This document shows, in pieces, positions 1 to 64,000 of a stretch of 64,000 nt of DNA; within the stretch, counting starts at the first letter, position 1, and each line of letters begins with the position of its first letter. Under the pieces are notes generated by a model. The model saw only the letters and a list, made by a program, of their open reading frames with translations, had not been told where the DNA came from and did no database searches. The stretch is from Nitrospinaceae bacterium (GTDB taxonomy: Bacteria; Nitrospinota; Nitrospinia; Nitrospinales; Nitrospinaceae). Position numbers and translations under genes: made by a program. The stretch covers positions 1 to 64,000 of the forward strand of contig JAHELC010000009.1 of the NCBI GenBank assembly GCA_024644405.1, in the 5' to 3' direction.

Positions 1-191
1 GCCAGGCTGACTCCCGTAATCGTAATCAACCCGGTAGTCTTGCCTCTCTGCAGATAAACCAATATCAGGGGAACCGGGATGAATACACCCGCCAACATCC
101 CCAACGCGGGATTCAACAGGGCCAACAATACAATGGCCAGAAAAATCCCGTAAGGAATTAAATAATCCCTCGCCTGAAACTGGTCCGCCAA
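1..191 (-). CDS. DUF2232 (YybS-like) membrane protein, N-terminal part only
   Basis: This is the start of a gene that runs off the left edge, so only about 63 codons are present. The peptide begins with a short polar segment, then has a hydrophobic stretch (IFLAIVLLALL), a turn, and a second hydrophobic stretch, which suggests a polytopic inner-membrane protein. The start is TTG at 191: an in-frame TAG lies four codons upstream and no ATG intervenes. It begins one base after the rpsR stop, so translation is probably coupled. A DUF2232 membrane protein commonly sits at this place in rpsF-ssb-rpsR-rplI operons; the family call rests on that context and the hydrophobic pattern. Its function is not established. 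Confidence 0.6.
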   Translation of the reverse strand, partial: MADQFQARDYLIPYGIFLAIVLLALLNPALGMLAGVFIPVPLILVYLQRGKTTGLITITGVSL

Positions 192-192
192 A

Positions 193-435
193 TCAGTGTT
201 CTACAGAGAAAGGCAATAGAGCGATGCTACGGGCCCGTTTGATTGCCTCGGTCATTTGTCGCTGGTGACGTGCGCAATTACCGGAAATGCGCGACGGCAC
301 AATTTTCCCCCGTTCAGAAATCAGGGGTTTCAAAAGTTTCGTATCTAAAAAATCAATGAACTGAATCTTCTCGGAACAAAAACGGCAGATTTTCTGCGTG
401 AACAGGTTCCGTTTCTTTTTTGTTGGGTTTTTCAT
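193..435 (-). CDS. rpsR: 30S ribosomal protein S18
   Basis: Small-subunit ribosomal protein that binds S6 and 16S rRNA in the platform. The 80-residue protein has the expected length, a basic N-terminus (KNPTKKKRN), the CRFC pair at residues 17-20, and the family core around [22 protein letters not shown]. It ends with the common run of hydrophobic and basic residues ([13 protein letters not shown]). It is third in the operon rpsF-ssb-rpsR-DUF2232, 26 bases after ssb, and the next gene starts one base after its stop. Confidence 0.97.
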
Positions 436-461
436 TCTTGCCTCAAAACATTAAATAATGA

Positions 462-857
462 TTAAAAAGGAATATCATCTTTGACGGGAACATCTTCCGT
501 GTCCGGTTGCATCCCCGGCTTGCCGCCGCCTGCCTGGCCCAAAAATTGAACCGTATTGGCCACGACTTCCAGTTTGTTGCGCTTTTGGCCGTCGTCGGTC
601 TCCCAGGAACTGAACTGCAGGCGGCCTTCAATGAATACCGGCCTCCCTTTGCTCAGATACTCGGCACAATTCTCCGCCTGCTTGCCCCAGACGGTGATAT
701 CGACGAAACAGACCTCTTCCTTCCAATCCTCTCCTGCCTTGTATTTGCGGTTGACCGCCAACCCAAACTTCGTGAGAGCAGAACCATTGGATGTGAACCG
801 CAGTTCAGGATCGCGGGTCAGATTTCCCATCAATAAAACTTTGTTGAAACTGGCCAT
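462..857 (-). CDS. ssb: single-stranded DNA-binding protein
   Basis: Binds single-stranded DNA in replication, repair and recombination. The 131-residue protein has the OB-fold in about the first 105 residues, starting with MASFNKVLLMGNLTRDPELR and containing the WGKQAENCAEYLSKG segment. A short flexible glycine/proline linker follows, then the acidic tip DDIPF that recruits partner proteins. It is shorter than E. coli SSB because the linker is compressed. It lies between rpsF and rpsR, the classic arrangement, with 37-base and 26-base spacings. Confidence 0.96.
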   Translation of the reverse strand: MASFNKVLLMGNLTRDPELRFTSNGSALTKFGLAVNRKYKAGEDWKEEVCFVDITVWGKQAENCAEYLSKGRPVFIEGRLQFSSWETDDGQKRNKLEVVANTVQFLGQAGGGKPGMQPDTEDVPVKDDIPF

Positions 858-894
858 AACCCCTCCATTTCAGGAAACGGGTTTACAAAAAATT

Positions 895-1293
895 CTAATC
901 CTTATCCGACTTTTCAGCGGCAACATCTTTTTTAGGGCCGCCTGCTTCTTCAGCCCCGGCAGATTCCGCCTCATCGGCTTTCTGACTCATGACCCGCTCG
1001 ATGTCGCGCTCCTCCAGCCGGATCACCAAATATTTGATGATCAACTCATAAAGCTGATATTCTTTCTCCAGATCGGGAACCCCGCCCTGCTCGCAGGTAT
1101 GATAAATGTTAAGGTAATACCCGAATTTGTTTTTCTTAACGCGATAGGCGAGGCGTTTCTTGCCCCAGTTATCGAGTTTGAGGATGGAACCACCGAATTT
1201 CTTGATAATCGAGGTGATTTTTTCGATGGATTGGTCGACCTGGGCTTCATCCAGATCGGGCTTGAGAATAAGGACAGACTGATAGTTGCGCAA
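895..1293 (-). CDS. rpsF: 30S ribosomal protein S6
   Basis: Platform protein of the 30S subunit that pairs with S18. The core begins LRNYQSVLILKPDL and matches the usual S6 start (MRxYExVxIL). The C-terminal 25 residues are an alanine/glutamate/lysine-rich extension of the kind often seen in S6. I place the start at TTG 1293 rather than at ATG 1308, because a perfect AGGAGG lies six bases upstream of the TTG and would fall inside the coding region if the ATG were used. The TTG also gives the family's normal N-terminus. It is first gene of the operon with ssb and rpsR. Confidence 0.93.
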   Translation of the reverse strand: MRNYQSVLILKPDLDEAQVDQSIEKITSIIKKFGGSILKLDNWGKKRLAYRVKKNKFGYYLNIYHTCEQGGVPDLEKEYQLYELIIKYLVIRLEERDIERVMSQKADEAESAGAEEAGGPKKDVAAEKSDKD

Positions 1294-1299
1294 TGAAGG

Positions 1300-1305
1300 C
1301 CTCCT
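1300..1305 (-). promoter_or_regulatory. Shine-Dalgarno site deciding the rpsF start
   Basis: AGGAGG on the minus strand, six bases before TTG 1293 and directly after ATG 1308. Its position is only useful for initiation at the TTG, so it argues that the longer ATG start is an over-extension. Confidence 0.75.
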
Positions 1306-1375
1306 CATGGGTTACAGCCCCAACCATACCGGCTGGAGCGAGGGGTGAATATGAAATTGGAGTTAATCTTGTCAC

Positions 1376-2539
1376 ATGGGACCCTTAAAATCAAGAATAA
1401 ATAGAGCTGCAGGGTGGGCTTTTATCCCCCTGGGGTCAGCCGTTCTGCTGTTCGGCGGACTTTTCTGGGGATGCGACCTGCCTCCCAAGCCGCCGGACGT
1501 ATTCTCCAAATTCAACTCGGTCCCGGTGGGCCTGGGACCCACTTACGTGGTTGCGGCGGACCTCGACCTCGATGGGGAAACCGACCTGGTATCCGCCAAT
1601 TCCAGGCACCATAGCCTGTCGATTTTGTTCGGCCGGGGCAACGGCTCCTTCAAATCCAGCCCTGCCCTGGCGGTTCCCCTGGAACCCTCGGCTTTGGTGG
1701 TGACCGATGTGAACAAGGACGGCTGGCCGGATATCATCGCCAATTCGCGGGGAACGAACTCCCTGACGGTCCTCCTGGGAAAAGGTAAACAATCCTTTGC
1801 CAAGCCGCGATCCATCGCCACCGGCCAGGTCCCTCTTTCCATCACCCTGGGAGACTTCAATGAAGACGGTTTCCTGGATGCCGCCGTCACGCTGACATTC
1901 AGCAAAATGGAAATTTACCTGGGAAAAGGCGATGGGGGATTCTCCAGAGGAGAAACCTATAAAACCGGCTCCCGCTCGTTTTCCGGCGTCACGGGAGATT
2001 TCAACCGGGACGGCCATGTGGATATCGCCCTCGCCGTGCACAGCAGTAATGCCAGCTCCATCCGAATATATTTCGGGCAGGGGGACGGTACGTTCCCCAC
2101 CTCGGGGAAAATCGCCCAGGGATTGGGATGCCTGGCCCTGGCCCAGGGAGATATGAACGCCGACGGCTTTACGGATTTGGTCGCCGCTTCGGGTTCGGGA
2201 GACAACCTGTACTTTATGCCGTCCAATGGAGACGGGACTTTCAAAAAGGAAATCGCATTTGCCGGCGGGGGCGGCCCCATTGCATTGGCCCTCGGTGATT
2301 TCGATGACGATAAACAACTCGATGTGACCGTCGCCAATTCCCGCAGCAGTACATTTTCACTGATCACGCGCAATCCCAACGGCAGTTTTCACTTCCCGGT
2401 GCGCGATTATGTGACGGGCGGCACGCCGTTGATGTTGACCACCGGCGATTTCAACAGCGATGGCATGAGCGACATCGCCATCGCCAGCAATTCCGAGGGT
2501 ACGGTGGATATTTTTTTGAGAAGGCGGGTGATGAAATAA
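1376..2539 (+). CDS. FG-GAP/VCBS repeat protein, probable seven-bladed propeller
   Basis: An exported protein of 387 residues. An N-terminal hydrophobic segment (residues about 14-30) ends in FWGC, which resembles a weak lipobox, so it may be a lipoprotein; the -3 and -2 residues are not typical. After it come seven repeats carrying calcium-type loops: DLDLDGETD, DVNKDGWPD, DFNEDGFLD, DFNRDGHVD, DMNADGFTD, DFDDDKQLD and DFNSDGMSD. Seven such repeats fit an integrin-like seven-bladed beta-propeller. These domains usually mediate binding at the cell surface, but the ligand cannot be read from sequence. The gene is monocistronic and converges on the solute-binding protein gene, 19 bases away. 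Confidence 0.85.
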   Translation: MGPLKSRINRAAGWAFIPLGSAVLLFGGLFWGCDLPPKPPDVFSKFNSVPVGLGPTYVVAADLDLDGETDLVSANSRHHSLSILFGRGNGSFKSSPALAVPLEPSALVVTDVNKDGWPDIIANSRGTNSLTVLLGKGKQSFAKPRSIATGQVPLSITLGDFNEDGFLDAAVTLTFSKMEIYLGKGDGGFSRGETYKTGSRSFSGVTGDFNRDGHVDIALAVHSSNASSIRIYFGQGDGTFPTSGKIAQGLGCLALAQGDMNADGFTDLVAASGSGDNLYFMPSNGDGTFKKEIAFAGGGGPIALALGDFDDDKQLDVTVANSRSSTFSLITRNPNGSFHFPVRDYVTGGTPLMLTTGDFNSDGMSDIAIASNSEGTVDIFLRRRVMK

Positions 2540-2558
2540 CGAGATCGGCGTATTGCCT

Positions 2559-4700
2559 TTAACCGGGACTGAACTGAGGAGTCGAATCCAATTTTCTCCA
2601 CTTGTTGAAATAGTATTTTATATCCCCGCCTTTGACCGGATAAATCTTGACGTACTTTTCCTTGCCGTCGGGCTGGCGCTCGACAATCACGATTTTTTTA
2701 TCGAGCAGACGCGTGGCTTTGCGTACAAACAGAAAGGTGTAGGGTTGATCACGAGCGATCAGGCGATGCAGTTGCCGGGTCATCTGAATCTGTTTCGCTT
2801 TATCATATTCCTGACGTATAGCCACGATCAGGCGGTCGGCTTCCGGATTTTCGTAACCGACAAAATTCAATTGATTGGGTCCGGCCTGGCTGGAATGCCA
2901 GAGCTGATACAGGTCGGGATCGGTCCCCATACTCCACCCCAGCACCAGAGCGTCGAACTTGAGAGAATTAACGAAGTCCTTGAGAAACACCGCCCACTCG
3001 AAAACCTGCGTGTTGCACTTCACTCCAATTTTGCGCCAGGCATTTTGAACAATGGATAGTATATTATTGCGAATTGAATTGCCGCTGTTAGTGATGAGGT
3101 TAAACTCAAACAGCTTGCCATCTTTTTCCAGCCAGCCATCCCGGTTTTTCTGCCAGCCCAGTTGATTCAGGATACGCAAAGCCTCCTCCGGGTCGTAGGG
3201 AATCGGTTGTACATCCTGATCATACCAATCGGTGATTTTGGCAAAAGGTCCGGTCACCCGTTCCCCTTCATCATACAAGACATATTTTATGATTTTATCG
3301 ACGTCGATCGCCATGCCCAGGGCCTTGCGCACCTCCGGCGACTGAAACAGAGGCTTGCGCAGGTTGTATCCGATGTATTCATAAGCCATTCCCACAGTGG
3401 AGAAATTCTGATACTTGGGATCTGTTTTAAGCCGGGCGACCTGATGAGGAAGCACTCCATAGTTGTCCGCCGCACCGGCATAAAACTCCATTTCCTGGGT
3501 CAGGGGTTCGGTGATGATACGCATGACATATTCGCTGTATTCAGGCGGACCTTCCCAGTAATCTTCGTTGCGGATCAGCCGGACAAACTGGTCGCCTTTC
3601 CATTCCTTAAATACAAACGGCCCGGTGCCAATGGGATTGCGATTGAAATCGCTGTCGCGCAAAGTGAAGTTTTTGATTTCGCTATCGCTTAGTTTTTTGT
3701 TCTGCGCTTCCCGCTGCAAAGTCTCCGCATTCAACAGATGCTCCGGCAATACACCCATCCCCCAGGCATTGATGGCGGGTGAGAACAGCCGCTTGTACAC
3801 AAATTTGATTTCGTATTTTCCCAACACCTCCGCCGATTTGACAGGCTCGTAATCCGAGGTCCGCGGCGATGCGTTGCGGGGGTTCATGATGGCCTGGTAG
3901 GTGAACAGCACGTCGCCGGAATCGAACGCGTGCCCATCGTGAAACCGCACGCCCTTTTTGAGTTGAAAAATGAGCACCGGGTTGTGCTCCATCACCTTGA
4001 GAATTTCGGAATAATATCTTTCAAGAAGCTTTTGCTGACCGGGAATTTTGGCCGAAATAAATCGGGAATAGGGAAAACGGCCGACATAATCCTTGCCGAT
4101 CACCTTTAGGAGAGGATCAAAGAAGTACTGGTTCACTTTTTCGAGCGTGAATTTCAGGCGTGGTGGCTGGCGCAGGGTGTATTCCAGAGTCTGCATTTTC
4201 GGACGGTCGTTTTCTTTGACGATCTTGCCCCGTACATCCAGAACCGGCACCTCCATGCTTCCTTTCATGTCGCTGGCGGGAATGATCTCCATTGAACGGA
4301 TATTGTTTCTCCACTGAGGAGACGCCTTCATTTTGTTTTGAATGTAGGATATCCATTCTTCCGGGCGCGAAGGCAGATTGGATTGCGAATTGGGAGGCAG
4401 CGTCAGATACGCTTCTTCGTATTGAATCCAGCTTTCGGCGAGACGGGGCCTTAAATTCAACTGGTCGTCGAGGTCAAGCAGACCCTCGAATACTTTTCCT
4501 ACAATATCGCCACTGGCCGTGTCGGCGTGCAGAATGGGATTCAAAATCCGGGCATCGCCGCTCACGCTTTCAATAAACTTGATCAGCCGTTCCGGATTGC
4601 CCGTGGCCTGTTTGTCATAGGTGGGAACCCAGAAAAAGGACTGGATCAATACTCCGATCAAGAGCACCGGCAGTACAATGAGCAGACGTTTGGTAGTCAT
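2559..4700 (-). CDS. peptide/oligopeptide-type ABC transporter solute-binding protein
   Basis: Periplasmic substrate-binding protein of the SBP_bac_5 (OppA/DppA) family. Family signs are the segment FKEWKGDQFVRLIRNEDYWEG, the preceding IGTGPF, the PEVRKALGMAIDVDKII motif, and LGWSMGTDPDLYQLWHSSQ near the C-terminus. At 713 residues it is clearly longer than the usual 520-600. The N-terminus has one hydrophobic segment (residues 5-23) with no lipobox cysteine, so it is either a cleaved signal or a membrane anchor. No permease or ATPase genes are adjacent, so it is an orphan here and its substrate is unknown. Confidence 0.88.
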   Translation of the reverse strand: MTTKRLLIVLPVLLIGVLIQSFFWVPTYDKQATGNPERLIKFIESVSGDARILNPILHADTASGDIVGKVFEGLLDLDDQLNLRPRLAESWIQYEEAYLTLPPNSQSNLPSRPEEWISYIQNKMKASPQWRNNIRSMEIIPASDMKGSMEVPVLDVRGKIVKENDRPKMQTLEYTLRQPPRLKFTLEKVNQYFFDPLLKVIGKDYVGRFPYSRFISAKIPGQQKLLERYYSEILKVMEHNPVLIFQLKKGVRFHDGHAFDSGDVLFTYQAIMNPRNASPRTSDYEPVKSAEVLGKYEIKFVYKRLFSPAINAWGMGVLPEHLLNAETLQREAQNKKLSDSEIKNFTLRDSDFNRNPIGTGPFVFKEWKGDQFVRLIRNEDYWEGPPEYSEYVMRIITEPLTQEMEFYAGAADNYGVLPHQVARLKTDPKYQNFSTVGMAYEYIGYNLRKPLFQSPEVRKALGMAIDVDKIIKYVLYDEGERVTGPFAKITDWYDQDVQPIPYDPEEALRILNQLGWQKNRDGWLEKDGKLFEFNLITNSGNSIRNNILSIVQNAWRKIGVKCNTQVFEWAVFLKDFVNSLKFDALVLGWSMGTDPDLYQLWHSSQAGPNQLNFVGYENPEADRLIVAIRQEYDKAKQIQMTRQLHRLIARDQPYTFLFVRKATRLLDKKIVIVERQPDGKEKYVKIYPVKGGDIKYYFNKWRKLDSTPQFSPG

Positions 4701-4767
4701 GGCATCCCCATCATAACAAATTGAGAAAGGGTCGGTCCCACCGGAGGCTGGGAATTCGGATTAAACC

Positions 4768-4794
4768 TTGACAATCCTTTAGAATCTGTATAAT
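4768..4794 (+). promoter_or_regulatory. sigma-70 type promoter of the initiator tRNA
   Basis: Perfect consensus hexamers TTGACA (4768-4773) and TATAAT (4789-4794) with a short 15-base spacer, about 40 bases before the tRNA. The short spacer is below the 16-18 optimum, but the two perfect hexamers in front of a stable RNA gene make this convincing. Confidence 0.75.
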
Positions 4795-4834
4795 ACCCTG
4801 TCTTGGCAATGATTTTGCCCTAAGGAAAAAACAA

Positions 4835-4911
<77 letters not shown>

Positions 4912-4937
4912 AATATTTCAACAGGTTAAGCATGTTT

Positions 4938-4973
4938 CCGGCCCTGGGGGCCGGTTCGGGGGAAACCCCTTTT
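4938..4973 (+). terminator. terminator after tRNA-fMet
   Basis: Two successive hairpins: CCGGCCC/GGGCCGG (4938-4954, loop TGG) and GGGG/CCCC with a short A-rich loop (4958-4969), followed by TTTT. They lie 26 bases past the tRNA 3' end. Confidence 0.75.
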
Positions 4974-5196
4974 ACTATTGCGAAGTTAATGCTCGATCCG
5001 GCTCCAATCCACTGTTAATTTATCCTTGAAATAAACCCCGGAACCGATTAGTTTAATTATCTTTCAGTTGGGAATTTTATTTTCATTTCAAAAGTCGTTT
5101 TGTTATCATATCGCCCTCAATTATAAAACGAGTATTCATTACTTTTATATAAATAGAATTATATTTTAGATTAACTTTCAAAAAAGGACAGAGCTC

Positions 5197-5535
5197 ATGG
5201 CAACAATTATCACTGAAGAATGTATTAACTGTGGTGTTTGTGAACCGGAGTGCCCGAATGAGGCAATCGATGACGGCACCAAGGGTGGAGTCGATATCTA
5301 TTATATCGATCCCGATCTCTGTACGGAATGTGTGGGGTTCCACGGCGAGGAAGCTTGTCAGGAAGTGTGTCCCGTAGACTGTTGTATCCCGGATGAAGAC
5401 CGGAAAGAATCCGAAGAGGAATTGCTGACCAAAGCCAACAAAATCCATCCCGACCAGGATTTCCCGGCATTGGATGATCTGACCAATGAAACCTCCTTGT
5501 TCAGAAATCCGGATCGAAAGAACGCCAATCTATAA
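5197..5535 (+). CDS. 2[4Fe-4S] ferredoxin, YfhL/Alvin type
   Basis: Small cytoplasmic electron carrier of 112 residues. The first cluster motif is C9-x2-C12-x2-C15-x3-C19. The second is C42-x2-C45-x8-C54-x3-C58, where the eight-residue spacer (VGFHGEEA) is the insertion typical of Alvin/YfhL ferredoxins, and further cysteines follow at 62-63. A charged C-terminal tail of about 45 residues (DRKESEEELLTKAN) extends beyond the fold. AAGGA lies ahead of ATG 5197. The gene stands alone between the tRNA and a terminator, so its redox partner cannot be read from context. Confidence 0.93.
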   Translation: MATIITEECINCGVCEPECPNEAIDDGTKGGVDIYYIDPDLCTECVGFHGEEACQEVCPVDCCIPDEDRKESEEELLTKANKIHPDQDFPALDDLTNETSLFRNPDRKNANL

Positions 5536-5560
5536 GATTGAATACCTGAGATATTCGAAG

Positions 5561-5594
5561 CGGCTGCGGGAGAGGATCCCTCAGCCGTTTCTGT
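5561..5594 (+). terminator. rho-independent terminator after the ferredoxin gene
   Basis: Stem CGGCTG-c-GGGA (5561-5571) pairs with TCCC-t-CAGCCG (5577-5587) around a five-base loop, followed by TTTCTGTTTT. It overlaps the 3' end of the convergent GGDEF-EAL gene region. Confidence 0.75.
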
Positions 5595-5596
5595 TT

Positions 5597-7609
5597 TCAG
5601 ACCGCTTGTCGAATTCCCTGCTGCGGCCAGTAGTTGCTCACGGGATTTTTCAGTTTTCGGGTAAACATGTAATTGATCTGTTCCACCGGCAAAGGTTTAC
5701 TGAACAGGTATCCCTGCATATCGTCACACCCGATGGATTCGAGATAGGACTTCTCCTGGACCCGCTCCACTCCCTCAGCCACGGTTTTCAGATTCAATGC
5801 TTGAGCCAGAGAAACGATTGCCCGGGTGATTACCGCATCGGTTCCTTTACCCAATTTGCCGATACCGCGAACAAAGGATCGGTCAATTTTCAGGGCATGA
5901 ATGGGAAAACGTTTCAAATAAGAAAGCGACGAGTACCCGGTGCCAAAATCGTCAATTGAAACCCGAATCCCCATTTCATCCAATTGACGCAAATTGGACA
6001 AGGCCGCATCCGAATTATCCATCAAAACGGTTTCGGTAATTTCCATTTCAAGAGATTTCGGATCGACCCCCGTTCGTTCCAGAACAGTTTGAACCTTGGA
6101 AATCCAATAAGGCTGATTCACCTGGTACCCGGAAAGGTTCACCGCAATGCTGATCGGGGGAAAGCCCGCCCGTTTCCAGGCTTTAATCTGCTGACAGGCA
6201 TTGAGAAGAACCCATTCCCCGATCTGTTGAATCAGACCGATCTCTTCCGCAATCGGCACAAACTCAGCCGGATATATCAACCCTCCTTCGGGATGATTCC
6301 ACCTGAGGAGCGCTTCCATTCCCTCCACCTTGCCTGTTTGAATGGACATCTTCGGCTGAAAATATAACTGGAATTCCTCGCGCTCCAGAGCCTTGCGAAG
6401 CGAACTCTCCAGGGTCATCTGCCGGTAACCCCGGGAAAGCATAAAGGGTTTGAAAAACTGGTAGCGGTCCTTCCCTTCCTCTTTGGCCTGACACATGGCG
6501 GCTTTTGCTTTTTGAACCAGCCCGGCCGTATCCTCCGCATCATCGGGATAAACAGCAATCCCCACACTGCAACTGGCATGAATTTCCTGTTCCTCGAACT
6601 GGAAGGAGCCGCGAATCCCGTCCAGAATTTTCTGAACCCGGAATTCAATATCTTGAATCAGGTGAATATCAGGAAGTAGAAGGATAAACTCATCGCCCCC
6701 CTGCCGTCCCAGAGTATCCTCTTCCCTTAAACATTTTCGGATACGCTGCGACAGGTTTTTAAGCAACATATCCCCTGCCGGGATTCCCATAAAATCGTTC
6801 ACTCTTTTGAAATTATCGACATCCAGAATTAAAACAGCGACTTTCTCGCCGCTGTAACGGGCATGGGCCAAAGCCATGTTCAACCGGTCCTCCACGAGAG
6901 CACGGCTGGGGAGCTCTGTCACAAAATCGTGAAAGGGTTGCCTGTGAAACACTCCCGGTCCCTGCGGCCAGTAAGCGTCGCCATTGGAAGCGGCGGTCTG
7001 GTTCTGAATGTTCGTTAACGGTGCCAACTGGCCCGGATTCAGGGTGCCATTCATTTGGGAGAGCCTGCTTCGGGTGAACACTCCTTCCAACACCTGCGCC
7101 AGATTTTGCAAAACAGCAGATACCCGGTTCAGTTTCTCATGGGACCTGTCGGGCAGAAGGCTTTCCCCATACATTCCTGCAAACACACCAAAGCAATGAT
7201 TGGGAGTGGCAATGGTCTGCAACACCAGGGAAGAATCCGTTGCGTCATCGTAATAGATATAAGAGCGGTCCGGCTCCCGACGCCAATCGAACCCTCTGTT
7301 ATTGATCAAAGATGCGATCTGCCGGCGGAACAGGGATTCACGGGAAACGGGTTGCCAGTATTCCAGAGCAAAAGCGTGCTCCTGCTCATCAGCCAGATAA
7401 AAGGCGGCGTTCCCAAAGCGAAGAATTTGATTCAAGTATCGGTGCGTATTTTCAAATATGGAATTGAGCGATAGGTCGCAGTCCTGCCGGGAAGAATCGA
7501 TGGCTTTCAAAAATTCAAAAACCGTCGAATACCATTGGTTTTCACATGCAATATGTTCTATGGACAGGTTGGGATTTCTAATTGGACCCGGATCTTTTGC
7601 CTGATTCAT
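5597..7609 (-). CDS. GGDEF-EAL cyclic-di-GMP signalling protein with N-terminal sensory region
   Basis: Likely makes and/or breaks c-di-GMP. The 670-residue protein has a GAF-like soluble N-terminal region (about 1-215). A diguanylate cyclase domain with intact GGDEF at 304-308 follows, then a phosphodiesterase domain with intact EAL at 432-434 plus the ITETVLM and DDFGTGYSSLSYLKRFP motifs. Both catalytic signatures look complete, so bifunctionality or a dominant activity cannot be decided. No membrane segments are evident. ATG 7609 is chosen; a TTG twelve codons upstream (7645) is possible, and neither has a clear Shine-Dalgarno site. It is convergent with the ferredoxin gene and not in an obvious operon. 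Confidence 0.9.
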   Translation of the reverse strand: MNQAKDPGPIRNPNLSIEHIACENQWYSTVFEFLKAIDSSRQDCDLSLNSIFENTHRYLNQILRFGNAAFYLADEQEHAFALEYWQPVSRESLFRRQIASLINNRGFDWRREPDRSYIYYDDATDSSLVLQTIATPNHCFGVFAGMYGESLLPDRSHEKLNRVSAVLQNLAQVLEGVFTRSRLSQMNGTLNPGQLAPLTNIQNQTAASNGDAYWPQGPGVFHRQPFHDFVTELPSRALVEDRLNMALAHARYSGEKVAVLILDVDNFKRVNDFMGIPAGDMLLKNLSQRIRKCLREEDTLGRQGGDEFILLLPDIHLIQDIEFRVQKILDGIRGSFQFEEQEIHASCSVGIAVYPDDAEDTAGLVQKAKAAMCQAKEEGKDRYQFFKPFMLSRGYRQMTLESSLRKALEREEFQLYFQPKMSIQTGKVEGMEALLRWNHPEGGLIYPAEFVPIAEEIGLIQQIGEWVLLNACQQIKAWKRAGFPPISIAVNLSGYQVNQPYWISKVQTVLERTGVDPKSLEMEITETVLMDNSDAALSNLRQLDEMGIRVSIDDFGTGYSSLSYLKRFPIHALKIDRSFVRGIGKLGKGTDAVITRAIVSLAQALNLKTVAEGVERVQEKSYLESIGCDDMQGYLFSKPLPVEQINYMFTRKLKNPVSNYWPQQGIRQAV

Positions 7610-7835
7610 GGAAATTTCGACTCGCGGGGAAGGCTCAATTTTCAAAAAGTAGGTGGAAAACTTTGGAAAAGATCATATATGGGTTAGATCAAACTTTCGA
7701 GGCAGCGGGGGATTTCATGAAAGGAAACCCTCGGCACCACGAGGCCAGGAACTAAATTATGGCCCATAACTCTTTAGAAATCAATAGAAAATCTACTTTC
7801 GGCAGGATCCTAAAACGAGTCTCCGGAGATGCCGG

Positions 7836-8093
7836 TTACAACCCCTCCAAATCCAATCCCAGAAGATGCCGGATTCCCATCCAAACCCACTCCAGGACTT
7901 CGCTCGCAAAGGAATAGTTCAACAGTCCCACCCCGACCAATAGACTGATTCCAACTATCCTCTTTTGGGGTTGATCCGTTTTGATCCATGGAGTGGGAAC
8001 AATATCCCAAAGCAATGACAACAGAACCCAGGAGAAAAGGGCCAACAAAACAAAAGCCGTCGCCCACTGAAAAATCGTTGGAGAGAAAGACAT
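7836..8093 (-). CDS. small two-helix membrane protein, unknown
   Basis: An 85-residue protein with two predicted membrane helices, one at about residues 10-30 (ATAFVLLALFSWVLLSLLW) and one at about 46-70. A short charged loop with a KR pair lies between. No family is recognised. It is the last gene of a minus-strand run after the HDOD and HspQ genes, 36 bases downstream of hspQ, so it is probably cotranscribed. The hydrophobic pattern makes it more likely real than the overlapping out-of-frame alternative. Confidence 0.6.
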   Translation of the reverse strand: MSFSPTIFQWATAFVLLALFSWVLLSLLWDIVPTPWIKTDQPQKRIVGISLLVGVGLLNYSFASEVLEWVWMGIRHLLGLDLEGL

Positions 8094-8129
8094 GATTCAA
8101 GTGATTGAACAGGAAGAGAGTAAACCCGG

Positions 8130-8372
8130 TTAATTCATGATCGAGGGGTCGGTTTCCAGATGCCTTTCGGCAACGTAACGGACACTTTCCTGACCATGAA
8201 CCTTGACATGGTACCAGGGTTGGTCTTTGGGTGGACGGCTCTGGGCCATGATTTCATACCATTCCTCGGTATTATTGAATTCCGGGTCGACCCCCAGCAC
8301 CACCCCATGGTAGTCAAACTTTTTATGATGGATCAATTGTCCTACACAAAATTTGGGTTTGGATTTCCGCAT
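8130..8372 (-). CDS. hspQ: HspQ-like hemimethylated-DNA-binding/heat-shock protein
   Basis: An 80-residue protein of the YccV/HspQ family, whose E. coli members bind hemimethylated oriC DNA and tune Lon protease. Family signs are KFCVGQLIHHKKFDYHGVVLGVDPEF early on and the central QPWYHVKVHG followed by VRYVAERHLE. ATG 8372 is chosen; TTG 8378 two codons upstream is possible. It is 18 bases after the HDOD gene, so the two are probably cotranscribed. The exact role here is inferred from the family. Confidence 0.88.
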   Translation of the reverse strand: MRKSKPKFCVGQLIHHKKFDYHGVVLGVDPEFNNTEEWYEIMAQSRPPKDQPWYHVKVHGQESVRYVAERHLETDPSIMN

Positions 8373-8390
8373 GACCAATAGGGAGTATGA

Positions 8391-9227
8391 TTAAAAGAAC
8401 ATTCGAACCGTGTCGTCCACCTGCACGGTAATCTCATCTTTAAGCGCATTAATTTCCTGATCGGATAATGGAATCATCTCGGAAATTCTCAAATCCAATT
8501 CAGGCACTCCCGGTTCCCCGCTGTTTCCGATTTTCATTTCATAAACCAACGCATCCGCCCTTGCAAGGATACAGGTTTCCTCCAGAAAATCTCCAGCATT
8601 CGAGGGCTGGTGATGATATCTCACCATTTCCACCAATCTGTCGGGCAGTTTCCATTCCGTCAACAGCAAAGCCCCGACTTCCGCATGGTCGTAGCCCAGC
8701 ACTTCTTTTTCTACCTTGAATAGACTTTCGCCGCTTTCCTTGCAACGAAGCAGGATTTTCTTGGCCTCTTCCGGGGATTCCTTGAAAAGTATCAAACTTC
8801 CAATATCGTGGAGCATTCCTCCCAAATACATTTTTTCAGCTTCCACACCCGGCATATGCCCGGCTATTTTACGAGCGGCAATACCACAGCCGATGCTGTG
8901 CATCCAGAACGTCTCCATATTAATCAGGTCACGTGGAATACCCTGAAACTTGCTGGTCACAATGGCGGCCAGCGCCAGATCGGTTAATTGCTCGGTTCCG
9001 ACAATATTCAGGGCGTGGGTTAGCGTATCCACCTTTTCATCGAACCCGTAAAAGGCGCTATTGACAATTTTCAGAAGCCGCACACTCATTGCCGGATCAG
9101 TCTTGATAACCGCCGCCAAATCCTCAAAATTGGTTTCGGGATCATCCAGTTTTTCTCGAAGTTGGTAGTACAATATGGGCGGAGACGCCGCCCAGGATTC
9201 CACCAAGTCGTTAATTTTTATCGCCAT
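8391..9227 (-). CDS. HDOD domain signalling protein
   Basis: A 278-residue cytoplasmic protein made almost entirely of one HDOD domain, a relative of HD phosphohydrolases that generally lacks full catalytic residues and acts in regulation. Characteristic segments are DPAMSVRLLKIVNSAFYGF, GGMLHDIGSLILF and YDHAEVGALLLTEWKLPDRLVEMVRYHH. AGGAT before ATG 9227 gives a reasonable ribosome-binding site. It leads a three-gene run with hspQ and a small membrane protein. HDOD proteins are common in bacteria rich in c-di-GMP signalling. Confidence 0.9.
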   Translation of the reverse strand: MAIKINDLVESWAASPPILYYQLREKLDDPETNFEDLAAVIKTDPAMSVRLLKIVNSAFYGFDEKVDTLTHALNIVGTEQLTDLALAAIVTSKFQGIPRDLINMETFWMHSIGCGIAARKIAGHMPGVEAEKMYLGGMLHDIGSLILFKESPEEAKKILLRCKESGESLFKVEKEVLGYDHAEVGALLLTEWKLPDRLVEMVRYHHQPSNAGDFLEETCILARADALVYEMKIGNSGEPGVPELDLRISEMIPLSDQEINALKDEITVQVDDTVRMFF

Positions 9228-9255
9228 ATCTTTATCCTTTAGACTGCCTTTCCCC

Positions 9256-9277
9256 TTTAGTGTATATTTCCACTAAA
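9256..9277. repeat. short inverted repeat before the HDOD gene
   Basis: TTTAGTG (9256-9262) and its exact complement CACTAAA (9271-9277), separated by eight AT-rich bases. It lies about 30 bases upstream of the HDOD start and could be an operator or part of the leader. No family of regulator is recognised. Confidence 0.35.
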
Positions 9278-9390
9278 AGGCCATCTAATATTATAGTGTT
9301 GTTTTTCAATAATCCCATGAATTTTTTCGCCACTAAACTGCAGGGGATTTCGGCATATCACCTTATTCATTAAAGACGGACTGAACATCT

Positions 9391-9603
9391 ATGGACAAAC
9401 TGGAAGCGGTGCAAAGAATCCTGAGATTCAGCAATTCCATCCGGGAATGGTGCGAAAAAGAACATTCCATCTATTTTGACGATTTCGACAACGAAAATGT
9501 CAATAATTACGAACCGGAAGGTTATGGGAATTTAGCCGACGCCATTATTGAGGACGGCTTGGCGGAAAACATCATCGACGAAGAGGACGTAAATTCACTA
9601 TAA
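9391..9603 (+). CDS. small acidic protein, unknown
   Basis: A 70-residue, strongly acidic cytoplasmic protein with no membrane segment or cysteine motif apart from one Cys. It starts MDKLEAVQRILRFSN and has an acidic middle (YFDDFDNENVNN) and acidic C-terminus (IIDEEDVNSL). No family is recognised. It stands alone between the divergent HDOD operon and the lemA cassette. Coding is supported by an open frame not shadowing any other gene, though no strong Shine-Dalgarno site is seen. Confidence 0.55.
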   Translation: MDKLEAVQRILRFSNSIREWCEKEHSIYFDDFDNENVNNYEPEGYGNLADAIIEDGLAENIIDEEDVNSL

Positions 9604-9823
9604 CTTCCCGAAAATTCTTTTCCCACCGGGAAGGCACCTCTGCAGGCAAGCGACATGACTCATCGAGACAACCCCTATAAAAGCTTTGATTATTCATCGC
9701 AGTTACCTTAACCTTGGTAATATAATCAGATGATACAATCATTCTTAAATCTATAGAACATTGCAAACATAATTCCAAACGGGAAAGGGTTTTACCCAAC
9801 CTCATTGACGGAAGGAACAAAGG

Positions 9824-10408
9824 ATGAGCACAGGAATCTTAATCTTTTTGGGAATTTTCCTCTTCGGGGCACTGGCCATCATCGGCTACTTCGTAACGAT
9901 CTACAACGGCCTGATCTCCCTGAAGGAAAACATCAAAAAATCGTGGTCCAACATCGACGTCATCCTCAAACAGCGTCACGATGAACTTCCCAAGCTGATT
10001 TCCGTCTGTGAAAGTTATGCGGAGTTTGAAAAAGGCGTTCTGGACCGTCTCATGAAAGCCCGCGAAAAATACTTCAAGGCGAAGGGTGTTGCCAAAAAAT
10101 CGGAAGCCAGCAACGAAGTGACTGCGGCTCTGCAAGGCATATTCGCCCTGGCAGAAAATTACCCCGACCTGAAAACCAACAAGAACTTTATGCAACTGCA
10201 GGAACGCATCTCCCATCTGGAAGAAACCCTGGCGGACCGGCGGGAATTCTACAACGACAGCGTCAACAACTACAACATCCGTATCAAACAAATCCCGGAC
10301 GTTCTCGTTGCGGGCATGCTCAATTATCAGGACGAGGAAATGTTCAAAGTCAGCCAAAAAGAACGCGAGGATGTCAAAATCAACATCAAGATTCCCAAGT
10401 TCACTTGA
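9824..10408 (+). CDS. lemA: LemA family membrane-anchored protein
   Basis: A 194-residue protein with one N-terminal membrane helix (residues about 3-25) followed by a long helical LemA domain. Family signs are the LKENIKKSWSNIDVILKQRHDELPKLI segment, YPDLKTNKNFMQLQ, and the later RREFYNDSVNNYN. The molecular function of LemA is not settled; it is thought to be a membrane-associated helical bundle exposed outside the cytoplasm. AAAGG directly before ATG 9824 and GGAAGG further up serve for initiation. It is followed by two GIDE-like genes in the same direction, an association that recurs in prokaryotes. Confidence 0.95.
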   Translation: MSTGILIFLGIFLFGALAIIGYFVTIYNGLISLKENIKKSWSNIDVILKQRHDELPKLISVCESYAEFEKGVLDRLMKAREKYFKAKGVAKKSEASNEVTAALQGIFALAENYPDLKTNKNFMQLQERISHLEETLADRREFYNDSVNNYNIRIKQIPDVLVAGMLNYQDEEMFKVSQKEREDVKINIKIPKFT

Positions 10409-10446
10409 GTTGTTTTGCATAGGCTATAACAGATCCAGCAGTAACC

Positions 10447-11472
10447 ATGAGTGGAATCCATATAGAAGGCAGTGAACCGATCATAGCCCTGGCAGGTCTG
10501 GGCCTCGGCATTTACTTTTTCTTCGCTGGCTTCAGGGAACTCAAATCCAAGCGCATCCTCCAGAATATTCCCACCTCTAAAATAAACACCGGCGCTGTCG
10601 GGACCAACGTCGAGGTCACCGGCCGGATCGTTTGCGAAAAAGATCAAATTGTTCATGCCCCGATCAGCGGACGACCCTGTGCCTTTTACTCCATAGAAAT
10701 TCAACGCTGGGAACGGAACCGCAGTAACCGCGGTAGCTCGCTGGGGGGCCACAATTCCCGAACCGGGTTCAACAGAGGGCGTTGGGTCACGGTCGAAAGT
10801 TTTCATTCGGGAAAAGGGTTTTTTATCGATGACAGCAGTGGCGCCAATGCCATGGTATTGGTCAATGGTGCAATCATCAAAAGAAAAGGCGGCACCCAGG
10901 ACTTCGAGACACAGTCCAACAAATTCGACCAGATGCCCGCAGGATTGCGACAAGCTCTTGAGACCAACCAAAAAAAATTGAGAAAATTCAAACTGAAAAA
11001 CTCCTCATGGCTTTTTTCAAACCGGTTCCGGTTCCGGGAATGGTATTTCCCGGTGGGTGAAACAATCTTCGTTCTCGGCCACGCGGAGTCCGGACTGCGG
11101 GCTCCCAAACGCAATAAGCTGAAGTTCAAAACGTTTCTTAAAGCCAAAAAGGCCATTCAGGAAAACGACAAACTGAAAGCGCGTTTCGATACCAATCAGG
11201 ACGGCAAGCTGGACGAGGCGGAGCTGGAACGGGGCGCCAAAATACTGGCACAGCGACTGGAATCAAAACACAACCCGAAGAAGCTGGAAGATCTTGCCGC
11301 AAAAACCAAGATGGTGTTCAAACAAAAAAAACCCAATCCGTTTTACATCAGCAATATGTCGGAAAAGGAATTGATCAAGGACCTGGCAACCTGGTCGACC
11401 TTGAAAATCTGGGGAGGGCCCGTTTTAAGCACCGGGTGTGCGGCCTACCTGTTCATCGTGTTGTTCCCCTAA
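10447..11472 (+). CDS. GIDE/MULAN-like membrane protein with one EF-hand, copy 1
   Basis: A 341-residue protein with a membrane helix at about 9-28 and another at the C-terminus (about 322-340). Between them is a domain resembling the part of the mitochondrial E3 ligase MULAN/GIDE that lies between its membrane helices, with the family-like NIPTSKINTGAVG and a later APISGRPCAFYSIEIQRW. No RING finger is present, so ligase activity is not implied. Residues 248-259 form a perfect EF-hand loop (DTNQDGKLDEAE), flanked by helices, so calcium binding is likely. It follows lemA by 38 bases and precedes a paralogue. The role is unknown. Confidence 0.8.
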   Translation: MSGIHIEGSEPIIALAGLGLGIYFFFAGFRELKSKRILQNIPTSKINTGAVGTNVEVTGRIVCEKDQIVHAPISGRPCAFYSIEIQRWERNRSNRGSSLGGHNSRTGFNRGRWVTVESFHSGKGFFIDDSSGANAMVLVNGAIIKRKGGTQDFETQSNKFDQMPAGLRQALETNQKKLRKFKLKNSSWLFSNRFRFREWYFPVGETIFVLGHAESGLRAPKRNKLKFKTFLKAKKAIQENDKLKARFDTNQDGKLDEAELERGAKILAQRLESKHNPKKLEDLAAKTKMVFKQKKPNPFYISNMSEKELIKDLATWSTLKIWGGPVLSTGCAAYLFIVLFP

Positions 11473-11485
11473 ACCAGAACCTCTT

Positions 11486-12463
11486 ATGCCAATGTCTTCA
11501 AACAATGACGGCGATCTGATTATGGGGGCTGCGATCGGCGCGGTCATGGGCATCGTCTGGTTTTTTAAAGGCTTCCATGAACTCAAAATCAAGCGCACCA
11601 TCCAGAACATTCCCACCTCCAAGATCAATACCGGCGCTGTGGGAACGGATGTCGAGATCAAGGGTAACATCATTGCTGAAAAAGAAAGGCTGGTCACCGC
11701 CCCGATCTCCGGACAACAGTGCGCCATCTACCACATGGAAATCCAGGTCGAGCGGCGCCGGAAAAACAGCACTTACTGGGTGACTATCGACCGATATTAT
11801 TCGCACGAAGGGTTTTATGTCGACGACCAAAGCGGAGCCACCGCTCTAGTCCTGGCGGAGGGAGCCCGGGTCAACCGTAAAGGCAAAACCAATAATACCT
11901 ATTTCAGCTCCAGCGATCTGGATGAATTGCCGGACTTGTTGCGGAAATCCCTCACGAAAAACCAACACAAGCTGAAAAAATTCAAATTCAAAAAAACCTC
12001 CTGGTTATTCTCAGAAAAATACCGGGTTTTGGAATGGTATTTTTTGCCCGACGAAGAGGTCTATGTCCTGGGTCACGCCGTATCCGGGTTGCGTTTTGAA
12101 AAAATCAAAAAGCCCCGGCTCAAGCACTTCCTGCAAGCCAAAAAGGAAATTCAGGGAGACAAGAAACTGACAGCCCGGTACGATGCCAACGCGGACGGCA
12201 CCCTGGATCACAATGAATTGGAACGAGGCGCTCAGATTCTGGCGCAGAGGTTTTCGGATCAATACAGCAAGGAGAAACTGGAAGCGCTCATCCCAAAAAC
12301 CAAACTGATTTTTAAAAAAAAGAAACCTCACCCCTTTGTCATCAGCAACCGTCCGGAGCAAGAACTGGTCAGCCACATGGGAACGTGGTCGGTCGTCAAA
12401 ATCTGGGGCGGACCCATCCTGACCGTGGCCTGCGTATTTTATCTATACACCCTCTTCAGCTGA
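11486..12463 (+). CDS. GIDE/MULAN-like membrane protein with one EF-hand, copy 2
   Basis: A 325-residue paralogue of the preceding gene with the same plan. It has an N-terminal helix (about 12-30), the NIPTSKINTGAVG segment, APISGQQCAIYHMEIQ, then TSWLFSEKYRVLEWYF, a perfect EF-hand loop at 233-244 (DANADGTLDHNE), and a C-terminal helix after TWSVVKIWGGP. The glycine/arginine-rich insertion of copy 1 after the ISG motif is absent. I start it at ATG 11486, 13 bases after the previous stop, because the open frame upstream lies inside copy 1; ATG 11492 is an alternative. The 3' end nearly touches the convergent symporter gene. Confidence 0.8.
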   Translation: MPMSSNNDGDLIMGAAIGAVMGIVWFFKGFHELKIKRTIQNIPTSKINTGAVGTDVEIKGNIIAEKERLVTAPISGQQCAIYHMEIQVERRRKNSTYWVTIDRYYSHEGFYVDDQSGATALVLAEGARVNRKGKTNNTYFSSSDLDELPDLLRKSLTKNQHKLKKFKFKKTSWLFSEKYRVLEWYFLPDEEVYVLGHAVSGLRFEKIKKPRLKHFLQAKKEIQGDKKLTARYDANADGTLDHNELERGAQILAQRFSDQYSKEKLEALIPKTKLIFKKKKPHPFVISNRPEQELVSHMGTWSVVKIWGGPILTVACVFYLYTLFS

Positions 12464-12467
12464 AACC

Positions 12468-13703
12468 CTACACTTCCGTTGTTTTAGGACGCAGTTCCTC
12501 CCCTTCACTGCGGGCGATGATCACCGCGCCCACCGAGTCACTGAAAATATTGACCAGCCCCCGGTACATATCCAGCGGCCGGTCCACCGCCAGCATCGTC
12601 CCAACGATGATGCCCACCATATCTCCTTGAATCCCCACGGCTTCCAGTACAATAAAAATCATCACCAACCCGGAAGACGGCACGGCGGCAGCTCCGATGG
12701 AAGCCAACAGCGCGGTCAACACCACCAGAAACTGCTGCTCCAGTCCCAGGGGAATACCCATCACCTGGGCGATAAACAGCACCCCGACACATTCAAACAA
12801 CGCCGTGCCGTCCATATTGATCGTGGCGCCGAGCGGTAAAACAAAACCGGCCACCTTGTTGGGTACGCCGATTTTATCCTCGACGCATTCCATCGTCACC
12901 GGCAGCGTCGCCAGGGAAGAACTGGTGGCGAATACCGTGGCCAGAGCGCTCGCCATGTGGCGGAATTGATCCAGTGGATTTTTTCTCAGAAACAGGTAAT
13001 AAATCAAGGGCAGGACAATCAGAAAATGAATCGACAATCCAACAGCAATGGTCACCATATAAAGACCCACCGCATTATAAAATCCAGCCCCCAAATTCTG
13101 ATTCAGCAAGCGGACAATCAATCCGAAGACCCCAATCGGTGCGAAACAAATGATGACATGCACCACCCGCATCACCACTTCAAACGCCGCTTCAATGGGG
13201 GGAAGGATTTTTTCTTTGATACTTTCTGAAACCTGTGTGATGCCGAACCCGAGGACGACGGAAAAAAAGATTAAGCCCAGTATATCTCCCTCCGCAGCGG
13301 CTTCGAAAGGATTGACCGGAATCATGCGAATCAGGATATCCAGCGGAGAGTCCGGTTTGTGCAGCTGGTCTGGAGAGAAGGAGAGATCCGACGGCAGATC
13401 GGCCACCTTGCCGGGTTGAATGAGGTTCACCAGAATCAACCCCAGTACAATCGCGAGCAAACTGGTGCCCAGATAATACGCGAGGGTTTTAATCCCCAGC
13501 CGCCCCAGCTTTTTGGAGTCACCCACCCCCGCGACCCCGGTAACGATGGAAAGAACGACCAGCGGAACAATGACCATCTTCAAGAGACGGATGAAGACAA
13601 TACCCAACGGTTCGACGATGCGGGACGACTCTCCCATCACCAGATGAAACAGCCATGCCAGCGCCATCGCGATGAGAATCTGCCAATGAAGTTTGAGTTT
13701 CAT
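12468..13703 (-). CDS. dicarboxylate/amino acid:cation symporter (DAACS family)
   Basis: Inner-membrane secondary transporter that moves glutamate, aspartate or C4-dicarboxylates with Na+ or H+. The 411-residue length matches GltP/GltT/DctA. Recognisable parts are the early VPLVVLSIVTGVAG, the serine-rich ATVFATSSSLATLP of the first re-entrant loop, GATINMDGTALFECVGVLFIAQ in TM7, and AAVPSSGLVMI of the second re-entrant loop. The substrate cannot be told apart from sequence alone. It is convergent with the GIDE copy 2 gene with four bases between, and lies 30 bases downstream of lgt. Confidence 0.93.
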   Translation of the reverse strand: MKLKLHWQILIAMALAWLFHLVMGESSRIVEPLGIVFIRLLKMVIVPLVVLSIVTGVAGVGDSKKLGRLGIKTLAYYLGTSLLAIVLGLILVNLIQPGKVADLPSDLSFSPDQLHKPDSPLDILIRMIPVNPFEAAAEGDILGLIFFSVVLGFGITQVSESIKEKILPPIEAAFEVVMRVVHVIICFAPIGVFGLIVRLLNQNLGAGFYNAVGLYMVTIAVGLSIHFLIVLPLIYYLFLRKNPLDQFRHMASALATVFATSSSLATLPVTMECVEDKIGVPNKVAGFVLPLGATINMDGTALFECVGVLFIAQVMGIPLGLEQQFLVVLTALLASIGAAAVPSSGLVMIFIVLEAVGIQGDMVGIIVGTMLAVDRPLDMYRGLVNIFSDSVGAVIIARSEGEELRPKTTEV

Positions 13704-13733
13704 TTCAGAATTCCCGGAAAGAGAGGGGAAATA

Positions 13734-14504
13734 TCAGGCGTGCTTTTGAGAGCGGAGCCGGGTCAGCATATAAATTGAAAATCCCAGCACGAAAATCCCA
13801 ATGAACTGGGATGTGGAAAGCGCGTCCGGCACGGCATATCCCCGGTCATCTCCACGGTAAAACTCAATGATGAACCGGCCGATGGAATATAGAATGCCAT
13901 ATACCCAGAAGACCTGTCCGTCAAATGTTTTGCGCTTGCGCAACCAGACCAGAATTCCAAAAATAATGAGCGCGTTGATCGAAAGATAAATCTGAGTGGG
14001 GTGTAAAGCGATATTAAGAGGCGCGAGAGATTTCGGATCCGTGAACGTGATCCCCCACGGTGCATCGGTACGAATTCCGTAACAGCAACCTGCAAAAAAA
14101 CATCCCCAACGGCCGACCGCCTGGCCGACGGCCAGGCAGGGTGCCAGAATATCAGCGACCTGCCAGATGGGAAGCGCGTGTTTGCGCATGTAATACCAGG
14201 CCATCGCCACCGCACCGATCAACCCGCCATAAAAAACCAGCCCCCCTTTCCAGAATTTCAGGACTTCAAGTGGATTGGCAACAAAGTATCGGTACTCCAC
14301 GATAATATAAAGAGTGCGGCCACCCACCAAAGCGGCGATGGCGATGTAAAAACACAGGTCCAGAATCTGCTGCGGGTCCAGCCCATCCTGTTTCGCCCAA
14401 CGGGCCGCCAGCAGGATTCCGGCAAAAAAACCGGTCGCCACCAGTAGGCCATAGGTAAAAATCTTGAGATTTAAAAAACCGAACTCAATCAGGATAGGAT
14501 GCAT
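13734..14504 (-). CDS. lgt: prolipoprotein diacylglyceryl transferase
   Basis: Transfers diacylglycerol from phosphatidylglycerol to the lipobox cysteine, the first step of lipoprotein maturation in the inner membrane. The 256-residue polytopic protein has the family signature region GRWGCFFAGCCYG, the HPTQIYLSINALIIF segment and the late RFIIEFYRGDDRG. The two cysteines in place of the asparagine/glutamate of the E. coli signature are a common subtype. ATG 14504 is chosen over TTG 14510. Two lspA genes, for the next maturation step, lie just upstream on the same strand. Confidence 0.95.
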   Translation of the reverse strand: MHPILIEFGFLNLKIFTYGLLVATGFFAGILLAARWAKQDGLDPQQILDLCFYIAIAALVGGRTLYIIVEYRYFVANPLEVLKFWKGGLVFYGGLIGAVAMAWYYMRKHALPIWQVADILAPCLAVGQAVGRWGCFFAGCCYGIRTDAPWGITFTDPKSLAPLNIALHPTQIYLSINALIIFGILVWLRKRKTFDGQVFWVYGILYSIGRFIIEFYRGDDRGYAVPDALSTSQFIGIFVLGFSIYMLTRLRSQKHA

Positions 14505-14557
14505 GGTCAACTTTTAAAAAAGGGAGACTCCAAATAGATTCCGTAGGGGGATCGAAT

Positions 14558-15067
14558 TCATGCCATATCAGGAGTTTTGGGTGGCTGGGAAAAACGCTCG
14601 TTCTTGAATAGATCAATAAACATCATACCGACACCCAGGGTGATACAAGAGTCCGCCACGTTGAACGTAGGAAAGTGATGCCCCTGTATAAAAAAATCCA
14701 GCCAATCGACGACTTCCCTGTACGCTATTCGGTCGATAAAATTCCCAATCGCACCGCTGAAAATCAATATCAATCCCCAGTGTATCAGCTTTCGGTTCCC
14801 GGGAGCCTGATGAAAAAAAAACAGAATGGCGGCAATGGCAATAATCGAAAAGCCGATCAGAAACCAAGCCATCAAATCCGAATTATACTCCGCAAACAAA
14901 CTGAAGGCCACCCCGGTATTGCGTACGTGCGTCAACGCAAAAAGTTTGTCGATGACGAGAAAGGAATGATTTTTGGGAATGTGGGTAATGATCCAAAATT
15001 TGGTGTACTGATCCAAAAAGATCAGAAAATTGGAAACCAGAAAGAGAAGAAGATATTTATTTTTCAA
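14558..15067 (-). CDS. lspA: lipoprotein signal peptidase, copy 1 (downstream)
   Basis: Aspartyl protease of the inner membrane that removes the signal peptide from diacylated prolipoproteins. The 169-residue protein has four membrane helices, the family motifs LDQYTK and VRNTGVAF, and both catalytic aspartates: D112 in GNFIDR and D139 in FNVADS. The start is TTG 15067, aligned with the start of the neighbouring paralogue; no ATG fits in frame. It is followed by lgt after 53 bases. It is about 60% identical to the other copy by ungapped hand alignment. Confidence 0.94.
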   Translation of the reverse strand: MKNKYLLLFLVSNFLIFLDQYTKFWIITHIPKNHSFLVIDKLFALTHVRNTGVAFSLFAEYNSDLMAWFLIGFSIIAIAAILFFFHQAPGNRKLIHWGLILIFSGAIGNFIDRIAYREVVDWLDFFIQGHHFPTFNVADSCITLGVGMMFIDLFKNERFSQPPKTPDMA

Positions 15068-15131
15068 AGTCCGATACTTGTTCAGTGTTAAAACATGAAG
15101 CCAAAATGGATCTCAAGAATCCCAATTACGC

Positions 15132-15641
15132 TTAGACAACATCAGAAGAGTCTCCGGATCGAGGGATTTTTCCGATGCGGATGAGATCCATAAACATCAA
15201 CAGGACTCCAATGGTAATACAGGAGTCGGCAATATTGAATGCAGGCCAATGATAACTTCCATAAAAAAAATCAAGAAAATCGATCACTTCCTGGTACAGG
15301 ACCCGGTCGATCAGGTTCCCAATCGCTCCACTGAAAATCAGAATCAACGCAACACGAACTATTTTATTTTCTTGCGGCGTCTGATGAAAAAAAATCAGAA
15401 TAGCAACAATGGCAATGACCGAAAAACCGATGAACAAATAGGTCTTGAGCTCAGACGGCCCTTCTGCAAATAAACCGAACGCCACCCCGGGATTGCGAAT
15501 ATGGGTGATCGCAAAAAAATTATCTATTACCATTATATAACGATGTTTCGGAATATGGGCATTAACCCACATTTTGGTGTATTGATCCAGAATGATCAGA
15601 ACATTGGAAGCCAGGAATAAGTGAAGATACCGGTTGCTCAC
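15132..15641 (-). CDS. lspA: lipoprotein signal peptidase, copy 2 (upstream)
   Basis: Second, full-length signal peptidase II with the same 169-residue length. The catalytic aspartates are again at 112 (GNLIDR) and 139 (FNIADS), and the VRNxGVAF-like motif reads IRNPGVAF. The start is GTG 15641, six bases after the ileS stop, so the gene is probably read through from ileS, the same ileS-lspA order as in many Gram-negative bacteria. This makes it the likely ancestral copy, with copy 1 arising by tandem duplication. Both look catalytically intact, so they may split substrates or expression conditions. Confidence 0.94.
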   Translation of the reverse strand: MSNRYLHLFLASNVLIILDQYTKMWVNAHIPKHRYIMVIDNFFAITHIRNPGVAFGLFAEGPSELKTYLFIGFSVIAIVAILIFFHQTPQENKIVRVALILIFSGAIGNLIDRVLYQEVIDFLDFFYGSYHWPAFNIADSCITIGVLLMFMDLIRIGKIPRSGDSSDVV

Positions 15642-15647
15642 GGATAT

Positions 15648-18443
15648 TCAGGCCTTTGCGGATTCAAGATTTTTCACGCAGCGAAGACAGATACTGGGAT
15701 GTTCGGGCGTAGGCTCTTCAACAAAATAATTCCAGCATCGGTCACATTTCTTTCCCGGAGCCGGATGAACCGCAATTTTAACACCTTCCATAGTTTCGCT
15801 GGCATACACCTCCGTCTCATCTTTCAGTGAACCGGCGACTTCCACCCCGGATACGATAAAAATAAATTTCAATTGATCCTGCTCCGGCTCCAGAACTTTC
15901 TTCAAATTTTCCGGAAGCTCCAGCCGGACCCGGGCATCCAGTGAGTGACCGATCACTTTTTCCCGCCTGCGTAATTCCAGAGCCTTGCTGACCTCCCCTT
16001 TCAACTGGCTGATCTTTTCCCATTTATCCACCAAATGATCCGGAAAGGAAACCTGGGACAGATCCGGGAACGAACTCAAATGCACACTGGCCGTCTCATT
16101 CCCCTTGGAAGGCATGTAAGACCAGACTTCCTCGGAGGTAAAGCTGAGGACCGGTGCCATCAATTGCGCCATTCCCTGCAACAGCTCATACATCGCGGTT
16201 TGACCCGACCGCCGTCCTTTGGATGTTTTAGGATACGTGTACAATCGGTCCTTTAGGATATCCAGATAAAACGCACTCAAGTCCACAATGCAAAAACTAT
16301 AAAAAGAATGGTAGAAGACGTGAAATTCAAAATCATCGAACGCCTTCAGAATTCTTTCGGACACGACTCGAAACCGGTAAAGAATATAATGGTCGATTTC
16401 GTCCAACTCGTCGACCGGAACCGCGTCCGTTTTGGGATCAAAGTCGCTCAGGTTGCCCAGCAGAAAACGGAATGTATTGCGGATTTTGCGATACGCCTCG
16501 GTGAGACGCTTCAAAATTTCATGCGAAATACGAATGTCCTCCCGGTAATTTTCCGAGGCCACCCACAGCCGCAGGATTTCGGCGCCGTATTGATCGATGA
16601 TCTTTTGGGGAGCGATAACGTTGCCCGCCGACTTGGACATTTTCTTGCCTTTGCCGTCGACCACGTACCCGTGAGTGAGTACCGTTTTATAGGGTGCGGC
16701 GGACCGGGTGCCCACCGACTCCAGCAGGGAGCTGTGAAACCATCCCCGATGCTGGTCGCTGCCCTCCAGGTACAGGTCCGCAGGCCATTGCATATTGGGA
16801 TCGCCCTCCAGGACGGCGGCATGGCTGACGCCGGAGTCGAACCAGACATCCAGAATATCCATCTCCTTGATAAATTCCGTGCTTCCGCAGGAGCATTTGT
16901 AACCGTCAGGCAATAATTCCTCGGCTTCCTTCACAAACCAGAAATCCGCGCCATACTGTTCCACCAATTTCACAATGTGCGACATCACTTCCGGTGAAGT
17001 CACTTGCTTTTCACACGCCTTGCAGGTCAATACCGTAATAGGAACCCCCCAGGCCCGCTGACGCGACACGCACCAGTCCGGTCGGTTTTCCACCATGCTG
17101 TAAATACGCTCCCGGCCCCAGGGCGGCACCCAACGGGTTTTGTTGATTTCTTCCAGTGCCTTTGCGCGCAAACCATCCTTATCCATGGGAATAAACCATT
17201 GTGCCGTGGCCCGGAAAATGATCGGCTGATGACAGCGCCAGCAATGCGGATAGGAATGTTCGACTTCGCTGGATGCGATCAGAAACCCGTCGGCTTTCAG
17301 TTTTTCAATGATCAACGGATTCGCCTTGGTGACAAACTGTCCGGCAAAATGTTCAACATTGGGTTTGAATACGCCGATATCATCCACCGGATTATAGGTA
17401 TCCAGTCCGTATTTCTGTCCGACGACGTAGTCCTCCTGTCCATGTCCCGGCGCCGTGTGCACGCATCCGGTCCCCTGCTCGAGCGTGACATGATCCCCCA
17501 GAATCACCGGTGATTCCCGGTCGATAAACGGGTGACGGCAAATCATACCTTCCAGATCTTTACCGAAACATTTTTCCAGCGTTTTTGCGTCCTTGATATC
17601 CCATTCTTCCAACAAACCCGGTGCAAGCTCACTGGCCACGATCCAGAATTCGTTATTATGAGATACCGCCGTGTACTCAAAGTCCGGATGCAGGCAGACT
17701 GCCAGGTTGGCGGGCAAGGTCCAGGGCGTCGTCGTCCAGATCACAAAATGCGTTTTGGCCGGGTCGAGCCCTTTGATCTGATCTTTCCAGCCGGATTGGA
17801 CGGGGAACTTCACGTAGATGGATGGAGATTTGTGGTTGTCATATTCGACTTCCGCCTCCGCAAGAGCAGTCTGGCACTGAGTACACCAGTGAACGGGCTT
17901 GAGCCCCTTGTACACCATGCCCTGCTCGATGAATTTTGAAAATTCGCGGACAATAGTCGCCTCGTAGGAATAATCCATGGTGAGGTAAGGCTTGTCCCAG
18001 CCGGCGAACACCCCCAGGCGCTGGAACTCTTCCTTTTGAATCTCGACAAATTTCGCAGCGTATTCCCGGCAGAGTTTGCGGACTTCGCTTTTACTGAAAT
18101 CCTTTTTCTGCTTTTTCATCTCCTTGCCCACCTGGTGCTCGATCGGCAAGCCATGGCAATCCCACCCCGGCACAAAGGTGGCGTCGTATCCCCTCATACT
18201 CTGGATCTTCACGACAAAATCTTTGAGAAGCTTGTTCAGGGCATGCCCCATATGAATGTGGCCGTTGGCGTAAGGGGGGCCATCATGAAAAACGTATTTC
18301 GGTTTTCCTTTCTTGTCCTTGCGGATTTGGCCGTACAGATCTTCCGTTTCCCATTGCTTGAGAACTTCCGGTTCCTTCTTGACCAGGTTGGCCTTCATTG
18401 GGAAATCCGTTACCGGCAAATTTAATGTTTCTTTATATTCCAT
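15648..18443 (-). CDS. ileS: isoleucyl-tRNA synthetase
   Basis: Charges tRNA-Ile with isoleucine in the cytoplasm. The 931-residue class I enzyme has the HIGH-type motif HMGH at 64-67, the editing (CP1) domain including TTTPWTLPANLAVCLHP, the KMSKS loop at 601-605, and an anticodon-binding region. A C-terminal zinc finger, CDRCWNY with a later CLRCV pair, is typical of the bacterial type that has two zinc sites. ATG 18443 is the natural start. Downstream come the two lspA genes, and trpS lies just upstream on the same strand. Confidence 0.98.
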   Translation of the reverse strand: MEYKETLNLPVTDFPMKANLVKKEPEVLKQWETEDLYGQIRKDKKGKPKYVFHDGPPYANGHIHMGHALNKLLKDFVVKIQSMRGYDATFVPGWDCHGLPIEHQVGKEMKKQKKDFSKSEVRKLCREYAAKFVEIQKEEFQRLGVFAGWDKPYLTMDYSYEATIVREFSKFIEQGMVYKGLKPVHWCTQCQTALAEAEVEYDNHKSPSIYVKFPVQSGWKDQIKGLDPAKTHFVIWTTTPWTLPANLAVCLHPDFEYTAVSHNNEFWIVASELAPGLLEEWDIKDAKTLEKCFGKDLEGMICRHPFIDRESPVILGDHVTLEQGTGCVHTAPGHGQEDYVVGQKYGLDTYNPVDDIGVFKPNVEHFAGQFVTKANPLIIEKLKADGFLIASSEVEHSYPHCWRCHQPIIFRATAQWFIPMDKDGLRAKALEEINKTRWVPPWGRERIYSMVENRPDWCVSRQRAWGVPITVLTCKACEKQVTSPEVMSHIVKLVEQYGADFWFVKEAEELLPDGYKCSCGSTEFIKEMDILDVWFDSGVSHAAVLEGDPNMQWPADLYLEGSDQHRGWFHSSLLESVGTRSAAPYKTVLTHGYVVDGKGKKMSKSAGNVIAPQKIIDQYGAEILRLWVASENYREDIRISHEILKRLTEAYRKIRNTFRFLLGNLSDFDPKTDAVPVDELDEIDHYILYRFRVVSERILKAFDDFEFHVFYHSFYSFCIVDLSAFYLDILKDRLYTYPKTSKGRRSGQTAMYELLQGMAQLMAPVLSFTSEEVWSYMPSKGNETASVHLSSFPDLSQVSFPDHLVDKWEKISQLKGEVSKALELRRREKVIGHSLDARVRLELPENLKKVLEPEQDQLKFIFIVSGVEVAGSLKDETEVYASETMEGVKIAVHPAPGKKCDRCWNYFVEEPTPEHPSICLRCVKNLESAKA

Positions 18444-18487
18444 ACACTTTAATATACTTGATTAATGCGGTTGATAATCCGACTATA

Positions 18488-19474
18488 TTAGAATTTCATG
18501 GCCTGTCTGGCGCGGTCCAGGGTGGCCTTGGCGACCTTTTGAGCCTTGCGGGTGCCCGCTTCCAGAATTTCCTCCACCTCTTTGGGCTTGGCGGCTATCT
18601 TTCTCCGGCGTTCCATGTGAGGCTTCAGTCCTTCGAGCATGGTATCGACCAGTTTCAGTTTGCAGTCGCCGCACCCGATGGCGGCGGTCCGGCAATCGCG
18701 GTCAACTTCCTTCTGCATCTCCGGCGGGGAATACAACTTATGAAACGGAAACAGATTGCAGACATCCGGGTCGCCGGGGTCTGTGCGCCGGGCCCGTGCC
18801 GGGTCGGTCAGCATGGCCTTCACCTTTTTGGTGATCTCCTTTTCGCTGTCGGAAAGATAAATGGCGTTGTTGTAACTTTTGCTCATCTTTCGGCCATCGA
18901 TTCCGTTGAGCTTGGGAATTTCGGAAATCCTGGACTGCGGTTCCTTGAACACCTTTTTCTTATACAACCCATTAAAGCGCCGCACAATTTCCCGCGAAAT
19001 TTCAAGATGCGGCGCCTGGTCGATCCCGACCGGAACGTAATCGGCATCATACAATACGATATCCGCCGTCTGCAGAACCGGATATCCCAGAAAACCGTAG
19101 GAGCTCATGTCGACGCTTTTCACCTCCACCTGCTTTTCCTTGTAAGTGGGATTGCGCTCCAGCCAGGGAACGGGCACAACCATGGATAAAATCAGATGCA
19201 GTTCGGCATGTTCGGGAATCCGGGACTGGACGAACAGGGTGCTTTTTCCCGGGTCCAACCCGGCGCTCAACCAGTCCACCGCCACTTCAAAGGTGTATTG
19301 TTTGATATGGCTGGGGTCCTGGTACAGGGTGGTCAGCGAATGCCAGTCGGCCACAAAATAAAAGCACTCGAACTGCTCCTGCAACTCGATCCAGTTTTTC
19401 AGCGCCCCGAAATAGTTGCCCAGATGAAGCAGGCCGGAAGGCTGCATTCCGCTCAAAATTCTCTTTTTGGCCAT
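18488..19474 (-). CDS. trpS: tryptophanyl-tRNA synthetase
   Basis: Charges tRNA-Trp. The 328-residue class I enzyme has the HIGH-like segment PSGLLHLGNYFGA at the N-terminus and the signature KMSKS at 196-200 (GRKMSKSYNN). The length is the normal bacterial one. ATG 19474 is chosen. It follows the M50 peptidase gene by 39 bases and precedes ileS by 44 bases, so these genes are probably one operon. Confidence 0.97.
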   Translation of the reverse strand: MAKKRILSGMQPSGLLHLGNYFGALKNWIELQEQFECFYFVADWHSLTTLYQDPSHIKQYTFEVAVDWLSAGLDPGKSTLFVQSRIPEHAELHLILSMVVPVPWLERNPTYKEKQVEVKSVDMSSYGFLGYPVLQTADIVLYDADYVPVGIDQAPHLEISREIVRRFNGLYKKKVFKEPQSRISEIPKLNGIDGRKMSKSYNNAIYLSDSEKEITKKVKAMLTDPARARRTDPGDPDVCNLFPFHKLYSPPEMQKEVDRDCRTAAIGCGDCKLKLVDTMLEGLKPHMERRRKIAAKPKEVEEILEAGTRKAQKVAKATLDRARQAMKF

Positions 19475-19513
19475 ATCTAAGAAATTTAAATAATTGAGTT
19501 TAAAAAGGAAGCT

Positions 19514-20158
19514 CTATTTCACGGGGAAAATTTCCTGGGTTATGAACTCTACCATAAACTGTATGGGGAGTCCAAGAATGGTGCCCAGAATACGGGTCCC
19601 GGCAAAATTATCCAATAGAACAATGGTCAGGAGAGCCATCCCGCCGAATTTATCCAATCCATCCAGCTTCAGGGCCACCCGTCGGGGAAGTAAACCCTTT
19701 AACACACTCGAGCCATCCAGGGGGAAAACCGGAAGCATGTTCAGTACCACGAGACCCACGTTACAGTAAATTCCCAGTCTCAGAAAATTAAATGCATGCT
19801 GTTGCATGGGAGTCACCTGTTCCAAGGACATCCAAGGCCCCGTAAAACTCAAGAAAAAGCCCAGGATCAAAGCCAGCGTCAGGTTGGATGCGGGTCCAGC
19901 CGCCGCAATGAACAGCATATCCCGGTGAGGATCTTTCAAGTTTCTGGGGTCCACGGGAACCGGCTTGGCCCAGCCGACATGCATGACCAGGAAAAAGACC
20001 ACACCAATCGGGTCCAGATGTTTCAAGGGATTGAAGGTCAACCGCCCCTGACTTTTGGCAGTATCATCTCCCAGCAAATGAGCCATCATGCCGTGAGAAT
20101 ATTCGTGGATGGTCAGGGAAATCAAGATAATCGGAACTAAATATACGACAATATTCAT
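19514..20158 (-). CDS. site-2 protease-like M50 metalloprotease, short type
   Basis: Inner-membrane zinc metalloprotease candidate of 214 residues with about five membrane helices. The catalytic HEYSH motif is at 18-22, and the family's third zinc ligand region reads NMLPVFPLDGS at about residue 160. NPLKHLDPIG between them is also typical. This is the compact rhomboid-neighbour type without PDZ or CBS domains (YwhC-like); substrates are generally unknown. It stands first in the trpS-ileS-lspA-lspA-lgt direction. Confidence 0.93.
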   Translation of the reverse strand: MNIVVYLVPIILISLTIHEYSHGMMAHLLGDDTAKSQGRLTFNPLKHLDPIGVVFFLVMHVGWAKPVPVDPRNLKDPHRDMLFIAAAGPASNLTLALILGFFLSFTGPWMSLEQVTPMQQHAFNFLRLGIYCNVGLVVLNMLPVFPLDGSSVLKGLLPRRVALKLDGLDKFGGMALLTIVLLDNFAGTRILGTILGLPIQFMVEFITQEIFPVK

Positions 20159-20632
20159 TTCAAGTTATAGTCTCAATTATTGAGTCAATGGGGGAATTTC
20201 AAAGCGGCTATGGAAAGATACTGAGAGACGGGAAAAGGCGTCCTGCGACCCACAATGCTTTCATACAACCTTACTTAAAATTTTATCGTAGTTTAATATA
20301 TTTTCATAACTCAATATGACTGTACGCACAAAGCGTCGCACCCCTCAACCGGCAAACACCTCCTGAATCCCCCTGTCCGGAGAGTTCCGCAAGGTTCGAA
20401 ACTCACTTAAATCGCCTGTTCGTACCTATCGCCAAGTCCACTCCGGCTAATATTTTGTCCTTCCCTTACAGAGTATGTTAATATAATCAAAGGGTTGTAG
20501 TGCTTTTATTATTAGGATTTACGATTCTGACAGCATTCACTTGGACTTTGGGTCACCGGCGACTTAAAGGGGCGGGACTTTTACTGCTGGAACCTATCGG
20601 ATATTTTTAAGTGTCCGGGGATAATAATCATT
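20159..20632 (+). other. 474-base intergenic region with divergent promoters expected
   Basis: No convincing gene. It separates the minus-strand M50/trpS/ileS run from the plus-strand 20633 gene, so it should hold two promoters. A TATAAT hexamer at 20482-20487 and AT-rich DNA at 20275-20320 are candidates, but no well-spaced -35 was found. No tRNA, tmRNA, RNase P or SRP RNA consensus is seen on either strand. Confidence 0.4.
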
Positions 20633-22012
20633 ATGGAAAACGCCAATCTTCTTTTAGGAAACACCTTATTACTATTGGCTATCCTCCTATTCCTGGCCGT
20701 CCTTCCCCGTGCCCTTCGCCAACAAAAAAAGTCCGCATTGGATAGAACCGTAGAGCGGTTTGAAAAGTTTGAACAAGAAGAATTAAAAGCCGCTGGAGAA
20801 GAGAAACCCGGTCAGGACGACCCCGGGGAAGAGCAAACCGTCCTTCTTAAAGACCGATCCCTGGACTACCTCAAGGAAGATATGCTGGCTGCCCTAAAGA
20901 CACAGGCCCAAGAGGAAATCCCTCCGTTTCCCGCGCAAGAAAAGCAAGACGAAAACACGCCGGCAAAAACTGTAAAGGAAGGAGTGGCTATTTCCCATAA
21001 CGATGCCGCACACCCTCCTCCGACGTCCAGGAAAAAGATCAAATTGATCAAGCAGGAATTTTCCATTGCGCCCAGCGAGAACAGGGCACCTTTGAAAAAA
21101 GCCCCCTCCGCTCCCCAAACAGAAAAAAAGAATACGGCCCCGGCCAAAGACCCCAATTCCCCCTCGGACGAAAATTCCAGAACGCTCTCCATCAAGGACC
21201 ACACAAACGAAGGGTCTGATGACAATTGGGTCGAAGCCGAAATACCGGGATTAATTGTGGAGCCCCTTAAGGAGGCAAAAGGATCTAAAAGTGTTCCGAC
21301 CTTTAAAGCTTCCCCCAAGGCCAAAATTCGATCAGGAGCTAAGGGATCCCAGATACCTCTCCAAAAAGCAAAACAGCGCAAACAAGCAAAGAACATTGCC
21401 CCCAAGTCCGAAGAGAGAAAGGGCTCCACATCGAAAAAACCCGAAAAAATCAATACGGGTTCCCTGGAATTGGAGATAGAAATTTCGGATTCCAAGCCGA
21501 ATGCAGTTGAAAAAAAGGCCCCATTAGTTTCTCATAAGAGTATAGCCAAAAAAGAGGCTGAGCCGTCACAAGCAAGAGCGTCTTCTTCCGAACCCGGCGA
21601 AATCCAGAAAGCAGAAGATACGGCAGTTCCGCGTCAGCGAGAGGATAAAAAGACTTCTCCTGAAAAAACGGAATCCAAACCATTTCTTCTCGACCTCAAA
21701 TATCTTTATCGAGACGAATCGGAAACGGAAAGTCCGGTTGCCCGCGATACAATACCCGACGAAATGGTGGAAAGGGTGGTTGCCCGGCTGAATGCCTTAC
21801 AGAACGAACTGGAGAATCATTTGGCAACGGTACCGGGCGAACGGGCGCAAAACGAATACCAGGTTGACGGGAATTTGCGAAAGAATCAAACACAGGATTC
21901 ATATCCGGACATAAAGGAAACCATTGGCAAGTCATCCGGTAAAAAAGAAGTTTCACTGGATGACCTGGATTCATTTCTTTTTACGTCCACACAGAGACAA
22001 AACAGAAAATGA
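20633..22012 (+). CDS. membrane-anchored, lysine/glutamate-rich disordered protein
   Basis: A 459-residue protein of unknown function. A single membrane helix lies at about 6-26 (LLGNTLLLLAILLFLAVLP), followed by basic residues, so the bulk is probably cytoplasmic. Residues about 50-370 are low in complexity, rich in K, E, S, P and A, with no recognisable domain, and are likely disordered. A more conserved-looking C-terminal part follows (EMVERVVARLNALQNELENHL, likely a helix, then LDDLDSFLF). The stop overlaps the start of the downstream MinD/FlhG-like ATPase gene (ATGA), so the two are translationally coupled. This suggests that it is a membrane tether or partner for that ATPase. Confidence 0.7.
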   Translation: MENANLLLGNTLLLLAILLFLAVLPRALRQQKKSALDRTVERFEKFEQEELKAAGEEKPGQDDPGEEQTVLLKDRSLDYLKEDMLAALKTQAQEEIPPFPAQEKQDENTPAKTVKEGVAISHNDAAHPPPTSRKKIKLIKQEFSIAPSENRAPLKKAPSAPQTEKKNTAPAKDPNSPSDENSRTLSIKDHTNEGSDDNWVEAEIPGLIVEPLKEAKGSKSVPTFKASPKAKIRSGAKGSQIPLQKAKQRKQAKNIAPKSEERKGSTSKKPEKINTGSLELEIEISDSKPNAVEKKAPLVSHKSIAKKEAEPSQARASSSEPGEIQKAEDTAVPRQREDKKTSPEKTESKPFLLDLKYLYRDESETESPVARDTIPDEMVERVVARLNALQNELENHLATVPGERAQNEYQVDGNLRKNQTQDSYPDIKETIGKSSGKKEVSLDDLDSFLFTSTQRQNRK

Positions 22013-22995
22013 GTTTTAAAAACAAAATAATCGCTGTAGGCGGAGGTAAAGGCGGCGTTGGCAAAAGCGTGGTCTGCGCCAATATGGCAGTCACCCTTGC
22101 CTTGACCGGCCAACGGGTCATTCTCGTCGATGCCGATTTCGGCGCTTCCAGTTTGCACGCTCTGTTGGGAATCAGCTCACCCAAGTACGGATTTCGGGAA
22201 TACTTTGATCCCAACAGCCTGGGGTCCAACGGAGAAGAAGCATTACTGCTCGACACCGGGATCACCAACCTGAAATTCTTGAGTGGTGCCGGAGATATGC
22301 CGGGAAGTGCTGACATTAATGTTAAAAACCAAAACAAGGTTATTTCCTATATCAGAAATCTCGATGCGGATCATATTCTGATGGACCTGGGTCCCGGCAC
22401 CAATTTTCACATCATTGATTACTTCAACATTGGCGGGGAAAACGTTGTCGTGTCTACTCCGGAAATGACTTCGATCATGAAGTCATTCAGTTTCATCAAG
22501 GCCGCCTTGTTTCGAAGAATCAGCCAGGAGTTCAAAAGCAGTTCGGATATTCAGCACCTGATCGATCTTTCCAAAAACCCGGGCATGGCGGAGGATTGTT
22601 TCGAAATCAGCTCCCTCCGTGAAAAGGTGGAGGAAATGCACCCGCAACAACTGGATCGGGTCAACGAGATTATCCGGGAATTCCGGCCGGGACTGGTGAT
22701 CAACCGGGTGCGGAGGCAAAAAGACATTCTGATGGGCGACAACCTGTTGAAGCTGGCCAAAAAATATCTGGATGTCGACGTCAAGTTTCTGGGTTATCTG
22801 ATCGAAAGCGATGCTGTACGGGATTCGATCGATGAAATGAAACCTTTTTTAATCAAGGATCCCCAAAGCAAGCCCTCGGAAAACATCCAGCAGGTCATCG
22901 GTTCTCTAACCAACACGAATATTCATCTGGTTAAAAAAGACAATAGTATTTTTGTGTCCCAACAAATTAAACTTTCCTCCGGATGGGGCCAATAA
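22009..22995 (+). CDS. MinD/FlhG-like P-loop ATPase (ParA/MinD superfamily)
   Basis: Cytoplasmic ATPase of 328 residues. The deviant Walker A motif GGKGGVGKS is at 12-20, with the signature lysine K14. The following DADFG is at 41-45 and MDLGPG lies at about 125. The sequence resembles the group used for flagellar number control (FlhG/FleN) or spatial organisation rather than plasmid ParA. No C-terminal membrane-targeting amphipathic helix is obvious, so membrane contact may come from the coupled upstream protein. No flagellar or pilus genes are visible in the window, so the exact target is open. Confidence 0.85.
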   Translation: MSFKNKIIAVGGGKGGVGKSVVCANMAVTLALTGQRVILVDADFGASSLHALLGISSPKYGFREYFDPNSLGSNGEEALLLDTGITNLKFLSGAGDMPGSADINVKNQNKVISYIRNLDADHILMDLGPGTNFHIIDYFNIGGENVVVSTPEMTSIMKSFSFIKAALFRRISQEFKSSSDIQHLIDLSKNPGMAEDCFEISSLREKVEEMHPQQLDRVNEIIREFRPGLVINRVRRQKDILMGDNLLKLAKKYLDVDVKFLGYLIESDAVRDSIDEMKPFLIKDPQSKPSENIQQVIGSLTNTNIHLVKKDNSIFVSQQIKLSSGWGQ

Positions 22996-23001
22996 TGCGC
23001 T

Positions 23002-25185
23002 TTGGACAATCAGAGGCTTTTTTACCCCTACCCAAAAGTTGACGTGAAACAGGTCCTGATAAAACAAGGTCAGGTCGTAGTGGAAGACATACCCGCTCCG
23101 CAGGTGGAACCGGGAACTCTTCTGGTCCGGGTTAAATTCTCCAGTATTTCAGCGGGCACAGAAATGAGCGGCCTGAAATCCGCTGCCGAGCCTTTATGGA
23201 AACGGGCCTTGAAAAACCCCAAAGCGGTCAAATCCACCATGGAAATGGCCGCCACCCGCGGCTTGACCCATACCCGCAACGTTATCCAGGGAAAACTTTC
23301 CGAAGGGAATCCCACGGGATATTCCGCATCCGGTATCGTTCTCGAGGTTGGAGACGGAATCGAGAATATCCAGCCCGGGGATCGCGTGGCTTGCGCGGGG
23401 GCTCAATGCGCCCACCACGCAGAGATCATCCGGGTCCCCCGCAATCTGGCCGTCCCATTGCCGAAAGACCTCAGCCTCCCGGTAGCCAGCACCGTGACGT
23501 TGGGAGCCATCGCCCTGCAAGGGGTACGGCGTGCCCAACCGACTCTGGGAGAAACCTTCGCGGTGATCGGGCTGGGGATCCTGGGCCAGCTGACGGTACA
23601 AATGTTAAGAGCCAATGGATGCCGTGTCATTGGTGCGGATCTGGACTCCTCCCGGATAGAGCTCGCCAAGAGTCTGGGCATGGATTTCTCCCTTCCTCCT
23701 GAAGAAAACAACGAGCATACCCTGCGCCTCACCGATGGAACAGGCGTCGATGGCGTGATCATTACCGCCGCCTCTCCTTCCGATGAAGTGATTTCAAATG
23801 CCTTCAGGATGTGCCGGAAGAAAGGCCGCGTGGTTCTAGTCGGGGATGTTGGACTCCATCTCAAACGCGAGGATATGTTTCCGAAGGAGTTGGATTTTTT
23901 CATTTCCACATCCTACGGACCCGGACGCTATGACCCTCAATATGAAGAAAAGGGATTGGATTATCCCATCGGTTACGTGCGGTGGACGGAGAATCGGAAT
24001 ATGGCGGAATACCTGAACTTGATTTCCGAGGAAAAAATAGATGTCGAACCGTTGATTCATTCCTCTTTTGAAATTTCGCAGGCCGCGACCGCTTATGAAA
24101 CTTTAAAGAAAGACAAAGAAAAACCGATGATCGTTTTGCTTTCCTATCCTGAGTCCCCGGAAGATGCAAAACCCAAACGGGTCATTCCCAATCCTACGGC
24201 GCGGGCATCGGACTCAGATAAGATCAATATCGCCCTGGCAGGCGCAGGAGGATTTATCAAGGGTATGCACATCCCCAACCTCCAAGCCCTGAGCCGGCGA
24301 TATCAAATTCATGCGGTAGCCAGCCGCACAGGCAGCAACGCTTCGAATACGGCCAGGCAGGTAGGGGCTCAATACTGCACCACGGACTACCAGGAGGTTC
24401 TCAATGACCCCAAGGTTGATGTCGTCCTCATTGGCACGCGCCACAATCAACACGCCTCCATGGCACTCGAAGCACTGCAGGCGGGCAAACATGTTCTGGT
24501 TGAAAAACCCCTGGCACTCACCCGCAATGAACTGGAAACGATTCGCAGTTTTTATGAAACTCATCAACAAGCTCCCGTTTTATTGACCGGTTTTAATCGC
24601 CGGTTTTCTCCCTGTGCCCGTCGCGCCAAGGAGCTGATTGAAAACCGGACAAACCCCATGATCATCAACTACCGGATGAACGCCGGATATATTCCTCTCG
24701 GCCATTGGGTTCATACGGAGGAAGGAGGAGGACGCAACCTGGGCGAAGCCTGTCACATCTACGACCTGTTTACATTTTTCACCGAAAGCAAGGTGGTTTC
24801 CGTGCAATCCCAGTCACTCGTGCCGAAAACAGATCATTACTCGTGCCAGGACAATTTTACGGCCACCTTGGGATTTGAAGACGGCTCTGTCGCCACCTTG
24901 ACTTACACGGCACTGGGCTCCAACGAATTTCCCAAGGAGCAAATGGAAATTTTTTCCGACGGCAAAGTTTTGATGCTGGATGATTACAAACAACTTCGAA
25001 TTCATGGCTCCAATGCCAGGGGATTAACGAGCAAGTTGACCGACAAGGGACACAAGGGGGAGCTGGAAGCATTCGCACAAACTCTGGATAAAGGCGGTGT
25101 ATGGCCCATACCGCTTTGGCAACAACTGCAGGCAACAGAAATTGCCCTGCAGATTGAGGAATTGATTTATTCCAAAGAGGTTTGA
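23002..25185 (+). CDS. bi-domain oxidoreductase: MDR dehydrogenase fused to Gfo/Idh/MocA
   Basis: A 727-residue fusion found in surface polysaccharide loci. Residues about 15-390 form a zinc-type alcohol dehydrogenase (MDR) fold with its own Rossmann motif (VIGLGILGQLTVQMLRANG). Where catalytic Zn-enzymes have CGxCGTD it reads SISAGTEM, so catalytic zinc is doubtful. Residues about 405-727 form a Gfo/Idh/MocA dehydrogenase with GAGGFIKGMHIPNL and the EKP motif at 501-503. Such proteins probably modify a nucleotide sugar; the substrate is unknown. The open frame can start at TTG 23002, but GTG 23044 gives the family-like N-terminus MKQVLIKQG and may be the true start. It opens the polysaccharide locus. 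Confidence 0.85.
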   Translation: MDNQRLFYPYPKVDVKQVLIKQGQVVVEDIPAPQVEPGTLLVRVKFSSISAGTEMSGLKSAAEPLWKRALKNPKAVKSTMEMAATRGLTHTRNVIQGKLSEGNPTGYSASGIVLEVGDGIENIQPGDRVACAGAQCAHHAEIIRVPRNLAVPLPKDLSLPVASTVTLGAIALQGVRRAQPTLGETFAVIGLGILGQLTVQMLRANGCRVIGADLDSSRIELAKSLGMDFSLPPEENNEHTLRLTDGTGVDGVIITAASPSDEVISNAFRMCRKKGRVVLVGDVGLHLKREDMFPKELDFFISTSYGPGRYDPQYEEKGLDYPIGYVRWTENRNMAEYLNLISEEKIDVEPLIHSSFEISQAATAYETLKKDKEKPMIVLLSYPESPEDAKPKRVIPNPTARASDSDKINIALAGAGGFIKGMHIPNLQALSRRYQIHAVASRTGSNASNTARQVGAQYCTTDYQEVLNDPKVDVVLIGTRHNQHASMALEALQAGKHVLVEKPLALTRNELETIRSFYETHQQAPVLLTGFNRRFSPCARRAKELIENRTNPMIINYRMNAGYIPLGHWVHTEEGGGRNLGEACHIYDLFTFFTESKVVSVQSQSLVPKTDHYSCQDNFTATLGFEDGSVATLTYTALGSNEFPKEQMEIFSDGKVLMLDDYKQLRIHGSNARGLTSKLTDKGHKGELEAFAQTLDKGGVWPIPLWQQLQATEIALQIEELIYSKEV

Positions 25186-25337
25186 TTTTCTATTGGCCGG
25201 TGATTCTTCCAGGCAGCCCAAGAGTTCCGGTAATTCCCAATCCCAAATATCATTATTTATTCTTTGGCCCTCTCTATTTTTCAGTACCGCCCTACGTCAA
25301 TGAATGTATCAATTATTTATTATAGTAAAGGCCCCTA

Positions 25338-26504
25338 ATGGAATTGATGCCCATTCGTTTGGAAAAAATCAATCAAGCCATTCAGGGATATGAACAAACC
25401 GGCGTGCCTTTAATCTATTACGACGGAAAAGCATTAAGCCCGGCAGGAGTCAAAGATGAAATTGGAGTGTCTTATTTCATCCCGCTGATGGCTCGCCTGT
25501 TCGACCTGGACGCGCAGCAGGCAGCTTCCTGTTTTTATTACGGGGTTATTGGCTTTTCTTTTGCACTGGGTTTTGCCGGGGCATGTCTATTGTTTCGTTC
25601 CTGGGTAACCCGGAGCTTGACTCTGCTGGGTTTTATCTGGCTGGGAATTCTTTCCGTCAACAACGGATCCGTTTACAGCGTTCCTCCGGCAACGGTGGTC
25701 GCGGTTCTTCCCTGGTTTCTGTATTTTTGCAATAAATCCCGCTTGACTCCCCTTTTTCCGGCAATCTGTTTTTTGTCGGCGGCGGCCATCGGATTCTCTC
25801 ATTCTATCAGAGTGCATGGAGCGACGGGCCTTGTCCTTTTTATGGGCGTTGCGATCGCTTTCCTCATTCAATATCCCCTGAAGGAAAAACTCAAACTTGT
25901 AACGGCCCTTGTCCTGGGATTGCTGGTTCCCGTCATTTTCTTTTCGTATATCTCGGGTAATCGGGATGCCTTCCTGACGCAACAGGCCGAAAGCTATCAA
26001 CCCGTGAAACAAAGATACTTTTTCTGGCATAATATTTATATCGGTTTTGGTTATTTAAACAATCCTATGGGTATCGAATACAAGGATGAGGTTGCCGTAG
26101 ACAAAGTCCGTTCCCTCTCTCCGGATACCGAAGCCTTTTCGAAGGAATATATAGATATCCTGAAAGAGGAAGTTTTCCGGTTAATCCGAACCGAAAAGAA
26201 CTTCGTGCTTAAAACCATCTTTGCCAAAGCAGGTGTCATGCTTTTTTACTTTATATATTCGGCCAACCTGGGGTTGATCGCCGCTTACTTTTATCCTAAA
26301 AAATGGGCCCTGCAATCCGCATTTTTGATCGCAATTCTTTTTTCCACAGCACCCGGTATTCTGGTCGTGCCTCACCGCAGGTATGTTCTCGGTTTCATGG
26401 CATTGTCACTCTTATACGGGCTGGTCAGCTTGAATGAAGCCGTGGAGAAAGGCGCTTTGGATCGAATTAAAGCCGGTATACGTTCCTGGAGTCAACGTAC
26501 CTGA
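25338..26504 (+). CDS. polytopic membrane protein of the polysaccharide locus, unknown
   Basis: A 388-residue protein with about nine or ten membrane helices after a soluble N-terminal segment (residues 1-55, ending in KDEIGVSYFIPLMARLFDL). No family is recognised with confidence. Polytopic proteins at this position in polysaccharide loci are often polymerases or glycosyltransferase-like enzymes, but I see no decisive motif. The stop overlaps the asnB start by one base (TGATG), so translation is coupled. An in-frame stop lies just upstream of ATG 25338, so the N-terminus cannot be longer in this frame. Confidence 0.7.
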   Translation: MELMPIRLEKINQAIQGYEQTGVPLIYYDGKALSPAGVKDEIGVSYFIPLMARLFDLDAQQAASCFYYGVIGFSFALGFAGACLLFRSWVTRSLTLLGFIWLGILSVNNGSVYSVPPATVVAVLPWFLYFCNKSRLTPLFPAICFLSAAAIGFSHSIRVHGATGLVLFMGVAIAFLIQYPLKEKLKLVTALVLGLLVPVIFFSYISGNRDAFLTQQAESYQPVKQRYFFWHNIYIGFGYLNNPMGIEYKDEVAVDKVRSLSPDTEAFSKEYIDILKEEVFRLIRTEKNFVLKTIFAKAGVMLFYFIYSANLGLIAAYFYPKKWALQSAFLIAILFSTAPGILVVPHRRYVLGFMALSLLYGLVSLNEAVEKGALDRIKAGIRSWSQRT

Positions 26505-28402
26505 TGTGCGGAATCGTCGGAGCACTCTCTTTCACCAGCGGTTCTTTCAGAGTCACTGAACCCTACCTCGCCGCCATGAGAGACACCATGATCCATCGGG
26601 GTCCCGATGGATCTGGAACCTGGATTTCTAATGATGGAAAGGTCGGTTTTGGCCACAGGCGCCTGGCCATCATCGATTTATCCGAGGCCGCGGCGCAACC
26701 GATGTGCAATGCCGACCGGTCGCTGTGGCTCACCTTCAATGGCGAGATCTACAACCACGCCGAAATCCGTTCCGAATTGATCCAGGACGGTTTCAATCAA
26801 TGGAAAACCGATCACTCGGATACCGAGGTAGTCCTTCGCGCCTATGAACGGTGGGGCATGGATGCGCTCCACAAATTCCGCGGCATGTTCGCATTCGGAT
26901 TGTGGGATGGCCGCAAACAGGAATTGTACCTGGTGCGGGACCGCATCGGCATCAAGCCGTTGTATTACAGCATTCATCATGGCCGGCTCACCTTTGCCTC
27001 GGAAATCAAGGCCCTGCTGGAAGATCCTGAGCAGCCGCGAGCCGTGAGCGAGGAAGCGCTTTACCATTACCTTTCATTCCTGACCACACCCGGACCGCAA
27101 ACTCTGTTCGACGGTATACATAAACTGGCGCCCGGTACCTGGTTGCGGGTCAAGGCGGATGGAACGGTTCACGAATATAAATATTGGGATGTATGGGACC
27201 ACACGCATCCCCTTACGGACGTGTCAGAAGATGAAATCAGCCAACGCCTGCTGGAGGAGCTGCGAACCTCGGTGCAATTGCGGAAAGTCAGTGACGTACC
27301 CGTCGGTGTATTTCTCTCCGGGGGCATCGATTCCAGCACCAACGCGGCTTTGTTTTCTGAAGGGGAATCCCGGCCCATTCGAACCTTTTCGATCGGCTAC
27401 CAGGGAGAATACGAGAGCTATCAAAACGAAATTCATTTCGCCCGGCGCATGGCTGAAGAAGTGGGAGCCGAATATCATGACCGACTGCTCACCTTGGACG
27501 ATTTGATCGATTTCCTGCCACAAATGATTCACCTGCAGGACGAACCGATCGCCGATCCGGTATGCGTCCCTGTCTACTACGTCTCCAAACTGGCCCGCGA
27601 CAACGGAGTCACCGTCTGCCAGGTGGGTGAAGGGGCTGACGAGTTGTTCTGGGGTTACCCCAACTGGAAGCTGATGCTGGAACTGCAATACAAAAATGCC
27701 TGGCCGGTGCCCTCCTCTCTCAAAAAATTCGGTCTCGCGGGGCTACGCCTGCTGGGCCGGGAAAAGACTTTATATTATGAATGGCTCCGCCGCGGAGCCA
27801 ATGATTTGCCTGTGTTCTGGGGTGGCGCTGAGGCTTTTACCGAGGCGCAAAAAAAGGATATTCTTTCACCACGCCTTAATAACAAATTTAAAAATTTTTC
27901 TTCCTGGGAAGCGTTAAAACCCATTCATGAACGATTCCGCAGTAAGGCTTGGGAGCACAAACCTCTCCAGTGGATGAGTTACGTGGATCTCAATCTGCGC
28001 CTTCCGGAACTGCTGTTGATGCGTGTGGATAAAATGAGTATGGGGGTCAGCCTGGAAGGCCGGGTGCCTTTCCTGGACCACAAATTTGTTGAACTGGCGA
28101 TGAGTATTCCCGAAGCGGTAAAAACCAGAAACGGCAATTTGAAGCATATCCTCAAGAAATCGGTCCGCGGCCTGATTCCAGACGAGTTGATCGACCGCAA
28201 AAAACAGGGGTTCGGGGTCCCGATCCATGAATGGTTTCTGGATAGGCTGGGAAAACGCGTCCACGATGAATTAAAAGAATTCACTGAAAAAACCGACTAT
28301 TTGAATCTCAAGGCAGTGGAAGAGCTTTTAAAAAATAGAAACGCCCCCCTGGCGTGGTATCTGTTCAATCTGGCTCTCTGGTGGAAAAAATATTTCAATT
28401 GA
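26504..28402 (+). CDS. asnB: asparagine synthase (glutamine-hydrolysing)
   Basis: Glutamine-dependent amidotransferase of 632 residues. The N-terminal nucleophile is Cys2 (MCGIVGAL), followed by the class II glutaminase domain with RGPDGSG and HRRLAIIDL. The C-terminal synthetase domain has the pyrophosphate loop SGGIDSS at 272-278 and, late, RVPFLDHKFVELAMSIP. In polysaccharide loci such enzymes often amidate a sugar carboxylate or its amino acid substituent rather than free aspartate. That is an inference from context; free asparagine synthesis is equally possible. It overlaps the preceding gene by one base. Confidence 0.95.
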   Translation: MCGIVGALSFTSGSFRVTEPYLAAMRDTMIHRGPDGSGTWISNDGKVGFGHRRLAIIDLSEAAAQPMCNADRSLWLTFNGEIYNHAEIRSELIQDGFNQWKTDHSDTEVVLRAYERWGMDALHKFRGMFAFGLWDGRKQELYLVRDRIGIKPLYYSIHHGRLTFASEIKALLEDPEQPRAVSEEALYHYLSFLTTPGPQTLFDGIHKLAPGTWLRVKADGTVHEYKYWDVWDHTHPLTDVSEDEISQRLLEELRTSVQLRKVSDVPVGVFLSGGIDSSTNAALFSEGESRPIRTFSIGYQGEYESYQNEIHFARRMAEEVGAEYHDRLLTLDDLIDFLPQMIHLQDEPIADPVCVPVYYVSKLARDNGVTVCQVGEGADELFWGYPNWKLMLELQYKNAWPVPSSLKKFGLAGLRLLGREKTLYYEWLRRGANDLPVFWGGAEAFTEAQKKDILSPRLNNKFKNFSSWEALKPIHERFRSKAWEHKPLQWMSYVDLNLRLPELLLMRVDKMSMGVSLEGRVPFLDHKFVELAMSIPEAVKTRNGNLKHILKKSVRGLIPDELIDRKKQGFGVPIHEWFLDRLGKRVHDELKEFTEKTDYLNLKAVEELLKNRNAPLAWYLFNLALWWKKYFN

Positions 28403-28456
28403 ATCAACTGCCTTTATACTATTTGGAATGCTACGGATTAAAATTGGAGACGATGC

Positions 28457-29218
28457 ATGGCTCTGAATGATGAAGTAAGGTCCTATTGGGAGCAGGAAGC
28501 CTGCGGCACTCAAAAAGTCGTGGTGGGTGAAATAGAAAAATTTTCCCGCGAATGGTTTGAAAAGGTGGAAAACCATCGCTATCAGGTTGAACCCTTCATT
28601 CACTCAGTGGCCCAGTTCACCCGGCATCATGGCAAAAAACTCCTTGAAGTAGGAGTAGGAGCTGGAACCGACCATCTCCAATGGGCCAGGGCGGGTCTCG
28701 ACTGTCATGGAGTGGACCTCACGGATGAAGCCATTGAAACCACCCGGCGCCGACTCGAGATATATAAACTGAGTTCCAATTTGCAGAAAATAGATGCTGA
28801 AACTCTTCCCTTTGAAGACAACTCATTTGATGTGGTCTATTCCTGGGGCGTGATTCACCATTCGGAATATCCTGAAAAAATTATCGCCGAAATTCACCGG
28901 GTACTTAAAAAGGGAGGAACCTTTATCGGGATGATGTATGGCCGATATTCCATCGCCTCTCTAAAGATGTGGATCAGTTATGGTTTACTTAAAGGAAAGC
29001 CATGGAGAAGCTTTACCGATGTGATCTGGAATCATATGGAAAGCATAGGAACCAAGGCATATACTGTTCCCGAATTACAGAGTTTATTTTCATCTTTTGA
29101 AAATTTTGAGGGTACTCCGATAACAACTCCAGCTGAATTAAACCACCTTCCAAAATTCATAAGCCGGCTTATCCCATCCTCCTGGGGCTTTTTTATAGCC
29201 ATAAAAGCCCAGAAATAA
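28457..29218 (+). CDS. class I SAM-dependent methyltransferase
   Basis: A 253-residue methyltransferase of the UbiE/Methyltransf_11 type. Motif I is LLEVGVGAGTDHLQWA at about 60-75, and motif II is an acidic residue in CHGVDLTDEAI. The segment FDVVYSWGVIHHSEYPEKIIAEIHRVLKKGG is characteristic of the family. GGAGA lies six bases before ATG 28457. It follows asnB by 54 bases in the polysaccharide locus, so the substrate is probably a sugar or sugar-lipid intermediate, but this is inference. Confidence 0.88.
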   Translation: MALNDEVRSYWEQEACGTQKVVVGEIEKFSREWFEKVENHRYQVEPFIHSVAQFTRHHGKKLLEVGVGAGTDHLQWARAGLDCHGVDLTDEAIETTRRRLEIYKLSSNLQKIDAETLPFEDNSFDVVYSWGVIHHSEYPEKIIAEIHRVLKKGGTFIGMMYGRYSIASLKMWISYGLLKGKPWRSFTDVIWNHMESIGTKAYTVPELQSLFSSFENFEGTPITTPAELNHLPKFISRLIPSSWGFFIAIKAQK

Positions 29219-29294
29219 AAAAGTTCTTATTCCATTATTCCAGGCTCCAGAAAATACCTGAACGGTAAAAGCCCTTTCTTATCGGCCCCTCGCC

Positions 29295-30803
29295 CTATGG
29301 ATAAAAATATAATTTACTGGAATCACAATTCTCGGGTTTACGATGCACATCAAAAAATACATGAAAATTATCACGACGATTAAGATGAATGAAAACAAAA
29401 TCCGAATGAAGATGTGTATACCCATTGTCCAAGACCACTAAAGCGGATTTATATTTTTCAAATTTTTCAGGAGATTGTTTGATTTTTTCTTTGAAACAAA
29501 GGTATTTATCAAAGTATTTGGATGCGCTAAAACCGTAACTTTGGGAAGCCGCCAGGGCCGTGTAAGATTGCTTGGGTAATATCATGCTCATGGTAGATCC
29601 CAAATTACTGTCTTCAAAAACCACTTTGAATGCATCCTCACGCAGTGCTCTAATCAATTTTTGAGGGGGTTTTTCCATCAAAACAGGATTTGAATTTATA
29701 TGGAAAATTTTAATCGAAAAAACAACTGATAATAAAACTCCAAAAACGCTTAACGCCGGAACTACCCATTTTTGTTCCCTGAGGGAGAGAATCGAAACAG
29801 TCGCCAATAAAGAAATACAAATAACTCCAAAACTTTGCTCAAAATTTATGGGTTGTGATATAAAACCGGAAATAATCTGAGTATTGACTGCCACCAAAGG
29901 CGCCACCACAACAAAAGCATAAAAACCCGACCTCTCCCAATTAGAATAACGAGGCAAAAATTTCCAAATCAACAGACAAATCGCGAAAGTTCCAGAAATA
30001 ATGGGAAGTCTTGTTGTGGGGAAAAAATCCGCCTTCAAAACTTCTTTCAATGCAAATTCATAATACAATCCAATCATCATTGATACGAGCGCGTAGGAGA
30101 CAAAGCCGATCAACCAGTTGGCATATTTCTTCGGGACAAAATTATATTTCCTGTTAATTTCAGCCAAATGACAAGAAAGCACAATGAACAAGTAAGGCAC
30201 TCTCAAAAATCCATATAAAAATGGAACTATGAAATAAAGAGGGATAAAAGTCTTTCTCTTAATGGATAGATAAATCGCCAAGACCATCAAAAGGTACGAA
30301 AGTTGTGGCTCGGGAGTTCTGTAAAAGGGAGGATAATAGGCTTCCGGCATTACCAACCAATACACCCATCCGGACGAAAGGGTCGAATAAAATATTTTGG
30401 AATAAACAGGGTTTGATCCCCCAACCAAAACGGGAATCATCATGATCAAAATCGCAGCCAGGAGGGATCTGTTTTTATTAAATCCCAAAAGGACAAAAAT
30501 CTTTACAATAAAATAGCCAATGGCAACGGGACAAACCAGATCGAAAATGAAGTTTATATAACCAGGGGAAAGACCCAATTCATGAAACCACTTGACCAGA
30601 TACCTGGAGAACCTTAGAAATTTCATCTCAAAGGAAGCGGCTTCATAAGACAAGTAGCTGTATTCATCAAAGGCATTTTGATAAAAAAGATAGCCCTTTG
30701 TAAGTAATATCTGATAGAGGGGAAACAGGTTAGGCAGGATAATAATCGCTAAAAAAAATATACTTTTAAACCATTTTAACTCCCAACGAGTTTGATCGAC
30801 CAT
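29295..30803 (-). CDS. large polytopic membrane protein, possible polysaccharide polymerase or lipid-linked glycosyltransferase
   Basis: A 502-residue protein with about ten to twelve membrane helices and a C-terminal soluble tail of about 130 residues (KPPQKLIRALREDAF onward). No family is recognised with confidence. Its size and plan fit a Wzy-type polymerase or GT39/GT83-like protein, but the acidic DE-type motif of such transferases is not clear. It is the only minus-strand gene inside the polysaccharide locus, is visibly AT-richer than its neighbours, and lies between two plus-strand gene runs. This suggests later insertion or independent regulation. Confidence 0.65.
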   Translation of the reverse strand: MVDQTRWELKWFKSIFFLAIIILPNLFPLYQILLTKGYLFYQNAFDEYSYLSYEAASFEMKFLRFSRYLVKWFHELGLSPGYINFIFDLVCPVAIGYFIVKIFVLLGFNKNRSLLAAILIMMIPVLVGGSNPVYSKIFYSTLSSGWVYWLVMPEAYYPPFYRTPEPQLSYLLMVLAIYLSIKRKTFIPLYFIVPFLYGFLRVPYLFIVLSCHLAEINRKYNFVPKKYANWLIGFVSYALVSMMIGLYYEFALKEVLKADFFPTTRLPIISGTFAICLLIWKFLPRYSNWERSGFYAFVVVAPLVAVNTQIISGFISQPINFEQSFGVICISLLATVSILSLREQKWVVPALSVFGVLLSVVFSIKIFHINSNPVLMEKPPQKLIRALREDAFKVVFEDSNLGSTMSMILPKQSYTALAASQSYGFSASKYFDKYLCFKEKIKQSPEKFEKYKSALVVLDNGYTHLHSDFVFIHLNRRDNFHVFFDVHRKPENCDSSKLYFYP

Positions 30804-31017
30804 TATCCTGAAGGTATAGAAGGAAAGTTTTTAACGATTACAAACTTATTATAGTGGATTTTTCTTTATTCAGCTAAAGGTAATCAATGTAATTTTTTTA
30901 CGCCTGTTTCAATTTAAGATATTTATAAATGGGAACCGGTATGGGCATGGGAGCAAATAGCCCGGTCAAGTCAGAATATTCCTCTTACCTTTCCCCTCAT
31001 TTGGCCTTAAAATATCT

Positions 31018-31060
31018 ATACCACATTACGCAAACCCTTTAGAGGGTTCGGTGGTATTTT
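31018..31060 (+). promoter_or_regulatory. leader hairpin before the flippase gene, possible attenuator
   Basis: Outer stem ATACCAC (31018-31024) pairs with GTGGTAT (31051-31057) and inner stem AACCCT (31033-31038) with AGGGTT (31043-31048), followed by TTT. It lies 36 bases upstream of ATG 31096, downstream of no plus-strand gene, because the neighbour is divergent. A terminator here would therefore act on the leader of the flippase operon. Its descending arm contains GGTGGTAT, which weakly resembles the RfaH ops element GGCGGTAG. Confidence 0.45.
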
Positions 31061-31095
31061 ATAAATAATTTCCTGTCTTGGCAAATAGCACCCAC

Positions 31096-32418
31096 ATGAA
31101 CCCCCTCAAAGACCCTCACTCCAAACCTGAAGGTTTCCGACTATCGTTTTCCCCGCGAGCAGTATTTGATCGGGTCAAATCCTCGGATTTCTTTACCAAA
31201 ATACTCAAAACCATCTCCACTCGTGTTTTGCTGATCATTATAGGGTTTGCCACCAGCGTTATTATTGCCAGAACTCTGGGCCCTGAAGGACGTGGCATGT
31301 TTGCCATGGCAGTAACCATCGGCGCACTCGGAATTCAATTCACCAACCTCGGATTGCACGGAGCCAACACCTACTATGCCGCCCGAGACCCTAACCTGTT
31401 ATCTCCCTTGCTTGGAAACAGTTTAACGTCAAGCTTTACCTTTGGAAGCCTTATTTCATTATTGGCGGGTTTCCTTTTTTGGGTCTATCCATCCCTCGCT
31501 CCCGTCCACGGAACCCTTTTGCTGATGGCCTTGGCCTGGGCTCCTTTTGGCCTGGCCTACTTGTTATTCCAGAGTTTGATTTTAGGTGTGGATGATGTTC
31601 GAACCTACAATAGAATTGAATTGGTTACCAAATTATTCTACTTCGGTCTTTTGGGAATTATCGTGCTTTCCAATCAAATCACCCCCGAAGCCATATTTGG
31701 GGGAGCGCTGATTGCGCTGCTCATCAGATTCGCCTGGTCCTATTTCAGCTTAAGTGCCAGAACACATCATGCTGCCACCTGCTCCATCAGTTTATTTCGA
31801 AAAAGCATGCGCTACGGAATCAAGTCTTATTTCGTTTCCCTATTTAGTTTTTTTCTACTTAGAATTGATTTGCTGATGATCAATAATATGCTGGGAACAA
31901 AAGAAGCTGGCTATTATGACATCGCGATCAACCTGGCTGAAATAGTTTATATTTTGCCGGAGGTTGTCGCAATTATTCTCTTCCCCAAATTATGCGCAAT
32001 AGAGACAGCGGCAGAAAAATGGAAGGTTGCCCGACTAACCGGCTACTGGCTCGCGGGAATCATGCTTGTGATCTGTGGACTTGCCGCCTTATTAGCAGAA
32101 CCGGCCATTGGAATTATATTCGGCAGTCAATTTTTACCCTCACTTCTCCCCTTCCTTGTTCTTATTGTCTGCAAATATATTCTTACTCTGAACTTAATAT
32201 TTAATAATTTTATCGTTTCCATTCATATTCCCTGGACATCCATCCCGTTTTCATTTTTTCTGGTTGTATTGAATATCACTTTAAACCTGATCCTGATTGA
32301 GCGGTATGGCATGGTAGGTGCCGCCTGGGCAACCACCATTTCATTTGGCATGCTTATTCTTTTCAATATGTTTTATTCATATAAATACCTCTTTTCAAAC
32401 AAAGTGCCGGACTCATGA
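31096..32418 (+). CDS. Wzx-type polysaccharide flippase (MATE/MVF superfamily)
   Basis: Inner-membrane translocase of lipid-linked oligosaccharide, 440 residues with about twelve to fourteen helices. The start of the transmembrane region, TRVLLIIIGFATSVIIARTLGPEGRGMFAMAV, is typical of Wzx-like proteins. A further family feature is the sequence around LRIDLLMINNMLGTKEAGYYDIAINLAE. ATG 31096 is chosen; an upstream TTG (31078) in frame is possible. It overlaps the downstream glycosyltransferase gene by four bases (ATGA), so the two are cotranslated. Confidence 0.9.
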   Translation: MNPLKDPHSKPEGFRLSFSPRAVFDRVKSSDFFTKILKTISTRVLLIIIGFATSVIIARTLGPEGRGMFAMAVTIGALGIQFTNLGLHGANTYYAARDPNLLSPLLGNSLTSSFTFGSLISLLAGFLFWVYPSLAPVHGTLLLMALAWAPFGLAYLLFQSLILGVDDVRTYNRIELVTKLFYFGLLGIIVLSNQITPEAIFGGALIALLIRFAWSYFSLSARTHHAATCSISLFRKSMRYGIKSYFVSLFSFFLLRIDLLMINNMLGTKEAGYYDIAINLAEIVYILPEVVAIILFPKLCAIETAAEKWKVARLTGYWLAGIMLVICGLAALLAEPAIGIIFGSQFLPSLLPFLVLIVCKYILTLNLIFNNFIVSIHIPWTSIPFSFFLVVLNITLNLILIERYGMVGAAWATTISFGMLILFNMFYSYKYLFSNKVPDS

Positions 32419-34019
32419 AAAACAAGAATTTGATTGTGCTCGAATCAATTCATCTAAAACCCTTAATCGCCCCAGAAGCAAACTCTATTACAACCGGGGA
32501 ATTGGGGCAATGGGTTCGTTCGGGAAAAATCTTTTCTCAATTATTCAAATACAAGGAGGTTTACCTTTTAGCGTCAAAGTGCCATCTCCTGAACCGGCCG
32601 TTTCTTTGCGCGTTAACGCTGAAACTGTTATCCCGTGGAAAATGCTGTTTTAAGGATATCCAAGGTACCATCCAACCCATTACTCTGAAAACTTTATCCG
32701 GGTTATTCATAGATTTTGTAAGAGATCTTGCCCGCATCCCTTTTAGGCTGCGAGACCACCATAAAACAGTGCGAATCCTGGAGTCCACCTTACTAACCAA
32801 AGAGCCTGCAAAGCTAAACCTCAAACACCCGCCCTTATACCTGCGTACCGACTTGGCTCAAGGGGTTTTGGCTGGAGGTTCCATCAGCCATACCGCTGGA
32901 GTCGTCAATAATCTGCATCATTTTGCATCCGCACCGGTGATCCTATCAACGGTTCATGTTCCTGATCTTCGATCCAACGCACTTTACGAAGTGAACCCCG
33001 ATACTAACAATAAAAACTTTACCGACATTCTTCTTCTTGAGTCTAATGAAATAATATTCGAGCAATGCAGAGACAAATATGCCGACTATACCTTTTCATT
33101 TATTTACCACAGGTATTCCCCATACAATTACTCAGGAGTTGTATTCGCATGCCATTTCCACATACCACTGATTATGGAATACAATGGTCCCGAAGCCTGG
33201 GTGGGACAGAATTGGACAACAGGTTTAAAGTACGAACAACTAGCAAAGAAAATCGAAATCTTAAATGCAAAAGCCGCCGACGTGGTGGTCGTGGTCAGCC
33301 AGCCACTAAAGAGTCAATTGGTGGAGCGCGGCGCGGAATCCGGAAAAATTCTGGTCAACCCCAACGGTGTGGACCCAGAGATCTATTCTCCTGAAGTTGA
33401 CGGATCGGATATCCGCCGTAAACATAGCTTGGAAGATAAAATAGTGGTCGGTTTTATCGGCACCTTTGGCCAATGGCATGGCGCAGAAGTTCTTGTTAAG
33501 GCTTATGGACTTCTTTTGCAAAATCATCCAAACTTGAGAAATACCACTCGTCTTTTAATGATTGGTGACGGCGTTTCCATGGCAGAAGTCAAAGATCAAA
33601 TTAATAATTATAATATCTCTGAACAAGTCACTCTGACCGGGATTATTCCTCAAAAGGAAGGACCATCACATTTGGCTGCCTGCGATCTATTGGTTTCGCC
33701 TCATGTTCCAAACCCCGACGGAACCCCTTTCTTCGGGTCGCCCACCAAGCTGTTTGAGTACATGGCTATGGGCAAAGGCATTGTTGCCTCCGACCTCGAT
33801 CAAATCGGCGAAGTCCTGGAACACGACCGTACCGCCTGGATGGTTAAACCGGGAGACGCTGAATCCCTGATGCTCGGCCTGAAAACCATGATCGATAATC
33901 CGGAAATACCCAGGCGCCTGGGTGAAGCTGCGCGTCGCGAAGTAGTCGCCAAATATACCTGGAAGGAACACACGCGGAAAATAATCGATAAACTGAAGGA
34001 GCGGTGTCCTTGCGATTGA
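32415..34019 (+). CDS. glycosyltransferase family 4 with long N-terminal region
   Basis: A 534-residue glycosyltransferase of the GT-B fold. The C-terminal half has the family signature: VVGFIGTFGQWHGAEVLVKAY, then TLTGIIPQKEG, and the donor-binding GSPTKLFEYMAMGKGIVASD. It has a longer N-terminal part (about 150 residues before the first clear acceptor-domain segment) than the usual 380-residue GT4. ATG 32415 overlaps the flippase stop, and the 3' end overlaps the heparinase-like gene. It probably adds a sugar to the lipid-linked repeat unit. Confidence 0.9.
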   Translation: MKNKNLIVLESIHLKPLIAPEANSITTGELGQWVRSGKIFSQLFKYKEVYLLASKCHLLNRPFLCALTLKLLSRGKCCFKDIQGTIQPITLKTLSGLFIDFVRDLARIPFRLRDHHKTVRILESTLLTKEPAKLNLKHPPLYLRTDLAQGVLAGGSISHTAGVVNNLHHFASAPVILSTVHVPDLRSNALYEVNPDTNNKNFTDILLLESNEIIFEQCRDKYADYTFSFIYHRYSPYNYSGVVFACHFHIPLIMEYNGPEAWVGQNWTTGLKYEQLAKKIEILNAKAADVVVVVSQPLKSQLVERGAESGKILVNPNGVDPEIYSPEVDGSDIRRKHSLEDKIVVGFIGTFGQWHGAEVLVKAYGLLLQNHPNLRNTTRLLMIGDGVSMAEVKDQINNYNISEQVTLTGIIPQKEGPSHLAACDLLVSPHVPNPDGTPFFGSPTKLFEYMAMGKGIVASDLDQIGEVLEHDRTAWMVKPGDAESLMLGLKTMIDNPEIPRRLGEAARREVVAKYTWKEHTRKIIDKLKERCPCD

Positions 34020-36268
34020 AAAAAACCATCAAAACGATTCTATCCCTACCTCCCCGAATCATTCTGCAAAAAATCCTGCGCTTGATTCAACGTCAGTGGC
34101 GATCGAACGTTGTTCAAAAGTTGGATTTATTGCGTCCCACCTATTCCCAAAATTTCCCGCAAACATCCGCCCCGCTTGCCACGTACTTGAAAATACCACC
34201 GCTGGATCCTCCAGTCGCCGATTCAGAACAGATTTTGTCCCTCGCCGATCTCTACTTGAACCATACCTTTGATCTCCTGGGCTCGGGATGGATCCAGGTA
34301 CGGCACGGCATGGACTGCCGGGGTTTGGAAAATCATCGGTATGCCATGGGATCAGCCCGCAAAACAGACCCCCAGGGAACCTGGCTGAAGCACAGGGTTA
34401 ATGCTTCCAACAAAAATTACTCAAAAAAAATCTGGAGAATGATTGCGACCGATTACATCCCGATCGATTGGCAGCTCGATTTCAAGTCCGGTTATCGGTG
34501 GCAGGAGAAAAAACCTGCTTCACAGTGTTCTGCGACCCCTTTGCCCGGGGTCGATATCAAAGTTCCCTGGGAGTTGTCGCGCATGCAGCATCTTCCACAA
34601 CTCGCGATGGCCTACGGTCTGGCCTCACAGAATACTGAAGGGGCACAGCAGCCCGAAACCTATTCCAACGAATTCAGCAACCAGATTCTGGATTTTATCG
34701 CGACCAATCCCCCACGGTTCGGCGTCAACTGGCATTGTCCGATGGACGTCGGCATCCGGGTGTCCAACTGGCTGGTGGCCTATGATTTATTCAAAAGCCA
34801 GGGCGCGTCTTTCGATACGGAATTTGAGCAGGCTTTCAAGAATTCCGTTTATGATCACGGTCTCTACATCATCCAAAATCTCGAATGGAACCCGACATTA
34901 AGAAGCAACCACTATCTGGCAGACATCGTCGGCCTCCTGTTCGTCTCAGCTTACTTGCCGCGATCCCCGGAAACCGATACCTGGCTGGCCTTTTCCGTTC
35001 AGGAACTCATTCACGCCATGGAAGAACAATTTCACACCGATGGCTCCAATTTCGAAGGATCCACCAGTTATCACCGGCTTTCTGCCGAAATGATACTATA
35101 CGGAACAGCACTCATTCTCGGGCTTCCAGATGGCAAGCGAGAGGCTCTCAAACTCTACGATCCGATTTCAATATTTTCCGGACCGAAACTTCAAAAAGCG
35201 CCATTGCCCTTTTTCCCGGTTCCAGGGTTGGATCAAACGAGCCCTCTCCCCCCGACTCATTTTGAAAAACTGGAGCGGGTCGCCGACTTTACCCGCGCTA
35301 TCATGAAACCCAACGGACAGGCCATTCAAATTGGCGATAACGATAGTGGAAGGTTTTTAAAACTTCATCCGGAATTCCACAAGGCGGAATTGAACGAAAT
35401 TCATGCGCTGTATCAAAATCTGCACGACTACACCGGATCTGAATCTGCAAACCCGTATTGGATTGAAGATCACTTGAATCATTCGCACCTGATTCGAGCC
35501 ATTGACGCTTTGTTCGGAAAGCAGGCGGATTCTCCGGGGCCAGTAGACATTGAAGCCCAAATCGTTTGCGACCTGGCAGGCGGAAAAACGCTTACGCCTT
35601 CCAAGCCAAAAACTTCGACGCCCGACACCGGTAACCGCAATTTCAGTAGTGACTTATCATGGCAAGAGGGAAAACAAAAACTGGATGCGCTTTCTTCGAA
35701 ACAGTGCAATACCTATGAGATTTTTGCCCACGAACACAACCTAAAATCCAGCTTGAAGCATTTTTGCTTTCCCGATTTTGGATTGTACCTTATGGTTTCG
35801 CCCACAATGTTTTTTTCCATTCGTTGTGGTCCCGTAGGGCAAAATGGCAACGGCGGTCACGCACACAATGATGCCCTGTCCATCGAGCTTCAAATCGATG
35901 GCATCGACCGCATCACCGACCCCGGTTCCTACCTCTACACCCCACTGCCGGAGATCAGAAACGCTTACCGTTCCGTCAAAGCCCATTTCGCTCCCTATGT
36001 TGATCAACAAGAACCCAACCCCATCGACCGCCATCTATTCCAGATGGAAGACCGGGCTCAGGCCCAATGCCTTTATTTTGGAAACAACGGGTTTATAGGA
36101 ATGCACACAGGTTATGGTGCGCCCGTATACCGGCTCATACAAGTGGAAGATGACAGGCTGATCATAAAAGACGGCATCGACGGCCCCCAGAAACTGGTGC
36201 CCCTGGATCCGCTCAACCCCACCCACGGCCTGCCCTTTTCCAGCGGGTATGGAATACGTCTTCATTAA
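34004..36268 (+). CDS. heparinase II/III-like protein
   Basis: A 754-residue protein of the heparinase II/III (alginate lyase-like) family, often found in O-antigen and exopolysaccharide loci. The N-terminal alpha/alpha-toroid part contains KVPWELSRMQHLPQLAMAYG and the WNPTLRSNHYLADIVGLLF segment. The C-terminal part contains GHAHNDALSIELQIDGIDRITDPGSY, typical of the family's beta-sandwich. It may cleave or trim a uronic-acid polymer; activity is not proven. GTG 34004 extends the open frame, but AAGGAG (33996-34001) sits 8 bases before TTG 34010, so that may be the true start. It overlaps the glycosyltransferase gene by up to 16 bases. Confidence 0.88.
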   Translation: MSLRLKKTIKTILSLPPRIILQKILRLIQRQWRSNVVQKLDLLRPTYSQNFPQTSAPLATYLKIPPLDPPVADSEQILSLADLYLNHTFDLLGSGWIQVRHGMDCRGLENHRYAMGSARKTDPQGTWLKHRVNASNKNYSKKIWRMIATDYIPIDWQLDFKSGYRWQEKKPASQCSATPLPGVDIKVPWELSRMQHLPQLAMAYGLASQNTEGAQQPETYSNEFSNQILDFIATNPPRFGVNWHCPMDVGIRVSNWLVAYDLFKSQGASFDTEFEQAFKNSVYDHGLYIIQNLEWNPTLRSNHYLADIVGLLFVSAYLPRSPETDTWLAFSVQELIHAMEEQFHTDGSNFEGSTSYHRLSAEMILYGTALILGLPDGKREALKLYDPISIFSGPKLQKAPLPFFPVPGLDQTSPLPPTHFEKLERVADFTRAIMKPNGQAIQIGDNDSGRFLKLHPEFHKAELNEIHALYQNLHDYTGSESANPYWIEDHLNHSHLIRAIDALFGKQADSPGPVDIEAQIVCDLAGGKTLTPSKPKTSTPDTGNRNFSSDLSWQEGKQKLDALSSKQCNTYEIFAHEHNLKSSLKHFCFPDFGLYLMVSPTMFFSIRCGPVGQNGNGGHAHNDALSIELQIDGIDRITDPGSYLYTPLPEIRNAYRSVKAHFAPYVDQQEPNPIDRHLFQMEDRAQAQCLYFGNNGFIGMHTGYGAPVYRLIQVEDDRLIIKDGIDGPQKLVPLDPLNPTHGLPFSSGYGIRLH

Positions 36269-36340
36269 AGAAGCTCCCCTTTGGTTTTCCACGGCTACCT
36301 GATATTATAAAATTACCATTTATTCTCCTGACTCGATTCC

Positions 36341-37699
36341 ATGGACCGCTCGGTAAAAAACCATCTGGAAGCAATCAACCAACTGTCCCAACAGCTGGAT
36401 AGCTCGATCTATCTTGTCGGTGGAACGGTTCGAGACCATCTCCTTGGAAAACCCTGCACCGACTACGATTTTACCGCACACAAGGCTCCGGAAATCGCCC
36501 GGTCCTGGGCTCAAAAGAATCAGCGGGCGCTGGTGCCACTCGACGAAACACCCGGCCGCGAAACCTACCGGGTCGTTCTGCACCCCAATCTATATTTCGA
36601 TTTCACGACTCTTCAGGGAGACTCCATCGAAGAAGATCTGTCTCGACGCGATTTCACAATCAACGCTATGGCTGTTCCCCTGCCGGATTTTATTGAAGAA
36701 AAAGTAAATCTGGCAGACCCCTTTAACGGACAGGATGACCTGCAAAGGAAATTCATTCGCGTCCTTTCGAAGCGGACGTTTGAAGACGACCCCCTGCGAC
36801 TGCTCCGCGCGTTCCGTTTTGCCAGCACGTTGGGATTCGAAATCGAACCGCAAACCCTTATGGAAATCAAAACTCACAAAACCAAACTCAATGAAGTGGC
36901 TCATGAAAGAATCACCTATGAACTTCTTATTTTATTGGGTGCCACCCGATCCAATCTCAGGCAATTGGACCAAACCGAATTACTCGAAATTTTGTTACCT
37001 GATATTTCAAAACTAAAAACAAAACCGGGAGCTCAACCCAACTCAACCCTATGGGATGACACTCTCAATATCTTTAATGAATTGGAGAGAATTCTTCACC
37101 AGACGGATGGCTTACTAGAACAACATGTTCAACGGATTAAGAAATATACTTCCATTAGTAATCGCTATGCCTTATTAAAATGGTCCGTCCTGCTTCGGCC
37201 TTTAACCACAGCCTCTGCTTTTAATACTATTGATTTTCTCAGGAAATTCCGTCTGAGCAATCCCAGTATTCAGTTTATCTATCGAACTCTGAAGTTTTCT
37301 GAAATCCTGCTTTCAGAAGCCCGTAATACCGGTAGAGGTTTCAAAGAGGACTCGACCGTTTATCAATTCATCCATCGCAGTGGCAATGAGCTGATTTCTT
37401 CACTCTTATTGTCTCTTGCCGTCCGGTTGGGAAATCAGGAGGACATCAAATATTTTATTCCCTTGATTAATCGAATCCTCGATTTTTACATCAAAAGATA
37501 TATTCCAGCACGAGGCCGCCCCCCTCTTCTGGATGGAGATGTTCTGAAAAATAAATTCAAGCTGGAGCCCTCGCCGCAATTCAGGTCTATCCTCGACAAA
37601 GTGGAAGAAGCGCGGGTGTTGGGAACGATTCAAACTAAAGAAGAAGCCGAGCAGTTGGCAAAGAAACTGATCGTATCACAGGTGGAGATGGCCGAATGA
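36341..37699 (+). CDS. poly(A) polymerase / tRNA nucleotidyltransferase family protein
   Basis: A class II nucleotidyltransferase of 452 residues. The catalytic head has GGTVRD at 27-32, the metal-binding acidic pair DYD at 41-43, and RRDFTINAMAVPL. The neck region has EDDPLRLLRAFRFASTLGFEIE. These motifs are shared by CCA-adding enzymes and bacterial poly(A) polymerases, and I cannot separate the two by sequence alone. The C-terminal part (about 210-452) is family-specific helical sequence. It is followed by an overlapping esterase gene (ATGA). Confidence 0.9.
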   Translation: MDRSVKNHLEAINQLSQQLDSSIYLVGGTVRDHLLGKPCTDYDFTAHKAPEIARSWAQKNQRALVPLDETPGRETYRVVLHPNLYFDFTTLQGDSIEEDLSRRDFTINAMAVPLPDFIEEKVNLADPFNGQDDLQRKFIRVLSKRTFEDDPLRLLRAFRFASTLGFEIEPQTLMEIKTHKTKLNEVAHERITYELLILLGATRSNLRQLDQTELLEILLPDISKLKTKPGAQPNSTLWDDTLNIFNELERILHQTDGLLEQHVQRIKKYTSISNRYALLKWSVLLRPLTTASAFNTIDFLRKFRLSNPSIQFIYRTLKFSEILLSEARNTGRGFKEDSTVYQFIHRSGNELISSLLLSLAVRLGNQEDIKYFIPLINRILDFYIKRYIPARGRPPLLDGDVLKNKFKLEPSPQFRSILDKVEEARVLGTIQTKEEAEQLAKKLIVSQVEMAE

Positions 37700-38352
37700 C
37701 CGTTCATTACAAAAACGCACAGTGGAATCATAAAAAAGTAATCATCGGTGAATCGGAATTGAAATCCAATCAACCGACACAGCTGTTGATCGGTTTTCAC
37801 GGAGCGGACTCGACACCGGAGAACATGCTGATCCACGGCAACAAACTGAAACTGGACAACACCGTCTTCGTTTATCCCGAAGGGCCGACCAACGCCGGTG
37901 ACGGGCTGTGGAGCTGGTGGCAAGACGGACCTCGCCAGAAGGAAGCGGTCAGTCATTTTCTGGATTACACCGCTCAAATGGTGAACGAAGCGCAACGTCA
38001 TGTGAAAGAGCTGACGAACCATGATCCCAAAATCTGCATGTGGGGATTTTCCCAAGGCGGCGCTGCGGCGCTGGTTTATTCTCTACTCGGGTCTTATCCG
38101 CTTCATAAGGCGGCCTCGGTGTGCGGTTTTCTTCCGGAAATTCCCGACAATGGCTCGAAGCAAGCACATAACACCTCCATCCTGGGCATCTATGGACTCA
38201 ATGATGAAGTCATCCCTTCTTTCCTCGCCGAACACGCACTGGACGAATTGGAAGCCCAGGGCCACTTTCTTACCAAAAAAGAGACCCCCCAGAGCCACGA
38301 AGTCAGCGCCGATAACATAGCTGACTTGACGCGATTTTTTGAATCCGGCTGA
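37696..38352 (+). CDS. alpha/beta hydrolase, phospholipase/carboxylesterase type
   Basis: A 218-residue cytoplasmic serine hydrolase of the YpfH/phospholipase-carboxylesterase group. The nucleophile elbow is GFSQGG with Ser119. The early LIGFHGADSTPENML is the oxyanion-hole region, and late in the protein IYGLNDEVIPS and ESHEVS-type sequence (QSHEVS) give the probable Asp and His of the triad. Natural substrate unknown. Its start overlaps the nucleotidyltransferase stop by four bases, so the two are cotranslated. Confidence 0.9.
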   Translation: MTVHYKNAQWNHKKVIIGESELKSNQPTQLLIGFHGADSTPENMLIHGNKLKLDNTVFVYPEGPTNAGDGLWSWWQDGPRQKEAVSHFLDYTAQMVNEAQRHVKELTNHDPKICMWGFSQGGAAALVYSLLGSYPLHKAASVCGFLPEIPDNGSKQAHNTSILGIYGLNDEVIPSFLAEHALDELEAQGHFLTKKETPQSHEVSADNIADLTRFFESG

Positions 38353-38379
38353 TCCCGCCTCCCGCCACCCCGAATTTGA

Positions 38380-38407
38380 TTGACAGTTCAGGGCCTTCTG
38401 ATATGCT
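38380..38407 (+). promoter_or_regulatory. promoter of the btuF-btuD-btuC-cobQ operon
   Basis: Perfect -35 TTGACA (38380-38385) and -10 TATGCT (38402-38407) with a 16-base spacer. Transcription would start near 38414, just upstream of the cobalamin riboswitch aptamer. Confidence 0.8.
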
Positions 38408-38429
38408 GGCACGCAGGTAAATTGTTCGT

Positions 38430-38574
38430 GTTCAGATGTAAGGAAAGACGGTGCGAATCCGTCGCGGGCCCGCCGCTGTAACCGGGGACGAATCCTGCTT
38501 AACGCCACTGTTTCCGAGGAAACGGGAAGGCGCAGGTATTAGGCCGATCCGGGAGCCAGAAAGCCTGTCTGAAC
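38430..38574 (+). ncRNA. cobalamin riboswitch 1 (upstream of btuF)
   Basis: The first stem P1 is closed by GTTCAGA (38430-38436) with TCTGAAC (38568-38574), a perfect seven-base pairing. The core contains the family sequences GGTGCGAATCCGTC, CCGCTGTAAC and the B12 box GAGCCAGAAAGCCTGTCTG (about 38552-38570). A rho-independent terminator (38623-38649) follows, so high cobalamin would stop transcription before btuF, with low cobalamin letting the operon be read. Confidence 0.92.
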
Positions 38575-38622
38575 CGGCTTCACACACTCTTCGGAACCTG
38601 AGAGGTGAAGGGCAGAAATCCC

Positions 38623-38649
38623 CCCTTTCCTCCCGGAAAGGGTTTTTTT
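38623..38649 (+). terminator. riboswitch-controlled terminator before btuF
   Basis: CCCTTTCC (38623-38630) pairs with GGAAAGGG (38635-38642) around TCCC, followed by seven T residues. It lies between the riboswitch aptamer and the btuF ribosome-binding site, so it is an intrinsic attenuator. Confidence 0.92.
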
Positions 38650-38685
38650 ATTGGCCTTCCGGGTCTCCGAACAGGAGTCAAACTC

Positions 38686-39591
38686 ATGGTCGGCTATCCC
38701 ACTCCCTGCGTGGCACCGGGGATATTGAAACGCATCGCCCTCTTCACCTGCACTGTTCTCTTCCTATGGGTCGAATCCGCATGGGCTAAACCTCAATATC
38801 CCCAGCGCATCATTTCCATGTCCCCGTCGATCACCGAAACCCTGTTCGCTCTGGGGGTGGGAAACCGCGTGGTCGGCGTCACTGATTTCTGTTCATACCC
38901 TAAAGAAGCCTGCACCCGGCCCAAAATCGGCGGCCTGCTGAACCCCAGTGTTGAGACCTGGATTACTCTCAAGCCGGATTTGATCATCCATCAGGAGGAC
39001 AGCCATAAATTGCGCATCAACGCGCACAATCTGGGCATCCGGACTTTCGCCGTTTCCATGACGCGCCTGCACAATATTTTTGAAACCATAAAAATCCTGG
39101 GCGAGGTGCTCGGATGCGAACCCGAGGCCCTGGCTCTTGTCGACCAACTGCAATCGGGGATACAACGCAAGCAAGTTCGCCTGAAGGAGGTTCCCAGAAA
39201 ATCGGCGCTACTGATATTAGGGGACGGCAGCGATCCCGGTGGCGCTTTATACGCCGTGGGCAGAAGCACGTTTCTCGGAGAACTGCTGGACTTGGCGGGC
39301 GGGGAAAATATTCTCACCGATCCTACAATAAACTACCCGAAAATTTCAAAGGAATTCATCCTGCGCCATTCGCCGGAAGTCATCATCGAAGCCGGTCCCA
39401 AGGCGAATTTGTCGCCTGAAGAAAAGGATAAAAAACTTAAGCAGTGGCGACAGTTCCCCACATTAACCGCCGTTCAGAATGAAACCATCTATTTTGTCGG
39501 GGCCGATTATATCCTCATTCCCGGCCCGCGGTTTCTGAACATCCTGGATCATTTCGCCCGGGTGATCCACCCGGAAGCGTTTAAGGATTGA
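38686..39591 (+). CDS. btuF: cobalamin (vitamin B12) periplasmic binding protein
   Basis: Substrate-binding protein of the cobalamin ABC importer, about 301 residues. It has a signal peptide at the N-terminus (cleavage after AWA, residue about 26) and a mature start RIISMSPSITETLFALGVGNRVVGVTDFC, the family's helical cobalamin-cup signature. The start is ATG 38686, with AGGAG nine bases before; the open frame to the left runs through the attenuator and is not coding. The assignment to cobalamin, not a siderophore, rests on the riboswitch and neighbours. Confidence 0.93.
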   Translation: MVGYPTPCVAPGILKRIALFTCTVLFLWVESAWAKPQYPQRIISMSPSITETLFALGVGNRVVGVTDFCSYPKEACTRPKIGGLLNPSVETWITLKPDLIIHQEDSHKLRINAHNLGIRTFAVSMTRLHNIFETIKILGEVLGCEPEALALVDQLQSGIQRKQVRLKEVPRKSALLILGDGSDPGGALYAVGRSTFLGELLDLAGGENILTDPTINYPKISKEFILRHSPEVIIEAGPKANLSPEEKDKKLKQWRQFPTLTAVQNETIYFVGADYILIPGPRFLNILDHFARVIHPEAFKD

Positions 39592-39595
39592 AGCG

Positions 39596-40399
39596 ATGTC
39601 GACAAAAACTCAAACATCCTCATCCCTGATGGAAACAAGGAACCTGACCTTCGCCTACGGAGTCGAGCCGGTGATCAGGGAAATTTCGCTCAATTTTCAG
39701 GCGGGAGAGTTCACGGGCGTCATCGGACCCAACGGTTCGGGGAAATCGACCTTACTCAAATTAATCGGCGGTATTCTGCCCTCCTCTCCCGAAACAGTAT
39801 TCTTTAAAAATCGCGAGTTGAGCCACTACAGAAAAAAGGAACTGGCCGTGTCTATCGCCTGGATCCCCCAGGAAAAACAGATGGCGTTTTCTTTCAAAGT
39901 AATCGATATCGTGCTGATGGGCCGCCACCCCTATTTGTCGCCGCTGTCGTTTGAAGGAGAAAATGATTACCGGATCGCAGAGGACGCTATGAAGCAAACC
40001 CAGGTCCTGGAGTTTGCCCATCGGAGCTTCAATGAAATCAGCGGCGGCGAAAAACAGAGAGTCATGATTGCCAGCGCCATCTCGCAGAAACCGGAAGTAA
40101 TGCTGCTCGACGAACCCACCTCGGCGCTGGACATCAAATACCAGATCGAAATCCTCAATATTTTACGGCAACTGAACGAACGGGAAAACAAATCGCTCAT
40201 CCTCGCCATGCACGATCTGCATCTGGCCTCGAAATTCTGCAAACGGCTGGTCCTCCTGAAAGAAGGCCGCGTGTTTTGCGAAGGTCCTCCCTCCGAAGTT
40301 CTAAAAAAAGAAATCCTGGAAGAAGTGTATGAAGTGAAGGTCAAAATTTTCCAGGATGATGAAGACGGCAGCCTGCTGGTCGTACCGGGGCAATCATGA
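39596..40399 (+). CDS. btuD: cobalamin import ATP-binding protein
   Basis: Cytoplasmic ATPase of the cobalamin ABC importer, 267 residues. Walker A GPNGSGKST is at 44-52, the ABC signature SGGEKQR at 149-155, and VMLLDEPTSALD gives Walker B. It is of the FecE/BtuD subfamily. AAGGA lies before ATG 39596, and the next gene overlaps by four bases (ATGA). It works with BtuC and BtuF. Confidence 0.94.
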   Translation: MSTKTQTSSSLMETRNLTFAYGVEPVIREISLNFQAGEFTGVIGPNGSGKSTLLKLIGGILPSSPETVFFKNRELSHYRKKELAVSIAWIPQEKQMAFSFKVIDIVLMGRHPYLSPLSFEGENDYRIAEDAMKQTQVLEFAHRSFNEISGGEKQRVMIASAISQKPEVMLLDEPTSALDIKYQIEILNILRQLNERENKSLILAMHDLHLASKFCKRLVLLKEGRVFCEGPPSEVLKKEILEEVYEVKVKIFQDDEDGSLLVVPGQS

Positions 40400-41433
40400 A
40401 CGAATTGCAACCATCCACCATGAGCTCCCGCAAATTTGCTTTGGGCATTGGCCTGTTCTTCCTGCTCTTCCTGGCCACCCTGGTGCTGGCACCGCTGATC
40501 GGGCCCACCTCCATTGATATCGGTAAAGCCCTGTCGGGGGGACTCGATGCCGCCGACAACGTGGACGCCGACATCCTGTTCCTGGCCCGCATACCCCGCA
40601 TCCTTCTGGGAGCGATCACCGGTGCAGCCTTGTCGGTTACTGGCGCGGTATTTCAGGCGCTTTTACGCAACGACCTGGCAGCGCCGTTCACTCTGGGAGT
40701 GTCCAGCGGCGCGTCTTTAGGTGCAGTGATCGCCATCAGCCTTAATCTGAATTTTGTAATCCTGGGAATTTCCACGCTGTCCATTGCCGCCTTCGCTGGC
40801 GCGTTGGGGACCATGTTTCTGGTGTTCGGCCTGGTCAAAACCCGGCACGGCGATTTCCCGACCTCCATCCTTCTGCTGGCGGGAGTCACCGCCAATTTCT
40901 TTTTCGCGTCGATGGTGATGTTCATCCACTACCTATCCGATTTCACGCAATCCTTTCAAATCGTCCGATGGTTGATGGGTGGGTTGGACATCACTGACTA
41001 CCAGACGGTGTGGTCCATCTGCCCCTTTGTAATTTTGGGAATCGGAGGCCTCATCTATCTGTCGCGCGATTTAAACCTGATCAGCGCCGGAGTGCAATCG
41101 GCCATGAGCCGGGGGGTGGATGTGGTGCGAACCCAGAAAATCGGTTTCATCCTGGCATCACTGATCACCGGCACCGTCGTCGCCATCAGCGGTCCTATCG
41201 GGTTTGTCGGGTTGATCGTGCCGCATATCGTGCGCCTGCTGGTCGGCCCGGACCTGCGGTTGTTGATTCCCGGTTCCATGTTCTTCGGTGCCAGTTTTCT
41301 GATCCTGTGCGACACCGTGGGACGCACCCTGATCGCCCCTGCCGAAATTCCGGTTGGCGTAATCACCGCCATGCTGGGCGGTCCGTTTTTCGTCTGGCTG
41401 TTGAAACGGCAACATAAACGGGGAAATATATGA
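40396..41433 (+). CDS. btuC: cobalamin import permease (FecCD family)
   Basis: Inner-membrane permease of 345 residues with about ten helices. Characteristic segments are ARIPRILLGAITGAALSVTGAVFQALLRNDLAAPFTLGVSSGASLGA, IGPIGFVGLIVPHIVRLLVGPDLR-like sequence (reading SGPIGFVGLIVPHIVR), and LIAPAEIPVGVITAMLGGPFF. It is translationally coupled to the flanking genes by four-base overlaps at both ends. Together with BtuD and BtuF it should import corrinoids across the inner membrane. Confidence 0.94.
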   Translation: MNELQPSTMSSRKFALGIGLFFLLFLATLVLAPLIGPTSIDIGKALSGGLDAADNVDADILFLARIPRILLGAITGAALSVTGAVFQALLRNDLAAPFTLGVSSGASLGAVIAISLNLNFVILGISTLSIAAFAGALGTMFLVFGLVKTRHGDFPTSILLLAGVTANFFFASMVMFIHYLSDFTQSFQIVRWLMGGLDITDYQTVWSICPFVILGIGGLIYLSRDLNLISAGVQSAMSRGVDVVRTQKIGFILASLITGTVVAISGPIGFVGLIVPHIVRLLVGPDLRLLIPGSMFFGASFLILCDTVGRTLIAPAEIPVGVITAMLGGPFFVWLLKRQHKRGNI

Positions 41434-42935
41434 GCGCCAAAACACTGATGATTCAGGGCACCGGTTCGGGAGTGGGCAAGAGTATCATCACCGCCGCCTT
41501 GTGCCGCGCTTTTTACCGCGAGGGTCTTAAAGTCGCCCCGTTCAAAGCACAGAATATGTCCCTGAACTCCTATGTTACTGAAGATGGCGGTGAAATCGGC
41601 CGCGCCCAGGTGTACCAGGCCGAAGCCTGCGGCATTGCGCCGCATGTCGCCATGAACCCGATTCTGCTCAAACCCAATGCGGACAACGACTCGCAGGTTA
41701 TCGTCATGGGTAAGGTGTGGGGACAACGCAATGCCAAGGATTTTTACGCGGACCGCCCTGATTTTATCAAAGAGGTTACCCGGGCTTTCGGTGCCTTAAA
41801 AAACAAATACGAGCTCATCATCATGGAAGGCGCCGGATCACCCGCTGAAATCAATCTGCGGCACCACGACATGGTCAACATGGCGATGGCGGAAATAGCC
41901 GATTCACCAGTGTTGATCGTCGGCGACATCGACCGGGGCGGGGTGTTCGCCTGGATGAAGGGAACTCTCGATCTACTGACGAAGGCGGAGCAGCAGCGGG
42001 TGCGTGGATTTATCGTCAATAAGTTTCGCGGTGACTTAGAAATATTGAATCCCGGCCTCACGCAATTTGAGGACATGACCGGCAAACCGATACTGGGCGT
42101 CATCCCCTTTGATGCCGAATTGTTTGTGGATGAAGAAGACGCCATTCCGCATCATAGCCCACCCGTTGTGTATAACCACCCGAGTGTGGTCGACGTGGCC
42201 ATCGTGCAATTGCCGCATCTCGCGAACTTCACAGATTTTTCACCGTTGGTGTCCGACCCCGGAGTAGCGGTGCGCTACGTCCGCAGTCCGGTACAGGCGG
42301 GCTGTCCGGATCTTCTGATCCTGCCCGGCACCAAGAACACCATCGGCGACATGCATTTCATTCACGAAATGGGTTGGAAACCCTACCTCCAGTCATTCCA
42401 CAAGGAGGGCGGATTGATCCTGGGCGTCTGCGGCGGTTTCCAAATGCTGGGCACGCGGTTGTCGGACCCGGATCATATTGAAAGCAACATGGGTGAAATT
42501 GAAGGACTCGGATTCATAGATGCCACAACGGTCATGGAGTCTGAAAAAATCACCCGGCGAAGCATACGCCTCACTCTCTCCTCTTCGATATTCGAGCCGG
42601 GCCTGGAGGTGGATGGTTATGAAATACATTCCGGGCGTACGCACTATCAAAAAGAGTACCCCCGGCTTTTTCAGCACTCCAACGGCGATTGTCCTACCGA
42701 CCTGGGAATATGCACTGAAGAGGGGGGCGTCATTGGAACTTATCTGCATGGCTTTCTCGACAACGATCCGATAAGAGAGGGATTTTTGAACTATGTAAGA
42801 CAACGGAAAGATTTACCGCCACCGGAAGAAAGATTCAATTATCGGGAATTCCGTTCCCGGCAGTTGAACCGGCTGGCGGATTTGGTTACGCAATCGATCG
42901 ACATGAACGAGGTGAAACGTATTATCGGCTTGTGA
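41430..42935 (+). CDS. cobQ: cobyric acid synthase
   Basis: Amidates the b, d, e and g side chains of adenosyl-cobyrinic acid diamide using glutamine and ATP. The 501-residue enzyme has the N-terminal P-loop GTGSGVGKS (10-18) with QAKPFKAQNMSLNS-like sequence (reading APFKAQNMSLNSY), and a class I glutaminase domain with nucleophile Cys334 (GVCGGFQMLG). It is also called CbiP in the anaerobic route. Its place in an uptake operon suggests assimilation of imported incomplete corrinoids. Other cobalamin synthesis genes are not in the window. Confidence 0.96.
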   Translation: MSAKTLMIQGTGSGVGKSIITAALCRAFYREGLKVAPFKAQNMSLNSYVTEDGGEIGRAQVYQAEACGIAPHVAMNPILLKPNADNDSQVIVMGKVWGQRNAKDFYADRPDFIKEVTRAFGALKNKYELIIMEGAGSPAEINLRHHDMVNMAMAEIADSPVLIVGDIDRGGVFAWMKGTLDLLTKAEQQRVRGFIVNKFRGDLEILNPGLTQFEDMTGKPILGVIPFDAELFVDEEDAIPHHSPPVVYNHPSVVDVAIVQLPHLANFTDFSPLVSDPGVAVRYVRSPVQAGCPDLLILPGTKNTIGDMHFIHEMGWKPYLQSFHKEGGLILGVCGGFQMLGTRLSDPDHIESNMGEIEGLGFIDATTVMESEKITRRSIRLTLSSSIFEPGLEVDGYEIHSGRTHYQKEYPRLFQHSNGDCPTDLGICTEEGGVIGTYLHGFLDNDPIREGFLNYVRQRKDLPPPEERFNYREFRSRQLNRLADLVTQSIDMNEVKRIIGL

Positions 42936-42950
42936 TAAGCCACAATTCAA

Positions 42951-43093
42951 TTCCCGGGAGTAGGGAAGCGCGGTGAGAAACCGCCACTGCCCCGCAACTG
43001 TGATGGGAACGAAAGCCGTTAGAAGCCACTGTCCGCAAGGATGGGAAGGCACGGCGAGTAGGTCGCCTTAAGTCAGGAAACCTGGTCCGGGAA
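42951..43093 (+). ncRNA. cobalamin riboswitch 2 (upstream of btuB)
   Basis: P1 is closed by TTCCCGG (42951-42957) with CCGGGAA (43087-43093). The core has GAAACCGCCACTGCCCCGCAACTGTGA-type sequence and the B12 box GTCAGGAAACCTGG (about 43072-43085), typical of the family. No T-run terminator follows. The btuB ribosome-binding site GGGAGAGG (43113-43120) lies just downstream beside a complementary ATCCTTC (43104-43110), so control of translation initiation is more likely. Confidence 0.92.
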
Positions 43094-43126
43094 ATTATTC
43101 ATCATCCTTCGAGGGAGAGGAAATTA

Positions 43127-44965
43127 ATGAAAACAGTTAAAACAATTCTTATGATGACTTGCCTGTTGCTGTTACCCATAACCGCCTACGCAGAAGACAA
43201 CGAGGAAGAATTGAAGGCGATCGAGATCACCGCGACGCGGACATCGATAGAAGAAGAAAACCCGGCTTCCGCCCTGACCATCATCACCCAGGAGGAAATC
43301 CGACAGAAACAGCATCTGCAGGTGAAGGATGTGTTGCGGGAGCAGGTGGGGATTGGCGTGGTCAACGTGGGACCCCTGGGGGGCACCAGTACGGTGTTTA
43401 TGAGAGGCGCCGGTTCGCAGTCCAGCCTGGTGATGATCGATGGTGTTCAGGTGAAATCCAACACGGTGGGCTCGTTCGACTTCTCCAACCTGCAAATGGA
43501 CAACATCGAGCGTATTGAAATTTTACGCGGTCCCCAAAGCACCCTATGGGGAGCCGACGCCGTCGGTGGCGTTATCAATATCGTGACCAAAAGGGGCCGC
43601 GGCAAACCGACCCATACCCTGGCGTTTGAAGGAGGCAGTTTTGCCACCTTCAAGGAAACCCTGTCCAGCTCCGGCGCCCTCGGCAAATTTGATTATTCCG
43701 CCAGCGCCTCCCGTACCGACTCGGAAGGTTTTTCCGCGTTCAACGAAAATTTGGGAGGGACGGAAGACGACGGCTACCAGAACACAACTTTCTCCTCCCG
43801 CATGGGATACAATTTTTTAAGTGACGGCCGGGTCGAGTTGATCGGACGTTACACCAAAGCTCGTAGCGAATTCGACGGACTCAACATGGCGTTCGTCCTG
43901 TCAGACTCGCCCAACAATATCCTGCGGGATGAAACTTTCTATTTTGCCCTGCCCATCGAAAAATCCATCACCCCGTGGTGGGATGCCAAAGTGAACACCA
44001 ACTTCAACTACGACGACTTGAACATTATTGACTCCACCCTGGGAAATTCGAAAATTTTAAACCGGACCTACACCGTCGACTTTCAAAACAACCTGTCTCT
44101 GGGGAAATACGCATCGGCCGTCCTGGGATTCGAACATCAAGTGACCCACGGTTACAACAGCAGCAACAACATCGCCCTGGAAAACCGCTCGCAGGGATAT
44201 TACCTTCAGGGACGCTTGAATTGGAATGACCGGGTTCTCCTGAATGCCGGATTCCGTCAGGATGACAACTCGCGCTTTGACGATCAATTCACCTACAAAG
44301 TGGAGGGCGCGTATCAACTCAAAAGCTGGGGCACCCTGCTGAGAGCCGCTTACGCGACCGGATTCCGTGTACCGTCGGTCAACGAAGTGTTATTTCCATT
44401 TTTCGGCAACCCCAACATACAACCGGAAGAAAGCAAGAACTGGGAAGTCGGTTTCGAACAAAAACTTTTTGAGGACCGGGTGATTCTGGGCAGCAATTAT
44501 TTCCATACCGATTTTGATAATTTAATCGTGTTCGATTTTGCCACCTTCATTGCCCAGAACATCGGAAGTTCCACTTCCAAAGGGATTGAAGCATTCGCCA
44601 GGATCAAAATCCTGGACAACCTGGACCTGACTGCAAATTACACCTGGAACCAGGCACAGGACGACAGCGACAGCAGTCTTTTGCCCCGGCGTCCCCGCCA
44701 TACGTTTTCCGCGAGCCTGCATCATAACTGGAGCAACAAATTCGACTCCCTGGTCACGGTAAACCATAGAACCAAAATGACCTCAGGCACCGGCGTGGTG
44801 GGGGAACGGACGATCGTTCGCGCGGCACTGAGTTACCAGTTGAATAAAAACTGGAAGGTGACCGCCCGCGGGGAAAACCTGTTCGATGAAGAATACGAAG
44901 AGTCGTTTCAATTCGGCGGGCAGGGTATTTCCGGTTACGCGGGATTTGTTTACAGTTTTAATTAA
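43127..44965 (+). CDS. btuB: TonB-dependent outer-membrane cobalamin receptor
   Basis: Outer-membrane beta-barrel receptor of 612 residues. A signal peptide ends at about residue 22 (AYA), followed by a TonB-box-like segment (AIEITAT) and the plug domain with ASALTIITQEEIRQ, VFMRGAGSQSSLVMIDGV and IEILRGPQSTLWGADAVGGVINIVTKRG. The remainder is beta-barrel. Its length matches E. coli BtuB (about 614). The riboswitch upstream, and the importer and TonB genes beside it, support cobalamin as ligand. GGGAGAGG precedes ATG 43127. Confidence 0.94.
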   Translation: MKTVKTILMMTCLLLLPITAYAEDNEEELKAIEITATRTSIEEENPASALTIITQEEIRQKQHLQVKDVLREQVGIGVVNVGPLGGTSTVFMRGAGSQSSLVMIDGVQVKSNTVGSFDFSNLQMDNIERIEILRGPQSTLWGADAVGGVINIVTKRGRGKPTHTLAFEGGSFATFKETLSSSGALGKFDYSASASRTDSEGFSAFNENLGGTEDDGYQNTTFSSRMGYNFLSDGRVELIGRYTKARSEFDGLNMAFVLSDSPNNILRDETFYFALPIEKSITPWWDAKVNTNFNYDDLNIIDSTLGNSKILNRTYTVDFQNNLSLGKYASAVLGFEHQVTHGYNSSNNIALENRSQGYYLQGRLNWNDRVLLNAGFRQDDNSRFDDQFTYKVEGAYQLKSWGTLLRAAYATGFRVPSVNEVLFPFFGNPNIQPEESKNWEVGFEQKLFEDRVILGSNYFHTDFDNLIVFDFATFIAQNIGSSTSKGIEAFARIKILDNLDLTANYTWNQAQDDSDSSLLPRRPRHTFSASLHHNWSNKFDSLVTVNHRTKMTSGTGVVGERTIVRAALSYQLNKNWKVTARGENLFDEEYEESFQFGGQGISGYAGFVYSFN

Positions 44966-44971
44966 AGGATA

Positions 44972-44997
44972 ATGGGAGGAAGCTCGCCTCCTCCCAT
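44972..44997 (+). terminator. hairpin between btuB and tonB
   Basis: ATGGGAGGA (44972-44980) pairs exactly with TCCTCCCAT (44989-44997) around an eight-base loop. No T-run follows. It may act as a weak terminator, mRNA stabiliser or translation control element for tonB, whose ATG lies ten bases on. Confidence 0.5.
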
Positions 44998-45006
44998 CTA
45001 TTGAAT

Positions 45007-46041
45007 ATGAATTCGATATCAACTTCCAAATTGCCCGGTAAAATTCTGGGGAACCTCGCCTTCGCGGGTTCCCTGATTCTGCATGTCGGGCTCATTGGGG
45101 TTTTTTCATCCTGGCAATGGAATTGGAAAACTACTGATAAAAATCCGCCTCAAACGATTCAAGTAAAATTTTTCTCCCCTGCAAACTCACCCCAGTCTAC
45201 TGAGACTCCCGATGCACTCAAACCCACTCTGTCGGCTTCGGCCCGCCCTCTGGCCCTTCAATCGGATCCAAAAGTACATCTTAAGCCCAGACCCTCAACT
45301 CTTTCAATTCCAAACGTCCAGACAGTAGCAAGGACCCCGCAGAGTTTTCAAAAACATGGACCATCAATAAAACGCCCACTAGCCCAGCCGACTTCCTTGA
45401 CACACTCTAAATTGATTTCAGCGGTATCACCGGTAAAGTCTACACAGCATACCCAACGGACAGCCATCCACCATCGGCCTCCCGCTTCGGAAATCCACCT
45501 CTCAAAAATTCCCGATATCCCAGGGCAAACCGCTTTTGTCACCGGACCGGCTCAACCGAAATCCAAAATGATACGCCTCCGTCCCTTTGCGGTCCGATCC
45601 ATGGCCCCCTCACAGGTCGATTTTGCCTCTCAGGTAGTCGCTGAGCCACTCACCTCCCAAAAAACCGAGAGGGACATCGTCGCCGCACTTCCCAGGGAAT
45701 TGCCTCAGAACCTTCTGATGAACCGGGATGACTCTGATGCCGATTTGAATGGCTTGCGCGGATTGTTTACCGGCAAGGTCCGGCAACGCATTGCCAATGC
45801 CAAATACTATCCCCGAATCGCGCGGCGCCGGGGAATGGAGGGCCAGCCCATCATCGCCTTCACCCTGGACAAGACCGGGCGGTTAATGAAAGTCGATCTC
45901 GCACAGACTTCCGGTTATCAACTGCTGGACCAGGCGGCAGTGAGAGCGGTGCACCAGGCAGAGCCCTACCCTGAAATCCCGGACGAATTGAAGACCGATA
46001 CACTGCACTTCAAACTTCCCATTTCATTTGTCTTAAAATAG
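45007..46041 (+). CDS. tonB: TonB family energy-transducing protein
   Basis: Periplasm-spanning protein of 344 residues that passes proton-motive-force energy to outer-membrane receptors. One N-terminal membrane helix (about 14-33, AFAGSLILHVGLIGVFSSW) is followed by a long proline/serine-rich linker (about 45-240). The C-terminal TonB domain contains GKVRQRIANAKYYPRIARRRGMEG, FTLDKTGRLMKVDLAQTSGYQLLDQAA and VRAVHQAEPYPEIP. It follows btuB directly, so it may serve this receptor. No exbB or exbD is in the window. ATG 45007 is chosen over TTG 45001. Confidence 0.92.
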   Translation: MNSISTSKLPGKILGNLAFAGSLILHVGLIGVFSSWQWNWKTTDKNPPQTIQVKFFSPANSPQSTETPDALKPTLSASARPLALQSDPKVHLKPRPSTLSIPNVQTVARTPQSFQKHGPSIKRPLAQPTSLTHSKLISAVSPVKSTQHTQRTAIHHRPPASEIHLSKIPDIPGQTAFVTGPAQPKSKMIRLRPFAVRSMAPSQVDFASQVVAEPLTSQKTERDIVAALPRELPQNLLMNRDDSDADLNGLRGLFTGKVRQRIANAKYYPRIARRRGMEGQPIIAFTLDKTGRLMKVDLAQTSGYQLLDQAAVRAVHQAEPYPEIPDELKTDTLHFKLPISFVLK

Positions 46042-46131
46042 CTCTAAAATAACATTTCTTTGCGCCCTGAGAGTAGCTTCTTGAACAGGGCAAACCAACT
46101 TGAAAATATCAACATGAAATAGGATAAATTA

Positions 46132-46548
46132 ATGAAAAACTACGGATGGAATTTCATTTTGTTGTCCCTGTTGTCGGGTATAGCCGCCTGTTCGCCACAA
46201 CCCACCAAGGACGTACCCCAGGAGTTCAAAAAAGGCCAGGAGCACTTTCATCGAGTCTGCTCAAACTGCCATGGCTCCGATGCGATGGGCATGGAGACCA
46301 AGGCTCCACGTTTGATCGATACCGATTATATCGAAAAGGCGTTCTCCAATGACGAACTCCGGGAAACGATCCTCAATGGAACCGATAAAATGCCGCCGCA
46401 AAAAAACAATGTAAGCCCTAACGAAATAACCGAGATCATCAAATACCTGAGGTATTCACAAAAAACGGCTAACCTCGTTACTGAAGATGAAACACAGGAA
46501 GAGGATGAAGACGAAGAGAGCGTTGACGAGGAAAAGGAGGGTGCTTGA
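46132..46548 (+). CDS. monoheme c-type cytochrome, lipoprotein
   Basis: A 138-residue lipoprotein with lipobox GIAAC (Cys20). One heme-binding motif CSNCH lies at residues 43-47, with probable distal ligand Met87 in KMPPQ, giving a small class I cytochrome c. A strongly acidic C-terminal tail follows (DETQEEDEDEESVDEEKEG). It is anchored to a periplasmic membrane face and probably carries electrons, but the partner is unknown. GGATAAATTA precedes ATG 46132. It lies between tonB and the dapL promoter. Confidence 0.93.
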   Translation: MKNYGWNFILLSLLSGIAACSPQPTKDVPQEFKKGQEHFHRVCSNCHGSDAMGMETKAPRLIDTDYIEKAFSNDELRETILNGTDKMPPQKNNVSPNEITEIIKYLRYSQKTANLVTEDETQEEDEDEESVDEEKEGA

Positions 46549-46587
46549 TCTAATATCATAGCCTGCTTCTAACCCCCAGGTCACAGC

Positions 46588-46616
46588 TTGACAACCTGCC
46601 GGAGTTTGGCTACATT
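46588..46616 (+). promoter_or_regulatory. sigma-70 type promoter of dapL
   Basis: TTGACA (46588-46593) and TACATT (46611-46616) separated by 17 bases, about 54 bases before the dapL ATG. Confidence 0.7.
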
Positions 46617-46669
46617 AACCCACTTTGCGGAACACCCCGTTAAGTTTAATTCAGCACGGAGTTTATCGG

Positions 46670-47911
46670 ATGTCATCGACTGAAAGTTATATACAAAATC
46701 TCTTTGCCGACCGCCTGGGCGGAAACAAGTTCGGCAAAGACACTAAAATATATAAATTCGAAAAAATAAAACGCGCCAAACGGGCAGCTCTCGAAGCCAA
46801 TCCCGACCAGGAACTGTTCGACATGGGAGTGGGAGAACCGGATGCAATGGCCGATGCCGGAGTCGTCAAAACCCTGCAGACTGAAGCCGAAAAACCCGAG
46901 AATCGAGGTTATACGGATAACGGGATCGATGAATTCAAAACCGCTGCCCTACGGCACATGGAAAATACTTTTGGCGTGAAGGGGCTAGACCCGAAGAAAC
47001 ACGTCAATCACACCATTGGATCGAAGCCGTGCCTGGCGATGGCGCCTGCCATCTTCATCAATCCGGGTGACATCACGTTGATGACCATACCCGGTTATCC
47101 GGTGATGGGAACGCACACGCAATTCCTCGGCGGTAAAGTCGTTAACCTGGAATTAAAGGAAGAAAATAATTTTTTACCCGACCTCAAAAGTATCGACGCG
47201 GCAACCGCGAAAAAGGCAAAACTGCTGTACATCAATTATCCCAACAACCCGACCGGCGCCAACGCCACCCGAAAGTTTTATGAGGAAGTGGTCGACTTCG
47301 CCAAGGCCAATAATGTTGTTGTAATCCAGGATGCCGCCTACGCAACGCTCACCTACAACGCCAAACCCATCAGTTTCCTTTCCGTACCGGGCGCGATGGA
47401 TGTCGGTGTGGAACTTCACTCGCACTCCAAAGCGTACAACATGACGGGTTGGCGTATCGCCTTTATCGTCGGCAACGAATTGGTGGTGAAAGGTCTCGCG
47501 CACGTAAAGGACAACATCGACTCGGGCCAGTTTGCCGCCATACAAAAAGCGGCCATCTATGCCCTCGAGCATCCGGAGATCACCGCACGCATCGTTGAGA
47601 AATACCAGCGACGCCTCACTTTGTTGGTTGATGCTCTGAACTCGGTTGGCTTCCATGCCAAAATGCCCGGCGGATCGTTCTTTCTGTTCGTGAAGGCGCC
47701 TAAAGGTATCGCCGGCGGAAGAAAATTCGAGAGCGCGGAGGATTTTTCGCAGTACCTGATCACCGAGCACCTGATCTCCACTGTGCCGTGGGACGACGTC
47801 GGAAATTTCGTCCGATTTTCAGCCACGTTCGCCGCCAAAGACCCGGCGGATGAAACCCGCATCATGAACGAAATCAAAAAACGGTTGTCCTCCGTGAAAT
47901 TCGAGTTTTGA
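46670..47911 (+). CDS. dapL: LL-diaminopimelate aminotransferase
   Basis: PLP enzyme that converts tetrahydrodipicolinate to LL-diaminopimelate in one step, the short lysine/peptidoglycan route. The 413-residue class I/II aminotransferase has LFADRLGGNKFGKDTKIYKFEKIKRAKRAAL at the N-terminus, DMGVGEPDAMADAGVV, PNNPTGA, and the Schiff-base Lys254 in HSHSKAYNMTGWR. ATG 46670 has GGAG eight bases ahead; a TTG upstream (46625) would place the promoter's downstream region inside the coding sequence and is rejected. folK follows after seven bases. Confidence 0.95.
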   Translation: MSSTESYIQNLFADRLGGNKFGKDTKIYKFEKIKRAKRAALEANPDQELFDMGVGEPDAMADAGVVKTLQTEAEKPENRGYTDNGIDEFKTAALRHMENTFGVKGLDPKKHVNHTIGSKPCLAMAPAIFINPGDITLMTIPGYPVMGTHTQFLGGKVVNLELKEENNFLPDLKSIDAATAKKAKLLYINYPNNPTGANATRKFYEEVVDFAKANNVVVIQDAAYATLTYNAKPISFLSVPGAMDVGVELHSHSKAYNMTGWRIAFIVGNELVVKGLAHVKDNIDSGQFAAIQKAAIYALEHPEITARIVEKYQRRLTLLVDALNSVGFHAKMPGGSFFLFVKAPKGIAGGRKFESAEDFSQYLITEHLISTVPWDDVGNFVRFSATFAAKDPADETRIMNEIKKRLSSVKFEF

Positions 47912-47918
47912 GCATCTT

Positions 47919-48428
47919 ATGCCCCGGGAAGCGGAACATACTGCATACATCGCCATCGGTTCCAATATGGACTCCCCTGCAGAGAATTGCAAAGAGGCAG
48001 CGAATCTATTAGACGACCATCCAGCCATTTCCGTCTCCAGCCGGTCCTCCCTGTATGAGACGGAACCATTCGGAAAAAGCGATCAGGACTGGTTCGTCAA
48101 TTCCGTGGTTGAAGTGACGACCCATCTCTCACCGGAACTTTTGTTCAAGGCATGTCTGGCCATTGAAACAAAGATGGGACGGATTCGCGGCGAAAAGTGG
48201 GGGCCCCGCATCATAGACCTGGACATTCTGTTTTATGATGATTGTGTATTCAGGGAGAGCAATTTGGAAGTCCCTCATCCGGGGATTGCCGAGCGCAGTT
48301 TTGTACTGGTGCCCCTCAATGAGATCGCTCCGGACTTCGTCCATCCCAAGCTGAAGAAAAATATTGAAACACTGTTGGAGGAAATCCCCCATCCGCAACA
48401 GGTGAACAGACTTTCCTCAGACGGTTAA
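47919..48428 (+). CDS. folK: HPPK, 6-hydroxymethyl-dihydropterin pyrophosphokinase
   Basis: Folate biosynthesis enzyme that pyrophosphorylates 6-hydroxymethyl-7,8-dihydropterin. The 169-residue protein has YIAIGSNMDSP at the N-terminus, the SSLYETEPFG segment, and the family signature RGEKWGPRIIDLDILFYDD. Length and motifs are standard. It follows dapL by seven bases, and its 3' end overlaps the convergent thiI gene by twelve bases. Confidence 0.96.
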   Translation: MPREAEHTAYIAIGSNMDSPAENCKEAANLLDDHPAISVSSRSSLYETEPFGKSDQDWFVNSVVEVTTHLSPELLFKACLAIETKMGRIRGEKWGPRIIDLDILFYDDCVFRESNLEVPHPGIAERSFVLVPLNEIAPDFVHPKLKKNIETLLEEIPHPQQVNRLSSDG

Positions 48429-49610
48429 GGTATCGACGTTAACGGTTTCCATTTTTGTCATGGCGTCCCGCATCAACGCTTCCCAGGGATACTTCGTTTC
48501 ATCAACTTCCAGGTCCGCGATTTTGGCACGGGTCGCGGGCCGGGGCGGCATGAACACCGAGCAACAATCCGGGTGAGGTTCGATACTGATGTCATAGGTT
48601 CCCAATTCTTTCGCCTCGTTGATAATCTCCTGTTTGTTCATACCGATCAACGGACGAAACACACTCAGGTTGACCACCTGGGAAACCGCGTTCAGATTTT
48701 CGAGAGTCTGGGAAGCCACTTGACCCACAGACTCACCGGTGGCAAGGGCTAAATAACCTTTTTGCCGGGCGACCGACTGGGCGATGCGGTACATCATTCG
48801 CCGGTACAGAACCACACGGTGAGCAGGACGGCAATGGTCGCGGATCGCCACCTGAATGTCCTCAAAGGGCACCACGTAAAGCTTGGACTTTTTCTGGTAG
48901 CCGTTGAGAAGTTTGGAGAGCTTCACCACCTTGTCGTATCCGCCGCGCCCCATGAACGGCCGATTGTCGAAAAAAATCCCATGTGCCCGGCAACCCCGTT
49001 TCATCATCCGGTACAACGCCACCGGGCTGTCAATCCCCCCGGAAATGAGACCCAGAATATCCCCTGAGCTTCCCACCGGCAACCCCCGCAAACCGGACGC
49101 CCGATTGTTAAATACCACCGTCTCGTCCTGTCCGATCTCGATTTCCAGAATATAGTCGGCATCCTTGATACTCACCTCGAGTCCTTGTGAGTGCAATTGC
49201 CGGAGAATACGCGATCCCACTTCACGATCGATATCCGGCGATTTGTGCGGGTAGGTTTTATCCGCCCGGTTGGTGCGCACGCAAAATTTTAAAGTTTTCC
49301 CCGGTTGCAGCAGGGGCTCGATCCATTCCACACCAACGGCAGCCAGGGCATCGAATTTCGGTTCGCGCGTCACACCGACACTGGCCGAGGCCACCCCGGG
49401 AATTTTCTGAAGCCTGCTGGTGCATTCCACCGATAACTCTTCGGGACAATGGATAAAAATCCGGCCGTGCGGAACCTTGAACTGCAACCCTTCCAAATCC
49501 TTCATTTGCATTTGGATATTTTTCACCAGACGATTGATGAACTGATCCCGGTTTTTTCCCTTGAGTCCGATCTCGTCATACCGGACCAGGATGGTTCTCC
49601 GTTCGTTCAT
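48417..49610 (-). CDS. thiI: tRNA 4-thiouridine synthetase, rhodanese-free type
   Basis: Adds sulfur to U8 of tRNA, and in some species serves thiamine thiazole synthesis. The 397-residue protein has an N-terminal ferredoxin-like/THUMP region (about 1-165) and a PP-loop domain with SGGIDSP at 190-196. It stops there and lacks the C-terminal rhodanese domain of the E. coli type, so sulfur must come from another protein. The overlapping upstream gene is a cysteine desulfurase, as in Bacillus NifZ-ThiI pairs. A CC pair lies in HPDCCSVF. Confidence 0.95.
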   Translation of the reverse strand: MNERRTILVRYDEIGLKGKNRDQFINRLVKNIQMQMKDLEGLQFKVPHGRIFIHCPEELSVECTSRLQKIPGVASASVGVTREPKFDALAAVGVEWIEPLLQPGKTLKFCVRTNRADKTYPHKSPDIDREVGSRILRQLHSQGLEVSIKDADYILEIEIGQDETVVFNNRASGLRGLPVGSSGDILGLISGGIDSPVALYRMMKRGCRAHGIFFDNRPFMGRGGYDKVVKLSKLLNGYQKKSKLYVVPFEDIQVAIRDHCRPAHRVVLYRRMMYRIAQSVARQKGYLALATGESVGQVASQTLENLNAVSQVVNLSVFRPLIGMNKQEIINEAKELGTYDISIEPHPDCCSVFMPPRPATRAKIADLEVDETKYPWEALMRDAMTKMETVNVDTLTV

Positions 49611-50797
49611 TTGTGGGCGGTTTTGCGGTTGAAGGTGGAATAGAGTTGGCGGTAAGCCACGCCGAATGCTTCAATAAAAGCTTCGACATCGGCAAGGGTG
49701 TTTTGTGGACCGAAAGAAATTCTCAAACTGCATCGGGCCTCTTCCGGCGTCAACCCGATCCCCGTCAGAATTTTCGACGGCTCCTTGGAGTGTGCACTGC
49801 AGGCGCTTCCCAGCCCCACGTAAATTCCCTTTTCCTCCAGATGGTGGAGCATGACTTCCCCTTCCACCGGCGCAAAACGGAAGTTTACGATAGAGGGAGA
49901 TTGATGGGTTAAATCTTCGGATAAGGAAGAGTTGAATTTAAGGTCCAAGCCGGGAATCTTGCCTGCGAGACTTTGCAGTCCTTTCACAAGATGGTGAAAC
50001 AATTTTCGGTTATTCTTAATCGTCTCGTCAGTTTTTTCAACCGCCCTTTGTATAGCCAGAGCCAGGCCGACGATCAACGGAACCGGAAGGGTTCCCGAGC
50101 GCAGGCGGTGTTGTTGCTGGCCGCCGTGGATCTGCGGTTTCAGATCCAGTTTGCCTTCGACCACCAACAACCCGATGCCTTTCGGTCCGTTGATTTTGTG
50201 GCCGGAGACAGAGTATCCTGCGAGCCCCTGCCACATTTCAGGAGATAATTTCAGCTTGCCCACCGCCTGCACACCATCAAGAAACAAACGCGTCTGAGGC
50301 GATTGCTCCGCCAGTGCCGGTAAAATTTGAACAGGGTCATTGACACTGCCCAGTTCGTTATTCACATGAGACAGGCACAACAACCGGACCTTCTCTTTCT
50401 TCAGTCGGGGAACGGCAGACAAATCCAGTCGCCCATCCTCTTGTAACGCCAGCAACGAAACCGGCTCGTTGCCAAACTCGCGGAACGATTCCAGCGTTTG
50501 CACGACGCTGGGATGTTCGAGACCCAGAAACGCCATCTTCCTGTCGGGAAAACCGTAGCCTTTAATGAAGAGATTGTTCGACTCACTGCCCCCGCTGGTG
50601 AAGATGATTTTATAATCGGGTGGGATTGACAAACTCTCGCGTATCCGGTTTTCCGCATCTTCAATGCGTTGTTTGGCGTCCAACCCCAACGCATAGACGG
50701 TTCCCGAGTTGGCGAAATCCTTGCGCATCGATTCCTGAACTACCTCAATCACTTCGGGGTCCACAGGCGAGGTAGCGGCATTATCCAGATAAATCAT
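49607..50797 (-). CDS. cysteine desulfurase (NifS/NifZ-like)
   Basis: PLP enzyme that takes sulfur from cysteine and holds it as a persulfide. The 396-residue protein has the PLP lysine K201 (SGHKINGPKG) and the active cysteine C333 in GSACSAHS. MIYLDNAATSPVDPEV and the histidine in GLEHPSVV are family features. The usual HVNNEIGT region reads HVNNELGS. Its 3' end overlaps the thiI start by four bases, so it is probably the dedicated sulfur donor to ThiI. I give no gene symbol because NifS, IscS and NifZ are not separable here. Confidence 0.95.
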   Translation of the reverse strand: MIYLDNAATSPVDPEVIEVVQESMRKDFANSGTVYALGLDAKQRIEDAENRIRESLSIPPDYKIIFTSGGSESNNLFIKGYGFPDRKMAFLGLEHPSVVQTLESFREFGNEPVSLLALQEDGRLDLSAVPRLKKEKVRLLCLSHVNNELGSVNDPVQILPALAEQSPQTRLFLDGVQAVGKLKLSPEMWQGLAGYSVSGHKINGPKGIGLLVVEGKLDLKPQIHGGQQQHRLRSGTLPVPLIVGLALAIQRAVEKTDETIKNNRKLFHHLVKGLQSLAGKIPGLDLKFNSSLSEDLTHQSPSIVNFRFAPVEGEVMLHHLEEKGIYVGLGSACSAHSKEPSKILTGIGLTPEEARCSLRISFGPQNTLADVEAFIEAFGVAYRQLYSTFNRKTAHK

Positions 50798-50816
50798 GTC
50801 AGGGTACTTTCCATTT

Positions 50817-51371
50817 TCAAGGCTGATAGGGTTCAGTTAAATCGTGATCCACATCCAGTTGATTCAAAATGCGCGCAACCACGAAATCCACCAGATCGTC
50901 GATCGATTGCGGGTTCTGGTAAAACGCCGGATTGGCGGGCAATATCAATGCCCCCGCCTGATCCAGCGTGAGCATGTTCTTCAAATGAATCTGACTGAAC
51001 GGAGTTTCCCGCGGTACCACAACGAGTTTGTTGCGCTCTTTCAGCGCCACGTCTGCCGCCCGCTCGATCAGACTTTCCGAGGTTCCGGCAGCAATGCGGC
51101 CGATCGTTCCCATGCTGGCGGGCACCACCACCATGCCGTCTATGGGAAAGGAGCCGCTGGCGACCGAGGCATTGATCTTCGAATTTCTGTAAACCGTCAC
51201 ATTTTCTTTGGCAAAATATTTGGAGGTCAAATCCAGCTCCAGCTTCAACAACTCCCCTCCCCGCTCGGAGATGATGACATGCAGTTCCGCCTGCGGTTGC
51301 AAAACGTCGAACAACCGTTTGGCGTAACAAACGCCGCTGGCTCCGGTAATACCGATGATAAACCGTTTCAT
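50817..51371 (-). CDS. ubiX: flavin prenyltransferase
   Basis: Makes prenylated FMN, cofactor for UbiD-type decarboxylases of ubiquinone or menaquinone-related pathways. The 184-residue protein has IGITGASGVCYAKRLFDVL at the N-terminus, PASMGTIGRIAAGTSESLIERAADVALKE, and VVPRETPFSQIHLKNML. Its start overlaps the tmk stop (ATGA), so the genes are coupled. A UbiD partner is not in the window. Confidence 0.94.
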   Translation of the reverse strand: MKRFIIGITGASGVCYAKRLFDVLQPQAELHVIISERGGELLKLELDLTSKYFAKENVTVYRNSKINASVASGSFPIDGMVVVPASMGTIGRIAAGTSESLIERAADVALKERNKLVVVPRETPFSQIHLKNMLTLDQAGALILPANPAFYQNPQSIDDLVDFVVARILNQLDVDHDLTEPYQP

Positions 51372-51988
51372 GAGATTTCCTTTATTCCCAGCAGGACATG
51401 AACCTCCTGCCGAAGCACCTGTTGCACTTCTTCTATCGGAGGATCTCCATTGATCCGGCGAATATGGTCGCCGGTAAACGTATCAAAAATTTTCCGCACT
51501 TTTTCCAGGTAGTCGCGCTTTTCGAAGGAGCTGAACCCCTCCCTGCCCCGCTCGATCCGCCGGAAACTTTCATCCAGTGATCCCTGGATGATAAACAGAA
51601 GATCCGGACGTGGTGCAAAGACCTCGTTGTCTTCTATAATCTTCTGCGGGTCGAATCCCAAAGCCCCCTGATAAGCGGCAGTGGAATAATAATACCGGTC
51701 GATCAACACGATTTTCCCCTGCTTCAGCGCCGGTGCAATATTCTGCTCGACATCCTCTTTGCGGTCGTTGATGAAATACTGCAACTCTTCCTCGGGAGAA
51801 ACATCGCCCCGGCCTTCGGTCAGGATTGTTCGGATTTTTTGCCCCCACACTCCGGCCGTCGGTTCGCGCAGTCGAACCACCGGATATCCGGTGGCCTCCA
51901 GGAAGTCCGCCAGCAGACCGCATTGGGTGGATTTGCCCGTGCCGTCAACCCCTTCCAGTGCAATCAGATATCCCCGGTCCAGTTTCAT
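51368..51988 (-). CDS. tmk: thymidylate kinase
   Basis: Phosphorylates dTMP to dTDP. The protein has the P-loop EGVDGTGKS (12-20), the DRYYYSTAAYQGALG active-site region and a C-terminal FDTFTGDHIRRINGDPP. ATG 51988 is chosen; an in-frame TTG 15 codons upstream (52033) also exists, but the ATG gives the family's usual short lead before LIALEG. It heads the operon tmk-ubiX-desulfurase-thiI. Confidence 0.94.
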   Translation of the reverse strand: MKLDRGYLIALEGVDGTGKSTQCGLLADFLEATGYPVVRLREPTAGVWGQKIRTILTEGRGDVSPEEELQYFINDRKEDVEQNIAPALKQGKIVLIDRYYYSTAAYQGALGFDPQKIIEDNEVFAPRPDLLFIIQGSLDESFRRIERGREGFSSFEKRDYLEKVRKIFDTFTGDHIRRINGDPPIEEVQQVLRQEVHVLLGIKEIS

Positions 51989-52183
51989 GCGCTTTGCCAC
52001 CGATTTGGACGAAGTTTCGCCGGGCGAAGACAAGAGGTTGATTTTAGCCGTATCAATATGAAATAATTAATAAAACGCCTCACCGTCATCCCCCATTTTA
52101 TATATAAATAACCGGAAAAACCTGTTATTTTTGTGTAAAAGTGAAGAATTATTCATCTTAAGGAATAACACAGGGACTTGAAA

Positions 52184-52717
52184 GTGAAAAAATTCTGGAT
52201 CATATTTGGCTGGATCGCTGTAGGTATCTTTCTACAGTTCAAGTTCAACGTATTGTACGGCATTGTTTTCATGGAAAACCTAAATTTTCATGACCGGACC
52301 TACTATGTCAGTATCAAGATGTCTCCGACCGATGAGAGCCTGCGGGTATTGCAGGTCCATACCATGGTTCATCACTCCCTGGGTCCGGACTATTTCGCCA
52401 ACGTCTACATTCCCGAACAATACAAAGTGTTGAACAAAGAGCCCTACCTGGGCGCGGAGGCAGTGCCCGGATACAAAGCCTACAATATGGGCATGAAACG
52501 TAAATACCGGGATGTCCTGAGTACCGAAGACTTTATCATTGCCCCCATGGAAAAGGACATGGAAATTTCCTCCACTCCAATCCTGGTCGACTTTTTGAAC
52601 CTCAATCAAAGTCTCCACAAGGATGATACTTATCGACTGGCGACGACCAAACAGAACACGCGACTGGAAGGACCGGAGGTCGCCGAGGCTACCTATCCGC
52701 AACAACTGGATATGTAG
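52184..52717 (+). CDS. membrane-anchored protein, unknown
   Basis: A 177-residue protein with one N-terminal hydrophobic segment (about 5-26, FWIIFGWIAVGIFLQFKFNVLYG), then a soluble, presumably periplasmic domain without a recognised family. AGGGA lies seven bases before GTG 52184; TTG 52178 is an alternative start. It is followed by the DnaJ-like gene after nine bases, so they are probably cotranscribed. Its role is unknown. Confidence 0.65.
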   Translation: MKKFWIIFGWIAVGIFLQFKFNVLYGIVFMENLNFHDRTYYVSIKMSPTDESLRVLQVHTMVHHSLGPDYFANVYIPEQYKVLNKEPYLGAEAVPGYKAYNMGMKRKYRDVLSTEDFIIAPMEKDMEISSTPILVDFLNLNQSLHKDDTYRLATTKQNTRLEGPEVAEATYPQQLDM

Positions 52718-52726
52718 AGCATTGAG

Positions 52727-53572
52727 ATGAAAACCCACACCAAAGATTACTATCAGATATTGGGTGTCCCGGAAAAAGCCGCTGAAGATGTGATCAAAAA
52801 GGCCTATCGGCAACTGGCCCTGCAACACCACCCCGACCGCAATCCCAATGACCCTCAAAGCGAGGAACGATTTAAGGATATCACCGAAGCCTATGGTGTC
52901 CTCATGGATCCCACGAAGCGCAGGGAATACGATCACTTTCGAACCGGCCCGTTCACTGGAACCCGGGGAGAGCCTCAATTCCGCTACAGCCAGCAGGAGA
53001 TATTCGAAAACATGTTCCGCCAGGGTTTCGGCCGGGATATTTTCAACGACCTGAATACCGATTTCAAGAAATCCGGTTTCCGCACCGGACCGGACTTTTT
53101 CGGACCCATTTTTTTCGGCGCCGCCGGAGGGATCGGCAAATTCCTGCGAATGGTTCCCGGTCCTATCGGAAAAATAGGAACCGGCTTGTGGCTGTTGAGT
53201 TCCGTTGGGTCCTCCCTGTACGCCCTCAAAAAAAAGAAGCGCGCGGCTCAAGGGCCTCCGAAATCCCAAACTCAAGAAAAGCCTGCTCCCTCCATATCGC
53301 ATTCCATTAAAAACCTGTTCGCAAAACCTGGTAAGGGAGCATCCGGGAAACATGATCCCAATCTGTATTACAATATTTCCATAACACCGGACGAAGCGCA
53401 GTCGGGAGCCAAAAAACAGATTTCATATCAGGTCGGAGACAACGCAGAGAACCTTCAAGTCACCATCCCTCCCGGAATATCCTCCGGCAAAAAACTGCGC
53501 CTTCGTGAAAAAGGCTCAGTCGTCAATGAGCAACGCGGCGACCTGATCCTGACCGTTCAGGTTCAATCCTGA
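52727..53572 (+). CDS. DnaJ-like J-domain protein
   Basis: A 281-residue co-chaperone candidate. The J domain occupies residues 7-72 with intact HPD at 35-37 and KRREYDHFRTG at its end. A glycine/phenylalanine-poor central region with a hydrophobic stretch (FGAAGGIGKFLRMVPGPIG to WLLSSVGSSLYALKKKKR) follows, which may be a membrane-associated helix. The C-terminal part carries one DnaJ-C-like beta domain (LYYNISITPDEAQSGAKKQI). No cysteine-rich zinc domain is present. It would stimulate an Hsp70, but partner and site are not known. Confidence 0.88.
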   Translation: MKTHTKDYYQILGVPEKAAEDVIKKAYRQLALQHHPDRNPNDPQSEERFKDITEAYGVLMDPTKRREYDHFRTGPFTGTRGEPQFRYSQQEIFENMFRQGFGRDIFNDLNTDFKKSGFRTGPDFFGPIFFGAAGGIGKFLRMVPGPIGKIGTGLWLLSSVGSSLYALKKKKRAAQGPPKSQTQEKPAPSISHSIKNLFAKPGKGASGKHDPNLYYNISITPDEAQSGAKKQISYQVGDNAENLQVTIPPGISSGKKLRLREKGSVVNEQRGDLILTVQVQS

Positions 53573-53766
53573 CTCAACTCTCTCCACCGCTTAATTTCTG
53601 CAAACCAGTCCCGGAATTTTGGCATGATGAATGCAAAAATGGTTAATGCATGTGCAAAACCCATACGATATGCTAACCAGTGAAATCGATGGCTTTTAGA
53701 CCGGTCCTTGGGCATAATGCGAAGCCCGGCGGACGACAGGCAAACCTCCAATATTCAAAGTAATAG

Positions 53767-55059
53767 ATGAGATATAGTATTCTAAATACTCAATTCTTTA
53801 TGGTATCGATTGCCATTACTGTTTTAGCCGGTTTGGGTTCGCCGTCTCTTCTTTCCGCCCAGAACAAGAAGGACCGGCCCGTTCCCGTAGGAGTGGCCAA
53901 GGCCAGGGAGATCGCCACACATTCCTCGTTTGAGTATCCGGGGACGGTGCAGGCCTGGGCTACAACTCAACTGGCCTCCGAAGTGGACGGGCGCGTGGAC
54001 CAGCTGCTGTTCCAGGAGGGCCAATACGTGCGCAAGGGAACCCCACTGGTCAAACTCCGTATTGATCCCCTGGTCCTCCAGCGTGATTTGGCGAAGGCCG
54101 AGAAAAAACTGGTGGAAGCCCGGCTCGAGGAATTGAACACCGGTACTCGTCCCGAGACCATCGCCGCGGCCCAATCCGCCCTCGAACAATCCAAAGCCAA
54201 GGTACGGTTGGCTGACAACGAGCTCAAGCGAATCAAAAAACTGTACAAGGATGGGGTACTCAGTCTCGATGAATTTGACAAGGCCGATGCCGAGGCCCAG
54301 GCCGCGCGGGCGGAAGTGAATGAGAAGCAGTCCATGTTGAACGAGCTCGTTGCCGGCCCGCGCGCTGAAAAAATCAAGCAGGAAGAGGCCAACATCAAGG
54401 CCGCTGAGGCCCGTATCGAGATGATTCAGGACAATATCAACCGGGCGACGATCTTTGCCCCGTTTCACGGGTATATCGTTAAAAAAGAAACCGAAGTCGG
54501 CCAATGGCTGGAACAAGGGGATCCTGCCGTTTCCATGATCCGGGCCAGGCCTCTCAAGGTGGAAATCCATGTGCCGCAGTTCCAGTTCAACCGTATTGAA
54601 ATCGGCGCATCGGCCAAGGTCATTTTGGAATCCTATGAAACACGCGCGGGCCCTCAGAGTTTTCAGGGAAAAGTCATAGAGAAAATCCGATCCGGCGATC
54701 CGGTATCCCGCACCTTTCCGGTACGCATCAAGGTTACAAAAACAAAATCCCAACTGGCGCCGGGCATGCTGGTCCGGGTAGAATTAAAGCTCGGCAAGAA
54801 AAAAGACAAAACGCTGTTTGTGCCCAAAGACGCGATCGTCCGCAGTCCCAGGGAAACCGCGGTCTGGGTGGTCCGCGAAGACAAAGACAAAACGATGAAG
54901 GCACATAAAGTGACCGTGCAAACCGGGAGGCTGGAAAAAAGTATGATCGCTGTTCATTTCAAGGGCGCTAAAATCAAATCCGGAGATTGGGTGGTCGTGC
55001 AGGGCAACGAACGCCTGAAACCCAATTCCAAAGTAAACATTATCAAAAAAATCCATTAG
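53767..55059 (+). CDS. RND efflux periplasmic adaptor (HlyD/MFP family)
   Basis: A 430-residue membrane-fusion protein. The N-terminal export signal probably ends near LSA/QN (about residue 31), without an evident lipobox. The barrel-sandwich starts at PGTVQAWATTQLASEVDGRVDQLLFQEGQYVRKGTPL, and a long helical hairpin follows (about 110-225, ERLxxxAxxA-like heptads). It ends with a beta-barrel region, GQWLEQGDPAVSMIR and the PVRIKVTK segment. It pairs with the permease gene, ten bases downstream. No outer-membrane channel gene is adjacent. Confidence 0.92.
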   Translation: MRYSILNTQFFMVSIAITVLAGLGSPSLLSAQNKKDRPVPVGVAKAREIATHSSFEYPGTVQAWATTQLASEVDGRVDQLLFQEGQYVRKGTPLVKLRIDPLVLQRDLAKAEKKLVEARLEELNTGTRPETIAAAQSALEQSKAKVRLADNELKRIKKLYKDGVLSLDEFDKADAEAQAARAEVNEKQSMLNELVAGPRAEKIKQEEANIKAAEARIEMIQDNINRATIFAPFHGYIVKKETEVGQWLEQGDPAVSMIRARPLKVEIHVPQFQFNRIEIGASAKVILESYETRAGPQSFQGKVIEKIRSGDPVSRTFPVRIKVTKTKSQLAPGMLVRVELKLGKKKDKTLFVPKDAIVRSPRETAVWVVREDKDKTMKAHKVTVQTGRLEKSMIAVHFKGAKIKSGDWVVVQGNERLKPNSKVNIIKKIH

Positions 55060-55068
55060 AGCCGTCTC

Positions 55069-58000
55069 ATGAAACTGGTTGAACAATCCCTCAAATACGG
55101 TGTCACCGTTGCGGTGGGGGTGATCCTGATCCTCATGTTCGGCATCATGGCCCTGCTCCGCATCCCCGTCCAACTCACCCCCGAAATCAGCCAGCCGGAA
55201 CTGAGCATCCGCACCACCTGGCCGGGCGCCAGCCCGGAGGAAATCGAACGGGAAGTCGTCGACGAACAGGAACAGCATCTGAAATCCATCATTGGCCTGG
55301 TGGAAATGGAAAGTACATCCAAGACCGGTCTTGGGGAAATCTATCTGGAGTTTCAGGTGGGCACCGATCTGCAGGACGCGCTGGTCCGCACCGCAAATGC
55401 CCTCAACCAAGTGCCGACCTATCCCGAGGATGCGGATGAGCCCATCATTAAAACCGTCAATATATCGGATCGCCCAATCGGCTGGTTCGTCCTGTCACCG
55501 CTTCCGGGCAAGGAAGACGAGATCAACGTCTACCATTACCGGGATTTCGCGGAAGATTTCATCAAAGCCCGGTTTGAGCGGATACCCGGTGTGTCCGACA
55601 GTTCGGTCTATGGCGGCAGTCCGCTGGAGTTGCAGGTCATCTTCGACCCGCATGCACTGGCGGAACGGGGCATCAGTATTTTTCAACTGCGGGAGGCATT
55701 GCGCGACCAGAACCGGAACGTGAGCGGCGGCGATTTCGACGAGGGCAAACGGCGGTACATCATTCGCACCACCGGGGAATTCAAAAGTCCGGAAGATGTT
55801 GAGCAAACCATCATCACCCACATCAACCGGCGCCCCGTTTACGTCAAAGACGTAGCAGAAGTTAAGGTCGATTATGATGAGCTGCGGGACTACGTCCGGC
55901 ACAATGGCTTGCCGGGAATCGCTGTCAACACCCGCCGGGAAATCGGCTCCAACATCATTGAGGTGATGAAAGAAATCAAAACCGTCGTCGCTGACATGAA
56001 TGAAAACCTCCTCAATCCGATGGGCCTTCACCTCGCGCAGACGGCGGACAAGACCGAGTACATTTCACGTTCCATCGACATGGTGACTTTCAACCTGATC
56101 ATAGGCGGAACCATGGCCATTGTGATTCTGCTGCTATTTCTGCGAAGCTTTTACAGCACGCTGGTCATCGCCCTGGCTATTCCTATCAGTGTTATCGGTT
56201 CGTTTTTAATCATCACGCTCATGGGGCGAACGATCAATGTCATCATGTTGGCGGGCATGGCGTTTGCGGTGGGCATGGTGGTGGATGCTTCCATCATCGT
56301 TTTGGAAAATATTTATCGCCACCGGCAAATGGGCAAGGATACCCGTACCGCCGCTTTTGACGGAGCCCGCGAAGTCTGGGGCGCCATTTTTGCCAGCACC
56401 CTGACCACTCTGGCTGTGTTCATTCCCGTTCTGTTCATCGAAGAGGAAGTCGGACAACTGTTCCAGGACATTGCCGTTGCCATCAGCTCGGCGGTGACCC
56501 TCTCGATGATCGTCAGTATCCTCGTCATACCCGCCCTGGCTCGAAAACTGTTGAACTATGAAGAAGTGCATCCCACATCGAGCGGCATACTCAAAACCGT
56601 ATTCCGAAATGTATTTGGGCTGGTGCCCCTGGCGGCCGGGTTCAACCGGACTGTGGTCGGGGGATTGAAATGGGTGTTTCAGTTTCCATTTATCCAAAGC
56701 GCACTCATTTTGATCCTGACTCTTGTCCCCTTGTACGGAGCGTGGCTGCTGATCCCGAAAACAGAATACCTGCCGGAGGGAGATCAGAACGTGATCATCG
56801 GTATGATGATTCCGCCACAGGGCTATAACATCGACGAGATGCACCGCATCGGCAACGAAATGGAGGAAAATTACCGCGCGTACTGGGAAGCCGAGGCGGG
56901 AAGCCCCGAAGAGAAAAAACTGCAGGGTCCGGCGGTTCGAAATTTCCTGTTTATCGGCAGCCGCGGACGCCTGTTCACCATCGTGAAAGCCAAAGATCCG
57001 GAACGCGCACCGGAATTGATTCCGGTTCTGGAGAAAGAATTGAAGAAAGTCCCCGGGATGATCGCCATCACCCGCCAGTTGTCTTTGTTCTCCAGCGCGT
57101 TCAGCGGATCGCGCGGCATTGAAATGAATATCATGGGACCGGACCTGGTTAAAATCACCGAGATCGCCCGCAACTCTTTTTTCAAACTCAAAGAGATCAT
57201 GCCGGGTTCGAAAGTCCGTCCCATACCCGGAATCGAACTGGGGCAACCGCAGATCCGGATACAGCCGCGATGGCAGTCGGTCGCCGAACTGGATATGGAT
57301 GTGTTTGAACTGGGGTACTCGGTGGCGGCGCTGGTGGACGGGGTATACGCGGATGAGGTTTTCCTCAATCCTGATAAAGTCCGGGTACCCTACATGCCGC
57401 GCGAGGGCATCGATCTCATCCTGCAGAGCCGGGAGCAGGATGTTACGCGGACGCAGGATATTCCCGAAATGATTCTTTACACCCAGAAAGGCCGGGCGGT
57501 GCCTTTGATCAATATCGCGGAGATGACCGAAACGGTGAGCTCCGAAGAAATCAGGCATTTCGAGCGCAAACGGTCGGTAACACTGGAGATCAGCCCGCCC
57601 AACCATATGGCGCTGGAAGAAGGCATTGATCTGGTCAAAAATCAGATTATCCAACCTTTGAAGGACGACGGCACTCTTTCCGGCGAGTATTCCATCAACC
57701 TGACGGGCAACGCGGACAAGCTGGAGAAAACCCGCGACGCCATGGCGGACAACTTCATTCTGGCGATCATCATCACTTACCTGCTACTGGCGGTACTCTT
57801 CCAGCACTGGGGATTCCCGTTGATCATCATGCTGAGCGTACCGATGGCGGCGGTCGGGGGAGTGGTCGGCCTGTGGGCTCTGAACCTTTATGTCACCCAA
57901 CCGCTGGACGTGTTGACCATGCTGGGTTTTATCATCCTGATCGGAGTGGTGGTGAACAACGCCATTTTGATTATCTACCAGACCCTGCTTCACATCAGGG

Positions 58001-58341
58001 AAGAGGGAATGTTTTACCGTGACGCCATCCTGGAAAGCGTGCGCAACCGCATTCGACCGATTTTCATGAGCACGTTCACCAGCATCTTCGGCCTCATGCC
58101 GCTGGTGGTCATTCCCGGCGCGGGCAGTGAAATCTACCGTGGTATCGGCGTGGTCATTTTGTCGGGGCTGTTTTTCAGCACGATCTTTACGCTTCTGCTC
58201 ATTCCCTGCCTGATGAACCTGAGCTTCGGAATGCGAGCCGGACCCAGCGCGCCGATTCCCCCCACCCCATCACGAAGCCAACCACCCGTCTCCGCCCCGG
58301 AAGACGCAAAAATCCTGACGCGGAACCCGAGGACTTTATGA
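55069..58341 (+). CDS. RND efflux permease, AcrB-type, noncanonical proton relay
   Basis: Inner-membrane antiporter of 1090 residues with the twelve-helix RND plan and two large periplasmic domains. RND marks include the N-terminal ISQPELSIRTTWPGASPEEIE and the late MLGFIILIGVVVNNAILIIYQ. In the fourth helix the usual pair of aspartates reads D406-A407 (GMVVDASIIVLENIY), and the lysine of helix ten reads N963 (GVVVNNAIL). The proton path therefore differs from AcrB. ATG 55069 follows the adaptor gene by nine bases, and the downstream gene overlaps by four. Confidence 0.9.
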   Translation: MKLVEQSLKYGVTVAVGVILILMFGIMALLRIPVQLTPEISQPELSIRTTWPGASPEEIEREVVDEQEQHLKSIIGLVEMESTSKTGLGEIYLEFQVGTDLQDALVRTANALNQVPTYPEDADEPIIKTVNISDRPIGWFVLSPLPGKEDEINVYHYRDFAEDFIKARFERIPGVSDSSVYGGSPLELQVIFDPHALAERGISIFQLREALRDQNRNVSGGDFDEGKRRYIIRTTGEFKSPEDVEQTIITHINRRPVYVKDVAEVKVDYDELRDYVRHNGLPGIAVNTRREIGSNIIEVMKEIKTVVADMNENLLNPMGLHLAQTADKTEYISRSIDMVTFNLIIGGTMAIVILLLFLRSFYSTLVIALAIPISVIGSFLIITLMGRTINVIMLAGMAFAVGMVVDASIIVLENIYRHRQMGKDTRTAAFDGAREVWGAIFASTLTTLAVFIPVLFIEEEVGQLFQDIAVAISSAVTLSMIVSILVIPALARKLLNYEEVHPTSSGILKTVFRNVFGLVPLAAGFNRTVVGGLKWVFQFPFIQSALILILTLVPLYGAWLLIPKTEYLPEGDQNVIIGMMIPPQGYNIDEMHRIGNEMEENYRAYWEAEAGSPEEKKLQGPAVRNFLFIGSRGRLFTIVKAKDPERAPELIPVLEKELKKVPGMIAITRQLSLFSSAFSGSRGIEMNIMGPDLVKITEIARNSFFKLKEIMPGSKVRPIPGIELGQPQIRIQPRWQSVAELDMDVFELGYSVAALVDGVYADEVFLNPDKVRVPYMPREGIDLILQSREQDVTRTQDIPEMILYTQKGRAVPLINIAEMTETVSSEEIRHFERKRSVTLEISPPNHMALEEGIDLVKNQIIQPLKDDGTLSGEYSINLTGNADKLEKTRDAMADNFILAIIITYLLLAVLFQHWGFPLIIMLSVPMAAVGGVVGLWALNLYVTQPLDVLTMLGFIILIGVVVNNAILIIYQTLLHIREEGMFYRDAILESVRNRIRPIFMSTFTSIFGLMPLVVIPGAGSEIYRGIGVVILSGLFFSTIFTLLLIPCLMNLSFGMRAGPSAPIPPTPSRSQPPVSAPEDAKILTRNPRTL

Positions 58342-59036
58342 CGGATAAAAGTCAGGTTCTCAGTTACTGGCAAAAATTTTTCGCGGATCTATTCATCGGC
58401 ACCTTTGTGAACCTGCTGCTGTTCGGTGTCGTGGGTTTCGTTGTGGGAATGATCGGTACTTATTCATTGAAAGAAATCTATATTGGGTCCACCGACTGGA
58501 GCGGCTGGTTGCAATGGTTGGCTGTGATCACCGCCCTTCTCTGGTACGGCCTGTGGGGACCGGTCCATGGCGTCATTGCCAGCATCATCGAAACGGCGCG
58601 CGGCAAGTTTCGTCAAATGGTGGGCGGCCTGCATGACTTGATGGACCTTCTGGTGAGCGGGGTGCTGTCCCACTACCCGAACGTCAATAAAAGCATTCCC
58701 AGAGAAGAGTTGGCGCGCAAGTTTGACGAGATCGGTAAAAAATTTCTCGATGAGCTCAAACTCAAGGGCGGTCCGATCAATTGGATGAAGGGATTGTTCT
58801 TCAAGGCGCTTTTGAAAGTCCTCAAATTCATCTTCCTCGACGACGTCATGGAGGAATTGAACAAAAAGGGTAAAGATCATCTGGACCGGGCGGACATTGA
58901 AAGCGCAGTGAGGCGGGTCGGGGCCGAATTTGTCATCTCCACTTTAACCGACCAAATGCTTATTCTGCAAGGCCTGAACGTTCTTGCACTCACCCTCACC
59001 TTCGGCCTGCCCTTCTTCCTGTTCTGGTCTTTTTAA
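58338..59036 (+). CDS. membrane protein coupled to the RND pump, unknown
   Basis: A 232-residue protein with hydrophobic helices near 21-43, 58-75 and 210-231, and a soluble helical middle part (about 85-200, charged, KKFLDELKLKGGPINWMK). No family is recognised. Its ATG overlaps the permease stop by four bases (ATGA), so it is cotranslated and is probably an accessory subunit. Its C-terminal helix and absence of a signal peptide fit an inner-membrane protein. Confidence 0.68.
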   Translation: MTDKSQVLSYWQKFFADLFIGTFVNLLLFGVVGFVVGMIGTYSLKEIYIGSTDWSGWLQWLAVITALLWYGLWGPVHGVIASIIETARGKFRQMVGGLHDLMDLLVSGVLSHYPNVNKSIPREELARKFDEIGKKFLDELKLKGGPINWMKGLFFKALLKVLKFIFLDDVMEELNKKGKDHLDRADIESAVRRVGAEFVISTLTDQMLILQGLNVLALTLTFGLPFFLFWSF

Positions 59037-59117
59037 CTTCCCGCAAGTTTCCCATCCCTCTTCAAAAGGTCGATATTGATTGATAGAATGTGGCTTAGAA
59101 CTATAATTTAAAGAAAA

Positions 59118-59145
59118 AACCCCGGAGCATTGCTGCTCCGGGGTT
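59118..59145 (-). terminator. intrinsic terminator, strong for the minus-strand gene
   Basis: CCCCGGAGCA (59120-59129) pairs with TGCTCCGGGG (59134-59143) around a four-base loop. A run of six T residues on the minus strand (AAAAAA at 59114-59119) follows for the 59171-61051 gene. On the plus strand only TT-C-T follows, so it is weak in that direction. Confidence 0.85.
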
Positions 59146-59170
59146 CTCGTTTCAAGAGGTCGCACGAACA

Positions 59171-61051
59171 TTATGGATAAACGACCGCACAAGGTGACGA
59201 CGGGACAAAGGCCACGGCATCATTGTTATTGAACATATCGAGCGTGGTTTTGATCGCGGTCTGTGCCGCCGCATCGGTACCTAGCCAAGCGACAATCGCG
59301 GCGTCGATGAGACTCTGTGCAGACACAAAACTTCCGTCGGGAAGCTGGATGAGAGCATCGGGTCCATCGAGGGCATGCCGCGTGTTGAATATAAATGCCA
59401 GGAGCTGTTGCGCGAGTTGTTCGCGAGGATCACCACCGGCGTTGGGGTCCACAAGAAATTGTGACACTTCCGCCTTCGGCGATCCTTCGGGGGCGACCAG
59501 ATCGCCCCACGAGCCGTGGGCGGCGGCGACCAAAGTACCATCCTGGAACATACCATCGAACGGCTCATCGCCATCATCGAAGTAGCTGGACGGCGAAACA
59601 TACGGCGCCAGTGTATTCACATAATCGATATCTTCCTGTGTGAGTACATCCAATCCGTTCTTGTTATGCCAGAAACCCTTGGTTCCGAAATCGGCAGTAT
59701 CCGTACACACGTTGGTGAACGCGCTGTTCACCAGAGTGCCTTGGAGAACCCCACCGGACAAACTGGATTCGATAGTAACCGATTCGGACGTCGGTCCGGT
59801 CGCAACCCAGCCGCCGGTGGTCGGAAGCACTTCTGTCACCGTGTAGGTCCCGGGCAGTAAACCAGAGAAAGTGGCACACCCATCCGCTCCCGTTAACTTC
59901 TCATCCAACAAACCGTCTGAGTCACTGAGCTGGATTTTCCAACCGGGAATACCAGGCTCATCCGCATCTGCGACTCCGTCGCCGTTGCGGTCAAAGATTT
60001 TGCATGCCTTCACGGCGCCCAGACCGACGTTACCATACACGACCAGATGGGTTTCGCCGGAATCGCCGGCAACAGTCACCAGAACGGTCGGGTTGGCAGT
60101 CGGAATTAACGACAACTGCACTCCGTCAAGCTCTGACATCGTCTGCAGGGTGCCTGCAGGGGTTTCCTCCACGACAGTGTAAACCCCTGCCTCGGCGGAG
60201 AGTATGGGACCGGTCCCACCGTCTGCCTGGGTGAATACCGTGGTCGTGATATTAAGCGTGTCGGTAACATCCATCGCCCAACCGCCGATTCCTTCCTCGG
60301 TAGCAGTATCCCAAACGCCGTCGAAATTCCGGTCATGGAATTTGAAAATCGTAAGAAAGGGCGGCTCGAACGGCCTGCCTTTTTTATCAACCTTGTAGTT
60401 GTCGGTCTTCGACCATGAGGGTATAAAACCGTGAACGTTGGCCGGCTGCCAATTCTCACCATTCACATTAAAGGGACCACTTGTACCATCTGCCGGTCTG
60501 GAAGTCGGATCTCCTGCAAAGTTCTCCACCGGCGTCATCCATACCTTATACACACCGCCGGGATTCGGGGTGTCATCATAGGGAAACAGTTGAACGGTTA
60601 TGGCGCCCAGTTCACTATGATCGATATCAATCCCCTGAGCATGTTGACAGGGTACAGACTTCCATTTACCTTGCTGTTTCACATGATTCGTTCCGGAATA
60701 AACAATATCGATCACACCGTTAGCGTTCACATGAACACTGCGGCACGAGATATGGTCAGTGGACAGCAAATCCTTTCCGCTTGGATCAGTAACCTGGAAG
60801 TAATAGTCCCCTTCAGGCAGACCTGCCGCCGAGGCCGGAGCGTTTGGTCCCGGACCCCCGTCGAGATAGACATCTTCTTTGAATTCATATTTGGTGTTGC
60901 CGTTGACAACGTCTCCATCGACCGTGGTTGTAAATATGGCTCCGGAAAGCGGACCCGCCATCGCGGCACCCGTGGATATAAAGACTATTACAAAGGCGAC
61001 AGCAAAAATACAACTTGCTCTACCCAAGAAATATCCCTTCAAAGATTTCAT
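59171..61051 (-). CDS. secreted SdrD-B-like protein
   Basis: A 626-residue exported protein with a cleavable signal (about 1-32, ending AMA). Two SdrD-B-like, calcium-type repeats are visible: FHDRNFDGVWDTATEEGIGGW and KIFDRNGDGVADADEPGIPGW, each followed by a threonine-rich beta-strand segment such as SLPGTYTVTEVLPTTGG. A C-terminal part begins with TKGFWHNKNGLDVLTQEDIDYVNTL, a recurrent extension in secreted bacterial proteins. AGGAGGAAACATG gives a very good start. A terminator follows. It is likely a surface or extracellular structural or adhesive protein; the ligand is unknown. Confidence 0.85.
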   Translation of the reverse strand: MKSLKGYFLGRASCIFAVAFVIVFISTGAAMAGPLSGAIFTTTVDGDVVNGNTKYEFKEDVYLDGGPGPNAPASAAGLPEGDYYFQVTDPSGKDLLSTDHISCRSVHVNANGVIDIVYSGTNHVKQQGKWKSVPCQHAQGIDIDHSELGAITVQLFPYDDTPNPGGVYKVWMTPVENFAGDPTSRPADGTSGPFNVNGENWQPANVHGFIPSWSKTDNYKVDKKGRPFEPPFLTIFKFHDRNFDGVWDTATEEGIGGWAMDVTDTLNITTTVFTQADGGTGPILSAEAGVYTVVEETPAGTLQTMSELDGVQLSLIPTANPTVLVTVAGDSGETHLVVYGNVGLGAVKACKIFDRNGDGVADADEPGIPGWKIQLSDSDGLLDEKLTGADGCATFSGLLPGTYTVTEVLPTTGGWVATGPTSESVTIESSLSGGVLQGTLVNSAFTNVCTDTADFGTKGFWHNKNGLDVLTQEDIDYVNTLAPYVSPSSYFDDGDEPFDGMFQDGTLVAAAHGSWGDLVAPEGSPKAEVSQFLVDPNAGGDPREQLAQQLLAFIFNTRHALDGPDALIQLPDGSFVSAQSLIDAAIVAWLGTDAAAQTAIKTTLDMFNNNDAVAFVPSSPCAVVYP

Positions 61052-61707
61052 GTTTCCTCCTCATGACTTAAGTGTGAACAGCTAACAACAGCTCGCCCCT
61101 CCCTCAAACAAAGCAAACTGATTGAATAACGCCTTTTTAAAACTTATAATTACACTATCAAATGTAGATGTAATTCTATTAATCAGAGAAATAGTATAAG
61201 AAACTAGACACCCGTCAACCCCTAAAAAGGGTATTTTCAGTAGTTTTCGACAAAATACCCCGGATTACCCCCAAAAAAACCAATTTAAATTAGAGCCTTT
61301 ATTGGCGCTTATTCTTTATTAAACATCAGTTACAAGGGACTTAGACGCAGCTCAAGGTTTGTGGCAGGAAAACAGGCAAGGAGAAAAATTATATATCGGA
61401 AAACCTATGATTTCAGGGGTGTTAGACATCGCCATGTGGCAACGGTTGATTTTTAATTCAAGAGTAAAATTGGTGGCCGAACTTATTTCAAGGATCAATG
61501 ATGCGGGAAGGAAAAGTTTACTTCGATTATAAAAACCAAATCCACTCAAGAGGTATCAATAGAAGTAGTCGTCCGCCCATCACCAGCCTGAACTTACTCG
61601 TTAATTCCATACTAAACAGGCTGAGGTATCAACAGCAAGGCCAACAAGCTAAGCCCTCACCTTTTCATAGATATTAAGAGTTTTTTTACCAACGGGTGGA
61701 GTTTACT
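61052..61707. other. 656-base AT-rich intergenic region
   Basis: No convincing gene. It should hold the promoter of the 59171-61051 gene near 61060-61210 and the downstream end of the radical SAM gene. On the plus strand an open frame of about 65 codons ends at the TAA at 61531 with an in-frame ATG at 61406 (about 41 codons, MISGVLDIAMWQRLIF), but no homology, no strong ribosome-binding site and no paired gene support it. Confidence 0.45.
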
Positions 61708-63483
61708 TTAAACGGACAGGGAGGAGATGCGTTCCTGGATATTTTCTCTTTCGTGGTAGCCGAGATAGAGAAGTCCATCGGCCAGGGAATAGTTGTGGGG
61801 AAAGGTCATGACTTCGCGGCTGATTCTCTGCACCACTTCCTGATAAACCTCGGTGGCCTGTTCGGCGTTCAGCCCTTCTTTGATCTTGTAGGAAAATCCC
61901 AGAGACAAATCATGATTCGGGGGGTTGCTCAGGTCATAGACGCCCCACTGCCCCGGGTCCTTCGCGAGGGGAGTTCCCTTTTCCAGGTCGAACTGCGAGG
62001 CGATGCATGAGAATCCGGGTGAGTCGAGAATGTGCTGATTGTCCATCACGAAGTTGACGGAATCCATCACTTCATCCCGCGTTTCGGTGGGGAACCCGAC
62101 CAGGATGTAAAAATGCATGGCGATCCCGATGCGGATGCACTCCTCGACGGTTTTGTCGATGACTTCCTTGGGACAACCTTTTTTCATGGAATCCAACACG
62201 CGCTGATTGTACGATTCCATGCCGAAAATCAGCTTGCGGCAACCCGACTTGTACAGGGTTTCCATCCGATTGTCACGCAACAGGCTTTTCTCGAATTTCA
62301 GCTCGCCGGTCCACTGGACGTCGACTTCCTGTTCGATCAGTTTTTCGGAAAACGTTTTCAGAAAATTGATCGGTAACGCTTCATCGGTAAAGAAGAAGTA
62401 ATTGCAGCCATACTTCTCTTTCAGGTTTTTGAAATCCTGCACCACCGTTTCTGCATAGCGCACATGGAAATCCATGTGATCGAACGGGATCGAACAGAAC
62501 GCGCATTTTTCCCAATAGCAACCGCGCGATCCCATGATCGGCAATACCCGCTCCGGCGTCAGATACAAATCAAAAGGGATACCGTCGAAATCCGGCGTCG
62601 GCAAAGCGTTCAATTCTTCCTTGGCGAACGGGCGGTTCACCTTCACTCCACCGTTATGCTTATACACCAGATTGGGCACCTGAGACAGGTCTCCATCCCC
62701 CCGCAAATGTTCTACGAGACGCAACAACGGCGTTTCGCCTTCGTGCACGATAAAGCTGTCGACAAAATCAAACAGCGGCGAACCCTTTTCGAGGACGTCC
62801 ACCAGCTTGGTGAACACACTGCCACCTACCGTGATATGGATTTCCGGTCGCGCCTCCTTGATGAGGTGCGCCAGGGTCAGGCCGGGAATGATCTGTTCGA
62901 CGGAGGTGATGGAGATACCCAGGATGTCGATATCCTCTTTGAGGATGTCGGGAACGTAATGCTGCTTGTACAAATCGTAAAAGAAGTTTTCTTCCGGATG
63001 CTTGAACGAATCGAGTATTTCCTGAGTGGAGTACGGCGAAAACCGCAACTGGCTGCCGATCACCGTCAACTGCGACGGGTAATAGGAGGCCAGAATATTG
63101 TCGAGCCAGACGTCGATGATTTTCAGGGCTTCCATGTAGCGGTCGACCTGATAGAACTCCTCCGTGCGCAGAATGGTTTTAGCGCCGTCGATCTGATCCT
63201 TCAGGGCAGGGATGATTTCTTCCGCTTCGCGTAGTTTTTCAAATTTTTCTTTTTCGATGTCGGTGAGAAAGGGTTTGGAGCCGAGCTGGTGGAGGTCTTT
63301 CAGAATGCGGTCGTAAAGCGGCCGGGTATTTTCCCAGGAACACAGGTGGTCCAACAGCTCGATGGCGAGATCCCTCTGCACGACATCTGTAATGCCGTGC
63401 TGATGCAGGAAACCTTTCAGGGCTGGCAGGCTCAGATAAGGCTGAGACGGATGCCAGGACGATGGAAACACCAGATAAATCAT
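61708..63483 (-). CDS. B12-binding domain radical SAM protein
   Basis: A 591-residue protein with an N-terminal region resembling a B12-binding fold (about 1-255, with ILGISITSVEQIIPGLTLAHLIKEARPEIHITVGG) and a radical SAM domain. The iron-sulfur motif is GCYWEKCAFC, with cysteines at 322, 327 and 330 (C-x4-C-x2-C), followed by a cluster of later GME and LVGFPTET sequences typical of radical SAM. Many members of this group modify lipids, peptides or RNA, but the substrate here is unknown. It precedes the cupin gene region on the same strand, transcribed away from it. Confidence 0.9.
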   Translation of the reverse strand: MIYLVFPSSWHPSQPYLSLPALKGFLHQHGITDVVQRDLAIELLDHLCSWENTRPLYDRILKDLHQLGSKPFLTDIEKEKFEKLREAEEIIPALKDQIDGAKTILRTEEFYQVDRYMEALKIIDVWLDNILASYYPSQLTVIGSQLRFSPYSTQEILDSFKHPEENFFYDLYKQHYVPDILKEDIDILGISITSVEQIIPGLTLAHLIKEARPEIHITVGGSVFTKLVDVLEKGSPLFDFVDSFIVHEGETPLLRLVEHLRGDGDLSQVPNLVYKHNGGVKVNRPFAKEELNALPTPDFDGIPFDLYLTPERVLPIMGSRGCYWEKCAFCSIPFDHMDFHVRYAETVVQDFKNLKEKYGCNYFFFTDEALPINFLKTFSEKLIEQEVDVQWTGELKFEKSLLRDNRMETLYKSGCRKLIFGMESYNQRVLDSMKKGCPKEVIDKTVEECIRIGIAMHFYILVGFPTETRDEVMDSVNFVMDNQHILDSPGFSCIASQFDLEKGTPLAKDPGQWGVYDLSNPPNHDLSLGFSYKIKEGLNAEQATEVYQEVVQRISREVMTFPHNYSLADGLLYLGYHERENIQERISSLSV

Positions 63484-63537
63484 TTTAAAGAATTCCCTAA
63501 CTTAACCGGCCTGCGCCGGGATCGTGTATCAAAAAAA

Positions 63538-63858
63538 TTACTGGGGTTTAGGCGCCATAAACACCAGGAGAACCAACGGCTCTTGCGTATGGTTCACCAC
63601 CCCGTGGACCTCTCCGGAAGGCGCCAGGGTGATCTCCCCAGCCGCCAGTTCTTTCTCTTCGGACCCGACAGTGATGCGGCCCTTCCCTTCCAGTAGATAA
63701 TATATCTTGTCCGACCCCTTGTGGGCATGCACTTTCTGGACCTGGCCGGGCTCGAGACAGTATACATCACAAAAAAACCGGTCCGTATCGAAAAGGCTGA
63801 CCTTGTTCATTTTCTCGGATTTAAACTGCACCTGGTCTTTGACGTTGACGACTTTCAT
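63538..63858 (-). CDS. small cupin domain protein
   Basis: A 106-residue single-domain cupin. The first motif reads VHAHKGSDKIYYLLEGKGRITVG, with histidines H44 and H46 and a glutamate nearby, and the second motif includes APSGEVHGVVN with a histidine. These residues could bind a metal. No specific enzyme activity can be assigned. It lies upstream of the radical SAM gene, separated from it by 54 bases, so the two are plausibly cotranscribed. Confidence 0.88.
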   Translation of the reverse strand: MKVVNVKDQVQFKSEKMNKVSLFDTDRFFCDVYCLEPGQVQKVHAHKGSDKIYYLLEGKGRITVGSEEKELAAGEITLAPSGEVHGVVNHTQEPLVLLVFMAPKPQ

Positions 63859-64000
63859 AACTATCCAAATCCTTCCGATGAACGGTTGAGGGCTGTAATT
63901 CCCTTAAAAATCATAGAGATCAGCGGATTTTATCACAGTGGTCCGAGGCTTCAAGTAAAATGTAGCGTGGCTTGGAGGACTGTCGGATAAGCGGTTGACT

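What the first reader, a model, noticed from the sequence alone, without database searches (positions are those of the whole stretch)
9824..12463. LemA followed by two tandem GIDE-like membrane proteins, each with one perfect EF-hand
LemA (9824-10408) is followed directly by two paralogues of a GIDE/MULAN-like membrane protein, both lacking a RING. Each has one canonical EF-hand loop (DTNQDGKLDEAE and DANADGTLDHNE) in the same place before a C-terminal helix. A calcium-responsive accessory added to the known LemA-GIDE neighbourhood is suggestive of an uncharacterised membrane module. A single EF-hand per chain suggests pairing between the two paralogues, which would give one canonical EF-hand pair.
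Basis: partly seen in the sequence, partly recalled or inferred. Interest (0 to 1): 0.62.

Follow-up and report, generated by a model that had tools for sequence, protein, structure and literature searches.

The report
LemA operon with calcium-binding GIDE-type proteins
A little-known bacterial membrane protein (LemA) is encoded next to one or two relatives of a mitochondrial membrane protein (GIDE/MAPL) that carry a strongly conserved calcium-binding loop, and the same pairing recurs in at least three bacterial phyla, which suggests an undescribed calcium-responsive membrane module.

Summary
lemA (9824-10408) is followed by two GIDE/BAM paralogues, A (10447-11472) and B (best start 11486, to 12463). 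Both lack a RING, and each has one canonical EF-hand loop in the same place. The genome is Nitrospinota. The loop is not a local oddity: all 26 intact Nitrospinota homologues keep it, and so do 21 of 22 Elusimicrobiota proteins at 20-27% identity (the other differs at loop position 6) and 12 of 12 full-length Desulfobacterota matches. Loop positions D1, D5, G6 and E12 are among the twelve most conserved of 308 columns. lemA is adjacent in nearly every case, upstream or downstream; GIDE relatives without the loop mostly lack lemA. AlphaFold gives a confident helix-loop-helix. The positive-inside rule puts the BAM and EF part in the cytoplasm. Best reading: LemA plus a cytoplasm-facing, Ca2+-binding GIDE/BAM partner whose contact with LemA Ca2+ controls. 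Anatomy, distribution and coupling are shown; Ca2+ binding, LemA contact and cellular role are inferred. No held paper mentions LemA, GIDE and EF-hand together.

The parts
9824..10408 (+). lemA, 194 aa, one N-terminal TM helix, cytoplasmic helical domain predicted
   Evidence: PF04011 159 bits; first gene of the putative operon
10447..11472 (+). GIDE-EF copy A, 341 aa: TM1, BAM/GIDE beta domain, EF hand, C-terminal GIDE motif, TM2; no RING
   Evidence: PF12483 39.6 bits; AlphaFold model pLDDT 89, pTM 0.73
11188..11223 (+). EF-hand loop of copy A, DTNQDGKLDEAE (residues 248-259)
   Evidence: D1, D5, E12 in 48/49, G6 in 47/49, N/D3 in 48/49 homologues
11125..11265 (+). helix-loop-helix insert of copy A (residues 227-273)
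   Evidence: helices 227-239, 241-247, 257-273, block pLDDT mostly 93-97
11486..12463 (+). GIDE-EF copy B, 325 aa, 52-54% identical to copy A; no RING
   Evidence: PF12483 23.9 bits; own clade
12182..12217 (+). EF-hand loop of copy B, DANADGTLDHNE
   Evidence: direct reading; same alignment columns as copy A

Best explanation
lemA and the two following genes form a small membrane module. LemA is anchored by one N-terminal helix with its helical domain in the cytoplasm. Each GIDE-EF protein is anchored by a helix at each end, with the BAM beta domain and a single EF hand between them, also facing the cytoplasm. The EF hand sits between the beta domain and the second membrane helix. The likely mechanism is that a rise in cytoplasmic Ca2+ loads the EF hand, its second helix moves, and this changes how the BAM domain meets LemA or other GIDE subunits, switching the assembly or activity of a LemA-based scaffold at the inner membrane. 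The two copies in this genus come from a duplication and work as interchangeable or specialised versions, not as an obligatory pair. Shown: gene order, domain anatomy, strict conservation of the loop, and coupling to lemA. Predicted: helix-loop-helix and topology. Inferred: Ca2+ binding, contact with LemA, switching, and the cellular role.
For: Loop kept in 26/26 intact Nitrospinota proteins, 21/22 in Elusimicrobiota with the last differing only at G6, and 12/12 alignable full-length Desulfobacterota matches. The loop positions D1, D5, E12 and G6 rank 6, 7, 8 and 12 of 308 columns although the proteins are only 20-27% identical across phyla, so the metal ligands are under selection. lemA is adjacent on the same strand in 20/20 Nitrospinota loci. 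In the other two phyla, 32 of 34 loop-bearing GIDE proteins have lemA nearby: 31 within about 1.5 kb, one about 1.5 kb downstream, and the other two lie at or near contig ends. Of 10 loop-less relatives, only 3 have lemA (Fisher p about 1e-4, ancestry not corrected). Order varies (lemA first or second) and coupling persists. A natural GIDE-LemA fusion exists (L121). In Nitrospinota the two genes come and go together: 23 genomes have both, 2 have GIDE fragments only, 4 have a LemA only. Topology: K/R are richer after the TM that precedes BAM in 40 proteins and poorer in 2; proteins with two N-terminal TMs and the Desulfobacterota proteins with a soluble N-terminal domain fit BAM-in. EF identity: the profile hits EF-hand chains in the PDB at E = 4e-7.
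Against: No binding or interaction data exist. Single, unpaired EF hands often bind Ca2+ weakly. Pfam EF-hand cut-offs are not reached by the window proteins. LemA usually occurs without GIDE-EF (144/199 genomes in the Elusimicrobiota sample have LemA, about 22 have GIDE-EF), so GIDE-EF is not general to LemA. The natural fusion, a Desulfobulbaceae protein and a second Elusimicrobia copy lack the loop, so LemA coupling can outlive it. The human relative has its BAM domain on the opposite side (intermembrane space; PMC4457424).
Confidence: 0.5

Rival explanations
1. The loop binds Ca2+ permanently as a structural staple (or faces the periplasm, where Ca2+ is millimolar), so it stabilises the protein but does not sense anything.
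For: Single EF hands in bacterial enzymes can be structural (lytic transglycosylases, own knowledge); strict ligand conservation is also expected for a structural site; human BAM lies in the intermembrane space (PMC4457424).
Against: Charge distribution and the two-TM or soluble N-terminal versions predict a cytoplasmic site, where free Ca2+ is low at rest; loop-less copies remain apparently intact (L073, L123).
Confidence: 0.3
2. One reading: copies A and B pair through their EF hands into one canonical EF-hand pair (heterodimer).
For: Both genes lie in one operon in G000, G004 and G007 with intact loops; position 8 of the loop is aliphatic in nearly all sequences, as in paired EF hands.
Against: A exists without B and B without A in sister species, and single-copy species dominate, all with intact loops. 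In the Elusimicrobia tandem pair the second copy has lost its loop.
Confidence: 0.07
3. The loop binds Mg2+ or no metal in vivo and is kept as a protein-protein contact; LemA adjacency reflects old co-inheritance only.
For: No binding data; Pfam EF-hand scores are below curated cut-offs.
Against: Glu at position 12 (48/49) and all other ligand positions fit Ca2+ specificity; gene order flips while adjacency persists, which plain co-inheritance does not predict.
Confidence: 0.13

Closest known systems
MAPL / MULAN / GIDE (MUL1), eukaryotic BAM-RING protein; Pfam PF12483
   Same: BAM/GIDE beta domain between two membrane helices; family match above the curated cut-off
   Different: No RING, as in other prokaryotic BAM proteins (PMC4457424); an EF hand is inserted between BAM and TM2; predicted orientation is opposite; linked to LemA
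LemA family, including magnetosome protein MamQ
   Same: PF04011 LemA with N-terminal TM; [quoted passage not shown]
   Different: MamQ equivalog model scores 77 against a cut-off of 250; no magnetosome genes were recognised next to it
Bacterial EF-hand proteins (e.g. EfhP, calmodulin-like fusions in PMC7016017)
   Same: Canonical DxDxDG loop with helix-loop-helix
   Different: Those are counted as EF dyads and the listed fusions do not include GIDE or LemA; here there is a single EF hand in a membrane-anchored BAM protein

Membership tests
GIDE/BAM (PF12483) | Profile match above curated cut-off | tested here: met
   39.6 and 23.9 bits against 23.6
GIDE/BAM (PF12483) | BAM domain between two TM helices | tested here: met
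   hydropathy and AlphaFold helices 9-40 and 306-339
MAPL/MULAN E3 ligase | C-terminal RING finger | tested here: not met
   protein ends at TM2; no RING in Pfam scan
MAPL/MULAN E3 ligase | BAM in the intermembrane space / outside, termini in the cytosol | tested here: inconclusive
   positive-inside rule favours BAM in the cytoplasm in 40 of 43 proteins scored; prediction only
EF hand | 12-residue loop with D1, N/D3, D5, G6, hydrophobic 8, E12 | tested here: met
EF hand | helix-loop-helix | tested here: met
   model helices 241-247 and 257-273 around loop 248-256
EF hand | paired EF hands (dyad) in one chain | tested here: not met
   pattern scan finds one loop per chain in both window proteins and in all family rows but one, L074, whose second match is non-canonical
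EF hand | Ca2+ binding | not testable with these tools
   needs purified protein
LemA (PF04011) | Profile match above cut-off and N-terminal TM | tested here: met
   159 bits; TM residues 5-23
MamQ (NF040966) | equivalog cut-off 250 bits | tested here: not met
   77 bits

The most novel reading that the evidence does not exclude
LemA and EF-hand GIDE form a previously undescribed, widely spread bacterial module in which cytoplasmic Ca2+ directly controls a LemA scaffold at the inner membrane. This would give a bacterial Ca2+ signal a defined membrane target, and would give the prokaryotic relatives of MAPL and the LemA family their first shared function.
Probability: 0.38. Interest if true: 0.72.

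Novelty: new variant of a known kind. Interest (0 to 1): 0.55.

Why it matters
LemA proteins are widespread and almost without known function, and the ancestral role of the MAPL/BAM domain is an open question (PMC4457424). A conserved Ca2+ loop in LemA-linked BAM proteins across three phyla gives both families a concrete, mutable handle (D1 and E12 of the loop). It also offers a candidate membrane target for bacterial Ca2+ signalling, where few are known.

Tried and rejected
PDB fold search with the copy A model gave nothing at E <= 0.001, so the BAM fold has no recognised solved relative there. Sequence search of the PDB with copy A alone gave only weak hits. Plasmid search with P0002 found nothing; with P0004 it found only distant haloarchaeal GIDE proteins, whose matches stop before the loop. 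The MamQ/magnetosome reading was rejected (score far below cut-off). The A-B heterodimer was rejected as a general model. L149 and L150 were dropped from the counts: they are multi-EF proteins without a GIDE domain. Remnants of B were sought downstream of A in G001 and G002 and none were found. Phyla other than Nitrospinota, Elusimicrobiota and Desulfobacterota could not be reached as search centres, so the full distribution is unknown.

Full report
OBSERVATION. LemA (9824-10408) scores 159 bits against PF04011. Copy A (10447-11472) and copy B score 39.6 and 23.9 bits against PF12483 GIDE, cut-off 23.6, and no RING is found. Copy B most likely starts at ATG 11486, as its orthologues do. Each has one canonical EF loop at the same alignment columns. 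In the window only these two of 86 frames match a PS00018-like pattern; chance per protein is about 0.001.

WHERE IT COMES FROM. The closest homologues are titled mostly Nitrospinota, Nitrospinaceae or Nitrospina, so the window comes from that phylum. Of 77 genomes of the phylum, 25 have a GIDE-EF match. lemA lies directly upstream on the same strand in all 20 loci read. The tandem A+B state is confined to the window's genus (G000, G004, G007). G001 and G002 have A only, G005 and G006 have B only, and other genera have one copy. A and B are separate, well supported clades. This is a duplication at or before the base of the genus, followed by losses.

THE LOOP IS OLD AND CONSTRAINED. In 49 aligned proteins from Nitrospinota, Elusimicrobiota and one Desulfobulbaceae, D1, D5 and E12 are present in 48, G6 in 47, and N or D at position 3 in 48. 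Those positions rank 6, 7, 8, 12 and 24 of 308 columns, while cross-phylum identity is 20-27%. In Desulfobacterota, 12 of 12 alignable proteins with full-length matches carry the loop. Eleven of these are 619-710 aa long, with an extra N-terminal domain; the twelfth, L146, is 369 aa. The family profile matches EF-hand proteins of known structure in exactly this region, best E 4e-7.

COUPLING TO lemA. In Elusimicrobiota, lemA is upstream or downstream of GIDE-EF; in Desulfobacterota it is downstream, often within a few bases or overlapping. Loop-bearing GIDE proteins have lemA nearby in 32 of 34 cases. L087 was resolved by reading more DNA; the two exceptions lie at or near contig ends. Loop-less relatives have it in 3 of 10. 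The three are a Desulfobulbaceae protein, a second copy in an Elusimicrobia tandem pair, and a natural Sel1-GIDE-LemA fusion. Fisher p is about 1e-4, uncorrected for shared ancestry. The profile used for collecting was built mostly from loop-bearing proteins. The loop-blind Pfam profile recovers the same Elusimicrobiota genes: of 14 genomes hit, 12 have the canonical loop, one (G203) a near-canonical loop, and one (G193) is the LemA fusion. LemA itself is far commoner (144 of 199 genomes), so GIDE-EF accompanies a subset of LemA proteins. In Nitrospinota the two are nearly one to one.

STRUCTURE AND TOPOLOGY. AlphaFold on the alignment gives pLDDT 89 and pTM 0.73: TM1 9-40, beta domain about 52-215, helices 227-239 and 241-247, the loop, helix 257-273, a short helix 278-285, TM2 306-339. 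The EF hand is an insert between the beta domain and the family's C-terminal motif. No solved structure resembles the model. K and R are more abundant after the TM that precedes BAM in 40 proteins and less so in 2. Many Elusimicrobiota and Desulfobacterota members have two TMs there, with the N-terminus inside. Both facts place BAM and the EF hand in the cytoplasm. LemA has the same pattern (TM 5-23 followed by a basic stretch). The human relative is oriented the other way (PMC4457424).

MECHANISM. The most economical reading is a LemA-based membrane complex whose GIDE-EF subunit responds to cytoplasmic Ca2+. Strict ligand conservation argues for metal binding. Coupling, order changes with adjacency retained, co-loss (G025, G019, G024) and a natural fusion argue for working with LemA. 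The switching step and the cellular role are inference. A structural Ca2+ site is the main rival. The proposed A-B pairing is unlikely as the general mode, because each copy exists alone with an intact loop.

KNOWN OR NEW. No paper in the held library contains LemA, GIDE and EF-hand together. The MAPL evolution study reports prokaryotic BAM proteins without RING and mentions neither EF hands nor LemA (PMC4457424). A survey of bacterial EF-hand architectures lists many fusions but not this one in its main text (PMC7016017). MamQ is described as the only LemA member linked to a process (PMC4902198). Subscription journals and domain databases could not be checked. I rate it a new variant of a known kind.

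Noticed in passing
L135-L145 (Desulfobacterota), N-terminal ~260 residues: GIDE-EF is fused behind an extra N-terminal domain. Its AlphaFold model (most blocks pLDDT 70-92) resembles ClpS and the ribosomal L7/L12 C-terminal domain in the PDB (prob 1.00, TM 0.67-0.74 to target, but E only 0.1-0.15).
   Followed up: partly
L121:763-3312 (-): Single 850-aa frame with Sel1 repeat, GIDE and LemA domains in one protein, without an EF loop: a natural GIDE-LemA fusion.
   Followed up: partly
window 14558-15067 and 15132-15641 (-): Two tandem ORFs of 169 aa that look like lspA (signal peptidase II) paralogues, next to ileS and lgt-like genes (by eye, not run through Pfam).
   Followed up: no
L024 (G025), L025 (G024), L026 (G019): Decayed GIDE copies in related Nitrospinota; lemA is lost or fused to the remnant in the same genomes, suggesting co-loss.
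   Followed up: partly
L053:3911-5014: Desulfobulbaceae lemA-GIDE pair in which the insert is kept, somewhat longer, but the EF ligands are gone.
   Followed up: partly
L052:3983-5695: Elusimicrobia lemA followed by two tandem GIDE genes; only the first keeps the EF loop. An independent parallel to the window's tandem arrangement.
   Followed up: partly
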